Of a DNA stretch of 64,000 bases, positions 1 to 64,000 are shown one piece after another. Location: contig CM063283.1 of the NCBI GenBank assembly GCA_032173965.1, positions 115,123,187-115,187,186 on the forward strand. The letters are read 5' to 3'. A program made the position numbers and the translations under genes. The notes under the pieces are model-generated. The model was not told the DNA's origin and made no database searches. It worked only from the letters and a program-made list of their open reading frames with translations. Every line of letters begins with the position of its first letter. Positions within the stretch are counted from its first letter, which is position 1. Origin of the DNA: Sitta carolinensis (taxonomy: Eukaryota; Chordata; Aves; Passeriformes; Sittidae).

Positions 1-212
1 CCTTGCCCTGAAACCACCCTAAACCCTCCTGGCCCAGCTCCTGCACTCCCTGGGGCTGTCCCTGGTGGAGCTGTCCCTTGGGATGAGCTGCAGCCCCTGA
101 GGAGTCTCCCTCAGGCTCCTCCAGCTGAACATTCCAAGTGCCTTCAGTTCCCCCCTCCAGACCTTTCCCCATCCTCTGGACACTCTGAGCAAGCTTTGGA
201 TCTCACATTGCA
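1..212 (-). mobile_element. CR1 LINE fragment
   Basis: Reverse-oriented CR1, starting with the CCACCCTAAACCCTCCTGG motif shared with 41835 and running into the 5'-ward CR1 part (TCCTCTGGACACTCTGAGCA). Confidence 0.5.
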
Positions 213-2390
213 GCTCCACATGGAAAACAACCCAATGTCCAACAGCTCAGGTAAAATTCCCAAACCCTGAGCTGCTGTTTTCCCCCTGGATTTGCCATTT
301 TTTTGCCTGTGAGTGACCAGGGACTGGGAGCTGGCACAACCCAAGTCACTCCCCAGTTTGTCTTTGGCTCTGGAGCTGCTTTGTCTTGGCTGCTGGAGCA
401 ATTCCAGCGTGTCTGGGCTCAGCTGGACCTTGCCTGGCTCCATGTGGAGCAGTTTGGGATAATCCCAGCTGAGAGCAGGAATTCCTGGCAGCAGCCATGG
501 CACTGGGCTCCTCGTGTGCTCCTGCAGAGGCAGAGTTCAGGCACCAGTGACTGATGAGACTTTTACCCATGGGCATTTCCATCTGGCAGCCATTCCTGCT
601 GGCTCAGAGGGAGCTCCTGGAAATGTCCATGTGTCCCTGCAAGGCTGTTCCTGTCTGTGCCAAGGCTGGGATGTGGCTGTCACAGGAAGGAGGATGGATG
701 TGGCTGCTTCCTGTTGATCCCATGGGACACACATGGGTGACTCTCCTTTTTGATTATCCTTTTTTTTTTTTTTTTTTCCCCCTGGACTTCCTCCTGCTGC
801 TTGGCTTTGCTCCCCAGTGCCTCAGCTTCCAACAGTGTAGCCCTTTTGCAATCCTCCAGCTCTTTTTATCTGCTCTGACTCATTTCCCTGGCCTAAACTG
901 GGTTTATTTCCCAGCCTGGTGCTCCTCGTTGAGCCCAGCACCAACAAATGGCAGCTCCTGGAGTTTGAGTCAAAGGAACTTGTCTGGGCATTGTGGTGGG
1001 GCTCTAAACCAGCTCTGATATTCTGCTTTTCTCACACAGACCATCACCAGTGTTTCCCTCTTCTTCCCACGCCTCCTCCTCTCCCACCTGGGCCCTGCAG
1101 GAAGAAATTCCAAGGAATAATTTCACAGGGACAGAGCCTGAGCTGCAAGTGATGTCTCCTGGCTTTCCATTCCTGGCCAGCCTTCTCCTGCTCTCCACTC
1201 TGCCTGCTCACTCAGAAAAGCTTTTATCCCAAATCCCAAATCATCCAGCTCGAGGAGAGACCTCCAGGATCATCCAGCCCCACCACAATTCACCCTAAAT
1301 TATGTCCCCAAGTGCTTTTGGGGGGAAAGCTGTCAGGACTGAGGACTTGAAAATGGGGAAACTGTTCCCATCTAAACATGTGTTGGGTCACCCGTTACAG
1401 CTGGAGGAAAAATAAATATTTGTGGGGATTTTTTTCCATGAAGATGAGGCTTGGGAAAGCATTCAGGAGCCATTAGTCAATGAGACATGATGGAAAGTGA
1501 AGTGATTTGCATTCCAGCTCGAGCAGAGGGACATCTGTGACAGCTTCTCCCCCAACATTTGCATCTGACTCTGCCTCTTGTCCTTATGCAAAGATCCTTT
1601 AATTACTTTTCCCCACGTTTTAGAGAAGATCTCCACACACCCCAAGATTTCTTAGTGGCACCAGAGCCTGGCTGTGCTCTCCTGCAATGTTCCAGTGCCC
1701 TGAGCCTCCCTCCAAGAGCTCCTGCTGGCAAAGCCAATAAAACAATCAGGGTTTCAACCCCTGCTGAGGAGCTGGGGTGTTATTTTAAGGGCTCTTGACT
1801 AAGGTGCTGCTGTTGGGTAACATCCTCCCATTAACTTGAGTCAGATGTTCAAGGAATTGCTTGTCATCCCAAATTACCAGTTGAGTCACAGCTGCAATGA
1901 GCCACAATATTTTTCTTCCCCACGAAGGGTTACAGGGTTTTGTGGCAAACATGGGCTGAAATTATCCTGCCCAGCAGCAAAGGGGGACTGGAGGAAAGGC
2001 AAGGGCTCCTCTTGGAGGGGTTTCTGTCAAATCCCAAAGTTCCTTGGATTTCAGACTCAGCTCTTTTTCCTGCCCGCGGGTTTCTGGGCTCATTAAAAGG
2101 GATTGGGGAGAAAAGTTTTGCCATGCCTCAAAACTCCCAGAGGGAAATGGGAAGGGATTTGGCAAAGCTTTCCCAGGAAAAGGAGGCTGTTCTCTTTTTT
2201 CCTTTGTTTCCTGGGAAACTGGCAGCAAACACTTCCTCTCTCCTAGTGCTTGTTTCCATGAAATCCTTCCTGGGGACTTCCCCCTCCTCTTCCCAAGGAA
2301 TACAAACCAGGAAGGGCAATTCTGTGACACAAATCCTTCCTTGGGACACTTCTTGGGGCTACATGGATGGGAAGCAGGTGATTGGAGTTA
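213..2390. other. No gene seen
   Basis: Mostly non-repetitive sequence of moderate GC with a poly-T run at 760-779. Open frames here have no recognisable protein features. Confidence 0.5.
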
Positions 2391-3030
2391 TCCATGAGAG
2401 AGAGAAGGTTCTGGGAAGGTTTCAGAACCCCTGGCAGGGTCTGGAGGGCTCCAGGAGAGCTGGGGAGGGACTGGGGACAAGGCAGGGAGGGACAGGGCAC
2501 AGGGAATGGCTGCAGAGTGGGATTGGATGGGATTGGGGGCAGGAATTGTTCCCTGGAGGGGCTGGAATTGCCAGAGCAGCTGTGGCTGCCCCTGGATCCC
2601 TGGCAGTGCCCCAGGCCAGGCTGGACACTGGGGCTGGAGCAGCCTGGGCAGGGGCAGGGGGCCCTGCAGGGATGGGATGCAATGGGATGGTCCCTAAAGT
2701 CCTTTCCCACCCAAACCATTCCAGGATTCTGGAGCCCCTCTGCTCTGGAGCCAGGCTGGCAGAGCTGGGAATGTTCCCCTGGAGAAGGGAAAATCCAGGG
2801 AATCCTCAGAGTCCCTTCAGGGGCTCCAGGAGAGCTGGAGAGGGACGGGCTGGAGGGACAGGAGCCAGGGAATGGCTCTGACTGGCAAAGGGGAGCTTGG
2901 GGTGGGATGTTGGGCAGGAATTGCTGGGTGGGAGGGTGGGCAGGGGCTGGGCTGGAATTGCCAGAGCAGCTGGGGCTGCCCCTGGATCCCTGGCAGTGCC
3001 CCAGGCCAGGCTGGCACAGTGACAGAGGGA
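2390..3030 (+). mobile_element. CR1 dimer, copy 1
   Basis: The first CR1 ends at about 2728 with the typical 3' end (TTTCCCACCCAAACCATTCC). It is followed directly by the 5'-ward part of a second CR1 (CTCTGGAGCCAGGCTGGC), which runs to about 3030. The same junction recurs at 45.7 and 51.1 kb. Confidence 0.8.
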
Positions 3031-3095
3031 TGGAACAGGAGGAGGCAACAGGAGAAGGAGAAGGGAAGCCCTGCTTCATCCTGATGCCTGGCTGG

Positions 3096-3306
3096 AAGCC
3101 AAAGGGGGCCCAGAATGGCCCCGGCCCCCAGGGCCCAGCCTGGGCTCAGTTCTGCTCCAGGGGCACAGGGCAGTTCCTGGGGCAATGCCAGCCCCAGCCC
3201 AGGCAGCTCCAGCCTCCTTGCTTTGCCTTCTCACTGCACCCTTGCCTTTGCTCCTGCGCCTCCAAGTTGTCCTTGGGGCCAGGCTGGAGCAGGAATTGTT
3301 TTGTGT
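3096..3306 (+). repeat. 205-bp duplicated segment, copy 1
   Basis: Nearly identical to 56018-56226, beginning GAAGCCAAAGGGGGCCCAGA and ending GCAGGAATTGTTTTGT. Its nature is unknown; it may be a piece of a longer retroelement. Confidence 0.75.
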
Positions 3307-3339
3307 CCCTGCTCTGTGCAGAGAGCTCAGCAGCTCTGA

Positions 3340-3510
3340 GTATGGAACCAGAACTGCCCCTGAAACAGCACAGGGGCTGGAACAGAGAAAAGCTCCAACT
3401 GAAGGCATGCCTGGGACAGGATCCTGGCTGGAGGTGGCCAGGAGGGATTCAGGATGGATTTTAGGGCAAGGCTCTTCCCCCAGAGGGTGCCCAGGCTCCC
3501 CAGGGAAGGG
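3340..3510 (+). mobile_element. CR1-type fragment with single GGATTTTAGGGCAAGG motif
   Basis: Shares GATTTTAGGGCAAGGCTCTT with 8875 and 37145, and the reverse complement of the motif with 41715. Plus-sense. Confidence 0.5.
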
Positions 3511-3589
3511 GCACGGTGATGCCTTCAGGTTCAGCTTTCGTATTTCTCACATTCTGTGCTGCCTTAGTGTGGGACCCTGAACTGCAGAT

Positions 3590-3815
3590 GAAGTGTCAGG
3601 AAATTCTCCTCACAGACAAAACAATCCTTTTCCAGCCCCAGAAGCAGGGACAGCCTCAGGCATGAGAAACACAAACAAGGCTTTGAAGAGAGCAAAGGGG
3701 CAGGATGAAACTTCATCACCTGGAGCTGGAATTGGACAATTAACCCCAACATGGAAATGCTCCAAAACTGATAAAAGGGTGAAAACTCCTGACTCAGGAT
3801 CCATCTGGAGAGCCC
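3590..3815 (+). mobile_element. LTR-like fragment (family A)
   Basis: Contains CAATCCTTTTCCAGCCCCAG, GATGAAACTTCATCAC and AAAACTCCTGACTC. The same blocks recur inverted at 8440-8720 and, more diverged, at 25165-25330. Confidence 0.5.
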
Positions 3816-3889
3816 AAGGTGCATCCTTTGAAGGCCTTTTAATAAATCCCTGCTTTATTCCCCCGAATTTACCCCTGCACAAAGTCCCT

Positions 3890-3962
3890 ATTAATGGAGC
3901 AATTAGGATGGCAATTATCACTTACACCCCAATTACCCAGTTCAGGGGTCATTATGTCATTA
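3890..3962. promoter_or_regulatory. Cluster of homeodomain-type ATTA cores
   Basis: Seven ATTA/TAAT cores occur in 73 bp (3890, 3892, 3902, 3914, 3932, 3951, 3959) in sequence that is neither TA-microsatellite nor a recognised transposon. A GTCATTA unit is directly repeated at the end. Candidate regulatory block; AT-rich composition alone could produce some of it. Confidence 0.25.
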
Positions 3963-4079
3963 CCTTCCCAGTCACCACGGTTGAGATTCCAGCTAAAAAA
4001 TCATCACAGACCCTTTATTTTAAAATGCCAACTAAAAACATCATGAAATACAGAACATAATGAAATACACAGTGACAGC

Positions 4080-5170
4080 AGGATTTTTTTACTGCTGTAT
4101 TACATTACAGCTAAAATTAACCTTGAAATTTAATATTTTATTTTTATCTAAATTAAATGTTTTGTAGGTTTAATTTTTTTTTTCCAAAACCAACTCTCCA
4201 CAGGGAATTTGGTTCTTTCCCAGTCTTACACCAAGTGACAAAGATTCAGATTCTTTTTCTAACCAATACCATCCCCAGTTTAAATAATCTCTTTTCACTC
4301 CTGCTGGCTGAATTCCTGAGCATGAGCTGAAGTCCCACACCAAAGTTATATTTCTGGTGTCAAAAATACTTTCCAAAAGTGGTTAATTTTAGCTCTGCTG
4401 GAACCAAGAGAGAAAAACTTGCCCAAATCAAAGATAGCCTCAGGATGGGAACAGAAAAAGGTGGGAGATTTAGAAAATAAATTAAGACAATAATTAAATT
4501 AAGAGCCTTATACTCCTCAGAACAGAGCCAGCACAAGAGCTGCTGGTTTCCTGCTAAACCAGGGAGAGACTTTGTGAAAATTGATGGAGTTTGGGGTTCA
4601 GCATTAGGAATTCTCAGCCAAGGCTGAATTTATCACACTCCCCACATGGCTTCTGCCTCATCCCAGCCACTATTCCAGGTGGAAATACTGAACATTCCTT
4701 GCCTGGACTCTGTAGGAGGAGGATTTCCTTAGGAAGAGAAAATCCTGCTCCTACAGAGTTAGGAGTTGGAGCTTTTATCAGCATGGCACAGATGGATCTC
4801 CCTGGGCTGAGCAGGGAAAAGCCAGGAGGGAAAAATCCGGGGCTGGGACAGAGTGGTTGGGAAGGGGACAAAGCCCCCAGATCCTGAGTGGTCAGAATTT
4901 GATTTTCCCATCTCTTTTTTGGGATGTGGAGCCCCCAGTGCAGAGGGAAGGACTCACCTCAGCCACCTGCAGGAGCTGGTGAAGGGGTGAGCAGGAATGG
5001 GCTCATTCCCAAGGGAATATCAGAGTCCTGTCATCCCTCAGCAGGGAATTTGGGGCTGGAAGCTCAGTTTGTCCTCCCCTGTGGAATTCAGCTTCCAGCC
5101 TGGCACTTCTTTGCAACAGCCAGTGGGGCAGGAGGTGAAATTCCTGCCCAAAATCTGGAGTGGGTGATGG
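4080..5170. other. No gene seen
   Basis: AT-rich to about 4520, then moderate GC. No recognisable repeat or coding exon. Confidence 0.5.
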
Positions 5171-5174
5171 AAAC

Positions 5175-5655
5175 TGAAACCTGGATCTCACCGTGGGATA
5201 AGGAACCTCCAAAACCTGGTTCTCACCATGGACAGGCACCTCCAAATGGACCACCATGGATAAACCCTGGATCTCACCATGGGATGAAACACACCAAAAC
5301 CTGGATCTACACCATGGAATGGAGGCACCTCCAAAACCTGGATCTCACCATGGGATGAAACAGCACCAAAACCTGGATCTCACCATGGAATGAGGCACCT
5401 CCAAAACCTGGATCTCACATGGGATGAGGCATCTCCAAAACCTGGATCTCACCATGGAATGAGGCACCTCCAAAACCTGGATCTCATCATGGGATGAGAC
5501 ACCTCCAAAACCTGGATCTCACCATGGAATGAGGCACCAGGAAAACCTGGTTCTCACCATGGGATGAGACATCTCCAAAACCTGGATCTCACCATGGGAT
5601 CAGGCACCTCCAAAACCTGGATCTCACCATGGAATGAGGCACCTCCAACTCTGCT
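5175..5655. repeat. 35-bp minisatellite, about 13 copies
   Basis: The unit contains CCTGGATCTCACCATGG followed by AATGAGGCACCTCCAAAA, with small indels between copies. Confidence 0.9.
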
Positions 5656-6935
5656 TCCCGGTGATATTGCATGGAAAATGGAGACTCTGGGTGTGCAAAG
5701 CAGGAATTCTCAGAGCTGCTGGAAGTCAGGCTGGAATCTCCTCTCGGTGCTGGCACAGCAGAAATTGGATCCAGTTTGGGATGGTGCCACCTGTCCCCTC
5801 CTGGAAAAGAGCCCCACAGGGAGCAGGAACCAACCCAGGAGCTCCAAATGTTGTTTGTGCCTTTAAACATCTCCCATTTTCCAGCTGAGCAGCAGAATTG
5901 GGAACGTGGCTGCTGGGAGCTGGAATTGCAGATCCTGGCTCCAAGAGAAGGGAAGCAAAGGAACAGGATCCAAACCCAACTCCAGTCCCTAATGGAGACA
6001 TGCACCTGTCCAAAAAAGGAGAGGTCTCTGCTGGAAAGCTGAAACTCTGGAATTCCAAGGACAAGTGTGGAAAGCCAAGAGAGTGGTTTGGATTTCAGCC
6101 TGGATATCAGCTGGAAGTAGCAGCCTTGGAACAGTTCTGAGGAGATGAGGCTCTGAAAACTCCCTTTAAGGATTAAGGATTCCCACATGGAATAAATCAG
6201 TTCCAGGCAGTTGGATTGGCCCAAACAGTGGCAAAATCCCATAATAGCAACACTTTATCATGGCAGAGAAGGAGACAGGAAAAACAGGGAGAGGAAAACA
6301 TCACAGTAGCAAAATGTGAAGTTCCAGACAGTAAAAACCTGTGGAAGGAGAATTAGGAAATAATGCTTCCTATAAAATTGTTGGGAATTCTTTTCCTGTC
6401 AGTAACGATGGGCAAACACACAAAGGAACATAAAGGAGGCTGAGAGGAACCCCCAACATTCAGACTCACAATTTTATAGGATTTTCATAGGATTTTTACT
6501 CCTATAACCAAATGCCTCAAAGTTCTCACAGTATCTGCCCCACTGGTCTCCAACCATTTGGATCTGCAGACTCCAGAGCTTCTGCCAATGAATTCTTGGA
6601 CCAAGGGTAGGAAGCTGGAACCCTGTGGCAGCATCTGCCTGCCCACATCCCCCATGCTGGATTCCAGGACTCTGCAGGGCAGGATTGGGCACTGCTGAGC
6701 CCCGTGGGGACCAGCAGAAGACACCCCAAAACTGCAACACCCCCCTTGGTTCCTGTAGCCACCCCAGGGATGCAGCAGCAGCTCTGTGGGATTCCATGAG
6801 GAGAGGGATGGCACTAAACCCCAAAGGAATTGTTTGGGATTCTTGGCACAGCAGTGTTGCCTCCCCAAGGGCTCCAGCTGGGAATTGTCAGCCCTGAGGT
6901 TGCCCTGGGGGGCTCTGGGAGGGACATCAGGAGTG
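5656..6935. other. No gene seen
   Basis: Non-repetitive by eye; no canonical minus-strand polyadenylation signal was found here for the KCNE1-like gene. Confidence 0.45.
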
Positions 6936-7188
6936 TGGAATGGGTTGGGTTGGATTGGAAGGACCTTAAAGATCATCCCCTTCCAACACAATCCATGGGC
7001 AGGGACCCCTCCCACTGCTCCAGCCCCAGTGTCCAGCCTGGCCTGGGCACTGCCAGGGATCCAGGGGCAGCCACAGCTGCTCTGGCAATTCCAGCCCAGC
7101 CCCTGCCCACCCTCCAGGCAACAATTCCTGCCCAGCATCCCACCCAGTCCTGCCCTCTGGCAGCTCCAGACCATTCCCCATCGTCCTG
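6936..7188 (-). mobile_element. CR1 LINE 3' fragment
   Basis: Begins GAATGGGTTGGGTTGG (reverse of the CR1 3' end) and runs through the CCAGCCCCAGTGTCCAGCCT core. Confidence 0.85.
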
Positions 7189-7758
7189 TCTCCAAGACCA
7201 TGGGAATGGGATGTCCTTGCCCTCCTCATTTTCCAGGTTTAGGGCAGCCAAGCATGGAAGAGCTGCTGAGAAATGCACGACCACTGTCCAAAACCTGCTG
7301 CAAAACAAACAAGTCCAAGTCCAGCATGTTCCTCCAGATCCTTGAAATAACCTTCACTCCTTGTGGAAGAAGACCATGGACCCTTTCCCATCATTTCAGG
7401 CTGGACACAGAGGCTGCAGTGGCTGCTCCTGCTGGCAGCTCCCAGATAATTTAGGGAATAAAGAATCCACGTTATCCCAGCTGGACACGTCCTGGCCCCG
7501 CTGGAAGGAAGAGCAAGGGAAGGGTGAGCCCTTCTCCCGAGAGCCAAGCCATGAAAACACGATAGGAACAGCCATGGAAGAGCAGCCCAGCAGGGAATTC
7601 ATCTCCAGCCTCTCACCCAAAGGCCTGGAGCTGGAACAACACAGGCTCCACTCAGGTGCCTTCACAGCTGCACCTGGGAAGCCTCCACCAGAGGCTCCAC
7701 GAAGGAAAACTATCCCTGGGCAGGGCAACCAGAAGGAAAATGAAACAACAACCCATTT
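7189..7758 (-). other. Proximal 3'UTR or flank of the KCNE1-like gene
   Basis: Non-repetitive sequence directly after the KCNE1-like stop codon on the minus strand; the transcript end was not located. Confidence 0.35.
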
Positions 7759-8154
7759 TCACACATCCCTGAGGACGGAGCTCGCGCTCAGCCCCTCGGT
7801 GCCGGGGTGGGTTTTGCTCTCCAGCTCCAGGAAGGCAGAGCTGTTGATGATCACAAAGGTGTCCTTGCTCTGCACGGGCAGCTCCACCCGGGGCGGGCTC
7901 AGCTTCCCCGAGTACAGGTAGTCCATGTAGTTCTCGGGCTTGCTGGACACGATGTTGCTGAGCATCATGACAAAGAGGAGGAAGCCGAAGAAGCCGACGA
8001 TGATGAGGATGTAAAAGGAGGCCATGATCTCCTCCTGCAGCTCCAGGGCGGGGTTGCTGTAGTTGTTGAACCGAAGAGCCTTCTTTTGTTCCACGAACAT
8101 GTGGAGCAAATTGGGCAGCGCCGAGCTGCTGTTGGTGTGGTTGCTCAAAGCCAT
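7759..8154 (-). CDS. KCNE1-like single-pass potassium channel beta subunit (divergent KCNE paralog)
   Basis: Encodes 131 residues with no intron. An extracellular N-terminus carries sequons at N5, N8 and N31, then comes one membrane span at about residues 44-66 with the core GFFGF (54-58), then a cytosolic tail. The N-terminus (MALSNHT), the GFFGF core and the tail (FVII, then a glutamate-rich end) align best with KCNE1, and it lies in the same orientation as KCNE1 27 kb away, so a tandem KCNE1-type duplicate is inferred. KCNE family proteins sit beside the KCNQ1 or other Kv pores and set gating. Oddities: the KCNE1 activation triplet FTL is LLF here, the basic run after the membrane is reduced to K72, and DPF is missing. 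The start at M36 of the longer frame is chosen because a 3' splice site lies 26 nt upstream. A very diverged KCNE2 is the main alternative, but KCNE2 is normally highly conserved and lacks GFFGF. Confidence 0.85.
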   Translation of the reverse strand: MALSNHTNSSSALPNLLHMFVEQKKALRFNNYSNPALELQEEIMASFYILIIVGFFGFLLFVMMLSNIVSSKPENYMDYLYSGKLSPPRVELPVQSKDTFVIINSSAFLELESKTHPGTEGLSASSVLRDV

Positions 8155-8182
8155 CGAGGCTTCCACTCCAGAGGCTAAATCT
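8155..8182 (-). other. 3' splice site and 5'UTR remnant of the KCNE1-like exon
   Basis: On the minus strand a T-rich tract ends in TTTTGTTCAG; the AG is at 8182-8181 and the exon begins at 8180. This leaves 26 nt of 5'UTR before the ATG at 8154. The same arrangement, a short UTR remnant joined to an intronless coding region, is seen at KCNE1 in this window and is typical of the family. It implies at least one non-coding upstream exon at higher coordinates. Confidence 0.65.
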
Positions 8183-8335
8183 GAACAAAACAGAGTGAAA
8201 AAGAACTGATCAGCTGAGGCCAGGGCTTTGACACCACTCCTGTCCTCTGCTCTGGGCATCCTGCACTTGGAATGTGCAGCTGGAGGAGGTCGGAGCTCAC
8301 AGTGATGCCTGGAGAGGCTGAGCTGGAGCAGAGGC

Positions 8336-8462
8336 TGGGCAGGGTTACAGGAATGAAGAGAGGGGTTTATTAAAAGGTCTTTAAAGGATTCACCTTGGGC
8401 AGAGTTAAAGGAATAAAGGAGGGATTTATTAAAAGGTCTTTAAATGATCCACCTTGGGCAGT
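8336..8462. repeat. Two-copy 61-bp tandem duplication
   Basis: TTTATTAAAAGGTCTTTAAA and CACCTTGGGCAG occur twice in order, in the presumed intron of the KCNE1-like gene. Confidence 0.8.
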
Positions 8463-8725
8463 GCAAGAGCCTGGCTGAGCTACACCCAGGATGGACCCAA
8501 AATGAACTCAGAGTCAGGAGTTTTCCCCCTTTTCTCAGCTCTGGCCCATTCCCAGCTCGGGTTCCTGGTGCAATCCCAGCCCCAGGGGATGCAGTCCCAC
8601 CCTCCCAGATTCTCTCCTCCATTCTCTGCTGTTTGCACTCGGTGGGCCCGGAGCTGCAGCGGTGCCCTTGGTTCTGGGGCTGGGAAAGGATTGCTGTGTG
8701 CCTGAGCTGGGAGAGAACGGGTGAC
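8440..8725 (-). mobile_element. LTR-like fragment (family A), inverted
   Basis: The reverse complement shares CAATCCTTTCCCAGCCCCAG and AAAACTCCTGACTC with 3590-3815. Confidence 0.45.
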
Positions 8726-8799
8726 ACTGTGTGTGCAGCTCAGGGCACTCACCAGGGCAGGCAGAATGTGGAAATTGTGAAAGGCATCAACCCAAGTTG

Positions 8800-9062
8800 C
8801 AGCTCCAACCTCTGCCCTGGCACAGGGACAGCACCCAGGAGAGGCTGGAGCTGTTCCAGGAGGGTTTAGGGTGGATTTTAGGGCAAGGCTCTTCCCCTGA
8901 GGGTGCTGGCACTGCCCAGGGAATGGGCACAGGCTGCCAGAGCTCCAGGAGCCTTTGGGCAGCCAGGGGGGCACAGGGGGGGCTGGGGGGTCTGGGCAGG
9001 GATAGGAGCAGGACTGGGTGATCCCTGTGGTTATTCCAGCTCAGGATATTCCAGGATTCCAT
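8800..9062 (+). mobile_element. CR1-type fragment, plus sense
   Basis: Carries the GGATTTTAGGGCAAGGCTCT motif and ends near ATATTCCAGGATTCC, a CR1-like 3' end. Confidence 0.5.
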
Positions 9063-9321
9063 CCTCCAGCTGCACATGTGACAGGCAGAGATCCACAGTG
9101 GCAAGTTCGGGCAGGAATTCAAGGAATCCCAAGTGGTGCTGTCTGCATGGAAAAGGGGCATTTGCAGGGCACACACAGCTCCCCCAGGCTGGTTTTGTTC
9201 TGCGGGTGATGCAGCATCAAAGTCAAAATTTGGGGATAACACTGCCAATTCCAGGGATTATCTCAGTGGAAACGGGATGAAAAGTAACTTCAGCAAGAAG
9301 AGAGGAAATGAGTACTGGGAT

Positions 9322-9480
9322 TGTCACAGAATCAAGGAATGGGTTGGGTTGGGAGGGACCCTAAAATTACCCAGAGCCCTGGCAGGGCCCCCTGCCCCTG
9401 CCCCAGGCTGCTCCAGCCCCAGTGTCCAACCTGGGGCACTGCCAGGGATCCAGGGGCAGCCACAGCTGCTCTGGGCAAAC
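9322..9480 (-). mobile_element. CR1 LINE 3' fragment
   Basis: GAATGGGTTGGGTTGGGAGG followed by the CR1 core; nearly the same length as 6936-7188 but truncated. Confidence 0.8.
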
Positions 9481-9786
9481 CATTGCCTCTAAGCAAACCA
9501 CAAAATCCTGCCATTCTGACAAATCTAAAAATGAAAAAAAAAAATAATAAAAAAAAAATCTTTGCTCCATCTTCCAATCCCACACCCAAAAATAAGCTTT
9601 TGGCAGCAACGATTTCCCAGTTTTGACAGAAATCCATGGATTGTTTTTAGCTCTCTGAATTGCCTTCTTTGAGGAGAACGTGATAATCTCAGAAAAGCTT
9701 CATGCCAATCTGCCCACGAGGGCTGGAAATCAAACCCAGCAGTTTCATCCCAAACACGCAATTTTTTGCTAATTTAAAATTATTCT

Positions 9787-9930
9787 TTTTCCTGGTGCTG
9801 GATCCCTGGCAGTGCCCCGGGTTGGACGCTGGGGCTGGAGCAGCCTGGCACAGTGGCAGGGATCCCTGCCAGGGCAGGAGGATTTTCAGGTCCCTCCCAA
9901 CAAAACCATTCCACGATTCCTTGTCTCTGT
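9787..9930 (+). mobile_element. CR1 LINE 3' fragment
   Basis: Plus-sense core GGGGCTGGAGCAGCCTGGC ending CAAAACCATTCCACGATTCC. Confidence 0.8.
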
Positions 9931-10006
9931 TTTCCTTGAGTTTCATCCTGTTTGGTTAACCAGTGTAGCTCATCGAGGGTCGTTAAAAACGAGGACACAA
10001 CCTCAC

Positions 10007-10080
10007 CTCTAGCAGCCAGAGCTCGAGTGCTTTACACCCCTGAGGGGTTGACTCTGCCTTAAATTTCCTATTTAAAAAGC
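10007..10080 (-). promoter_or_regulatory. Alternative candidate TATA-like promoter and donor for the KCNE1-like gene
   Basis: The minus strand has a TATA-like TTTTTAAATAGG (10068-10078) followed about 60 nt later by the donor GAG|GTGAGG (exon end 10007). The flanks are CpG-containing and non-repetitive, 1.8 kb upstream of the coding exon. Its support is comparable to the 13.9 kb candidate; one or both may be false. Confidence 0.25.
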
Positions 10081-10389
10081 GAGTTTAAAAAATTTAAGAG
10101 CGGGGTTGAAACAGCGCGTTTACATTTAAAACTTCGAATTAACGCAAATAAGAGAATTAAAAAAAAAAAAAATTTAAAAAGCATGGAGCCTAAAGAATCG
10201 ATCTTTCTGCCTGAGATGGAAATCCTTGGAAAAGAGAGCGCCTGACCCTGGGCCTGACTTCCAGCCTGCTGGCAGAATTGCTGCAGCTCCCTTCCCTTTA
10301 GCCATCCTGCTCGGCAGGATGTATTGTTCCTCCCCGGATGAGCCCATGACCAACGCGGCTTTCCCCTGGTGATCAGCCAGACCGCGTGT

Positions 10390-10485
10390 GACCCCATGGT
10401 CATCCATCGCATGGTCATCCATCCCGCATGGTCATCCAGCCCGCTTTCATGGTCATCCCATCCCGCCATGGTCATTCCTGGAGAG
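10390..10485. repeat. Short CATGGTCATCC minisatellite, five copies
   Basis: CATGGTCATCC recurs five times with spacers of 3-12 bp. Confidence 0.75.
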
Positions 10486-11340
10486 CCATTTCCTCTGCTC
10501 CAGTCATTCCCTGGGAATGGCCGCGTTTATCCCGCCCCGCCTGGAATCTCCTAATCCCAAATCCCCTGTGGGATCCAGGAGTGGGGAGATTTACAGCTGG
10601 GGATGGTCCAGGGGAATCCAAGGAATTCCAGCAGCTCTGGGTGTGCGAGGTCACGAGGTGGAGCTTTGAGCTAAACGGGATTTTTTTTTTTTTTTTCCTC
10701 TCTGGAGGAAAACAAAAAGGTAAAATCCCTTCCAGATTCCAAGTCAAGTGCCCATGGATTATCAAACTCTGGAAACCAAGTTAGAACCCCTCTGATCTCT
10801 TCAGAGGGAGAAAGGAATGTGAGATTTGAGTTAAAACCTTCAGAAAAACCAACATATATTAAACCATAGTAAAATAAAAATAAATCCTTAGGCTTTCTAA
10901 GTGCTTTTAATAAGCTGCCGTAGAAGGTCAGGGTCTTAAAAATCCAGATAAAAGCTCAGTGTTTCATAGACATAATTAAAAACCTAGTACAAAAATAAAT
11001 ACAATTTTATTTCACATTTTTAGATAGAGTAGTCTACTAAAAACAGATGGCAGCAAGGTCGAAAAGCAAGCTAAAATATTCAAATACCAAAATCAAAACC
11101 ATGAGAAAAACAACTGATGTAAAACCACCTTGAAGTGTTTAACATTTCTCTGTAATTAATAATGTAATATTTATATACGTCTCGATAATAAATAATGTAA
11201 TAGCTGTAGAGAATTTGTTTTAGATTTGTGTATTTAGCTAATTGGTTTTATTTAGAGTTAAAAACTTGGCCGTAGAAGCCTGCAAAAAAAGCAGCAATCC
11301 TTATCTGGGTAGCTACTGTGCTGCTGCTTCACTTTGCCTG
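10486..11340. other. No gene seen; AT-rich
   Basis: AT-rich single-copy-looking sequence; no exon recognised. Confidence 0.45.
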
Positions 11341-11343
11341 CAC

Positions 11344-11818
11344 AAAAGGAAGGAAGAGGAAAAGAAGGAAAGAAGAAAGGAAAAAAAGAAGAAAGAAAGG
11401 AAGGAAAGAAAGGAAGGAAGGAAAGAAAGGAAGGAAGGAAAGGAAGGAAAGGAAGGAAGGAAAGGAAAGAAGGAAGGAAAGAAAGGAAGAAAGAAGAAGA
11501 AAGGAAGAAAAGAAAAAAAAAAGAAAAAGAAAAGGAAAGAAAAGAAAAGAAAGAAAAGAAAAGAAAAGAAAGAAAAGAAAAGAAAAGAAAAGAAAGAAAG
11601 AAAAGAAAAGAAAAGAAAAGAAAAGAAAAGAAAAGAAAAGAAAAGAAAAGAAAAGAAAAGAAAAGAAAAGAAAAGAAAAGAAAAGAAAAGAAAAGAAAAG
11701 AAAAGAAGAAGAAAAGAAAAGAAAAGAGAAGAAAGAGAAAAGAGAAGAAGAAAAGAAGAAAGAAAGAAAAAAGGAAGAAAGGAAGAAAAGAAGAAAGGAA
11801 GGAAGAAAAGAAGAAAGA
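11344..11818. repeat. 475-nt homopurine tract, GGAA and AAAAG repeats
   Basis: Every base on the plus strand is A or G. GGAA-type repeats come first, a perfect AAAAG pentamer run occupies about 11590-11705, then degenerate GAAG/GGAA follows. The lysine-rich open frames across it are artefacts. Confidence 0.98.
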
Positions 11819-11859
11819 TGGTCTCAAAACTCTTCCCTCTGCCCCAGCCCAATCTGACT

Positions 11860-12150
11860 TCTTAAAATTAAGGAATAATTTGAAAAGGACCTTAAAGATA
11901 ATTTTGTTTCACCCCTGCCCTGGCAGGGACCCCTCTCACTGCCCAGGCTGCTCCAGCCCCAGTGTCCAGCCTGGCCTGGGGCACTGCCAGGGATCCAGGG
12001 GCAGCCCCAGCTGCTCTGGCAATTCCAGCCCCTCCAGGCAACAATTCCTGCCCCAATCCCAGCCAATCCCACTCTGCAGCCATTCCCTGGTGCTGTGCCT
12101 GCAGCCCTTGGCAATTGTCTCTCTCCAGGTTCCTGCAGCTCTGCCCAGGA
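11860..12150 (-). mobile_element. CR1 LINE fragment
   Basis: Reverse CR1 with a degraded 3' end and the CCAGCCCCAGTGTCCAGCCT core, extending to CAATTGTCTCTCTCCAGG. Confidence 0.85.
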
Positions 12151-12454
12151 TCAAAACTTCCCTGGGTGCTCCCTCTCAAGGGGCACAGCACAAAAACTGG
12201 GATTTATTCCCAGGCTGAACCCCAGGGGAAGGTTTTAGGGAAAAATTGACTGAAAATCCATTGTTTTCTCGTAAGGATTTGTGTCATTGCCTCAAACCCA
12301 CCTGCTCTGCTCCTATGGGATTTATGGAGCAAAAGTCAGGGATAAATCCCCACTCCTTCCTCCTCTTGGTGGAATTCCAAATTCCCTGCAATCCTGCCTC
12401 AAAAAATCACCAAAACCTTTCGCTCTGCCCGCCCCCAATCCAGCCCAACTCCAA

Positions 12455-12545
12455 AATTCTCTTTATTTGCTGTCCCAGAAGGGACAATGGGATGATCCTG
12501 AAGGTTCTTTCCAACCCAAAACTTCTGGAATTCTAGGAATTCCCC
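12455..12545 (+). mobile_element. Short CR1 3' end
   Basis: GGTTCTTTCCAACCCAAAAC at the 3' end of a plus-sense CR1. Confidence 0.55.
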
Positions 12546-12714
12546 AATTCCTGCCTCTCTGCAGTGGGGTTGGTTCTGGAACAAGGGGTATGAATTTTTT
12601 GGGGATTTAAAATTGTAAATTTTGAATGAGTTCTGATTTTCAGGTCCTCAGAGTTGACTTTCTAAGGAAAATAGTGTTTTCTGCTCAGTGAGGCACTTCA
12701 AATCTCAAGAGGAA

Positions 12715-13165
12715 AAAAAAAATCTGTGCAAAAAGGGTCGATATTAAAAAAAACCCTCAATATAAAAAAAATCGATATAAAAAAGTTGATATAAAAAAGT
12801 CAATATTAAAAAAGTCAATATTTAAAAACTCAATATTAAAAATATAAAAAAACCTCAATATAAAAAAGTCAATATACAAAAAAAACCCTCAATATACAAA
12901 AGAGTCAATATACAAAAAAGCCCTCAATATAAAAAAGTCAATATTTAAGAAGTCAATATTAAAAAAACTCAATACAAAAAAATTATAAAAAACCTCAATA
13001 TAAAAACCTCAATATTAAAAAAGTCAATATTAAAAGATTCAATATTAAAAAACTCAATAAAAAACCCTCAATATAAAAAGTCAATATTAAAAATATATAT
13101 ATACAAAAGAGTCACTATACAAAAAACCCTCAATATTAAAAATCTCAATATAAAATAAATAATAT
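12715..13165. repeat. Degenerate TCAATATAAAAAA repeat
   Basis: More than 20 irregular copies of a CAATAT-plus-A-run motif with intervening CCC or GT. Confidence 0.85.
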
Positions 13166-13485
13166 TTATTAAAATATATTATATGTACATATATATTTAG
13201 CATGGGTAGTATATGTACATATAAATTATATATATCCACACATTTATCATATATATATATGATATGTACATATATAAAAATATATATAGCACAGTATATA
13301 CATATAGAGAGAGATAATATATATTATGATGTGTATATGTATATATATTTAATATATATTATTATATGTATATGCATATATAGTTAATATATATATTGAT
13401 GTGTATATATAATATATATATTATATATACATATATATGGGGATATATACACATATATTATACATATATATATATACATTAACCC
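13166..13485. repeat. TA-rich ATATAT/ATATGTACAT array
   Basis: Degenerate dinucleotide repeat with GTACAT and GATGTGTATAT variants. Confidence 0.9.
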
Positions 13486-13571
13486 CTAATGCCTCTGTAT
13501 ACCTAATGCCATACTTAGCTATTTTTTTTAACAAGAGACTTAAACACGGATGATTTTCAGGGGAAAAAAAC

Positions 13572-13573
13572 CG

Positions 13574-13644
<71 letters not shown>

Positions 13645-13645
13645 T
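13572..13645. repeat. (AAT)n microsatellite
   Basis: About 24 uninterrupted AAT units. Confidence 0.98.
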
Positions 13646-13649
13646 CGAT

Positions 13650-13800
13650 AGTAATTATTTATTAAATAAATATTAAATATACTATTTATTTATTAAATAA
13701 ATATTAAATATACTATTTATTTACGAAACAAAAATGATAATATACTATTTATTTCCGAAATAAATAGTATAATACAATCTTTATTTATAAATAAATGCCT
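13650..13800. repeat. AT-rich tandem of AAATATACTATTTATT
   Basis: Three to four copies of a 36-46 bp unit between the AAT run and the CpG-rich block. Confidence 0.75.
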
Positions 13801-13859
13801 CCAAACTGATGAAAACTCGAGATTACCCATCCCAGCATCCCCCGCCTCTCGCTACCGAA

Positions 13860-14090
13860 GGGAATTTGGCATCCCCGGATTATTTTATTTCATTTTACCT
13901 GCCCGGGATTGTTTCACCTGCGGCGCTGCCTCTGTCCCGGCGCGGCTCCGGCTCTCCGGGATTTTTTAACTATTTAAGGAGCGGAGGGGAGGAGTGGCCT
14001 GGCTGGGATAATCACGGCGGGGAGGGGCCGGGCAGGCGGGGACAGCACACCGAGCCGGGAGGCTCCTGCTCCGGGAAAAAAAAAAAGGAA
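13860..14090 (-). promoter_or_regulatory. CpG-rich candidate promoter and first exon, minus strand
   Basis: The densest CpG stretch of the window. Read on the minus strand it has GC boxes, a GATTATC site, a TATA-like element CCTTAAATAG (13970-13979) and, 50-80 nt further, two donor-like sites, CAG|GTGAAA (exon end 13918) and CAG|GTAAAA (exon end 13899). It could supply a short non-coding first exon to the KCNE1-like gene 5.7 kb downstream. It could instead be a plus-strand promoter of an unseen gene. Confidence 0.35.
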
Positions 14091-14207
14091 AAATGGGCAA
14101 AAAAGGACAAAAAAAGAGGCAAAAAATGTCCCTTGGTCAAGCGCAGCGCGGGGTGTCAGCTGGAAATAAATCCAGGGAAGTTGTTCTGGGGGGGGTTTGT
14201 TGTTGGG

Positions 14208-14332
14208 GAGAGGAGGGAGGAGGTCTGGGGGGGTTTGGGGTTATTGGTCAGAGGAGGGAGGAGGTCTGGGGGGGTTTGGGGTTATTGGTCAGAGGAGGGA
14301 GGAGGTCTGGGGGGATTTGGGGTTATTGGTCA
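14208..14332. repeat. 41-bp G-rich minisatellite, three copies
   Basis: The unit contains GAGGAGGGAGGAGGTCTGGG, a run of 5-7 G, TTTGGGG and TTATTGGTCA. Each unit has at least four G-runs. Confidence 0.9.
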
Positions 14333-14444
14333 TCAATGCCAAATTTTGGTCGGTTTTGGACTCGCGGGCGGCCGGGAGCGTCCTGGTGATTGATGTGTTT
14401 GGATGCACCAGAGGAATCACGGAGTCAGGAATTGCCTGAGCTGG

Positions 14445-15535
14445 GAAGCGGCCAGCAGGATCATCCAGTCCAGCTTCCTTCCCTGCCCAGACCTGCAGGA
14501 ATTGTCTGAGCTGGAAAGGAGCCATCAGGATCATCCAGTCCCATTCCCTTCCCTGCCCAGACGCCCAAGAATTCCCTGAACTGGGAAGCAGCCATGAGGA
14601 TCATCCAGTCCTTCCCTGCCTAGACCCCCAGGAATTCTCTGAATTGGGAAGGAGCCATCAGGATCATCCAGTCCTTCCCTGCCCAGACACCCAAGAATTC
14701 CCTGAATTGGGAAGGAGCCATGAGGATCGTTGAATCCAGCTCCCTTCCCTGCCCAGACCCCAGGAATTCCCTGACTTAGATAGGAGCCATCAGGATCATT
14801 GAATCCAACTCCTTCCCTGCCCAGAACCCCAGGAATTGTCCCTGAACTGGGAAGGAGCCACCAGGATCATCCAGTCTCATTCCCTTCCCGACCAGATGCC
14901 CAAAAATTCCCTGAGTTGGAAAGGAGCCATCAGGATCATCCAGCTCCCATTCCCTTCTGTGCCCAGAACCCCAAGAATTCCCTGAATTGGGAAGGAGCCA
15001 TCAGGATCATTGAATCCAGCTCCCTTCCCTGCCCAGACCCCAGGAATTGTCGCTGAATTGGGTAGGAGCCACCAGGATCATTCAGCTCCCATTCCCTTCC
15101 CTGCCTAGAATCCCAGGAATTCCCTAACTTAGGTAGGAGCCATCAGGATCATTGAATCCAACTCCCTTCCCTGCCTAGACCACAGGAATTCCCTGACTTA
15201 GGTAGGACTCATCAGGATCATTCAGTCCCATTCCCTTCCCAGAACCCCAAGAATTCCCTGCATTGGGAAGGAGCCATCAGGATCATCCAGTCCTTCCCTG
15301 CCCAGACACCCAAGAATTCCCTAAATTGGGAAGGAGCCATCAGGATCATCCAGTCCCATTCCCTTCCCAGAACCCCAGGAATTCCCTGAATTGGGAAGGA
15401 GCCATCAGGATCGTTGAATCCAGCTCCCTTCCCTACCCAGAACCCCAAGAATTCCCTGAATTGGGAAGGAGCTATCAGGATCATTGAATCCAGCCCCCTT
15501 CCCTGCCCAGAACGCCAGGAATTGTCCCTGTCCCT
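14445..15535 (-). repeat. 62-72 bp minisatellite built from a CR1 3' end, about 16 copies
   Basis: Each unit holds AGGAATTCCCTGAATTGGGA, GGAGCCATCAGGATCATCCA and CCTTCCCTGCCCAGA. The core matches the reverse complement of an avian CR1 3' end (compare 29665-29730). Confidence 0.9.
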
Positions 15536-15775
15536 GGAAGAGGCTGCTCAGGGCACGCCTCCACCCCTGCCCGTCCTGCTTCACCTTCTGGAGAAAGGAT
15601 GGCAAAGAAAGTAGCCAGGAATAGGAAAGAGGATGCTGGATGAGGCAACCTCCCTATCTGAGCTCCCATCTTCCTGCCCAACCCCTTCCAGCCTGTTCTG
15701 CCAGCTGGGCAGGGTGTTGATCCACAAAACAGCCCAGTTCCACCCCTTCCGGCCAAATCCTCTCCAGGAGCAACA

Positions 15776-15816
<41 letters not shown>

Positions 15817-16335
15817 ACGGGGCAGCCCTTGCAACATCCCTGATTGAAGTGGGATTTGGAGCACGGGCAGCTCCTGGTGTAGGGCAGGATGAGAGCTCAG
15901 CTGTTGTTTTTTTTTTTTTTTCCTGGGAGCCTTTAGGAAGCAGCAGCAGCAGCAGTTAAACCTGGCCAGACACGTTCCTGAATGTGCCTGTGGGACTCAG
16001 CTCCTTTCTTTTCACACGCCCAGTCTCGTCCGGAGAGCACACAGAGCTTGGAAAGTCTCAGCAGCTCCTGAGTGAGCTCCGCCTTTGGCAAACAAATGCA
16101 GAAATGGGAGGGAAAAAAAATCCGGAGGAGCTGCTGTTGGAGGAGAGATCTGCAGGCTCCAGGGGGAAGGAGAGGCCTGGGGAATTCCCTCATTCCTGGA
16201 TATCCCCCGTGCTGCCAGGCTGAGGGAGCTGTGTCCAGCTAAATCCCAGATTTTGGGGCAAAATGTGCTGCTGAGGGGTTTAAAGCCACCATTCCCAAGA
16301 GCCAGACCCACAGAGCTGGAGTGTGGCTATGGAAA
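15536..16335. other. No gene seen; A-run and T-run
   Basis: Poly-A of about 39 nt at 15776-15814 and poly-T at 15905-15921; the remainder looks single-copy with no exon recognised. Confidence 0.5.
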
Positions 16336-16900
16336 ATCCACCTGGTTCCACAGGATCCCCAGGGTGGGAAGGGATCTTCAGGATCCCCCAGGGCCCCCCC
16401 AGCAGCACCAGCAGCCCCCAAACCCTGTCCCCAAGGGCCACAGCCACACTGCTGGGGACAATTCCAGGGAACCCAACCCTCCCTGGGCAGCTCAGTCCAG
16501 TGCCTGACCACTCTGGGAGGGGAAAATTATTTCTAATTTCTGATCTGAACCTGCCCTGGTGCCATTTCAGGCAGTTCCCTCTCCTCCTTTCCCTGCCCAT
16601 CCTGGCAGGAATTGTGGGGAGCAATGAGGGCCCCCTGAGCCTCCTCTGCTCCGGGCTGAGCCCCTGTCCAGCTCCCTTAGGAATTTGTTCCAGCCCCTTC
16701 CCACCAGCTCCCTCAGGAATTCTCCATTCCCTTCCCAGCTCCCTCAGGAATTCTCCATCCTCAATCCCATTCCTTCCAGCTCCCTCAGAGATTCTCCATT
16801 CCCTTCCAGCAGCTCCCTCAGAGAATTCTCCAGCCCCTTCCCAACTCTATTCCCTTCCCAGGCCACGCTCCAGCCCCTCAAGGTGCTCTCTGCAGTGAGA
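16336..16900 (-). mobile_element. CR1 LINE (older subfamily)
   Basis: Reverse CR1 with GGTGGGAAGGGATCTTCAGG, GGGCAGCTCAGTCCAGTGCC and a CTCCAGCCCCTCAAGGTGCT end. The same subfamily occurs at 53865 and 61495. Confidence 0.7.
16675..16850. repeat. Minisatellite of AGCTCCCTCAGGAATTCTCC, five copies
   Basis: Irregular 30-40 bp units inside the CR1 above. Confidence 0.8.
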
Positions 16901-17215
16901 GTTTCAGGCTCTTCCCTGGCTTTGATGGCTCTTTTTCCTTGGGAACCAGTCCCAATGGAAATGCAGAAGGATAAACATGGATAACAATCCCTTGGGAGCA
17001 CTGGCCCCCCATCACCTGCACAATGTGGGGGGATGAGCGATTCTGGGGGGATTTGTTTCATTGCCATGGACTCTGTAGGAATTTTCCTGATTCTCTGGGA
17101 AAGACACAGAATCCATGAGTCCAGCCTGCCCTGGAGAGGAGCTTGATTGCTAATTAACAGCCATGATTAGTGACAGCCTCCAGCTGGTGACAGGAAAAGT
17201 GCAGGAGAACGGATG
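16901..17215. other. No gene seen
   Basis: Short single-copy-looking spacer between the CR1 and the GGAT array. Confidence 0.4.
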
Positions 17216-17780
17216 CATGGATGGATGGATGGATGGATGGATGGATGGATGGATGGATGGATGGATGGATGGATGGATGGATGGATGGATGGATGGATGG
17301 AAGGATGGATGGAAGGATGGATGGATGGATGGATGGATGATGGATGGATGGATGGATGGATGGATGGATGGATGGATGATGGATGGATGGATGGATGGAT
17401 GGATGGATGGATGGATGGATGGATGGATGGATGGATGGATGGATGGATGGATGGATGGATGGATGGAGGATGGAGGATGAGGATGGATGGAGGATGATGG
17501 AGAGGATGGATGGATGGATGGATGGATGGTGGATGGATGATGGATGGATGGATGGATGATGGATGGATGGATGGATGGATGGATGGATGGATGGATGGAT
17601 GGATGGATGGATGGATGGATGGATGGATGGATGGATGGATGGATGGATGGATGGATGGATGGATGGATGGATGGATGGATGGATGGATGGATGGATGGAT
17701 GGATGGATGGATGGATGGATGAGGATGGATGGATGATGGATGGATGGATGGATGGATGGATGGATGGATGGATGGATGGA
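17216..17780. repeat. (GGAT)n microsatellite, about 565 bp
   Basis: Nearly pure ATGG tetranucleotide with a few single-base losses and GAGGAT interruptions around 17465-17510. The SIHP and WMDG open frames are artefacts. Confidence 0.98.
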
Positions 17781-17844
17781 CTGACTGCCCAGGCATTCCC
17801 AGGAAAAAGGGGCAGGGTTCTCAGCAGGGCAGCACAGTGGGGAT

Positions 17845-18215
17845 CTCACATGCTTCAGAGGATCCCACATCCTCCAGGGGGATCCCACATGGTCCAGAGG
17901 GATCCCACATCCTCCAGGGGGATCCCACATCCTCCAGGACAAGGGATCCTGCATGCTTCCAAGGGATCCCACATCTTCCAGAGGGATCTCATATCTTCCT
18001 GAGGGATCCCACATTGTCCAGAGGGATCCCACATCCTCTGTAGGAATCCCACATCCTTCAGAGGGATCCGATGTCCTCCCAAATGATTCCACACTCTCCC
18101 GAGGGATCCCGCATGCTCCTGAGGGATCCCGCATGCTCCAGAGGGATCCCACATCCTCCATAGGAATCCCACATCTTCCTGAGGGATCCCACATCCTCCC
18201 GAGGCACATCCAGCA
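17845..18215. repeat. GAGGGATCCCACATCCTCC minisatellite, about 16 copies
   Basis: Units of 20-26 bp, most with a BamHI-type GGATCC. Confidence 0.9.
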
Positions 18216-18789
18216 CTGGTGCAGGATTCCCAGGACAGGGTGGGGGTTTCGGCCCCCGAGTGATCCCCAGGGTCCCCCGCCCTGGGCATTCCCGAAGGAA
18301 CGAGGGGGCGACTCTGGAGCAGGAATGCCAAAGCCAAACAAACCTGACAGCCTTCCAATGAAGGCAAATCAACTGGGAAGTTTCCATCAGTTTTATGGGA
18401 CACAGGCTGAACATTTGCTTCCCTCATCCCTGAAATTCCATTTTTTCAAACACACGAGGCAAGGAAACGATCAAGCAAGGGTATTTTTATAATATATTTT
18501 AAAAGGTGTGCAATTTTTAAATATTTTTGCCCAAACATTGGGTTTTCAAGCATCAAAACCCTGGCTAGGGTTTAGGAGCTGGTGGCAATGGCCCTGATCT
18601 CTGTGTCCCCTCTTCCAGGAGTGAGGATACCTGGAAGCACAGGCAGGACGTGAGCAAACAGCTTCCAAACCCCACGTGCTGCGATGAGGCAGGAGTGGAG
18701 GATTCCTGGAGCCACGCAGGTGCCGGGACAAGCCGGGATGAGCTCCAGCCTGGAGCATTTCCCAGCCCCACTTCCCTCCCAGCTCGTTT
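18216..18789. other. No gene seen
   Basis: Single-copy-looking; AT-rich at 18480-18545. Confidence 0.4.
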
Positions 18790-19109
18790 TCCTGAGAGCC
18801 AGGAGGGATTTGTGTTCCCAACCCTGCTGTGGCTCTGCTGGGAGAGAAATCCAGCACCGAGAGAGAAAAGAAACAACGGGAAGGATTCCACTGATGGATG
18901 AATGGAAAAAGAGATTTGCCTCTCCAGACAAACTGTAGGTTTGCTGAGAAATGAGATTGGATAGTGAAAGGTGACAGAAACAATGGGAAAAACATGAATT
19001 CCATAAGATTAAAAATTAAAGGGAGGGTTGTACATGAGAGGGGAATCTCAGGGGTTCTGGGCAGTGTGTGCCTCTGCAGTGAGGAAGAGAGAGGGAATGG
19101 GGCTGGGAA

Positions 19110-19475
19110 ATGGGATATAAAGGAGGAAAATATTATTATAAATTGGGATAAAAAGGAGGAAATTATTATTAAGTGGGATAAAAAGAAGGAAATTATTATT
19201 ATTACTTGGGAAAAAAAAAAGGAAATTATTATTAATTGGGATAAAAAGGAGGAAATTATTATTAATTGGGATAAAAAGGAGGAAATTATTATTATTAATT
19301 GGGATAAAAAGAAGGAAAATATTATTATTAATTGGGATAAAAAGGAGGAAAATATTATTACTAATTGGGATAAAAAGGAGGAAAATATTATTACTAATAG
19401 GGATAAAAAGGAGGAAAATGTTATTAATTGGGATAAAACAGAGGAAAATATTATTAATTGGGATAAAAGGAGGAA
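19110..19475 (+). repeat. 30-38 bp minisatellite resembling the LTR TATA segment, about 11 copies
   Basis: The unit AATTGGGATAAAAAGGAGG followed by AAAT and ATT repeats resembles the ATTGGTATAAAAAGAAGG box at 19537. The array lies directly upstream of the AAT run and TATA box. Confidence 0.85.
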
Positions 19476-19492
19476 ATAATAATAATATAATA

Positions 19493-19538
<46 letters not shown>

Positions 19539-19540
19539 TG
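19476..19540. repeat. (AAT)n microsatellite
   Basis: About 18 AAT/AATAT units; the inverted LTR copy carries a longer run at 44598-44690. Confidence 0.95.
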
Positions 19541-19660
19541 GTATAAAAAGAAGGCTGCATCCTCCCAAGATCAGAGCCACCCAGGTCATGCCCCTGGGGA
19601 TTATTATTCCAATAAAGCCAAATTCCCCTCGGTCTCTTGGGACACAAACCCCTGGTGTCC

Positions 19661-20238
19661 GCGGATTCCTTTCGCTGCCACTCCCAGCCCCGGGCCACAC
19701 ATGGTGGCTGCCAGGGCCATTTCCTGTGGAGCCGGGGCTGCAGGAATGTCCCCGTGGCTGGGACAGGGCCCCAGGGCTCGGCCACAGGTGGATCCCGGCT
19801 CCTGCAGCCGTGACTCCTCCCCAGAACAATCTGGGTCATGCCCCGGCAGGTGTTGGTGCCAGTGCCAAGCTTGGGGTGTTGGGAGATGCTCCTTCCTCAA
19901 TATTCCTCCTGTTCCTGCTTTTCCAAAGCATCATCCCATGGAGGATGGTCTGTTGTCTCTGAAAATAAACTTGATTTGTTTGGGTATGATGGAGTCAGCT
20001 CTCATGAATTGTGAGATAAACAAGGATCGTGTTTGCATTCCTTGGTGAAAAGATCTCACCTGATGGACTTCTCAAGTGAGCAGTGGGGATGGAGAGGTGG
20101 GAACTGCTCTGTCCAATCTCTGATCACTGGCCAGAAACTTATATACAAAAATCAACAATAAACTGGAGAGTTCTTTTCTTCTCCTCTGCCTGAACACCAG
20201 CTCTGTGTGTTGCTGTGTTCCCTCTGTGCCTCAAAATC
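19661..20238. other. Possible LTR 3' piece; no gene seen
   Basis: Contains AATATTCCTCCTGTTCCTGC (shared with the next array) and CTTATATAC followed by CAATAAACTGG, an LTR-like TATA/poly(A) pairing. Confidence 0.35.
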
Positions 20239-20960
20239 GTCCCATTCCCATGGCCAGGGGCTGTGACCTCTTGGGTTTAGCTGGATTTTCTTCTCTGGGT
20301 CAGCATTAAAAGTGTGAGAGACACAATTCTTGTTTGCATTTGGATTTTTATTCTTTCTTATCCCAGTTATGGACTCGCTGTATTCATATCTAGATATTTA
20401 AAAAATAATCCCCTTCCCCAATATTCCTCCTGTTCCTGCTCCTCCAAAGCATCATCCCATTAGGGATTGTCCCATTCCCATGGCCAGGGGCTGTGACCTC
20501 TTGGGTTTAGCTGGATTTTGTGAGGTGAAGTCCTTGGCTTTATCAGGTTCTTCCTCTGTGGGTCAGCATTAAAAATGTGAGAGACACAATTCTTGTTTGG
20601 ATGTTTATTGTTTCCTATCTCAGTTACAGCCTCGCTGTATTCCTATTTGGATATTTAAATAAATATTTAAATAAAAAAGCCCCTTCCCCAATATTCCTCC
20701 TGTTCCTGCTCCTCCAAAGCATCATCCTTTAAGGATTGTCCCATTCCCATGGCCAGGGGCTGTGACCTCTTGGGTTTAGCTGGATTTTGTGAGGTGAAGT
20801 CCTTGGCTTTATCAGGTTCTTCCTCTCTGGGTCAGCATTAAAAGTGTGAGAGACACAATTCTTATTTGGATTTGGATGTTTATTGTTTCCTATCTCAGTT
20901 ACAGCCTCGCTGTATTCCTATTTGGATATTTAAATAAATATATAAATAAGATATATTACG
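20239..20960 (-). repeat. Three tandem copies of a 230-270 bp LTR segment
   Basis: CCCATTCCCATGGCCAGGGG starts copies at 20240, 20470 and 20740. Each has GAGACACAATTCTT and a TATTTAAATA end. The minus strand carries AATAAA, so the LTR is read in reverse. Confidence 0.85.
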
Positions 20961-21305
20961 GCCTCACTGACCCTGAGTGATTCTCCATGCTAACTTAACA
21001 AGGCAAAAATGGCATACAGAGTTCGTTCCTCAAGGGGTTTTTAAGCCTAAACCACCCAATTATGGGATGCCAACTAATTTATTTTTACTTTTAACCCAAT
21101 AACTAACCACCCATGTTCTGCACTGGGGATTTCCCAACCAATTATATAAAATTACCCAAACTTGTGAAGAAGAAGAACTAACTCACACCTTAATCCCTCC
21201 ATATATATTATTATAACCCACAATCTTAAATTCTGATTTTTTCACCCTGTGCTCTAACACACTTCTATCCAACTCCACACTCTCTCTCAGAGCTCCCACT
21301 CAGTT
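20961..21305 (-). mobile_element. LTR-like remainder (family C)
   Basis: Shares AACAAGGCAAAAATGG, TTTTAACCCAATAA and ATTATATAAAATTA with 46900-47500 and, more distantly, 42480-42600. Confidence 0.6.
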
Positions 21306-21419
21306 TTGGGAGCCTTTCCATGGTTTTAGGTCAATGCAGTGAATTTTGGAGGATCCCTGTCAGCACAGAAAGCCTGAAATCCTCTGTGCCCAGGGCTCTG
21401 ACAGCCAGGGAACCTCTCC

Positions 21420-21765
21420 CTATCCCAGGTTGCCCCAAGCCCCATCCAAGCTGGCCTTGGACATTTCCAGGAGGAAATTTTGAGGCTGTTGAGAGTTCTG
21501 CAAGAGCTGGGGGAGATTTGTCAGAGCCTGGAGATATTTTACATGGAAAATCCCTTCCCAGGGTCCTGCTGGGGCAGGGGGAGGATCTGCCCTGTCCTGC
21601 TCCTGGTCCCAGTGGGTGGCTGAGCCATCTGGGCTTCCCAGGAGATCTCAGGTTGGATACTGGGGCTTGGAGCACCCTGGAATAGAGGGAGCCATGGCAG
21701 CAGGGCTGGAAAGAAATGATCCTTAAGGTCCCTTCCAACCCAAAGCATTCCAGGATTCCGTGGAT
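21420..21765 (+). mobile_element. CR1 fragments, mainly plus sense
   Basis: A short reverse piece at 21421-21478, then a plus-sense CR1 ending TTCCAACCCAAAGCATTCC. Confidence 0.65.
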
Positions 21766-22439
21766 GGTCCCAGGGCGGGTCAGCCCAACTCAGGGATCCC
21801 ATTCCCAGGTTTCTGCTTCCCAGGCCTGGCTCTCTGTGACCTGTTTGTCTCTCCCCACCCTCGGTGTAGGTGTGAGGAAATCCTGTGAATCCTGAAGGAT
21901 TTGCACAAAGCACTCCCTCAGTGGGAGCTCTCCCTGCACTCCTGAGCTGCTTTTTCCTACAGGAGCCCAAAATATTCCCAATATTCCTCCTCAGCAAGAG
22001 AAGAACTCTGGAAAACTCCATGCACAGGAGCACAACCCGTGAAATAAAAGAGTTTGTGTGAGCCAGAGGGAAAAAGAGATGTTATTGGATATTGTACAAT
22101 GAGGGATTCTGATGATGAAAGTCCCACACAGTTCAGTTTGGTTCTTTCTTCCTTTTTCCCCCAGTTTTTCCAGCATTTCTTTCCAGCATTCAGCTTTCTC
22201 TCCACTCCACTGAGACTCCTCAGGACAGACCTCCACAGATTTTACTGCTTTCCTGCCATTCCCAGGCTCTCCCTGTGCCACAAAATCCCATTTTTTGGTG
22301 CTGCTGTGACCCCATGGGCAGTTGGGCATTTCCAAATCCACAGGGGTTGGGAACAGCTGGGTGGGATCTGCCCAGAAAATCCCAGAAATGGAGGCAGGGG
22401 TCTTCAGCAGAGCAGGAGTATTTGGGATCTGGGAAGAGA
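21766..22439. other. No gene seen
   Basis: Single-copy-looking sequence. Confidence 0.4.
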
Positions 22440-22735
22440 CCTGGGAATGGCCACAGCCCCAGGATGGGATGTCCCTGCTGTCCCTGCCTCTGGAATTCCT
22501 GGGTTCCTCTGCGTCCTCTCCTGCAGATTTCCAGGTAGGATGGGTTCCCCTGAGCCACCTGCCCTGGGATTTAATGGGTTCCCCCATTGGGCACCACCTG
22601 GGACACGCTGGTGTGGTGCCTGCAGGAGGGGCAGCCTCCAAATCCTCCTGGAGTGGGAAATTAAATGGGATAAACCCCATGAAATTTATGGAATAAACCC
22701 ACAAACACATCTGAGCAGCACGGCACGTCGGGACA
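22440..22735 (+). mobile_element. LTR-like fragment (family D), copy 1
   Basis: Direct homolog of 27545-27795: TGGGCACCACCTGGGACACG, CAGCCTCCAAATCCTCCTGG, GGGATAAACCCC and GAATAAACCCACA in the same order. Confidence 0.7.
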
Positions 22736-23200
22736 GCTCTTTCCTCTGCTTTTGAAAACTCCAAATTAATTCTCTGCCAAATGCCTAAAAAAATCATTCC
22801 ACGTGCCCAGGAGTCTGCCAGGCCCTGTCCTGCCCCACGGGACGAGCTCCAGCCTGTTCCTCATCCCAGCCCTGACCCCGTCACGTGCGGGATCCGCATC
22901 CAGCTCCCGCCACCCGTGACTCAGCCCCGGCAGCCAAACTCTGCGTATCACCCTTCACTCGTGCCTGGGGAGCACACAGACTTTAAATCAATCAATTAAA
23001 TAAATAAATAAATAAACAGAAACCGACCCAGGCATTTCTGTGGCCTGGCACTCACGCTCCGGGCTGGGCTCCAGGCGCACGAGCGGTGTCAGCCCAGGCC
23101 AGGAGGGAGGCAGCTGCCACTCCCATCCTGTGCTTCACATCCTGTTTCCACCACGGGCTGCACACTAAGGAGCCCTCGGCCCAAGACAAGGTCACGTTGG
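22736..23200. other. No gene seen; CpG-containing patch and AAAT run
   Basis: Holds the E-box/ARE motifs reported separately and (AAAT)n at 22999-23018. Confidence 0.4.
22870..22935. promoter_or_regulatory. E-box and AP-1/ARE motifs in a CpG-containing patch
   Basis: GTCACGTGCG (a CACGTG E-box) is followed about 35 bp later by GTGACTCAGCC, a perfect TGACTCAGC core. The surrounding 22780-23100 is GC- and CpG-richer than its neighbours and not obviously repetitive apart from a short AAAT run. Weak regulatory candidate. Confidence 0.2.
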
Positions 23201-23204
23201 CACA

Positions 23205-25125
23205 GCCAAGCCAGCAGTGGGGGATGCTGGGGAGGATAATTCAAATTTCACCTTTGCCCGTTCTGCCTTGGTGTGCAGCTCTTGGGTTTAGGTTTGGTTT
23301 TGGTTTTATATTAAGAGTTACTAAGATCTTTTCACAGGGTGGTGAGGACACAATAATCTTATTTTAGTTGGGGATTCAAGGGCAATCTCTCTAAACTTCA
23401 GGCCAAGCCAGCAGTGGGGGATGCTGGGGAGGATAATTCAAATTTTACCTTTGCCTGCTCTGCCTTGGTGTGCAGCTTTTGGGTTTAAGTTTGGTTTTGG
23501 TTTTGGTATTAAGGGCTACTAAGATCTTTTCACAGGGTGGTGAGGACACAATAATCTTATTTTAGTTGGCCACTCAAGGGCCATCTCTAAACTTCAGGCC
23601 AAGCCAGCAGTGGGGGCTGCTGGGGAGGATAATTCAAGTTTTTAAGTTTGCCCATTCTGCCTTGGTGTGCAGATTTTGGGTTTAAGTTTGGTTTTTGGAT
23701 TTTGGTTTTGGTATTAAGGGTTACTAAGATCTTTTCACACAGCGGTGAGGACACAATAATCTTATTTAAGTTGGGGATGTTGCCTCAAGTTTTAAGTTTG
23801 CCCGTTCTGCCTTGGTGTGCAGATTTTGGGTTTAAGTTTGGGTTTTGGTTTTAAGTTTGGTTTTGGTTTTATATTAAGGGCTACTAAGATCTTTTCACAG
23901 GGTGGTGAGGACACAATAATCTTATTTCGTTGGGATTCAAGGGCAATCTCTCTAAAATTCAGGCCAAGCCAGCATGGGGCTGCTGGGGATGTGGCCTCAA
24001 GTTTTAAGTTTGTCATTCTGCCGTGGTGTGCAGCTTTTGGCTTTAAGTTTGGGTTTTGGTTTTTATTAAGGGCTACTAAGATCTTTTCACACAGGGTGGT
24101 AGGACACAATAATCTTATTTTAGTTGAGCACTCAAGGGCAATCTCTCTAAACTTCAGGTCAAGCCAGCAGTGGTGGCTGATGGGGATGATGTCTCAAGTT
24201 TTAAGTTGCCCATTCTGCCGTTGGTGTGCAGCTTTTGGTTTTAGGTTTGGTTTTGGTTTTGGTATTAAGGGCTACTAAGATCTTTTCACGGTGGTGAAGG
24301 ACACAATAATCTTATTTAGTTGAGCACTCAAGGCATCTCTCTAAATTTCAGGCAGCAGCAATGTGTGATGGGATGATGCCTCAAGTTTTAAGTTTGCCCA
24401 TTCTGCCTTGGTGTGCAGATTTTGGGTTTAAGTTTGGGTTTTGGATTTTGTTTGTATTAAGGGTTACTAAGATCTTTTCACACAGTGGTGAGGACACAAT
24501 AATCTTATTTTAGTTGGGGATGTTCCCTCAAGTTTTAAGTTTCCCATTCTGCTTGGTGTGCAGCTCTTGGTTTAGTTTGGGTTTTGGTTTTAAGTTTGGG
24601 TTTTGGTTTTATATTAAGGGCTACTAAGATCTTTTCACGGGTGGTGAGGACACAATAATCTTATTTTAGTTGGGCATCAAGGGCAATCTCTCTAAACTTC
24701 GGCCAAGCCAGCAGTGGTGGCTGATGGATATGTCTCAAGTTTAAGTTGTCATTCTGCCTTGGTGTGCAGCTTTTGGTTTAGGTTGGTTTTTGGTTTAAGT
24801 TGGTTTGGTTTATATAAGAGCTCTAAGATCTTTTACACAGTGGTGAGGACACAATAATCTTATTTTAGTTGGCCACTCAAGGGCATCTCTCTAAACTTCA
24901 GGCCAAGCCAGCAGTGGGGCTGCTGGGGATGATGTCTCAAGTTTTAAGTTTTTCTGCTCTGCCTTGGTGTGCAGCTTTTGGTTTCTATTAAAAAGATAAC
25001 TAAGATCTTTTCACTAAGATCTAAACTAAGATTTTTTTTTTTATATTAAAAATATTACTAAGGTCTTTTCACAGGGTGATGAGGAACAATAATCTTATTT
25101 TAGTTAGGGACTCTCTAAACATCAG
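23205..25125. repeat. 160-205 bp satellite array, about 11 copies
   Basis: Marked by CTAAGATCTTTTCAC at about 23321, 23518, 23723, 23884, 24075, 24274, 24467, 24623, 24822, 25000 and, altered, 25057. Each unit has CTGCCTTGGTGTGCAG, a GGTTTTGG-rich block and GGACACAATAATCTTATTT. Later copies accumulate single-base losses. Confidence 0.95.
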
Positions 25126-25345
25126 GCCCAAAGCATAAACAACATGAAGGGAGGGGAGCAGGCAAGCAAGGAGGATGAAACTTCATCACTTGAGGCTGTG
25201 AATTGGCCAGTTGACTCCTGCATGCAGATGGACTAAAACATGTACAAATGTGAGATCCTGTGCCCAAGCTCTCTTTTTTTCCTTCCATCTTGGAGCCATC
25301 TGGGCAGAGCCAGGCTGTGGCACTGCCAGGGGGTGGCCTTGAAGG
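25126..25345 (+). mobile_element. LTR-like fragment (family A, diverged)
   Basis: GATGAAACTTCATCAC followed by GAATTGGCCAGTTGAC matches the order seen at 3700-3740. Confidence 0.4.
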
Positions 25346-25379
25346 CACCTCAGTGATGTTGGGCAGGATGAAAGTTTAC

Positions 25380-25720
25380 CAGGGATGTTTTACAAATCTG
25401 AGTGCTTGGCAGAAGGCTGTCTAAAAATGAAAGCGAGTTTTGATAGAGAAGAACAAAAGATGTGTGAAAATAAAGATTGCTGGGCTGGTGGTCACTGGAC
25501 AGAGGTTGGGATGAGTTGGGAAGAGATTTTATGGCTGAGAGCAAAGGATAAGGTGACTACTAAAGAAAAACAGGTTTGTAACAAAAAAGATAAATCTCAA
25601 AAAAGCATAGGTGAACAGAAAACAGGTTTTTACCAAGTAAGAAGAATTTTCCACTGCAGAAAAACAAGGTTTAAGGTTCAAATACAACATCCCAGCTGCT
25701 GTGGTTGGTCAGCCGTGCCC
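25380..25720 (+). pseudogene. Possible internal remnant of an endogenous retrovirus
   Basis: A frame of about 110 residues, rich in K, E, C and W, unlike its GC-rich or repetitive neighbours in base use, lying between LTR-like pieces. I cannot assign it to gag, pol or env. Low-confidence call from position and composition. Confidence 0.2.
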
Positions 25721-26404
25721 CACTCTGGCAGTGCCAGCAGTCAGGATGGGCTGCAGGTGATGGCAAAGGCATTGTGTGTGCTGCCAGTGGCTGTTGTGCA
25801 GTCAGATGCTCAGCACAGAACAATCTCTGCTGCAGTGTGAGCAGAGCAGAGGGGCTGCAGGCAGGGCTGGGGCTGGAGCTGGCAGCTCCCAGGCCTGGCT
25901 TGAACCCCTGCCCAGGAGTGCTGGCACTGCTGCTGGGCCACGAGCACAGTCTGGGCTGCCCAGCTCTGCCCCAGCTCTCACAAATAAATAATTGCTTTAT
26001 TCTTCTGACTCTGCCAGCCCTCTGCTCCAGCTCCCAGGGCAGCACCAGGGCAGTGCCCAGAGCACGAGAGCTGAGCGGGGAAACGGAGCTGGGAATTCCC
26101 GTGGAGCTGCTCACAGAGCTTTTCCCCTCTGCCGTGTCACTCGTGGGGAGCTGCAGGAGGTGGGGACGGCTCTGCCCTGTCCCCACAGCCGGGTGGTGCC
26201 TTCAGGGCACGGCTGCTGCTGGGCTGAGCTCCTCAGAGCCCGCCTGGAGCTCCCAAACTCGCCAGGGAACCCCGGACTGTGTGAGCTGCGAGGGACCGGA
26301 GCAACCCAGCCCAGCCTGGGCAGCCCCAAAGCCAGCGGGACTGGGAACGGCTCGGGGGGATGAGCCCAGAGAGGACCAGAAATGGAAAGAGAGGCTCTCA
26401 GGAG
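25721..26404. other. No gene seen; GC-rich, LTR-like poly(A) motif
   Basis: CAAATAAATAATTGCTTTATTC at 25981 looks like an LTR R/U5 boundary; the rest is GC-rich without recognisable exons. Confidence 0.35.
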
Positions 26405-27535
26405 AGCAGGAATGTTATATATCTCTAATGTATATCTACAAATCAATATAAATTATAAAGCTGCATTGTATATCTATATATAATATATCTGTAGTCTATA
26501 TATATTATATATCTGAATTGTATATCTCTCTATATATATAATATATCTGTAATGTATATCTACAAATAAATATAAACTATAAAGCTGTATTGTATATTTA
26601 TATTTATATTTATATTTATATATATATGTATTGTATATCTATATATAATATATCTGTAGTCTATATATATTATATATCTGAATTGTATATCTCTCTATAT
26701 ATATAATATATCTGTAATGTATCTCTACAAATAAATATAAATTATATATCTGTATTGTACATCTATATATAATATAGATGTATTGTATATCTCTAGATGT
26801 TCCATATCTGTATTATATATCTATATATTCTAGATCTGTACTGTATATCTATATATATTATAGATCTGTGTTGTATATCTATATATTCTATATTTGTATT
26901 GTATATCTCTCTATATATTCTATATCTGTATTGCATATCTCTCTATATTATATACCTGTATTCTATATCTATATCTATATCTATATTATATATATGTTAT
27001 ACACACACACACATGCATATATATTATACATTTATATAATTATATATATTGTTGTATATCTATATCCTACGCCTGTATTGTATATCTATATCTATATTAT
27101 ATATATTATACACACACACACACACATATATATATTTTATATATATTATTGTATATCTGTATATCTACATCTTACACCTGTATTGTATATCTATATTATA
27201 TATATTATACACACACACAACATATATATATTTCTATAATTATATATATTGTATATCTATATATCTACATCCTACACCTGTATTGTATATCTATATCTAT
27301 ATTATATATATTATATATATTATATACACGGACACACACATATATATTATATATATTATATATATTTATATATTTATATATATTGTTGTATATCTACCTC
27401 CTACACCTGTATTGTATCTCTATATCTCTATTATATATATTATACACACACATATATTGTATATATTTATATAATTATATATATTATGGTATATCTCTAT
27501 ATCTGCCTGCATTGTGTCTCTCTATCCATATTGCA
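26405..27535. repeat. TA-rich array with nested 60-130 bp periodicity
   Basis: TATATCTATATAT-type repeats punctuated by CACACACA runs at 27001, 27112, 27210, 27330 and 27445 and by CTACACCTGTATTGTATATC. Confidence 0.95.
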
Positions 27536-27544
27536 CATGTGTGC

Positions 27545-27879
27545 AGAGACCTGGCATTGGCGCAGCCCCAGGCTGCATGGCCCTGCTCTCCCTGCCTCGG
27601 GAATTCCCGGGTTCCTCCCTGCACATCCCAGGTCGGATGGGTTCCCCTATCCTGGGATTTGAGGGTTCCCCCCTGGGCACCACCTGGGACACGCTGCAGC
27701 CTCCAAATCCTCCTGGGCTGGGAAATTCAATGGGATAAACCCCAGGGAATTTATGGAATAAACCCACAGACACCGCTGAGCGGCACGGCGTGATTGATTG
27801 TCCCGTCTGGAAATTCCACGGGCAACTTTGTGCTCTGCAAAGCCCAGTGGGTACAGAAAGAGAGGAGAAATAAAGATAG

Positions 27880-27880
<1 letters not shown>
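27545..27880 (+). mobile_element. LTR-like fragment (family D), copy 2
   Basis: Homolog of 22440-22735; continues into GTGCTCTGCAAAGCCC and a GAGAAATAAAGATAGA tail. Confidence 0.7.
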
Positions 27881-27910
<30 letters not shown>

Positions 27911-27968
27911 AAAGAAAGAAAGAAAGAAAAGAAAGAAAGAAAGAAAGAAAGAAGAAAAAAGAAAGAAA

Positions 27969-27999
<31 letters not shown>

Positions 28000-28020
28000 A
28001 GAAAGAAAGAAAGAAAGAAA

Positions 28021-28061
<41 letters not shown>

Positions 28062-28910
28062 AGAAAGAATAAATAAATAAATAATAAATAAATAAATGAA
28101 AATTAATTATATTAAATAAAATAAATAAACCGGCAACGTAGTGCTCTGCAAAGCCCCAGTGAGTAAAGAAAGAGAGAAGAAATAAAGATAGAGCAATAAA
28201 TTAATTAATAAATAAATAAATACATAAATAAATAAATAATAAAATTAATTATATTAAATACAATAAATAAACAGGCAGCGTAGTGCTCTGCAAAGCCCAC
28301 TGGGTAAAGAAAGAGGAGAAATAAAGATAGAGAGAGAAATAAATAAATAATAAATAAATAAATAAGTTAATTAATTAATTAATTTAAATTAATTATATTA
28401 AATAAAATAAATAAACAAAACAGGCAACTTAGTGCTCTGCAAATCCCAGTGGGTAAATAAAGATAGGAGAAATAAAGTTAGATAGATAAATTAATAAATA
28501 AATAAATAAACAAATAAATAAATAAATTATATTAAATAAAATTAATTATATTAAATAAAATTAATTATATTAAATAAAATAAATAAATAAACAGGCAACT
28601 TAGTGCTCTGCAAAGCCCCAGTGAGTAAATAAAGATAGGAGAAATAAAGATAGATAAACAAACAAACAAACAAACAAACAAATAAATAAATAAATTAAAT
28701 AAAAATTAATTATATTAAATAAAATAAATAAATAAACAGGCAACTTAGTGCTCTGCAAATCCCAGTGGGTAAAGAAAGAGAGGAGAAATAAAGATAAATA
28801 AATAAATAAGTTATATTAAATAAAATAAATTATATTAAATAAAATAAATGATATTAAATAAAATAAATAAATAAATAAAATGAAATTAAATAAGGAAAAT
28901 GACATTAAAT
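27825..28910 (+). repeat. Tandem copies of the LTR tail plus AAAT spacer, six units
   Basis: GTGCTCTGCAA recurs at about 27830, 28140, 28283, 28432, 28600 and 28747, each followed by GTAAAGAAAGAGGAGAAATAA-like sequence and AAAT repeats. Confidence 0.9.
27876..28075. repeat. (GAAA)n microsatellite
   Basis: About 200 nt of nearly pure GAAA/AGAA, purine only. Confidence 0.97.
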
Positions 28911-29100
28911 AAATAAATAAGATAAATAAGATAAGTAAGATAAATAAAGATAAATAAGATAAATAAGATAATTAAGATAAGAAAGATAAATAAGACAAAT
29001 AAGATAAATAAGTAAGATAAATAAGATAAGATAATTAAGATAATTAAGATAAATAACATAATTAAGATAAAGAAGATAAATTTTTAAAATTAAATAAAGA
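28911..29100. repeat. (AAGATAAAT)n degenerate array
   Basis: Repeated AAGATAAATAAGATAA motifs. Confidence 0.9.
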
Positions 29101-29450
29101 GGAGCAGGGAATGCACTGCCTGTGTTGGTTCCCCCTGAAGAAAATTCAGGAGGGAAGATAAATATAATAAAGATAAATAAAATAAATAAATATAAAAAAT
29201 TAAATAAATAAGACAAATAAAATAAATTTAAAAAATAAAATAAAGAGGAGAATGCACTGCTGTGTTGATTCCCACTGAAGGATATTTTAGAGGGAAAATA
29301 AATAAAGATAAATAAAATAAATAAATATCATAAATTAAATAAATAAGATAAATAAATAAGATAAAAAAAAAATAAAGATGAGAAGTTGGAGCAGGGAATG
29401 ATCTGCCTGGGTTGATTCCCACTGAAGGAAATGCAGGAGGGAAGAGGAAA
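29097..29450. repeat. Three-copy 135-145 bp tandem
   Basis: GAATGCACTGCCTGTGTTGG-type blocks followed by CTGAAGGAA and GGAGGGAA at 29110, 29250 and 29395, separated by GATAAATAAA repeats. Confidence 0.8.
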
Positions 29451-29664
29451 CCTGCCCAGAGCTGGAGAAAAGAAGGATCCTTCCGAGTTCCTGGTGGTTC
29501 CTCCATTTCAGCAACTCCTGGGGAGGAAATGAGGAGCAAAACACCCCCGGGAAAACCCAGGAGAGGCTGAGGTCGGGGGAAATGTTGTTATTAAATCAAA
29601 ATTCTGTTTCTAGTGCCTGCGTTGTGCACTGAGCTGCGCAGCACCTCTGGGATTTGGATCAGGA

Positions 29665-29790
29665 GCCAATCCCAGAATATCCTGAGCTGGAAGGGACCCC
29701 AGGGATTGAACCCGAGCCCTGGCTCTGGCCAGAGCCCCGAAATCCCACCCTGGGGATCCCTGGGAGCGGGCTCCAAAGGCTCCTGGGGCT
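29665..29790 (-). mobile_element. CR1-like 3' end fragment
   Basis: CAGAATATCCTGAGCTGGAA followed by GGGACCCCAGGGATTGAA; same subfamily as the 14.4 kb minisatellite unit. Confidence 0.5.
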
Positions 29791-30530
29791 CGTGCATGAA
29801 CCAGGCTGTTCCTCAGCTTTTCATTTTTATTCCCAATGCCTTTTATTCAGTCACAAGGTCGGGATTTGGGTGGAATGACAGCTGGGCTGGTGGGAAAGAG
29901 AGATTTCCATTATTTTGGGGGGAAGCCAGAGACAGAAGGAGAGAGGGTGGATTTTGGGTCCCTGGGTGATGTCCTAATATTTTCCTATTCCTGCACCACA
30001 ACTCCTGCATATTAAGGTGAAAACATAAAAATACGGGGAGGCTTTGGTGTTTTATCCCTCAGGCCCCCAATCCAGCCCCAGTTCCCTGGGAATGGGGGAA
30101 ATTCCAGAGGTGGAATGAGAGGGATCTGCCTGCAGGTGCAGGGTCGGTGTGGGATTCTTGCTTGAATCCTTTTCCCAGCACTGTTGGGTGGGAAGCAGAA
30201 AATGAAGCCTTGAGAAAAGCCTGGCAGGACAAAAAGTCCTGGGAGTGCCTGAACCTGCCTGGATAAAGAGCACAGGCTGGATCCAAGCTCCCTGACAAAT
30301 CCCTGCTGCCACTGGGGAAAAGGAATTGGAGCTCAGGGGTTGGGAACAAGGGGGGAGATGCTCCTGATAGGGATGAGGAGAGGGGGCAGCTCCTGGGGCT
30401 GGAGGAAACCTGGAGGAGGATGGGCATGGAAGGGGTGGGAGACAGAAGAGATAGAGCTGGTGGGGCTGTGCATTCCCTGGAGGATTCCCTGGGCAGAAAT
30501 TTGGGATCAATCCCTGATGCTCAGGGTGAA
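29791..30530. other. No gene seen
   Basis: Single-copy-looking sequence. Confidence 0.4.
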
Positions 30531-30534
30531 GTCA

Positions 30535-30835
30535 CAGAATGCCAGGCTGGCTTGGGGTGGAAGGGGCTTTAAAGATTATCCCACCCCAAACCATGGCAGG
30601 GACACTTTCCATGATCCCAGGCTGCTCCAGCCCCAGTGTCCAGCCTGGCCTGGGGCACTGCCAGGGATCCAGGGGAAGGTTGGAATTCCAGCCCAGCCCC
30701 TGCCCACCCTGCCAGGGAGGAAATTTTTCCTAATATCTGATCTAAACCTGGAATTTTTTCAGTTTGAAGCAATTCCCTTTGTGCTGTCCCTGCAGCCCTT
30801 GGGAATTGTCTCTCTCCAGGTTTCCTGGATTTGAA
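30535..30835 (-). mobile_element. CR1 LINE fragment
   Basis: Reverse CR1 from CACAGAATGCCAGGCTGGCT through AATATCTGATCTAAACCTGG to CTCTCTCCAGG. Confidence 0.85.
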
Positions 30836-30839
30836 TTTG

Positions 30840-31265
30840 GGTTGGAAGGGACCTTAAAAATCATCCAGAGCCCCCCTGCCCTGGCAGGGCCCCCTGCCCC
30901 TGCCCCAGGCTGCTCCAGCCCCAGTGTCCAGCCTGGCCTGGGGCACTGCCAGGGATCCAGGGGCAGCCCCAGCTGCTCTGGCAATTCCAGCCCCTCCAGG
31001 GAACAATTCCTGCCCCAATCCCAGCCAATCCCACTCTGCAGCCATTCCCTGGTGCTGTGCCTGCAGCCCTTGGCAATTGTCTCTCTCCAGGGTTCCTGCA
31101 AGGCCACCCTGAGCTCAGCCCAAAGCTTCTCCTGTGCAGCTGAACAATCCCAGCTGTGCCAGCCTTTCCTCCCAGCACAGCTGCTCCAGCCTCTGCTCCT
31201 CCTGCTCCCTGCTCTGGGCTCTGCCCAGCAGCTCCAGCTCCTCCTGGCTGGATCCCATTCTGCCC
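30840..31265 (-). mobile_element. CR1 LINE, one arm of an inverted pair
   Basis: Nearly exact reverse complement of 54463-54890, including the 5'-ward part AGCTCCAGCTCCTCCTGGCT. Confidence 0.9.
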
Positions 31266-31660
31266 CCAGCTCTGCAGGTGGGGCTCACCTGAGCAGGGGG
31301 CTCCGGGCTCAATCACAGTCCCAATCCCAATCCCTTTCCTGATCCCAATCCCAATCTCTTCCTGGTCCCCAGCTGGGCACAGGGGGTTCTGGGCTGGGGC
31401 AGCTCCAGCTCTCCCAGGGCTGCTCCATCTGCTCATCCCAGCCTGGATCGATGCTGGGGGTTTCCCCCACCCTGGTGCTGAGCCTGACCCTGTTAAACCT
31501 CCGGAGATTCCCCCGGGGCTGCTCCAGGTGCCTCTGGATGGCCCCTGCCGGGCAGCTCCTGCCGCATTCCCTGCCAGGTTTGTGCTGCTCCCTGCAGCCC
31601 TTCCTCGGGAAAGGCTCCGGGGAGGTTTCCCGTGCCCAGCTGGGGATTGGGGACCGAGTT
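31266..31660. other. No gene seen
   Basis: Includes a short CCCAATCCCAATC repeat at 31315-31365; otherwise single-copy-looking and moderately CpG-containing. Confidence 0.4.
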
Positions 31661-31668
31661 TGGGGCAG

Positions 31669-31872
31669 TGATAACGACGTGTAAAACTGCAACAGGATGC
31701 CAGGGAAATATCGCACGAGATAAGAGGCGTTATCAGCTGCAAAGAATGTTCTGCTCGCTTCTGATTGCTCCTATCTTCTGTTTTTATCAGTTTCCTCCTG
31801 CTTGTCTCTGAACAAGTTTCCAGGTTTAGCAGGTCTGACCCAGCCAGCTGCAAATTAAGATGGTCCTGATAA
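31669..31872. promoter_or_regulatory. Cluster of six GATA-factor motifs
   Basis: WGATAR matches occur at 31669, 31718, 31730 (reverse), 31771 (reverse), 31784 (reverse) and 31867 within 204 bp, where chance predicts about 0.4. Two of them (AGATAA and TTATCA) face each other 6 bp apart. The stretch is not CR1, LTR or simple repeat, and lies about 1 kb beyond the KCNE1 polyadenylation signal. Candidate enhancer by motif density only. Confidence 0.4.
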
Positions 31873-31879
31873 CTCAAAC

Positions 31880-32335
31880 TGACACAGGGGAGCTGCTCCA
31901 GGCTCACACAGCCCTCGGCTGGGAAGGAATTTCCAGCTGGACTCTTTTAATCCCAGGGGTTTGATCTCCCATCCCTGCAGCTCTGAGGATTTCTGCTGGA
32001 AAAATAAAAACCCACCTGCTGCAGGTGCAAAGTCGTCCCTGGGATGGGAAAGAGGAGCTTGGAGCTGTCCAGGATGGGGAGGGCAAAGGATGATTCCTCA
32101 GTCTCAGCACGTCAGGCTGCCTCAGATCAGCACAGGTTGGTTTCCCTGGCTCTGGGCTGCCTGGATAGAAACACCTGGAGTCATTCCTTGGGTTCATTCC
32201 CCTCAGTGCTGTGCTCCCCTTTCCTGCCAGCTGGAATTGGCCCCTGGCTGGCCCAGAGCTGAGCCTGGGCCACTCTCACACCTCGGGTTTGTGGTGGGCA
32301 GGCAGAGACAGCTTTTCACCTGACAGAAGGGTGGG
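31880..32335. other. No gene seen
   Basis: Single-copy-looking sequence next to the GATA cluster. Confidence 0.4.
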
Positions 32336-32640
32336 ATTAGAGATTGGGTTGGCCCAGGGATCCAGGGGCAGCCCCAGCTGTGCCAGAGCCTGCCAAGGAA
32401 CAATTCCGGCCCCCAATCCCATCCAATCCCACTCTGCAGCCATTCCCTGGGTGCTGTCCCTCCATCCTTGTCCCCAGTCCCTCTCCAGCTCTCCTGCCAG
32501 GAGCTCTGAGCATTCCCAGGTTGCCTCCAGAGCCCTCAGAGCATCTCCATGCCTTCCTCTGGACTCACTCCAACATTTCCATGTCTTTTCTTGGGGCTGG
32601 GGGTGCCACGGAGCTCAGCTGGGGAGGGAGCCGTGCCCAG
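32336..32640 (-). mobile_element. CR1 LINE fragment
   Basis: Reverse CR1 lacking its 3' end, from GGCCCAGGGATCCAGGGGCA to TCCAACATTTCCATGTC. Confidence 0.75.
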
Positions 32641-32907
32641 CTGGTGCCCCCAGCCCCGGAGCCAAACTCACCCTGGGGGTTGCCAGCCCTGGGAGTCAGC
32701 TGCAGGTGAGGAATTTGCTGGTGACATTTTGATTTTCCTGCAGGTCTGGGTGCCCTGGGAGAGATCCCAGCGCCTGCCTGGCCCTGGTTAATCGGGTGGA
32801 GAGAGGGGACGGGTGAGTGGGTGCCCACTGGGGAGGATCTGCCCCCTCCCCTGAGCCTGTGGAACAGGTTGGGAGGAAAGAACAACACCTGAGGCTTGAA
32901 ATTCAGA

Positions 32908-32913
32908 TTTTAT
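32908..32913 (-). terminator. Candidate polyadenylation signal of KCNE1
   Basis: AATAAA on the minus strand, inside CAATAAAATCTGAATTTC, with a GT-rich stretch downstream. It is the first canonical signal on this strand after the KCNE1 stop. Cleavage would be near 32890. Confidence 0.5.
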
Positions 32914-34783
32914 TGCTTTGTACAGGTGAAAAAAAAACCAAAAACAACAGGGGTGGGGGAAGAAAGCTCCAAGATTCCAAGCCCACGGTGGGAATCCACA
33001 GCAGGCACGGCGAGGGGTGAGGGTGGCCCTGCAAAGCTGAGTTAGGAGACCTCCTCTCTCTTTTAATTTCAATTAAATAAAAAGGCAGAGCTGCTCACAG
33101 GAAGAAAAAAAAATATAATTAATGCTGAGCATCACCCTGCTCACAAATAACCCCCCTGGAGCTGTAGAAAAGAGCCAAAATCCCTGAAAATACCTGAGGT
33201 GGAGGGAGGAGCTGCAGGAGGGAGCCCTGGGGACAAGCTTCATCCAAAGGGTTTAATGTCTTGGAAGGTTTGAACATCATGTAATGTTTCCAGGAATTAA
33301 AGGGTTTAATTAATTAAAGGGTTTAATTAATGGGTCATTAAAGGGTCATTAAAGGCAATTTTTGCTGCAAGTTTAAGCCAAGTCCAGGGGCCTGGCTCTG
33401 CAGATCCTCTGCCAGGGCAAGTCCTAAACAGTGAGATCCCAAAAGAGCAGCGCCCAAGCTGAGAAATCCACGTTTTTCCAAAGCTGAGCTTGGGTTTCCA
33501 TTCCTCTAGAGGAAAAATCGACTGTCATAATTAAGCTGCTGGAGATTTTCCAAGCTGCTCCAGACACAAAAAACGTGGATCTTATCCTCAGCTTAATGCC
33601 AGGCACTATATAAATATATTTTTAAAAAAACAGCCCTGGGATTTGGGCGCCCTGAGTGTTCTGGGAACACAGACATGGCTGGAATATTGCTTGGATGGAA
33701 GTGCAGTGAAAAGAAGTGCCTGGAAAGGGCTCTGCTGGGATTGCTTCCCTATCCAAACTCCCTGCCCTTGCCTTGCCTTGGAAGCAGCTGCTCTGCTCCT
33801 CTTCCCAGCCTTTCCCCACTTCTCCTTCCTCTCCAGCCGCTAAAAATGGGATTTCTATCTGCAGAGCAGAAATAAAATCCCCACTCCTGCCCAGGCTGTT
33901 GCTTCCTTAATCCCAAAGCAGCTCCAGGCTGGCAAAGCTGTTATTTTAAGGGACACACAGTCCAGGGGAGATGGATTTCTGCTTTTAACAGGCAGGTGAT
34001 GGTTGGTGCCACAGCAGCTGAATTTGGTGCCCTGCCCCTCCAGACCCAGCCTGTGGAGGAGGGAAAGGGAGGGAAGGGCAGGAAAACCTTCCTGCCATGG
34101 GTTTTGTGCTGGATCCTTGGCCAGACACCTGCAGGAGCAGCTCATGGGATGTGAGCTAAGCACAGACATCACCTCCGAGTGATTAAACAGCAGGAATGAT
34201 GGAATTGTTCTTCCCACAGTGCAAATTCCCTTCCCAGCCAGGGGCTGGCACTTGGGGTTTGTGCCATAATTAACTGGGGATGAAATTTGGGAGGGTTACC
34301 CGGACCCCATGGGCTGCTTGGCCTTTGCACGTGGATTTTGCTGCCCCATCCATAGGAAGGAAATAAAATTGGTCCCAGCAAGACCAGTCTGGGAGACCTG
34401 CTAGGAATCAGAATGCTGGAATCATTGAGGCTGGAAAAGCCCTCCAGGACCTGTGAGTCCAACCCTTAACCCAGCATTAATTAACCCCCATCCCCAAGTC
34501 CCACACCCATCACAGCCACTAAAGTTTCCCTCCAAAGTTTGTGTTCCACATAAATATTTTTCAGAAAAAGAAAACTTTTCCTAATATTTTATCACTAAGA
34601 GGGGCATGATTCTGAAGGAAATAGGTTAGCACAGCATTGTAGGGTTTATACAATCATTATTCTAAGCTGGACAAAAGTGCAAATTAAATCTTTCAGTTGC
34701 TTTTTCTTGGGAGAATTTGATCTTTCTGGAAAATGATTGTCTAAGCCGTGCTTGGCAATGAACACCTCTGCCCTGTGTTTGGT

Positions 34784-34813
34784 TCTAATTAGGTCCTAAT
34801 TAGGCTCTAATTT
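34784..34813. repeat. Short TAATTAG direct repeat, three copies
   Basis: CTAATTAGGTC-type 12-bp units in the presumed KCNE1 3'UTR. Confidence 0.7.
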
Positions 34814-34849
34814 CACACCAGCAGCACCAAGATTTGCCTTTGTAGGGAA

Positions 34850-35020
34850 TCAGAGAATCCCAGAATGGTTTGGGTTGGAAGGGAGATAAAACTCACCCCG
34901 TCCCCATGGCAGGGACCCCTCCCACTGCCCCAGGCTGCTCCAGCTCCAGTGCCCAGCCTGCCCTGGGACACTGCTGGGGATCCAGGGGCAGGATTTACTC
35001 CCCAAATCCCCTCCATCCCT
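34850..35020 (-). mobile_element. CR1 LINE 3' fragment inside the presumed KCNE1 3'UTR
   Basis: CAGAATGGTTTGGGTTGGAA, then CAGGCTGCTCCAGCTCCAGT and GGGGATCCAGGGGCAGG. Confidence 0.85.
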
Positions 35021-35247
35021 GCCCTCTGGCTCAGGAGGCGAAGCTGATGAGTCCGTGACATTCCGCGCGTATCCCGACATTTTCCTCATGGTGATTCCAA
35101 AACAACCCCAATGCCGGGCACTGGGGCAGCACTGGGATATCCCAGATCCATCAGCATCCCCCCCAGTGCTCCTCCAGCCTGGCCAAGACTCTGCAGAAGA
35201 TCCAGCAGCTCCCCTGACCCACATCACTCCCATCCTCCCCGTTTCCC

Positions 35248-35625
35248 CTAGGGCGATTTCTCCTCAGGAATCCTGGTGCCCGGCTGCTCCACGGCCAGCT
35301 GGTTCTCCAGGACGCAGCAGAGCTTGCAGCTCTCCATGAGCTTGGCCTGGAGGTGCTGCCTGTCCTGCAGGTGCCAGGCATCCGTGGCAATGTAGGTGTG
35401 GAAGGGGTCGCGGGGCCCCTCGAGGCGCCGCGCCCGCAGGTTGGTCACCATCACCCCCACGGTGAAGAACCCGAAGAGCCCCAGCATCAGCAGCACGTAG
35501 ATGATCTCCAGGCTGGGGCTGGAGCTCGTGGCCTGAGCAGGAGCTGAGCTGTTGGGCTGCTCCAGGCACTCCTGGAGCACTTTGGAGAGCAGCAGGTTCA
35601 GGGATGTGTTGTTCGGCAGCAGCAT
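35248..35625 (-). CDS. KCNE1: KCNE1 (minK), potassium voltage-gated channel subfamily E member 1
   Basis: Encodes 125 residues, close to the mammalian length of 129, with the coding region in one exon. KCNE1 is the beta subunit that converts KCNQ1 into the slow delayed rectifier (IKs) in heart and inner ear; it is a type I single-pass membrane protein. Visible here: sequons at N5, N6 and N25, a membrane span at about 41-63 with GLFGFF (49-54), the activation triplet FTV (54-56, FTL in mammals), a basic juxtamembrane stretch (R64, R66, R67), the conserved DPFxxYI motif (73-79), the DAW motif (82-84), and a tail [11 protein letters not shown] matching the mammalian ENHLAIEQPNT. The ATG is 30 nt inside a 3' splice site. 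The stop is TAG. The tail is cysteine-rich (C100, C103, C104). Identification is firm. Confidence 0.97.
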
Positions 35626-35657
35626 CGTGGGTTTCTGTCCTCAACGCTTCTCGGGCT
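35626..35657 (-). other. KCNE1: 3' splice site and 5'UTR remnant of the KCNE1 coding exon
   Basis: The minus strand reads CCTTTTCTAG before the exon, with AG at 35657-35656 and 30 nt of 5'UTR ahead of the ATG. It requires an upstream non-coding exon at higher coordinates; a candidate donor lies at 38090. Confidence 0.65.
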
Positions 35658-35719
35658 AGAAAAGGATGGAAATTGGGATGGTGTTGGATAAAGGTGGGAT
35701 TTCCTCTGTCTGCCTCTCC

Positions 35720-36440
35720 TGGGTCTGTGGTCTGGTTTTCTTTGGCCTGCTGTTTCTAAGTTTCTGAGTTCTATTCCTTCATAATGTTTTGGGTTTGGAA
35801 GCCTGTTCTCACAATTTGCTGTTGTTTCTGTAACGAATGTTTAATGGTTTGGATTCTTTCTATGGGACAGAATTTCTTTGATGTCCCTCTGGTTTGGCCA
35901 ATGTGGGTGAGGAGTTCTGTTGTTCACTCACCTGTGGTCTGGTTTTCTTAGGCCTGCAGTTTCTAAGTTCTATTCTTTCATGATGTTTTGGGTTTGGAAG
36001 CCTGTTCTCACAATTTGCCGTTGTTCCTGTAACGAATGTTTAATGGTTTGGATTCTTTCTCTGATGTCCCTCTGGTTTGGCCAATGTGGGTGAGGAGTTC
36101 TGTTGTTCACTCACCTGTGGTCTGGTTTTCCTAGGCCTGCTGTTTCTAAGTTTCTGAGTTCTATTCCTTCTTGATGTTTTGGATTTGGAAGTCTGTTTTC
36201 ACAGTTTGCTATTGTTTCTGTAACAAATGTTTAATATTTTGGATTCTTTCTATGGGATGGAATTTCTCTGATGTCTCTGGTTTGGCCAATGTGGGTGAAG
36301 AGTTCTGTCACTCTCCCTACCAATGAGAGTGGCCTGTCCAAAAAATATAAAAAGGGGTCAATTGTTTGAATAAATTTGAGTCAGATCATGTTCTAAAGAT
36401 AAATTCATGTTGTGTTGTTGGGCCCATCCCACCACCACAA
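35720..36440 (+). mobile_element. Solo-LTR-like element (family E) with triplicated upstream segment
   Basis: Three copies of a 180-207 bp unit (CTGTGGTCTGGTTTTC at 35725, 35932, 36115) are followed by CCAATGAGAG, AATATAAAAAGGGG and GAATAAATTTGAG, an LTR-like CCAAT, TATA and poly(A) order. It lies 65 bp upstream of the KCNE1 3' splice site, antisense to it. Confidence 0.75.
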
Positions 36441-36479
36441 CAAAAACACCAAAACACCTTTGGCTTTCACAGGTGGTCT

Positions 36480-36835
36480 GTCACAGTGTACACAACACAG
36501 ACTTATTTTTGTGATTTTTTTTCTTTTTAAAGGTTGTGTGAAGATTGATTTTATTAAAAATTGGGGTTTTTTTTATATATTACTTTCTATAGACCGATGT
36601 GATTGGTGAGAGAAAGATAAACTTCTTTACTCACATTGGTCAAACTGTCAAAAAAGAATTTTTTTTTCCTTAGGAGGAATGTACACATAGATATTGCAAC
36701 AAAAATAACTCTGTTGTTTATGTTCTTTTCTGGAGAAAAACTAAATATAAATATAAACTAAATATATTGTAGTAAACTAAGATATAAGAACTTTAGAAAA
36801 TCAGAAATTTCAGATTTGAAACTAGACTACAGTCA
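36480..36835 (-). mobile_element. LTR-like element (family E), inverted
   Basis: The reverse complement gives TTCTAAAGTTCTTATATC, then TTTGACCAATGTGAGTAAAG, matching the family at 39530 and 56240. It abuts the plus-oriented copy. Confidence 0.6.
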
Positions 36836-37000
36836 CAGAATCCCAGAGTGCCCAGGCTGGCAGAGCCCTCCTGGATGGAGTCCAACCCATCCCTGACACC
36901 TCACCCAGCCCCTGGCCCCCAGGTTTAAACACACCCAGGGATGGGCACTGCACCCCCTCCCCAGGCAGAACATTCCAGCACTTTATTGGATCTCACCCCG
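36836..37000 (-). mobile_element. CR1 LINE 3' fragment (older subfamily)
   Basis: CACAGAATCCCAGAGTGCCC and GGGATGGGCACTGCACCCCC. Confidence 0.55.
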
Positions 37001-37074
37001 AGCTCCCTGCTGCTGTTTGAAGTCCAGGATTCCCTCCCTGAGCCCCCCAGGCATGAGGAGTGTCCCAGTCAGAG

Positions 37075-37225
37075 GGACAGGGACAGCACCCAGGAGGGGC
37101 TGGAGCTGGGACAGGGGGGTTAGGGTGGATTTTAGGGTGGATTTTAGGGCAAGGCTCTTCCCCCCGAGGGTGCTGGCACTGCCCAGGGAATGGGCACAGG
37201 CTGCCAGAGCTCCAGGAGCAGGAAA
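37075..37225 (+). mobile_element. CR1-type fragment with doubled GGTGGATTTTAGG
   Basis: The 14-bp motif occurs twice in tandem at 37127-37156, otherwise like 8870-8940. Confidence 0.6.
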
Positions 37226-37384
37226 TGGGGACACCCAGAAGCACCAAAGCCCCCAAGCACAGTGACAATCTCAGAGAGGCTGAGGGGTCCTTTTCCCTTT
37301 CCAATGTCACCTGTAAATCCCTTAACAACAGGAATCCTGTCAGCGCTGCATTCCCAAACCATCAGCAGCCAGGTGACATCAAAT

Positions 37385-37676
37385 CATAAAATCATTTTAG
37401 GGTTGGAAGGGACTTTAAAGCTCCTCTTGTGTCCCCCCATCCCTGGCAGGGCCCCCTGCCCCTGCCCCAGGCTGCTCCAGCCCCAGTGTCCAGCCTGGCC
37501 TGGGGCACTGCCAGGGATCCAGAGGAAGGTTGGAATTCCAGCCCAGCCCCTGCCCACCCTCCAGGGAACAATTCCTGCCCCAATCCCATCCAATCCCACT
37601 CTGCAGCCATTCCCTGGCTGCTGGCCCTGCTGCCCTTGGGAATTGTCTCTCTCCAGGTTTCCTGCACCTCCATCCC
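37385..37676 (-). mobile_element. CR1 LINE fragment
   Basis: Starts TTAGGGTTGGAAGGGACTTT, has the CR1 core, ends CTCTCTCCAGG. Confidence 0.85.
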
Positions 37677-37850
37677 AAGCCAGGCTGGACACTGGGGCTG
37701 GAGCAGCCTGGCACAGTGGGAAGGGTCCCTGCCAGGGCAGAACGGACACTGGATGGTCACTTTGAGGTCCCTTCCATCCCTTCCATCCCTTTGAAAGCGG
37801 ATGACACTTTGAGGTCCTTTCCAGCCCAAACCATTCCATGATTCCATGAA
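37677..37850 (+). mobile_element. CR1 LINE 3' fragment
   Basis: Plus-sense core, a small internal duplication CTTTGAGGTCC, end CAAACCATTCCATGATTCC. It forms an inverted pair with the preceding CR1. Confidence 0.85.
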
Positions 37851-38089
37851 AACTGACCCTTGGCTGCCTCTCCTCCTCTTCCCTGCTGAGGCTCCCATGT
37901 GACATTTCTCACACAGACAGAGCTGGATGTGAAATGACAGATTTTTCACCCCTTTTTCTCAGCTCTCCCAAATCAGAGCACCTCTGTTTTCACTTCCACC
38001 GAGCCAACATCTCCAACCCTGTCTCCCGTCGCTGCCAAAAGCGTCAGCAGCCAGCCCCAGCAAGCCAGGCAGGCTAGAGGAACACTCAC

Positions 38090-38200
38090 CTTTAGCAAAC
38101 ACAGCTCTATCACAACTCCTGGTGGTTTGATGACACAGAAATAAAGCCTGTGCTACTCTCCGAGCAAAAAACCAGCACGGCACATCACCCGCCTCCCAGA
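38090..38200 (-). other. Candidate non-coding exon upstream of KCNE1
   Basis: A perfect 5' splice site AAG|GTGAGT lies on the minus strand with the exon ending at 38090. It sits in non-repetitive sequence, 2.4 kb upstream of the KCNE1 3' splice site and in the same orientation. The upstream boundary is not visible; 38200 is only a rough limit. Inferred from the splice motif and position alone. Confidence 0.35.
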
Positions 38201-38457
38201 TTTTCCTGCCTTCCAAATGTTCGGTGCTTCTCCAGCACCGCAGAGGATCCAGTGACCTGCCTGGCTCCTTTCCCTGCCATTCTTTCAGGGATGAGTAAGT
38301 CAGCCTTCATTCCACAAGGCAGCCCCGTTTCCTCACGGCAGCTCCCAGTTTTGCAAGGCAGCAGCAGCCAGGGCACAGTGCTGGGGCAGCAGCAGCACAT
38401 CCCGGGGGAAAGAGCTGCAGCCGGGAGGGAACTGCAGCTCCGGCAGCTGCAACCGCC

Positions 38458-38998
38458 TCCTGCAGCACCTGGGGCAAACCTGCAGCACTGGGGTGAACCT
38501 GCAGCACCTGGGGCGAGCCTGCAGCACCTGGGGCAAACCTGCAGCACCTGGGGCGAACCTGCAGCACCTGGGGCAAACCTGCAGCACCTGGGGCAAACCT
38601 GCAGCACCTGGGGCAAACCTGCAGCACCTGGGGCAAACCTGCAGCACCTGGGGCGAGCCTGCAGCACCTGGGGCAGACCTGCAGCACCTGGGGCAGACCT
38701 GCAGCACCTGGGGCGAACCTGCAGCACCTGGGCAAACCTGCAGCACCTGGGGCAGACCTGCAGCACCTGGGGCGAGCCTGCAGCACCTGGGGCGAGCCTG
38801 CAGCACCTGGGGCAAACCTGCAGCACCTGGGGAGAAACCTGCAGCACCTGGGGCGAGCCTGCAGCACCTGGGGCAAACCTGCAGCACCTGGGGCGAGCCT
38901 GCAGCACCTGGGGCAAACCTGCAGCACCTGGGGCAGAGCCTGCAGCACCTGGGGCAAACCTGCAGCTGGGCAAACCTGCAGCTGGGGCAAACCTGCAG
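38458..38998. repeat. 20-bp minisatellite CCTGCAGCACCTGGGGCAAA, about 25 copies
   Basis: Very homogeneous; variants differ at the last three bases (CAAA, CGAG, CAGA). Because 20 is not a multiple of 3 and no unit has a stop, long frames stay open on both strands. Confidence 0.98.
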
Positions 38999-39029
38999 CT
39001 CCTCCCTACCTGCCCAGGGCAGCTCCTCA

Positions 39030-39520
39030 CTCCTCACCTGGGCAGCTCCTCTCTGCTCACCTGAGCAGATCCTCACTGCCCACCAGGGCATATCCTCACT
39101 GCTCACCTGGGAAGCTCCTCACTCCTCACCTGAGCAACACTTTACTGCTAACCCTGGGCAGCTCCTCTCTGCTCACCGGGGCAGAGAGTCTCAGCCACAT
39201 CTCAGCTCCTCACCTGGGCAGCTCCTCACTCCTCACCTGGGCAGCACTTTCAGCCCACCTGGGCAGAGAGTCTCAGCCACATCTCAGCTCCTCACCTGGG
39301 CAGCTCCTCACTCCTCACCTGGGCAGCACTTTCAGCCCACCTGGGCAGAGAGTCTCAGCCACATCTCAGCTCCTCACCTGGGCAGCTCCTCACTCCTCAC
39401 CTGGGCAGCACTTTCAGCCCACCTGGGCAGAGAGTCTCAGCCACATCTCAGCTCCTCACTGCTCACCTGGGCAGCTCCTCCCTACCTGCCCAGGGCAGTC
39501 CTCACTGCCCACCTGAGCAG
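39030..39520. repeat. 82-bp minisatellite, four copies, with flanking degenerate units
   Basis: GAGAGTCTCAGCCACAT at 39184, 39266, 39347 and 39429; sub-unit CTCACCTGGGCAGC repeats more often. Confidence 0.92.
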
Positions 39521-39529
39521 CACTGTGCA

Positions 39530-39990
39530 AATAACACATGACACGAAACTCTTTGTGGAATTTCTCCAAAGCTTTTGGAGACATGAATCTTATTTTTAAA
39601 AAAAAAACTCCTTTATATATTTTTTATTATATATATATTATTTTATATATATATTATTTTATATATATATATAATATATATAATATATATTATATATATA
39701 TAAAGACTATACAGACTACTGTGACTGGCGAATGAAAGACAGCTTCTCCACTTCCATTGGTCAAACTAGAGGGACAGCAAAAGAAATTTTTCTTACAGGA
39801 AGGACTTTAAATATGAATATTGTTACAAAACCCATCTCGATGTTTTGCTTTTTTAGCTTGGGAAAGTAATTTCAGTAACTCAAAACATCAGGAAAAACGG
39901 AGCTTTAGAAACTCAGAAACCCCAGGCCTGAAAAACAAACCCCAAAGCTCCTCAGCTCCTGGTGTGCTGGTGGAAAAACCCAGCTCTGCA
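39530..39990 (-). mobile_element. LTR-like element (family E) interrupted by a TA repeat
   Basis: The reverse complement has TTTCTAAAGCTCCGTTTTTC, GTCCCTCTAGTTTGACCAAT and an AATAAG/TCATG end like 56250-56560. TA microsatellite at 39612-39705. Confidence 0.7.
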
Positions 39991-41625
39991 GAGATGGGGC
40001 AGCTGAGGGGCTTTTGAAAGGATTTTATCATCCTCAATCTCGCAGAAGGGTGAGACATCAGAGGTGTAAAACCCCACGGCATTCTGTCAGAAGCCAGCCT
40101 ATTTCCTGGTTACAATACCTTACACTTTACACCTTATAATTGTTTTCCAGCTCGTTAGCTTTTGCCACACTGCGCTGTTAATAACTTCTAACACCAATCA
40201 CTTATCATTTCACCCCACGTGGGTCTTGCCACGATGCATCTTTCACTGTTCTAATTCTCGAAAATATCTGTTTTATTTGCAAGGCCACCTATTGAAGCTT
40301 GTTTCCAGTTCACTCTCTCAACACTGTCTTCTCTATTTCATTCTAAATTAGCACACCTTATTTCAAAGTTTGCATACAGATGCACAAAAAGCCACGTGAG
40401 CTTTCAGCCAGGCCCCCAGAGCCTTCCACAAATCCATTTCTCACAGCATGCTTTTAAAAAAGCAGTGTGAATTTTTCAGAAAAAAAAAAAGCAGGTTTCT
40501 CCCCAAACCCCCCCACTTTGATCACAAGCCAGAAATTCAGTTTTCACGCACACAGCCTGGATAAATTGGAAAACCCAGCAATCCACCCTAAAATAAAAAG
40601 GGTTTTTAGAGAAAGAGTTTATCCCCCAGGGGATGCAGCTGCCTCGGGATTGCTCCCAGCCCCAAGGAGCAAACCGTGGCAGGGCTGGAACAGCAAACAA
40701 ACGCTGGCAGCAGAGCCCCAGCTCCCGCTGCTCCATCAGTTCAGCTCCGCTGAGCTCCCGCCGCTTCCCAGCTTCCCAGCCCCGCTCCCATCCCAGAGCT
40801 CCCGGACACACCTGCGGGGCTGCGGCCACACCTGGGCAAGGAGAAGGGGGAGATGCCAGCTCTGGGGAAGCCCCTGGGTGCTGGGGCAGAGGGGCTGAGC
40901 CGGCTCCTGGCTGCTGCGGGGCCACCAGCCCGGCTGTCCAACAGGGAAGCAGGCAGGGAGGGAGGGCAGCAGGAGCCGTGCCCGGCTGCAGGTGCCCAGG
41001 TGGGAGGTGCTGAGGGGGCACCTGAGCTGCTGGCGTGGGAAATGTGGAGCCAGAGCAGCGCAGGAGAGAGGGAAGGGTGGAATTCCTGAGTGGGGAAGGA
41101 GCTACAGGGTGGTTGAGATGCAAGGAGCCCCCCTCCAAAAAAAAATCCCACCCTGGGCATCGCTGTCCTGCAGCTCTGGCAGCTTCCCTGGGCGCCCATG
41201 CCCTTGGGGAACTGATGGCAAAAATTACTATTTCCACTCTATATTCTCTTCTTGATCTCTATTAGAGGAAAAGGGCATTTATTTTCTGTCGTTCGGCTCT
41301 CTTGGTGTTAAAGGGATGTTAAATGTGGAACTCTGAGTGCCTGTCCCTGACAGAGTGAGGAATAAAGGATGAGCATCTCCCTCAAAGTGCTCTCCTGCCA
41401 CTCCTGATGCCTTTCCCACTCGGAAAGAACAGCAAGAGTGAAAAATGGGATCACAAAACCGAGGGGAGTTTAAAGCACGGTGTGGAAAACCCCAACAGAG
41501 TGAGCAGAGAGGGGAAATCCTGCCTGGATTCCCCTCCAGGGATGTCCCCCCGGGGCTGGCAAATAATGGAATGCTGGAATTCCTTTGGGGAATAAACCCC
41601 CCGGATCATTGATCCAGCCCCCCCT
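39991..41625. other. No gene seen
   Basis: AT-rich to 40620, GC-rich 40620-41210, then mixed. The open frames in the GC-rich part have no known domain. Confidence 0.4.
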
Positions 41626-42000
41626 GTCCATCCCAAAGGCTCCTGGAACTCTGGTAGCCTCGGGCCAGTGCCCATTCCCTGGGCAGTGCCAGCACCCTCG
41701 CAAGGAAAATCCACCTAATGCCCTAAAATCCACCCTAAATGCCCTAAAATCCACCCTAAATGCCCTAAAATCACTCTAAATGCCTAAAATCCACCCTAAT
41801 GCCCTAAAATCCACTCTAAATGCCCTAAAATCCACCCTAAACCCTCCTGGCCCAGCTCCAGCTGCTCCCAGGAGCTCTGAGCTCCAGCTCCTCTGCTCCA
41901 GGGTGTTGGCACATTCCCAGTGATGCTCCCCTGGCTCTCCAGGGATATTTCACACTGGGGGCTGTGAGGAGGATGGGGAGGTCAAGCCCCTCAAACACCT
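41626..42000 (-). mobile_element. CR1-type fragment, minus sense
   Basis: Reverse counterpart of 8870-8960 (GTGCCCATTCCCTGGGCAGT) continuing to TCCAGGGTGTTGGCACATTC. Confidence 0.6.
41712..41845 (-). repeat. 20-21 bp minisatellite AAAATCCACCCTAAATGCCCT, seven copies
   Basis: Amplified from the CR1 motif that is single at 8871 and double at 37127. Confidence 0.95.
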
Positions 42001-42345
42001 CACTGGAAGGAACATTAAACCCCCCCCCCAAAATCTCACCCTCTGCTTTCCACCTGAGGGAGGAACCTCTGTGGTCCCCCCTGAGCCAGAGGGGATTCAG
42101 CAATGCCCCCCTGGAAGCTACAGAATGGATTTATCACCTTTGAAAGATGCACTTGAACTCCTGCTGCTGTGGGGTGCCATCCCCTCTGTGGTCTAGTTTT
42201 AAACTAGTTCTAGTTTTTTAAAGTTCTGATTTTAAACTAGACTGCATCCCCTCAGCATTCCCGGGGCCAGGGCACATCCCGTGGTCCCTGGCAGCTATTG
42301 GGGAATTTCTGTAATTATAAATTAGAGACTGGACCCTCTGAGCTG
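42001..42345. other. No gene seen
   Basis: Short inverted CTAGTTTTAAACTAG motif near 42193-42240; no exon recognised. Confidence 0.4.
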
Positions 42346-42735
42346 CTTTAGGTGTTGGAGTTTATTTTCTTCTTATTTTCTACAGGGCAGGGAGGGTGAG
42401 TTCAGCTCACAGCTCTACCTTGTGACTCAGAAAGTCCCCAGACCTCTGGTTACAAGACATTTTAAGGATTTATTAACCAATAAAATACCCCCACCAAGAA
42501 TATTTACATTTTTAACCCAATAATCAGTTATTTACGTTTTACACATTTTGCTGCAGTGCGGAATTTCTCAGCCAATCATCCAATGACACACAAACCTGTA
42601 ATATTGCATTCTAAAACTTCTTATTTTCTTTATGATTACTTCTATATCTTAAGCTCTCATCTTTCTGGTGCTTAGCTTAATGTGTTTTTACTCAAACTAC
42701 AAATCTACATTTTTGCTTCTAATATCTCAGTCTGG
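42346..42735 (-). mobile_element. LTR-like element (family C), inverted relative to 58240
   Basis: CCAGACCTCTGGTTACAAGA, ATTAACCAATAAAATACCCC and TAACCCAATAATCAGTTATT are reverse complements of 58310-58430. Confidence 0.75.
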
Positions 42736-42939
42736 CAGTTTTTCCCAGGGTCTCAGGGCGAGCCCCGTGTTTAATTCAGAGTTTTGGCTCGCAGGTCCCA
42801 TGTCCTGAGAGCTCTCTGCTGTTTTGGGATTCCAGAACTTTCCCTCAGCATTCCTGGGGCCAGGGCAGGGACAGCGACCTCCAGACTGCCAGGGGTGGGA
42901 TGGGAACAGGGACTGGCCGGGGATAGGGGATAATGGGAT

Positions 42940-44035
42940 CAATGGGATAGTGGGATATGGATCAGTGGGATGGGATGGGTGTTCAATGGGATGGGATGGG
43001 ATCAATGGATGGGATCATGGGATGGGATCAATGGGCATTGGGTGCATGGGATGGGATGGGATGGGATGGGATGGATCGATGGGATCATGGGATGGGTGGG
43101 ATCAATGGGATGGGATCAATGGGATGGGATCAAGGATTGGGTGCGATGGGATGTGGGATGGGATGGGATGGGATGGGATGGGATCAATGGGATGGGATGG
43201 GATGGGATCAATGGGATGGGTGGGATCAGTGGGATGGGATCAATGGGATAGTGGGATAATGGGATCAATGGGATGGGATGGGATGGGATGGGACAATGGG
43301 ATGGGATGGGATCAATGGGATGGGATGGGATGGGATCAATGGGATGGGATGGGATGGGATCAATGGGATGGGATCAATGAGATGGGATCAATGGGATGGG
43401 ATCAATGAGATGGGATCAATGAGATGGGATCAATGAGATGGGATGGGATCAATGGGATGAGGTGGGATGGGATTGATGGGATGGGGTGGGATGGGATCAA
43501 TGGGATGGGATCAGTGAGATGGGATGGGATAGGATGGGATGGGATGGGATCAGTGGGATGGGATCAATGGGATGAGGTGGGATGGGATTGATGGGATGGG
43601 TGGGATGGGATCAGTGGGATGGGATCAGTGAGATGGGATGGGATAGGATGGGATGGGATGGGATCAGTGGGATGGGATCAATGGGATGAGGTGGGATGGG
43701 ATTGATGGGATGGGGTGGGATGGGATCAGTGGGATGGGATCAGTGAGATGGGATGGGATAGGATGGGATGGGATGGGATCAGTGGGATGGGATCAATGGG
43801 ATAATGGGATGGGATGGGATTGATGGGATGGGATCAATGAGATGGGATCAATGGGATGGGATCAATGGGATGGGATCAATGGGATCAATGGGATGGGATA
43901 GGATAGGATAGGATCGATGGGATAATGGGATGGGATGGGATAATGGAGGGATAATGGGATGGAATGGATGAATGTGGGATGGGATGGCATGGGATGGGAT
44001 AATGGGATGGGATAATGGGATAGGATGGGATAACA
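42940..44035. repeat. GGGAT/GGGATCAAT compound minisatellite, about 1.1 kb
   Basis: Units of GGGAT, GGGATCAAT and GAGATGGGATCAAT in higher-order blocks; an approximately 120-bp super-unit recurs near 43440, 43560 and 43680. Confidence 0.97.
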
Positions 44036-44464
44036 GGATGGCCCCTCCTTGCCTGACACTCTTTGCCAGCTGCTGTTGCCGGGCAGCAGCTGCAGAGGGG
44101 AACTGAGGTGGGGATTGAGGCATCTGAACAAAGGGATGGAAACATCCCAGCATTTGCTTGCTGCCCTCTTTCCCAGAGCTTTATTCCATTTTTCCTCGGG
44201 GTGAGGGTGCAGACTCTGCTTTCCTTGCCAGGGCTGCTGCTGCATCCAGGGAAGGAGCAGGCTGTGGGATCCATTTCCCAGACTGGCCCAATCTCTGGTA
44301 AGCTCAGCTTTTCCGCTGGCCCAGCCCCTGCCTGCTCAGTTTCTCCCCTCCAGGGCAGCCCAGTTCAATTTTCCTTTGCCCCTGGGAAGCCTGGAGCAGG
44401 ATCTGCATAAATCCATTTGATAAAATAAATGGAATAAATCAGTGTCAGGAAAACGAATCCAAAC
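44036..44464. other. No gene seen
   Basis: Single-copy-looking sequence. Confidence 0.4.
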
Positions 44465-44606
44465 TCCAGAGGTTTGTGTCCAAAAAGGAGACAGAGTCCT
44501 TTGGCTTTATTTGAATAAAGGGAGAGGCCTTGGGGCATTCCCTGGGGGATCGCTGAGTTTTGGAGGATGCAGCCTCCTTTTTATCCCAAATAATAGTAAT
44601 AGTAAT

Positions 44607-44689
<83 letters not shown>

Positions 44690-45108
44690 TTCATCCTTTT
44701 TATCCCAATTAATATTAATAATATCTTCCTCCTTTTTATTCCAATTAATAGTAATAATATTTTCCTCCTTTATATCCCAGTTTCCCAGCCCCATTCCCCT
44801 CTCTCTGTCCCCACTGCAGAGGCACACACTGCCCAGAACCCTGAGATTCCCCTCTCATGTACAACCCTCCCTTTAATTTTTAATCCTTATGGAATTCATG
44901 GTTTCTCCCCATCGTTCCTTTCACCTTTCACTATCCAATCTCATTTCTCAGCAAACCTACAGTTTGTCTGGAGAGGCAAATCTCTTTTTCCATTCATCCA
45001 TCAGTGGAATCCTTCCCGTTGTTTCTTTTCTCTCTCGGTGCTGGATTTCTCTCCCGGCAGAGCCACGGCTGGGTTGGGAACACAAATCCCTCCTGGCTCT
45101 CAGGAGCA
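44465..45108 (-). mobile_element. LTR-like element (family B), inverted copy
   Basis: Reverse complement of 18790-19660 outside the minisatellite: GGTTTGTGTCC, TTTGGCTTTATT, GGATGCAGCCTCCTTTTTAT, then the AAT run and CATGTACAACCCTCCC. Only two to three copies of the promoter-like unit are present here. Confidence 0.8.
44598..44690. repeat. (AAT)n microsatellite inside the LTR
   Basis: About 29 AAT units. Confidence 0.97.
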
Positions 45109-45535
45109 ATGCAGAAGGCTCAGAAATGGGGTTGGGGCAACAAAGGCTCCCTCTGGGGTGGCCACAGAGCTTTGGATCCAGGAGAGAGCCAGACTGGGAG
45201 GAGGGAGGAGGAGGAAGAGCAGGAGGGTGTGAGGTCAGTGACAGCAGAGTCAGGCTCTGCTTCCTCCTCGAAGGGGAAATCTGGGACAAAACCTGATCCT
45301 GTCACTTCCTGGCCGAACCTCCTCCTTCCCTGAACCCCTGGGAGGGGCTGTGGGACAGGAGCCTCAGGGTGGGAGTGATGCTTTGGCACATCCCATTGCC
45401 AGGCACATTCCTGCCTTGGGCCACTGGCCTGGCAACCTGGAGAAATCCCTGGGAGCCCTGGATTGGCCTGAGCCCCTGTGCCTTTGGCAGTGCCAGTGCA
45501 GGGGGAAGGGTTCCCAGTGCCCAGGGCAGGGCTGG
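45109..45535. other. No gene seen
   Basis: Single-copy-looking sequence, with a GAGGAGGAGGAAGAGCAGGA purine patch. Confidence 0.4.
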
Positions 45536-46300
45536 GGGGAGCTTGGGCAGGAATTTTCCTGGAGGGGCTGGAATTGCCAGAGCAGCTGTGGCTGCCCCTG
45601 GATCCCTGGCAGTGCCCCAGGCCAGGCTGGACACTGGGGCTGGAGCAGCCTGGGGCAGGGGCAGGGGGCCCTGCCAGGGATGGGATGCAATGGGATGGTC
45701 CCTAAAGTCCTTTCCCACCCAAACCATTCCAGGATTCTGGAGCCCCTCTGCTCTGGAGCCAGGCTGGCAGAGCTGGGAATGTTCCCCTGGAGAAGGGAAA
45801 AATCCAGGGAATCCTCAGAGTCCCTTCAGGGGCTCCAGGAGAGCTGGAGAGGGACGGGCTGGAGGGACAGGAGCCAGGGAATGGCTCTGACTGGCAAAGG
45901 GGAGCTTGGGGTGGGATGTTGGGCAGGAATTGCTGGGTGGGAGGGTGGGCAGGGGCTGGGCTGGAATTGCCAGAGCAGCTGGGCTGCCCCTGGATCCCTG
46001 GAATGCCCCAGGTTGGACACTGGGCTGCCTGGATCCCTGGAATGCCCCAGGTTGGACACTGGAGCTGCCCTGGATCCCTGGAATGCCCCAGGTTGGACAC
46101 TGGGGCTGCCTGGATCCCTGGAATGCCCCAGGTTGGACACTGGGGCTGCCCTGGATCCCTGGAATGCCCCAGGTTGGACACTGGGGCTGCCCTGGATCCC
46201 TGGAATGCCCCAGGTTGGACACTGGGGCTCCTGGGATGATGGAAAGGTCTCTTCCAGGGCACTGGAGGATCTTTAAGGTCCTTTCCAAACCCTTTTAGGA
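45536..46300 (+). mobile_element. CR1 dimer, copy 2, with internal minisatellite
   Basis: Same CR1-CR1 junction as 2390-3030 (at about 45740); the second CR1 is interrupted by the 40-bp array and ends TAAGGTCCTTTCCAAACCC. Confidence 0.85.
45985..46235 (+). repeat. 38-40 bp minisatellite within CR1, six copies
   Basis: The unit CTGGATCCCTGGAATGCCCC plus AGGTTGGACACTGGGGCTGC is an ordinary stretch of the CR1 core, here repeated six times. Confidence 0.95.
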
Positions 46301-46830
46301 TGAAGTCCCGGATCACTCCCAGTCCCACCAGCATCACTCCCAGCCCAGGTCGTGTCCCTGTTGTTCCAGACTCAAACCTGCAACCTCTCATTAACTCTGG
46401 GAGAACCCGAGAGCGCCTCTGCCAGGGGGATCATTATTGAATGTATTTTAAATTAAAGATCATTTAATGTATTTTAAATTAAAAATACTCCAAGAGCCCC
46501 AGCTGCTGCAGGAATCCTCTTTGCCCTCGTGGATCTGTCAGTAGCCCCAGATCCCATCTTGCCCAGGTCAATGACGATTTGTGGAGTGATGGCAAACACG
46601 GGGAGTTCTCCTGCAAGGTGACAAAGGACATTTCCCAGCACAGGGCCCTGCAGCCACAGCCCTGGAGCCCTTCGGGGTTTGGATCAGCCTCCTTTTTGTT
46701 CTGAGGAAAGAAATACTGAAATAAGGACGGGGAGTGTGGGGAGAATTTTTATTTTTATTTTATTTATTTTAATTTATTTTAATTTATTTTTATTTATTTT
46801 TATTTATTTATTCGGGTTTGGTTTTTTTTT
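46301..46830. other. No gene seen; TTTATTTTA run
   Basis: (TTTTATTTAATT)n-like repeat at 46745-46812; remainder single-copy-looking. Confidence 0.5.
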
Positions 46831-47560
46831 TTTAGGGTTAGGATTAGAAGCGTGATAGAATTCTTGTTTGGACTTGGGTGTTTGCTGTTTTTTTATTTAT
46901 GTTACGTTTTTTATGGACTGTGAGTGTTTTCACATGTTAACAAGGCAAAAATGGAGATCAGAGTAAAGTTTTTAAGTTTTTTTTTAAGCTTAAATTGCTC
47001 AATTATGAGATGTGTATTCATTTTTTAACTTTTAATAATTATATACTTATGGCTTTTAATATGTAATTTTTCTATTATATAACTTATTGTATAATGTATT
47101 AATAAAATTAATTAATTATAATTAATATAAAATAATTTTCTATAATATATATTATACTATATATTATCTATTTTATTATATATTATCTATTATTATATTA
47201 TTATCTATTATATATTATATATTATATATTATATATTATATATTATATATTATATATTATATATTATATATTATATATTATATATTATATATTATATATG
47301 TATGTACTAATTATTACTATATTACATATTAATATAATATAGTAATAATTAATATGTAAATGAAATATATATAATTTATTATATATATTTAATAATTATA
47401 TACTGCGGATTTTTTCACTGATTATATAAAATTAATCAAATTTGTGAAGAAGAAGGAGAATAAGAATACTGCTTTAGGCTCCATTTTGTTATATTTATAT
47501 TATTATAATCGACTACTTTAAATTTTAAATGTTACTCTGTGATATACTTTCACCTGATTA
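46831..47560 (-). mobile_element. LTR-like element (family C) expanded by TATAT repeat
   Basis: AACAAGGCAAAAATGG, GATTATATAAAATTA and TTGTGAAGAAGAAG match 20980-21180; a TATTATATAT array fills 47040-47400. Confidence 0.65.
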
Positions 47561-47574
47561 TTTATAATTTAATA

Positions 47575-47895
47575 TCAGAAATAATTTTGGATTGAGGTTT
47601 TCCAAGCCATCTTTGGGCTGGCACCTCCAATTCAGCCCAAAATTAACAGAAAGAATTTTGAGATGAGGTTTTCCAACCCATCTTTGGGCTGGCACCTCCA
47701 GTTCAGCCCAAACTCCATAGAAATCATTTTGGATTGAGGTTTTCCAAGTCACCTTTGGGCTGGCACCTCCAGTTCAGCCCAATATTATCAGAAATAATTT
47801 TGGATTGAGGTTTTCCAAGCCACCTTTGGGCTGGCACCTCCAATTCAGCCCCAACTCCATAGAAATCATTTTGGATTGAGGTTTTCCAAGCCACC
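47575..47895. repeat. Approx. 70-100 bp minisatellite, four to five copies
   Basis: TTTTGGATTGAGGTTTTCCA and TTTGGGCTGGCACCTCCA alternate with CAGCCCAAA and ATAGAAATCAT. Confidence 0.85.
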
Positions 47896-48510
47896 CCAGA
47901 AAGGCTTCCAGGACAACCCCAGCAGAGAGGGGGTTGTTAATTCCCCTGCTGCTGCTCCCAACCCCAAAGCCCTAAAATCAAGGGTTTGGGGCCCCTGGTT
48001 CCCCCATTTCCACAATCTCAGCCAGGATCCAGAGCTTCCCTGGGCAGCAGCAAATCCCAGAGCTCAGGGATGCAGCAAAGGCACCAGAGCTTTACATTTT
48101 ACAGCAACTCTGGGATTTACAGCAGCTGCACTCTGCAGCCTGCCCCCTTGAAATGCAATTTAAACTGGGGGGGAAATAAAAATCTCCAATTAAAACCGTG
48201 CTGACGGCTGCAGCTTTGGGAAGGGCTGGATGGGGAGGCTGCCCCCCCCAGCACGGGGTTAAACGGGATTCCCTTCCCGCAGAGGAATTCTGAGCCCTCA
48301 GCTGGGGCACAGGAGGAGGGGTTGCTGTGCTGAGGGTGATTCAGGTGGGTTCATCACCCATCACCACTCATGGCTTTAGTGACCACACAGGAAATTTGGA
48401 TTAGTGCTGACCGAAGCTGGGGTTTGTTGCTCCATGGGGTGCTGGGAAGGGTCCTGCCCGGAGCTGCAAACTCCTCTCCACTCCTGGCTGAGCCTCTGGC
48501 CCAAAGCAGC
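47896..48510. other. No gene seen
   Basis: Single-copy-looking, some GC-rich parts. Confidence 0.4.
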
Positions 48511-48512
48511 TC

Positions 48513-48632
48513 TGCACAGGCTGGATATTGGGGCTGGAGCAGCCTGGCACAGTGGGAGGGGTCCCTGCAGGGCAGGGGGGGGCTCTGGGTGGGATTTAGG
48601 GTCCCTGCAACCCTCTGGGATTCTGTGATGCC
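48513..48632 (+). mobile_element. CR1 LINE 3' fragment
   Basis: GGGGCTGGAGCAGCCTGGCA to CCCTCTGGGATTCTGTGATG. Confidence 0.8.
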
Positions 48633-48714
48633 CTGAGAGAAAGTTGGGGTGATCAGCTCATGGGATGCAGGCAGAGGGAGGGAGACTCTGGATCCCAAGG
48701 TCAAACAAGGAGCT

Positions 48715-48850
48715 CACAGAATTCCGGAGTGGTTTGGGTTGGAAGGGACCTTAAATGTCATTTTGTGCCCCCCCTGCCCTGGCAGGGACCCCTGCCACTG
48801 TGCCAGGCTGTCCAGCCTGGCCTTGAATCACCAAATCACTGCAGCTTGGG
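48715..48850 (-). mobile_element. CR1 LINE 3' fragment
   Basis: CACAGAATTCCGGAGTGGTT, TTGGAAGGGACCTTAAATGT. Confidence 0.85.
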
Positions 48851-48992
48851 GCATCCTCCCACCATTTAAAGTGTTGAAAACCTGTTTGATCTCCTCTGGC
48901 AGGGTGACCCTTCAGCAAAAAAGTATCACTGAACCTTTGGATTTTCCTCCACAGAATCCAGAGGGCATTTTTTACCTCAATTTTTTATCAGC

Positions 48993-49152
48993 AGGTCCCA
49001 GAATCCCCAAATCCCTGGGGCTGGCACAGCCCTGCCAGCCCATGGAGTGCCAGCTGTGCCCACCTTGTCCCCCTGAGTGCCACCTCCAGGGCTGGGCACT
49101 GCCACCCTCCCTGGGCAGTTCCCAGCCCTGCCCACCCTTCCCAGGGGGAAAA
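48993..49152 (-). mobile_element. CR1-type fragment (subfamily X), copy 1
   Basis: GGGGCTGGCACAGCCCTGCC and CACCTTGTCCCCCTGAGTGC; near-identical to 52265 and 58660. Confidence 0.7.
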
Positions 49153-49945
49153 TCTCCCATTCCCCTGAGAAGCAGAGATTTTTTCGATGCTCACAAACCA
49201 ATTTTCAGTGACACTGTCAGAAGAACGAAAAGATCAGAGCTGCCCCAAAGGTGCAGGGAGAAGGACCTGTCCAAACATCCTCTCCAAACACCCAGGAATT
49301 TGCAGCAAACCTCTGGGGAATATCAGGAGAGGAGGGTCCTCCATGCACAAGGAGCTCAAAACTACCCCCAGTTCAGGAAAATTGCCAAACCACTTCTGTC
49401 CTGAGAAGCCAAAACTGCAAAAAGTTCATTGTGTTCACTGGGCTGGAGCCTTCTGCCCACGCCACCACAGCCCCAGCCTTGCCTCCCTTATCAAGGAAGT
49501 TTTTCAGCAGCCCTGAGTAATTTCTTTATCTCATTTCCTCTCTTTCACAAGTGCCTGTGTTATGGTGTGAGGCTCAGATAAGCTTCTCTCTCTGCCGGGC
49601 TGCTTCCCCCTCCCCTGAGCACACAGCAGATGGGAGCAGCACGAGCTGATTCCCACCCTTCCCAAACCTCTGGAGCCTCTGGTGCTGCTGATTCCCAGTG
49701 GGGTGAGAGGCTCTGGGGGTGTCCCTGGATGTGCAGCCTCAGCCCTGCAGCCTTCCCTGGAGAACTGGGGTGGATTTGCTCAGTCCTGAGCTGCTCAGCC
49801 TTCCCTACCCCCATTTTCCATGGATTTTACCATGTTGGGAGGAGCAAATTCATTCCAAGCGTGGTGTGAGTGGAGTCAAACCTCATCCTGGGTCTTCAGG
49901 CAGAGCCAGGACTTTTGGAATTGCTCCCAGCAGCAGAGGAGGCAG
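49153..49945. other. No gene seen
   Basis: Single-copy-looking sequence. Confidence 0.4.
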
Positions 49946-49946
49946 G

Positions 49947-50110
49947 TCATGGAATCAGGGATGGATCCTTAAGGATCATCCAATTCCACAGGCAGCGATT
50001 TCCACTCTCTCAGGTTGTTCCAGCCTGGCCTTGGACACTCCCAGGGATGGGACAGCCACAGCTCCTCCTGGGAGGTGTCCACCCTGGATGGGCTGTAAGA
50101 TCCCTCCCAT
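49947..50110 (-). mobile_element. CR1 LINE fragment
   Basis: ATCCTTAAGGATCATCCAAT and TTGTTCCAGCCTGGCCTTGG. Confidence 0.7.
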
Positions 50111-50554
50111 CCCAACCCACCCTGGGGTTCCAGGGCCTTTCCCTGGAATCAGGGCAGTGTTTGTGTTTCCTCTCTGCTCACCCATGTGGGCTGAGCTCGT
50201 GTGAATTCCATCAGCTTTGAAATCCTTACCTGGGAGCAGCACCTGGCTGAGGAGGAGAAGCCCAAGTCCCTTCTTCCACCAAATCCTCCTCTTCCTCCTC
50301 CAGGTCAGCACCTGGAACTCACTTTTTCCACAGAAAAAGCTCTCCAAGGCTGAGCCCAGCACTGCCCTCCTCACTCCTGCCTGACTAAACTCTCCCAGAG
50401 CTGAGGAGGAAATGCTGATGGCAGCAGCTCGATTTTGGGGTGATCATCTGTGTCTGAGGGAGGGCAGGGACACAGACAGAGCTCCCCAAAGAGCCCGAGG
50501 CTGCAGCTGCCCCTGGGGACATCCTGGCACTGCTCAAAGGGAATTTTTTAAGCT

Positions 50555-50720
50555 TAAAACTCACCTCAGCCCACCCAGAGCACCCCTCCCACTGTGCCAG
50601 GCTGCTCCAGCCCCAGTGTCCAGCCTGGCCTGAATGGGGCAACCAACCACAACCTGTCTGAGCTTCAGAGCTCCTTCCCTCTCCTGAGCTTTCTGCTGCA
50701 CTTGGCATGACTGATAAACG
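50555..50720 (-). mobile_element. CR1 LINE fragment
   Basis: CAGGCTGCTCCAGCCCCAGT core without 3' end. Confidence 0.7.
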
Positions 50721-50814
50721 TGCTTTCCTTTCTTTCTTTCATGTCTGAAGAGAAAAGCAACGGCCATTATAGGGAGGGGCTGGGGTTTAGGGCTCTGCTG
50801 GAAGTGTTGTGGCT

Positions 50815-51535
50815 CATCAGAGCTCCTGGGGGAACTCACAGAAGCTTTTCAGGACCTGAAGGGGCTTCAGGAAGGCTGGAGAGGGACTTTTCACAAGGAG
50901 ATGGAGTGACAGGACAAGAAGGAATTTGATTTTAGGGACGAATTATTGCCTGGAGGGTGGGCAGGGCTGGAATTGCCAGAGCAGCTGGGGCTGCCCCTGG
51001 ATCCCTGGCAGTGCCCCAGGCCAGGCTGGACACTGGGGCTGGAGCAGCCTGGGGCAGGGGCACGGGGCCCTGCCAGGGATGGGATGCAATGGGATGGTCC
51101 CTAAAGTCCTTTCCCACCCAAACCATTCCAGGATTCTGGAGCCCCTCTGCTCTGGAGCCAGGCTGGCAGAGCTGGGAATGTTCCCCTGGAGAAGGGAAAA
51201 ATCCAGGGAATCCTCAGAGTCCCTTCAGGGGCTCCAGGAGAGCTGGAGAGGGACGGGCTGGAGGGACAGGAGCCAGGGAATGGCTCTGACTGGCAAAGGG
51301 GAGCTTGGGGTGGGATGTTGGGCAGGAATTGCTGGGTGGGAGGGTGGGCAGGGGCTGGGCTGGAATTGCCAGAGCAGCTGGGGCTGCCCCTGGATCCCTG
51401 GAATGCCCCAGGCCAGGCTGGACACTGGGGCTGGAGCAGCCTGGGGCACTGGGAGGGGTCTCTGGGTGGGCTCTGGGTGGGCTCTGAGCTCCCTCCAACC
51501 CAACCCAACCCATTCTGGGATTCCAGACCCACATG
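50815..51535 (+). mobile_element. CR1 dimer, copy 3
   Basis: The same junction at about 51135 and nearly the same sequence as copies 1 and 2; the second CR1 is complete to its 3' end (CCAACCCAACCCAACCCATT). Confidence 0.88.
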
Positions 51536-52262
51536 GATGCTGTGCATGTGCAGTTCCAGGCTCTGATCCCAAAGTCCTTCCCACCACATTCCCTGAATGT
51601 CACCCAGGCTCTTCCTGCTCTGCTCCTGCCCTTCCCCCTGCACTCCTCAGGTGCACATTTATCCACACAGGAACGTTTTCCTCTCACCCCCCCATATTTT
51701 CTGTACTTCAGGCATTTCTTTTCCTCCTGGGCAAACAAGTCTTCCCAGTTTTTTCCTTTTCAATTCCCTCCCACTCAAAACAATAGGGCAGGCAGGGAGT
51801 GAAACTGTCCCTCCTTAGCTCAGGCTGCCACACATTCCTCCTGCTTTCAGGAAGGGACTGGGGCTCAACTTAGGATTCTCATTCCTCCCTGGCCAGCAGG
51901 AAAGGCTGAATCCTGGCCTGGATCTCAGTCAGGACTCACAAAACCACTGGGGTTGCCCATCCTGAGTTTGTTGCCTCAGTCACAATCCAGGGATAGCAGC
52001 AGCACAAGCAAGGGATGAGCTGACCTCAATCCTAATGCCTGGGAAGGAGTTGGACTTCGATGTTTTAATGAACTACTCTGGTTTTCAAAATTCCCAAACC
52101 TCTGCAGCCTCAGGACTGACAAAGGAAACACCCTCAGAAAATGGGGTGGAGGTAAAGGAAAAGCTGAGGGTCCCCACAGAGACACTCTGGAAGATCCAAG
52201 CTTACCATGGGAGAGTGGTTCTTTCCTGGAGATCCCAAACTGCTACAGAACCCGTTGGATTT
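51536..52262. other. No gene seen
   Basis: Single-copy-looking sequence. Confidence 0.4.
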
Positions 52263-52263
52263 T

Positions 52264-52440
52264 GCAGAATCCCCAAATCCCTGGGGCTGGCACAGCCCTG
52301 CCAGCCCTCGGGGTGCCAGCTGTGCCCACCTTGTCCCCCTGAGTGCCACCTCCAGTGTCCCCTGCAGGGCTGGGCACTGCCACCCTCCCTGGGCAGCCCC
52401 TGCCCAGCCCTGCCCACCCTTGCCAGCCAAGGGAAATTGC
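52264..52440 (-). mobile_element. CR1-type fragment (subfamily X), copy 2
   Basis: As 48993-49152, with an extra CAGTGTCCCCTG shared with 58660. Confidence 0.7.
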
Positions 52441-52549
52441 TGCTGTGATCCCCCTGGGAGTAGTTTGGGATCAGAAATTGGGAAGGAATCTTGCCAGTGA
52501 AGGTGGAGAGGCCCTGGCACAGGGCAGCTGTGGCTGCTCCATCCCTGGA

Positions 52550-52688
52550 ATGTTCAGTTCCAGGTTGGACACTGGGGTTGGAGCAGCCTGGGACAGTGGG
52601 AGATGTCCCTGCCATGGTTTGGGGTGGAGTGGGATGATCCTTAGGGTCCCTTCCAACCCAAACCATTCCATAACTCTGTGATTACTCC
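52550..52688 (+). mobile_element. CR1 LINE 3' fragment
   Basis: GGTTGGACACTGGGGTTGGA to AACCCAAACCATTCCATAAC. Confidence 0.85.
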
Positions 52689-53500
52689 ACCATGCCACTC
52701 CTAATGCCATGACTAAAGGATTTACTAATTTTAAGCCTCCTTTGTTTGTTCCACACAAGGAAATGGAAAAAGTGAATTCCTGTTGATCAACCCCTGGGCC
52801 AGATAGAGCACATTAGTCCTTTTGTTTGGAAAGTTTCATTTCCAAACACCATCCATTAATCAAAGCCCATTAATGCAACACTTTTACCATCCAAATTTTT
52901 TTCCAGCAGATCTCACCAAAGGGATGTTTTGTTTTTTTTTTTATCCTGGTGTTATGAGCAGCCCCACTCCCATCAAAAAGCTCAGCATGGCATCACCTTT
53001 TAAAACAAAAAAAAAATAAAAGGGAGATTCTTGTCCCTTTAGGAGTTTTGGCCACCTGTGACCATCACAGGAGTGCTCAGGGAGCAGCACTGGGAATGAG
53101 GAAGGGCTGGGAACACTTCAATCCTTTGCCTTGGTGCTGGTGTTTGTTTGGAATTCTCCAGCACTCAGCTCTGCCCGAGCAAAGCTGAGCTTTAACATCT
53201 CCAGTGCTTCCCATCCTTCACTAAATGTAATAAAGCTCCTTGATGGCAAATTAATTAAACACGTTGACAGCTGTGATTTAATTGTGGGGGATGAGGGAAC
53301 CTCTTGAAAGGAGTCAGGGAGAGGTGTCCCTCAAAGGGAAGCTTTCTAGGGCAAAGCAGTGGCTGGAAAACAGAATCTTTGTTTGCTCTGCTGCACTTAA
53401 AGTTCCAAATTCATCCCTTATTTTGCAACACGACAGAAAAACGTTCCACAGGATTTTTTTTATTTCTTTTTAATCTCACCCAAAAATTCATTACAATTGC
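52689..53500. other. No gene seen
   Basis: AT-richer single-copy-looking sequence. Confidence 0.4.
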
Positions 53501-53504
53501 ATCA

Positions 53505-53612
53505 AATGGGTTGGTGTGAGAGGGATCTTAAGTCCCATCCCATTCCTGCTCTGGCCAGGGACATCTTCCACTCTCCCAGGTTGTTCCAATCCCAATCCAG
53601 CCCTGCAGAGCT
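53505..53612 (-). mobile_element. CR1 LINE 3' fragment
   Basis: AAATGGGTTGGTGTGAGAGG and CTCTCCCAGGTTGTTCCAAT. Confidence 0.6.
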
Positions 53613-53864
53613 GGCCATGATCTGGATGCTGCTCATCCCACTGGTCAATAAACCAGGAAACTGCTTTAAAATAGTCAATAAAACCACAAAACTGCTTAAG
53701 ATCCCAAGAGACGAACCTGAAATCATCAAGGTATGGACACTTCTGTGTAATTAAAGCTGCAACATCCAAATTCTCCAGCGGGTTTGGATCACAGAATGGG
53801 CTGGGTTGGGTTTGGCTTTTTTAAAGCTGAGCTCAACAAATTACCTGCAAATGTGGCTTTTACA

Positions 53865-54195
53865 GGGTCAGGGAATCATCAGGGTTGGAAGAGACCTTCA
53901 AAGTCACCCAGCAGCACCAGCAGCACCCCAAGGGCCACACCTTGAGGGACCCCCAACCTCCCTGGGCAGCTCAGCACAAGGCCAGGGGAAAATACCCTGT
54001 AATATGCAAACTGCACCTCTGGGACCTCCCAGCCCACTCTGGAGAGCACAGGTCAGGTCTGTGGTGGCTGGGCCAGGTCTCCAGCAGCCTCCCCTGGCCA
54101 GGGGTGTCAAACCAAGGCTGGTTTGCCTTTCAAGGGGTGCCAGGATCTCCCTCCATGCCCCAAAAAACACTGGCCAACGAAGCAAATGCACTCAG
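53865..54195 (-). mobile_element. CR1 LINE (older subfamily)
   Basis: ATCATCAGGGTTGGAAGAGA, CAGCACCCCAAGGGCCACAC, CCTCCCTGGGCAGCTCAGCA. Confidence 0.7.
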
Positions 54196-54462
54196 GGCAA
54201 AGTCAGGGCAAATAACTGGGGAGTTTTCTCCAGGTCAAAAGGAAGAAGATTGCTTCCTCCCCAGCTCCACCCACAGCAAAGGCAGCACAAAAGCCTTCTG
54301 TTCTGTCTCCCAAGGAAAAATCCCCTGGCACTTCACTTTGATGGATAATAGGCAATAAAGTGAGGCTGAACCAGGGAAATGGGATGGGCTGGAACACAGG
54401 GACTCCAAGCATGGATCCCATCCCTGTTCCTGGGGCTGTCTGTGCTCAGGGACTCTGGGATC

Positions 54463-54890
54463 CAGCCCAGGAGGAGCTGGAGCTGCTGGGCAGAGCCCAG
54501 AGCAGGGAGCAGGAGGAGCAGAGGCTGGAGCAGCTGTGCTGGGAGGAAAGGCTGGCACAGCTGGGATTGTTCAGCTGCACAGGAGAAGCTTTGGGCTGAG
54601 CTCAGGGTGGCCTTGCAGGAACCCTGGAGAGAGACAATTGCCAAGGGCTGCAGGCACAGCACCAGGGAATGGCTGCAGAGTGGGATTGGCTGGGATTGGG
54701 GCAGGAATTGTTCCCTGGAGGGGCTGGAATTGCCAGAGCAGCTGTGGCTGCCCCTGGATCCCTGGCAGTGCCCCAGGCCAGGCTGGATTTTCTCTTGGAG
54801 CAGCCTGGGGCAGGGGTCCCTGCCAGGGATGGGATGGCACTGGATGATTTTTAAGGTCCCTCCCAACCCAACCCATTCCAGGATTCCCTG
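54463..54890 (+). mobile_element. CR1 LINE, other arm of the inverted pair
   Basis: Nearly exact reverse complement of 30840-31265 through the 5'-ward part; contains GATTTTCTCTTGGAGCAG in place of the usual ACACTGGGG segment, shared with 59905. Confidence 0.9.
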
Positions 54891-55365
54891 CTTGTCCCTG
54901 ATGCTGAGATCCCCTGCAGTGGGATCTCTCCCCTGGCTCCTGTCCCAGCCCCTCTGTGTGGAGCTGCTTTGCTGCTGCAGGATTTGCTGCTCCCTCTGGC
55001 AGCCCCTCATCCCACCAGGCACCGTGGAGAAGTTTGGAGCCAAGGGAGCAGCACTGGCAGCTGGCAGAGCCCTGGTGGGTGCCAGGCTGGGATGCTCAGG
55101 AGCATTGCCAGGGGCAGGATGCAGGATTTTGCAGAGGCAGCTGGAGCAGCACTGGGTGTTGTTTGTGCTGACTGATGCTCACGTTGGGTCACAGCACCAC
55201 AGCAGCACCAAATCCCTTCCCACCCTCTGGGCAGGAGGCAGCAGCTCCCTGAGGCATCCTTGGGATGTAACATGAGTTATCCTGTGGGATGGAGCAAATC
55301 CAGCCCTTCTGTGCCTCTCCTTGATCCCTCCTGGAGCTGGGCTGGAGCAGGGAGCAGCAGAGCCC
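54891..55365. other. No gene seen
   Basis: GC-rich single-copy-looking sequence. Confidence 0.4.
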
Positions 55366-55997
55366 AAGGGCCAGGCAGGGCTGGATCCCAAACAATAACC
55401 CCAGGTGGGCAGCAGCAGAGCCCAAGGGCCAGGCAGGAATGGATCCCAAACAATAACCCCAGGTGGGCAGCAGCAGAGCCCAAGGGCCAGGCAGGAATGG
55501 ATCCCAAACAATAACCCCAGGTGGGCAGCAGCAGAGCCCAAGGGCCAGGCAGGAATGGATCCCAAACAATAACCCCAGGTGGGCAGCAGCAGAGCCCAAG
55601 GGCCAGGCAGGAATGGATCCCAAACAATAACCCCAGGTGGGCAGCAGCAGAGCCCAAGGCCAGGCAGGAATGGATCCCAAACAATAACCCCAGGGGCAGC
55701 AGCAAAGCAAGGGCCAGGCAGGAATGGATCCCAAACAATACCCCAGGGGCCAGCAGCAGAGCCCAAGGGCCAGGCAGAATGGATCCCAAACAATAACCCC
55801 AGGTGGGCAGCAGCAGAGCCCAAGGGCCAGGCAGGAATGGATCCCAAACAAAAACCCCCAGGTGGGCAGCAGCAGAGCCCAAGGGCCAGGCAGGAATGGA
55901 TCCCAAACAATAACCCCAGGTGGGCAGCAGCAGAGCCCAAGGGCCAGGCAGGAATGGATCCCAAACAATAACCCCAGGTGGGCAGCAGCAGAGCCCG
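55366..55997. repeat. 58-bp minisatellite, about 11 copies
   Basis: The unit holds GGGCAGCAGCAGAGCCCAAG, GGCCAGGCAGGAATGGATCC and CAAACAATAACCCCAGGT; a few copies lost 1-6 bp. Confidence 0.97.
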
Positions 55998-56017
55998 GCT
56001 GGGCCCCAGCCCAGGGG

Positions 56018-56226
56018 AAGCCAAAGGGGGCCCAGAATGGCCCCGGCCCCAGGGCCCAGCCTGGGCTCAGTTCTGCTCCAGGGGCACAGGGCAGTTCCTG
56101 GGGCAATGCCAGCCCCAGCCCAGGCAGCTCCAGCCTCCTTGCTTTGCCTTCTCACTGCACCCTTGCCTTTGCTCCTGCGCCTCCAAGTTGTCCTTGGGGC
56201 CAGGCTGGAGCAGGAATTGTTTTGTC
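56018..56226 (+). repeat. 205-bp duplicated segment, copy 2
   Basis: Near-identical to 3096-3306; joined on the left to the 58-bp array and on the right to an LTR-like element. Confidence 0.75.
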
Positions 56227-56237
56227 TCTGTGTAATC

Positions 56238-56572
56238 TGGCATTTCTGAGTTGCTAAAGCTCTGTTTTTCTGATGTTTGAGTTTTCTGAAGCTTGTTCCC
56301 TGGGAAAGAGCATAAACACCAAGACATTGTTTTTTCAACAGTATCCACGTTGTGAATTGTTCCTGAGAGGAAGAATTCTCTCTTGATGTCCCTCTGGTTT
56401 GACAACATGAGTGAAAAAGTTTGTCTTTCTTTTGCCAATCACAATGGTCTGTAAAAAATTGTATATAAGGGAAATATCCCTAAAAATAAAATCATTCTTT
56501 CTTCACACAGCCTAAGAAAAATCACAAGATCCTGTGTCGTGTTCTCAGGTTTTGTGTTGTTGCTGTGACCCC
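56238..56572 (+). mobile_element. Solo-LTR-like element (family E)
   Basis: TTGCTAAAGCTCTGTTTTTC, GTCCCTCTGGTTTGACAACA, GCCAATCACAATGG, TTGTATATAAGGG and AAAATAAAATCATTC: CCAAT, TATA and poly(A) in LTR order. Confidence 0.75.
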
Positions 56573-57245
56573 AGAATTGCCCAGAGTCTCTGTTTTTCCC
56601 AGCCAGGTGCAGAACAGCCCAAGATCTCTCCATTCTTGTGTTCAAGGATTGTTTATTGTTTGTTATCAATAATAACAAAAAACAGAACATTATCTAATTG
56701 ATAAACTACAACATTGTGGCTCTGGTCTGCAAAGATCCATCTTGCAGGCTGAAACACAGCAGACTGACACCCTGTGGGCAGTGTTTATCTTTTATACTAA
56801 AATCTACATAGTTGTTGTTTACAATAGTTTTCCAATACCTATCTGCTTTATTAGACAGTGTACCTTTATTGCAAACCAGTCAAAATGTGCCACCCCCACA
56901 GCAGAAGATGGAGGCTAAAAGACCAAGAAGAAGCTCAGGGCCACACCCAGAATCCTCCATCTTTGCCCCTTAAACCCCCATTATAAACCCCCTAAAAATC
57001 TGCATTTTCACCCTGTGCCAAGTTATCCATCACTCTACTCACACTCTAGTGTTTGTAATTCTCCATACAAGCTTGGTGATGTTTGCCATGGGCTCAAGTC
57101 AAACACACAGGTGTTTTTTGACTCTGTGCCAGGGTCTCTGCTCCCCCAGGGCAGGCAGAGGAACCTTCTGGCTTCTGACACTGTGTGTGTTATCTCTACA
57201 ACATCTACCTCCTTTGAGAAGAGAGCTCAGTGAATATAAAACCTA
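56573..57245 (-). mobile_element. LTR-like element (family F), minus sense
   Basis: Begins TTGTTGCTGTGACCCCAGAA; the minus strand has AATAAACAATCCTTGAACAC (poly(A) signal) and GTTTATATTCACTG near its far end. Confidence 0.6.
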
Positions 57246-57640
57246 AAACCACCCACCAAAACAGCCCAGAATGTAAAAAAAATATAAAATCTGACTCTTA
57301 AGGGGTCTCTCTGGTGGCTGGGCAGTGCTGGAGCAGCTCTGGGGCTCAGCTGGGCTGGTGCAGGCACTCAGGGAATGCTGCCAGTGCTGCCCACTCCAGC
57401 CCTGCTCCCCTGCCCAGCACTCAGCTATCCTGCCTGCCCTGGGGCAGAAGAAATGAATTTCCAGCAGGATTTTGTGGCCAAAGTGTTCTGGTAAAGAGCT
57501 CAGAGTGCTTTCCCCGTGCCAGGTTTTTAAAATATATAAATATATGTTTTCTTGCTGTTGTGTTTTCTTGGGGCTTTTGAGGCTTCTAGGAGCTTGGTTT
57601 CCACTTGACTTAACTTGTCTCTGTGAAGGTTTTTTGTTTT
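57246..57640. other. No gene seen
   Basis: Single-copy-looking; possibly the continuation of an LTR-flanking insertion. Confidence 0.35.
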
Positions 57641-57905
57641 CCCCCAGCCCTGTGTCTGAAGAAGAGCTCAAGTCCATCTGTTCTCGTGTTCAGGAATTTG
57701 TTTATTCTTTGTTATCTCATATTTGTTGCCCTGGCCTGCCATGGTCTTCTCTGCAGGCCAGGCTGTGCTCAGTTCCCACTCCAGGGAGCTGTGGAGTGGG
57801 GTTGTTCCTGCTGCCACCCCAGGTGTGCTCAGGGATTTGTTTTTCCTGACCCCTTTGTCTCCCACAGCTGAGTGTCTCTGCTCACACTGCAGCTCTCGAG
57901 ACAGA
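57641..57905 (-). mobile_element. LTR-like fragment (family F)
   Basis: TCTCGTGTTCAGGAATTTGT followed by TTATTCTTTGTTATC parallels 56630-56665. Confidence 0.5.
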
Positions 57906-58238
57906 TTTTTTTCTGGAGCATGATGTTTGCCAAGGAAAAGCATCACCCTGAGCTTTGGTGGGCAGTTAATTTTTCAGTTTTTAATTTTTCAAAGCGTTTG
58001 ATTAGTCCTTCCTCCTCCTCTTCCCAGCCCCTCTGGAATCATCTGTCCCATTCCAACACTTCCTCAGCTGCTGTTTCTGATCCCAAGAGCTGCACAAACA
58101 AGCAGAGAACTCCAAAAGCTGCAAGGAGAGCTCTGGCCACTCCAGAAAATCCTCCAAGCTGGGTTTGAGATGCTGTGTGTGAACCCCGTGCCTGGGGAGC
58201 AGGTGGAGGATGCACAGGGGATGGAATTCCGAGGGGAG
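57906..58238. other. No gene seen
   Basis: Single-copy-looking. Confidence 0.4.
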
Positions 58239-58239
58239 G

Positions 58240-58520
58240 GAAGAAGTTTTAAAATGTAATAGTACAGGTTTGTGGGTATTGGATGATTGGTTGAGAAAAT
58301 TCTGACAGTGTGGCAAAATGTGTAAAACATAATAACTGATTATTGGGTTAAAAATGTAAATATTCTTGGTGGGGGTATTTTAATTGGTTAATAAATCCTT
58401 AAAATGTCTTGTAACCAGAGGTCTGGGGACTTTCTGAACCATGAGGTAGAGCTGTGAGCTGAATTCAGCCTTCCTGTCTGTGTAGAAGATAAGAAAATAA
58501 ACTCCAACATCTAAAGCAGC
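58240..58520 (+). mobile_element. LTR-like element (family C), plus sense
   Basis: Reverse complement of 42346-42650; has TTAATTGGTTAATAAATCC and an AGAAAATAAACTCC poly(A) context at the 3' end. Confidence 0.75.
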
Positions 58521-58644
58521 TCAGAATTCCCATCTCTGGATTTACAAAATTCATTAATATCTCCAACAGCTGCGGGGAAAAAGCTGGATTTTAATTTCAT
58601 TTCCAGCCTGAAGCAAGGCACTGCCCAAGATGTCCTACCCTGGA

Positions 58645-58900
58645 TTTCACAGATCCCAGAATCCTCAAAATCCTTGAGGCTGGCACAGCCCTGCCAGCCC
58701 ACGGGGTGCCAGCTGTGCCCACCTTGTCCCCCTGAGTGCCACCTCCAGTGTCCCCTGCAGGGCTGGGCACTGCCACCCTCCCTGGGCAGCCCCTGCCCAG
58801 CCCTGCCCACCCTTGCCAGCCAAGGGAAATTCCCCCGGGCTCCCCCTGAGCCTGCCCAGCCCAGCCTGAGGCTGTTCCCTCTCCTCCTGTGCCTGGAGTC
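58645..58900 (-). mobile_element. CR1-type fragment (subfamily X), copy 3
   Basis: CCTTGAGGCTGGCACAGCCC through CAGCCAAGGGAAATTC. Confidence 0.7.
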
Positions 58901-58924
58901 TTGTGTGGAAGTGGAGAGAACCTG

Positions 58925-59170
58925 GAATCACAGGATGGTTGAGGCTGGAAAAGACCTGTGAGACCATGGAGTGCAACCTGCAACAGAGCAGCACCAAGTC
59001 CACCCCAAACCCCTGTTCCAAAGAGCCACATGTGCCTGGCTTTGAAATCCCTCCAGGGATCCATCTCCTGGGCAGCTCTTCCCAAAGCCTGCCCAGCCTT
59101 GCCAGCCAAGGGAAATTCCCCCTGGGCTCCCCCTGAGCCTGCCCAGCCCAGCCTCAGGCTGTGTCCTCAA
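58925..59170 (-). mobile_element. CR1-type fragment
   Basis: ATCACAGGATGGTTGAGGCT, AAAAGACCTGTGAGACCATG; shares CAGCCAAGGGAAATTCCCCC with the preceding element. Confidence 0.6.
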
Positions 59171-59820
59171 GGAACCTTCCAGAAAGGACCCGAGGCTGCT
59201 GCACCCACCAGCAAAGTCTGGGATCCCTTTGGATGAGCCCCAACCCTTCACTCTGAAGTCTCAGACAACACTAAAAAAAAATCCACATTATATTAAAATC
59301 CCAATTAATTCCCCCCAACCATTTGGGCTTTGCTGAGTTACCCTGGCTCCTGCAGGAGCTCAGCCCTGGCTCTGCTCTCCCTGCAGGGCAGCAGGATGGG
59401 AACTTTGACCCCACTTGAAAGGCAGGGCAGAGATGCTGGGGCAGCTCCCAGCCCAGCATTCCTGCTGATCCAGCAGAGAGCTGGAGCAGCCAGAATGTGT
59501 CCAGATTACAAAGCAGGTGCAGTGCTAATCCCTCTGCCAAATTGGGCTGTGTGGGAGAGGCACTCAGCAAGAACTTTCCATGCCCTGGCAGCTCGTGGAG
59601 CCATCCAGGCTCCCACAGCCTTCCAGGGAAGGGACTGGCCTGGTTTTGGGGAGGGTTGTGCTGCTGAGCAGGAAAAGCTGAGCTTTGTATGGCAAGCCCT
59701 GGATTTTCCCACTCGAGCAACATCAATAAATGGATCATTACTGTAATAGCAAAGGCTCGACCCAGCACGGTTCAGCTCCTGGGAAAGGTTAAAAAGATCC
59801 ATGCTGCTGTTAAAGGCACT
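59171..59820. other. No gene seen
   Basis: Single-copy-looking. Confidence 0.4.
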
Positions 59821-59821
59821 T

Positions 59822-60180
59822 AAGAGAATCCCAGAGTTGGGCTAGGAGGGATTTTTGGGATCATGTCCCACAGGCAGGGACCCCTGCCCCTGCCCCAGGC
59901 TGCTCCAAGAGAAAATCCAGCCTGGCCTGGGGCACTGCCAGGGATCCAGGGGCAGCCACAGCTGCTCTGGCAATTCCAGCCCCTCCCAGGGAACAATTCC
60001 TGCCCCAAATCCCACCCGGCCCTGCCCTCCTTCAATTTAAAACTATTCTCCTTGTCCTGGCACTCTCTGCCCAGGTGAAAAACCCTCTCCCTCCTTTCCA
60101 GAGCCCCCTCAGGCTCTGGGATGGGCTCTGAGCTCTCCCAGGGGTCTCCCCTCCTCCAGGCTGACCCTCTTCCCATCAGC
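59822..60180 (-). mobile_element. CR1 LINE fragment
   Basis: GAATCCCAGAGTTGGGCTAG, then the core with CTGCTCCAAGAGAAAATCCA, the subfamily mark shared with 54790. Confidence 0.85.
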
Positions 60181-60665
60181 CTGACAGTGTCTCCCATCAG
60201 GGAATTATTTGGATGAACTGCTCTGTAAATCCCACACTCCCTGAGGATTGGGATCCCTTCTCCAGAGCCACAAGTGGCACTCAAAATTTACCTTTTCCAT
60301 CTGGAGCCAGCCACTTTTCTCTGTGTGTGGCCCTGGGAGCACCTTCAAAGCAAAGGGATTTACAAAGAGATTTACAAAGAGATTTACAATGAGAAGGGAG
60401 TAACAGCACTTTGGAAAGGTGGGATGATAAAATCACCATAAAATGGCAAAGGGCTGGATGTCAAAGATCTTTCCCTCCTCTGCCGTGGGGATGGAGGCCG
60501 AGTGTGGAGCTGGTTTGATTCAGGATAAAGGCATTGCTGGATGTTTGGCTCCACCTAAGGGCACCTCTGGAAATCCTTCAGATTCAGAGATTTAGTCTGA
60601 TTTTTAAGGCTCTAATCCCAGAATGTTCAAGGTGGTGCCCTGGGCTGAGGCTGAATTGAATCCCC
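60181..60665. other. No gene seen; small AGATTTACAA repeat
   Basis: Three copies of GATTTACAAAGA at 60357-60389; otherwise single-copy-looking. Confidence 0.4.
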
Positions 60666-60667
60666 AT

Positions 60668-61500
60668 TTGGCTGTTTAGCTCAGAAGTAAGTTTTGCATC
60701 TTTAGAACTGGATCTGAGAGTGAAGAAGTGCTGCAATCTCTGAGGAGGTTTTCAAAACATGAAGATGAGAGTTTTCAGCTTTCCCTCACACACGGCCCGT
60801 GCTCTATTGTTCATTTGTTTTGCTGGGCTTTTCCCGATAAATAAACATATTTTTAACACTTTCCTCCAAGGAAAACCTTTTTTTCCAGTTGGTGGAGGGG
60901 CTATTTGGATTGGCTTCCTAGAGTGACCCCATTTGGGGTTTCTTCCCAAATTTCCCTAAACCAGGACCTCTGTTCAGCTCAGAAATCAGCTTTGCACCTT
61001 TCCAACTGGATCTGGGAGTGCAGGGGGAGAAGGAGAAGCAGTGCCCTGGCTGAGGGGGGTGTTCTCAAACCACAAAGAGTTTCCAGCTCCCCTCACTCCC
61101 AGCCTGTGCTGCCTGCAGAGCTCTCCTTTGCTTGGCTCAGTTTTTGGCTGGCTGGAGCACAGAAGTTCTCCAGAGTGTGAATTTTTCCCTTTTTTTCGGT
61201 CTGTCTCTGCACTGACCCAGCAGAGCCCCAGGAGCTCTCCCTGTGTCCCCATTCCCAGAGCTGGGGCACTGGCACAGCCTGAGCTGAGCTACAGCTTGGA
61301 AAAACCTGCCTGAATTTGTCATTTCTCAGGGTTTTGTTGTTCAGTATTGTCATTTGTTGTTCTAAGCAGTGCTTTGCCTGATAAATAAACTCATTTTCCC
61401 CACTTTCCTCCAAGGCAAATCTTTTTTCCCCAGCCAGCCAGGGGATTTCCTTTCCAGAGTGATCCCATCTGGGGGTTTCTTCCCAAATCTGCCCTAAAGC
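60668..61500 (+). repeat. Tandem pair of an LTR-like unit, second copy with about 240 bp extra
   Basis: GCTCAGAA...TTTTGCA, GATAAATAAAC, CACTTTCCTCCAAGG and GTTTCTTCCCAAAT occur once in 60668-60960 and again, in order, in 60972-61495. Confidence 0.8.
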
Positions 61501-61795
61501 AGGAGAGGTGGGAAGAGCCCTTCAGGAGCACCCAGCATCACCCCAAGGGTCCCAGCCAGATTTCTCCTGGACAATTCCACAGTCCCTGGGCTCCACCACT
61601 CCCTGGGCAGCTCAGCCCAATGCAGGGGATTTTTCTTCCCCAATTTCCTCCCCTGGAGCAGTTGGAGGTCGTTTCCTCCTGGCAGGGATTGTGGGAGCAG
61701 TGAGGTCCCCCCTGAGCCCCCTCTGCTCCCCCCAGGACATTTCCCAGCCACACCATGCTCCAAAGGAACTCCAAACAGGAATTCCAGGCAGGAAA
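61495..61795 (-). mobile_element. CR1 LINE (older subfamily)
   Basis: CACCCCAAGGGTCCCAGCCA, CACTCCCTGGGCAGCTCAGC, GAGGTCGTTTCCTCCTGGCA. Confidence 0.7.
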
Positions 61796-62622
61796 ACACA
61801 AACACACACACTCAACATGACAGAAAGCCTGGAATGTGAAATTTTGGGAAATTTTGTCAGGGAAGAGAAATCCAGCCCTGCCAGCTCCATCACTGGAGTC
61901 ACCTCTGTGCTCCTGCCTCACTCCCTGTATTGGAAATCTGATATTGTTTAAAGCTTAATGGCAAAATGTTCTTTACCAGAATGTCTTGATCACTGATTTG
62001 TCTTCCCAGATCCAACTATGAATTATTAAAAGCAAGAGCAAGGAGTAATTCTCTGGGAAATGTGTCTGAAGTGTGATGGGCAAGGCAGGATCAAAGCAAA
62101 AATGAAGAGCTTGTGTTGCCCAAATCAGGCAAAAAGGAGGATTTGAGCAGACAGGTGATGATGCCAAGGGCAAAATCCCTGCTGGAATTATTTCAAAGAT
62201 GGTTCCAAAATGGTTCAAATGGCTCCAGAGCTGCTGGAGCTCCTTCCTCCCCCAGCCCTGGCAAGTCTGCACTAACCAAGAACGAGTGAGCCCTGCTGCA
62301 GCTGGAAACAGCCAAGTTCTTCCACTCAGTGCTGCTCTGGAAAACAGAACTGATTAAAACCAAAACTGATTAAACCCAGGACTGATTAAACCCAAAACTG
62401 GTTAAACCCAAACCCTGGTCCTTCTGAGGTTGTTGCCTTCACCCTGATGATGAGGAAGGGCTTTAATTGAGTACCAGAAATTTCCTTTTTGCCATCCCAG
62501 GACTTCCAGCCCTACCCACAGCAAAACCTTTATGGCTTTCCTTAATTTTTTCTTTTTTTTTTTGCAATCAAGTTATCAGGTAAAGCCATTTAAATACTGA
62601 TGCATTTTCATATTCCAGGAGC
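61796..62622. other. No gene seen; short ACTGATTAAACCCA repeat
   Basis: Four to five copies of an 18-bp unit at 62347-62415; rest single-copy-looking. Confidence 0.45.
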
Positions 62623-62624
62623 TT

Positions 62625-62765
62625 CAAAAATCATGGGATGTTTTTTGGGAAGGAGGGACCTTGAAGTTCATCTCACTGCACCTTCCACTATCCCAGGTTG
62701 CTCCAAGCCCCATCCAACCTGAGCCTGGACATTGCAGAGATGGGAAATCCAAAACCTCTCTGGAA
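62625..62765 (-). mobile_element. CR1 LINE 3' fragment
   Basis: GAAGGAGGGACCTTGAAGTT, CCAGGTTGCTCCAAGCCCCA. Confidence 0.75.
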
Positions 62766-64000
62766 AAAAACCTCCAAATAATTCATTTTTTATACGAATA
62801 TTTGATGCATTATGAATGCCCAGGGATTATTCTGGAGCAGGAAGATATCCATACCTTTATCAGGAAGTTGGGGCACAGAAGGATGAGGTTTTCACTGGAA
62901 TATTCCCCACTGGGTTTTATTCATGAGCAAGATTCTCACATTTGGAAATCACACTGGAAGGCTGGAAAGCTTTTCCAGGAATCAATTCCTGAGGGCCTGC
63001 AAGCTGAAAATTCCCTTTTTGAGGCTGAGCTTTGAGTGGTTCCGTGCAGAAAACACCAGGACATTTACAAGAAGACAACAAAATATTTTAATTTCAATCT
63101 GCCCCGTGCTATACAAGTGTATAAAATACCAACTAAAGCATCCATTGGAACATTACAAAAATAAAAGAACCAGAAAAAAGCAAGCAGCACACTGGAGTCA
63201 GGAGGTGGCAGATCCAACCAGGAACACACTGGGAGCATTCCAAGCTTTCCATGGTTCCCACTTCAGCCAGGGCTCAGGTACTCAAATGACCAAAATCAGA
63301 TTTATTCATGGTTGGAATTGAAAAGCAGCTCTGCTTTTGTAAGGAAACACAAACCTGGGTTTCTACTGCCAAACTCATGCTTGGATTTTTCATGGGAAAA
63401 GGCCAGGCCAGGAATTATTCCCAGTGTTTTCAACTCAGTGGGGTGAGACACAAAGTCCAGCAGTCGTTTGAGAAACATGGAAAAGGTTTGGAAAGGCTTC
63501 AAGGCAGTTGTGGCAAACCTACCAAGTTGTTCTCCACTTAATTCCTTTGTTTTGGGTGTTGGATGCAGCACGTGGAGCCAGCGAGGGTTAAGCCAAAATA
63601 ATCTGATTTTCCTGGGTGTCCAGCTCCTGCAATCCATGGAATCAGCTCTTCTCAACAGCTCCATGGAGACTCAGACACCAGAGCCAGGCTTTGTTCCAGT
63701 TCCCAGGGAATAACAATCCAAGCTGGAGCAGAAAATTCACTATATTCCTGGTCTCCAGGCCCAGATTTCTGTTCCAGTCAGGAATTCCAGGCCTTCCAGA
63801 ACACCCTGTTTCCCTGCACCACAGCCTGCAATGGTTCTGTTCTTTTTAAAACAAATATTATTTTAAAAACCCAAGGTGTGAATCAGGAATCTCAAAATTT
63901 TGCTTCAATCTCTTCTCAGACCAACTGTGGCAAAAGAAACCAAGAGAGAGCCACAGGTTGATTGCTAAAAACACAACAGAGGCTCAAAAATCCCTTTTCC
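62766..64000. other. No gene seen; single-copy-looking end of window
   Basis: Lowest repeat density of the right half. On the minus strand a possible ATTAAA signal at about 63090 could mark a 3' end of the next gene (RCAN1 in mammals), but no coding exon is visible. Confidence 0.3.

Follow-up and report, generated by a model that had tools for sequence, protein, structure and literature searches.

SMIM34, encoded next to KCNE1 in birds: a probable and so far overlooked relative of the KCNE proteins, small modulators of potassium channels, as judged from its sequence, locus and structure

In heart and epithelia, it is the KCNE subunits that determine how potassium channels gate; variants of KCNE1 and KCNE2 are linked to arrhythmia. 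As reported in PMC7584456, slow activation of KCNQ1 requires the F57-T58-L59 triplet of KCNE1, in which a hydroxylated middle residue matters and the substitution F57L makes the kinetics faster; the middle residue is I64 in KCNE2, and KCNE3, which carries TVG at the position of the triplet, has a common binding mode with KCNE1. On human chromosome 21, the order listed is KCNE2, SMIM11A, FAM243A, SMIM34A, KCNE1 and RCAN1 (PMC12652779), with gene starts at 34418715 for SMIM34A and 34446688 for KCNE1, i.e. 28.0 kb apart (PMC7358007). In the literature searched, outside of which most subscription papers lie, SMIM34 occurs in gene lists (PMC12652779, PMC7358007), and no paper describing a kinship between SMIM34 and the KCNE proteins was found among those listed; Pfam's automatic label on SMIM34 proteins does show this kinship.

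The stretch of DNA analysed (the window, 64,000 nucleotides) corresponds to positions 115123187-115187186 of contig C1 (CM063283.1) in the 1.03-Gb assembly of Sitta carolinensis; the flanks were included for gene order. A preliminary description of the window had pointed to an intronless, divergent KCNE1-type gene, which lies here with KCNE1 as follows:

7759..8154, minus strand: SMIM34 coding sequence, one exon, 131 amino acids plus the TGA stop (open reading frame, Pfam PF02060, 61 homologues)
8155..8180, minus strand: putative 5' untranslated start of the SMIM34 coding exon, 26 nt (splice acceptor context)
8181..8206, minus strand: 3' splice-like site of SMIM34, pyrimidine tract and AG (AG at 8182-8181)
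35248..35625, minus strand: KCNE1 coding sequence, 125 amino acids (Pfam PF02060, 141.2 bits)
35626..35655, minus strand: putative 5' untranslated start of the KCNE1 coding exon, 30 nt, with a splice-like AG immediately upstream (acceptor context)

The open frame, which reads from the ATG at 8154 to the TGA at 7759, is a real gene. Its coding character is apparent from a GC3 of 0.90 versus 0.41 at codon positions 1 and 2, the GC3 of the window's KCNE1 being 0.91. The 27.1 kb between the SMIM34 and KCNE1 coding sequences, both on the minus strand, agree with the preliminary description, and so does the KCNE-style 3' splice site, which is splice-like by sequence: 17 of the 20 nucleotides upstream of the AG are pyrimidines, the predicted exon start is at 8180 and the ATG lies 26 nt further on. 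In one scan, the distance from the splice-like AG to the ATG was 26 nt for SMIM34, 30 nt for KCNE1 (17/20 pyrimidines as well), 17 nt for KCNE2 and 26 nt for KCNE4, so that four of the five genes scanned have, from the DNA sequence alone, their coding exon directly behind a 3' splice-like site; the same scan gave no such site for the fifth, a KCNE3-like gene. An Agelaius isoform of SMIM34 (MTHLASGVEA...) hinted at an upstream exon ending in ATGACNC, and the corresponding candidate, ATGACNCGTRAG, had 0 matches within the window, where exon 1 was not located. Note that the interval between SMIM34 and KCNE1 contains a long purine-rich run (about 11300-11860, lysine/glutamate frames) and that a long tandem array at about 17160-18000 reads (HPSI)n when translated from the minus strand and (DGWM)n from the plus strand.

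The protein displays the following elements:

7951..8025, minus strand: predicted transmembrane helix, residues 44-68, within model helix 35-70 (AlphaFold2)
7972..7995, minus strand: GFFGFLLF, residues 54-61, aligned with GFFGF and the activation triplet FTL of KCNE1
7903..7938, minus strand: juxtamembrane segment PENYMDYLYSGK, residues 73-84, specific to SMIM34, where KCNE1-3 carry DPxxxYI (alignments)

As first described, SMIM34 has one hydrophobic helix preceded by three sequons, N5 (NHT), N8 (NSS) and N31 (NYS); a fourth, N104, is found in the tail. The flanks of the helix carry a charge of -3 on the N side and -1 on the C side, and this difference, together with the sequons, favours an outside N-terminus, i.e. 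the single-pass, N-out arrangement of the KCNE proteins as judged by sequence. The AlphaFold2 model comprises helices 12-30, 35-70 and 76-82 and is confident in the membrane helix alone, with mean pLDDT values of 87, 96 and 85 for residues 41-50, 51-60 and 61-70; as a whole it is poor (mean pLDDT 60.7, mostly low outside the helix), and a PDB fold search with this model returned two matches (E 7.2 and 8.4) and no KCNE match. The GFFGF core noticed from the outset is present, GFFGFLLF being exact in 61 of 61 homologues (the lamprey protein discussed below apart). In the alignment, the activation triplet reads LLF; its middle residue is hydrophobic, like those of KCNE2 and KCNE3, where KCNE1 has T58. 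The basic juxtamembrane stretch and the DP(F/Y)xxYI motif of KCNE1-3 are absent, their place being taken, with a 4-column gap in the alignment, by PENYMDYLYSGK. DPxxxYI is likewise missing in KCNE4 and KCNE5 (human sequences, and bird KCNE4 from the genome) and thus is not universal in the KCNE family.

Protein comparisons, on which our argument for constraint is based, show strong conservation of the helix and the juxtamembrane segment across sauropsids. Over residues 35-84, the median identity with the window protein is 98.0% (44/45 bird or bird-like rows, the latter including unnamed sequences grouped by similarity), the lowest value, 62.5%, coming from an odd gene model, and it is 72.0% in the 16/16 other rows. 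The identity of the N-terminus is 85.3% (45/45 bird or bird-like rows) and 35.9% in the other rows, and that of the tail, the least conserved part, 59.6% (39/45) and 27.2%. The best-conserved parts are the helix and PENYxDYLYSGK right after it. Of the 61 homologues, 43 keep the C-terminal pattern that we searched for, and a similar ending is seen in a few of the remaining 18; the set contains some odd or truncated gene models (e.g. Coturnix, Junco, Gallus).

Homologues numbered 49 in the protein search, 61 in the alignment search and 62 in a wider search, the last including one lamprey protein. Those with an organism name, which many lack, come from birds, turtles, a crocodile, lizards and a snake. 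Their database names include 'small integral membrane protein 34' in Aphelocoma and Phalacrocorax and 'SM34B protein' in Ceyx, Neodrepanis and Dromaius; the Crocodylus copy is labelled KCNE1, and many others are 'uncharacterized' or 'hypothetical'. Apart from the lamprey match at E 1.4, no named mammal, amphibian or fish SMIM34 occurs among the 49, 61 and 62 matches, some of which are unnamed; the search requires shared 5-letter words, and absence from it is no evidence of loss. The lamprey protein (P0065, Lampetra fluviatilis, unnamed), a weak match, has the core YLLVLCGFFGFLLF with GFFGFLLF and scores 17.8 bits against PF02060, under the cut-off; it is possibly an early SMIM34/KCNE relative and, if the match is real, SMIM34 would be as old as vertebrates.

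The neighbourhood of the gene was delineated on contig C1:

115104051-115104425, plus strand: KCNE2 (flank sequence)
115115002-115115085, plus strand: SMIM11 exon (82% over 28 residues of human SMIM11)
115131340-115130948, minus strand: SMIM34
115158811, minus strand: KCNE1
115196420 down to 115188559, minus strand: RCAN1 exons (flank sequence)

The bird order is therefore KCNE2(+), SMIM11(+), SMIM34(-), KCNE1(-), RCAN1(-), the same as that of KCNE2, SMIM11, SMIM34, KCNE1 and RCAN1 on human chromosome 21, compared without strands since the human sources give none. With SMIM11 and RCAN1 flanking SMIM34/KCNE1 as in human, the synteny check suggested at the start speaks for conservation of the locus. 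By gene order and by its distance from KCNE1, the window gene is orthologous in position to human SMIM34. It represents an already catalogued gene in its bird form, rather than a new KCNE1 copy confined to birds. The orthology with the mammalian gene rests on position and on the database names of the bird homologues, the homologue searches that returned 49, 61 and 62 matches having retrieved no mammalian SMIM34 sequence. Hence, of the fates initially proposed, retention in birds or sauropsids holds in that the gene is present across sauropsids (61 homologues) but not as a sauropsid novelty, human SMIM34A being at the same place; loss in mammals is not supported, given this same gene, located between SMIM11 and KCNE1; and 'unrecognised in mammals' is partly right, the gene being catalogued under a placeholder name and its KCNE link not being found in the papers searched. 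Note that the last RCAN1 coding exon gave three matches, two of them partial, in about 660 bp (C1 about 115188559-115189217), which may reflect a local, partial duplication of this exon.

The kinship of SMIM34 with the KCNE family is well supported by Pfam, by profile scores compared with shuffles and by the layout of one coding exon behind a splice-like site. SMIM34 matches PF02060 (ISK_Channel) with 33.9 bits (E 2.9e-8), above the curated cut-off of 22.1 bits. The human proteins score 237.2 (KCNE1), 51.1 (KCNE2), 31.7 (KCNE3), 34.2 (KCNE4) and 22.8 bits (KCNE5), so that SMIM34 falls within the KCNE3-KCNE5 range, below KCNE2 and KCNE1. Against a KCNE1-5 profile built from the window's KCNE1 and human KCNE1-5, the window protein scores 28.4 bits and the best of 2000 shuffles, done within its three regions with composition kept, 14.9 bits; the similarity thus exceeds membrane-helix composition. 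Fifteen SMIM34 rows (14 of the 61 homologues and the window protein) score 25.0-36.4 bits. A PF02060 search of the whole genome yielded six places, which we name from their sequences KCNE1, KCNE2, KCNE4, a KCNE3-like gene, KCNE3 and SMIM34. None of the six is KCNE5-like; human KCNE5 scores just 22.8 bits, and sensitivity may fall short there.

The similarity covers only part of the protein. SMIM34 shares 28.8% identity with the window's KCNE1, confined to residues 1-78. Its local matches to KCNE1 or PF02060 end at residue 78, so the tail alignable to KCNE1 of the preliminary description is not supported for the window protein. Among four reptile homologues, three match PF02060 up to profile position 76 and one (P0055, crocodile) up to position 117; as far as these sequences go, the SMIM34 and KCNE1 tails could still be remotely related.

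The main tree (25 rows, 139 columns, unrooted) included bird and human KCNE1-4, the KCNE3-like gene, human KCNE5 and 15 SMIM34 rows. SMIM34 forms a clade of its own (98/97), outside the KCNE2 clade (99/97). SMIM34, KCNE1 and KCNE2 stand together apart from the other KCNE rows (97/94), a grouping that drops to 81/75 when fewer rows are used. In the best tree, KCNE2 is the sister of SMIM34 (86/81). The topology test does not reject a KCNE1 sister (p-AU 0.35), or a join with KCNE3 (0.065), KCNE4 (0.22), the KCNE3-like gene (0.12) or KCNE5 (0.15); every join tested in the main and fewer-row trees has a p-AU of at least 0.05. The trees have few rows and long branches, and in the main tree the bird KCNE1 row does not group with the human one (36% of bootstrap trees unite them), which calls for caution about its resolution. 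When the lamprey is included, it attaches to SMIM34 (93/89) by a long branch, SMIM34 alone being at 89/90; with the lamprey held out of the group, the joins with KCNE4, KCNE3 and KCNE1 have p-AU values of 0.027 (rejected), 0.056 and 0.068, respectively. Since the lamprey sequence was found through the same core words and has a long branch, its affinity is a lead only. Altogether, a sister relation with KCNE1 is not established. The tandem KCNE1 duplicate originally proposed thus survives as a KCNE-type paralogue near KCNE1, without a simple KCNE1 sister relation, and the locus is best read, from the sequence comparisons, as a putative three-gene KCNE2/SMIM34/KCNE1 cluster.

We consider it rather probable that the window gene represents SMIM34 in birds, that SMIM34 arose long ago as a paralogue within the KCNE family and clusters with KCNE2 and KCNE1, and that its product docks on a KCNQ1-type channel. 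SMIM34 would be a glycosylated single-pass membrane protein with its N-terminus outside, its helix would dock in the cleft between the voltage sensor and the pore of a KCNQ1-type Kv channel, as do KCNE1 and KCNE3, and it would alter gating or trafficking. Given the LLF triplet and the absence of DPxxxYI, slow activation of the IKs type is not expected; we infer that SMIM34 may dock like other KCNE proteins and lack IKs-type slowing. A bolder version, plausible but short of probable, is that SMIM34 functions in amniotes, including humans, as a KCNE subunit that has escaped recognition, that the KCNE genes of the chromosome 21 cluster are KCNE2, SMIM34 and KCNE1, and that SMIM34 confers on a Kv channel, KCNQ1 or other, a gating behaviour so far attributed to no subunit.

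The alternative that survives best, which we find unlikely without dismissing it, is that SMIM34 is derived from the KCNE family but has left channel regulation, ENYxDYLYSGK serving another membrane partner or trafficking. The replacement of DPxxxYI and the basic cluster by a different, strongly conserved segment would fit such a shift, as would the fact that no functional paper on SMIM34 was found in the literature searched; however, the helix with the channel-facing KCNE core lies in the most conserved part, GFFGFLLF being kept in 61/61 homologues, and KCNE4 and KCNE5 also do without DPxxxYI and are still KCNE members. That the gene is a tandem copy of KCNE1 restricted to sauropsids and missing from mammals is improbable: all 61 homologues are birds or reptiles where named, and human KCNE1, in a tblastn search against the window, aligns to SMIM34 from residue 1 (E 4.7e-6), but human SMIM34A has the same place and spacing, bird copies are named SMIM34 or SM34B, and KCNE1 is no better a sister than KCNE2. 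It is more improbable still that SMIM34 is KCNE6, a sixth family member reported from zebrafish by Kasuya et al. 2024, as cited in the reviews PMC13054283 and PMC13031570, which attribute it to zebrafish and 'lower vertebrates'. The first of these reviews characterises KCNE6 as KCNE3-like (PMC13054283), whereas SMIM34 goes with KCNE1/2 and phmmer, at E up to 1, matched it to KCNE1 and KCNE2 chains but to no KCNE3 chain. SMIM34 being not KCNE3-like in sequence, the KCNE3-like gene of contig C15 fits better, and a join of SMIM34 with that gene is less likely (p-AU 0.12, not rejected). The latter (L004:1501-1827, PF02060 match at 17644192) is a separate intact frame of 108 amino acids with a DPYQEFI motif, shares its contig with KCNE4 at a distance of about 307 kb and groups with KCNE3/KCNE5 (98/95); judging from its sequence and from KCNE6 as described, it is probably bird KCNE6. 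Finally, SMIM34 is not KCNE1P, the zebra finch KCNE1 fragment reported as 97.2% similar to KCNE1 and about 1 kb from it (PMC3711925), and tblastn with human KCNE1 found one strong KCNE1 place in the window besides SMIM34 and no second KCNE1 copy.

If SMIM34 is the third KCNE gene of the cluster, an orphan gene of human 21q gains a testable function, and studies in which the KCNE genes of the region are limited to KCNE1 and KCNE2 miss one. Even without channel activity, SMIM34 would be a KCNE protein under strong constraint after loss of the juxtamembrane motif of KCNE1-3.

In conclusion, SMIM34 compares as follows with the systems already described. It shares with human SMIM34A (SMIM34A/SM34B) the name given to bird homologues, the place between SMIM11 and KCNE1 and a similar distance to KCNE1 (28.0 kb from gene start to gene start in human, 27.1 kb from one coding sequence to the other in the window), but in human FAM243A lies between SMIM11 and SMIM34, the bird order covering KCNE2, SMIM11, SMIM34, KCNE1 and RCAN1. 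Like KCNE6, it would be a KCNE member beyond the classical five; unlike SMIM34, KCNE6 is KCNE3-like by description, with a probable bird counterpart on another contig (C15). KCNE2 (MiRP1) is in the same cluster, is the tree partner of SMIM34 (86/81) and also has a hydrophobic triplet, but lies on the opposite strand, forms a separate clade and carries a DPYHQYI motif, which SMIM34 lacks. KCNE1 (minK, the IKs subunit) resembles SMIM34 in its single pass, its N5 sequon, its one coding exon behind a splice-like site, its strand and cluster and, in human, its GFFGF core (GLFGF in the window's KCNE1), whereas SMIM34 differs from it by the triplet LLF instead of FTL, by the absence of the DPFxxYI motif and by another tail.
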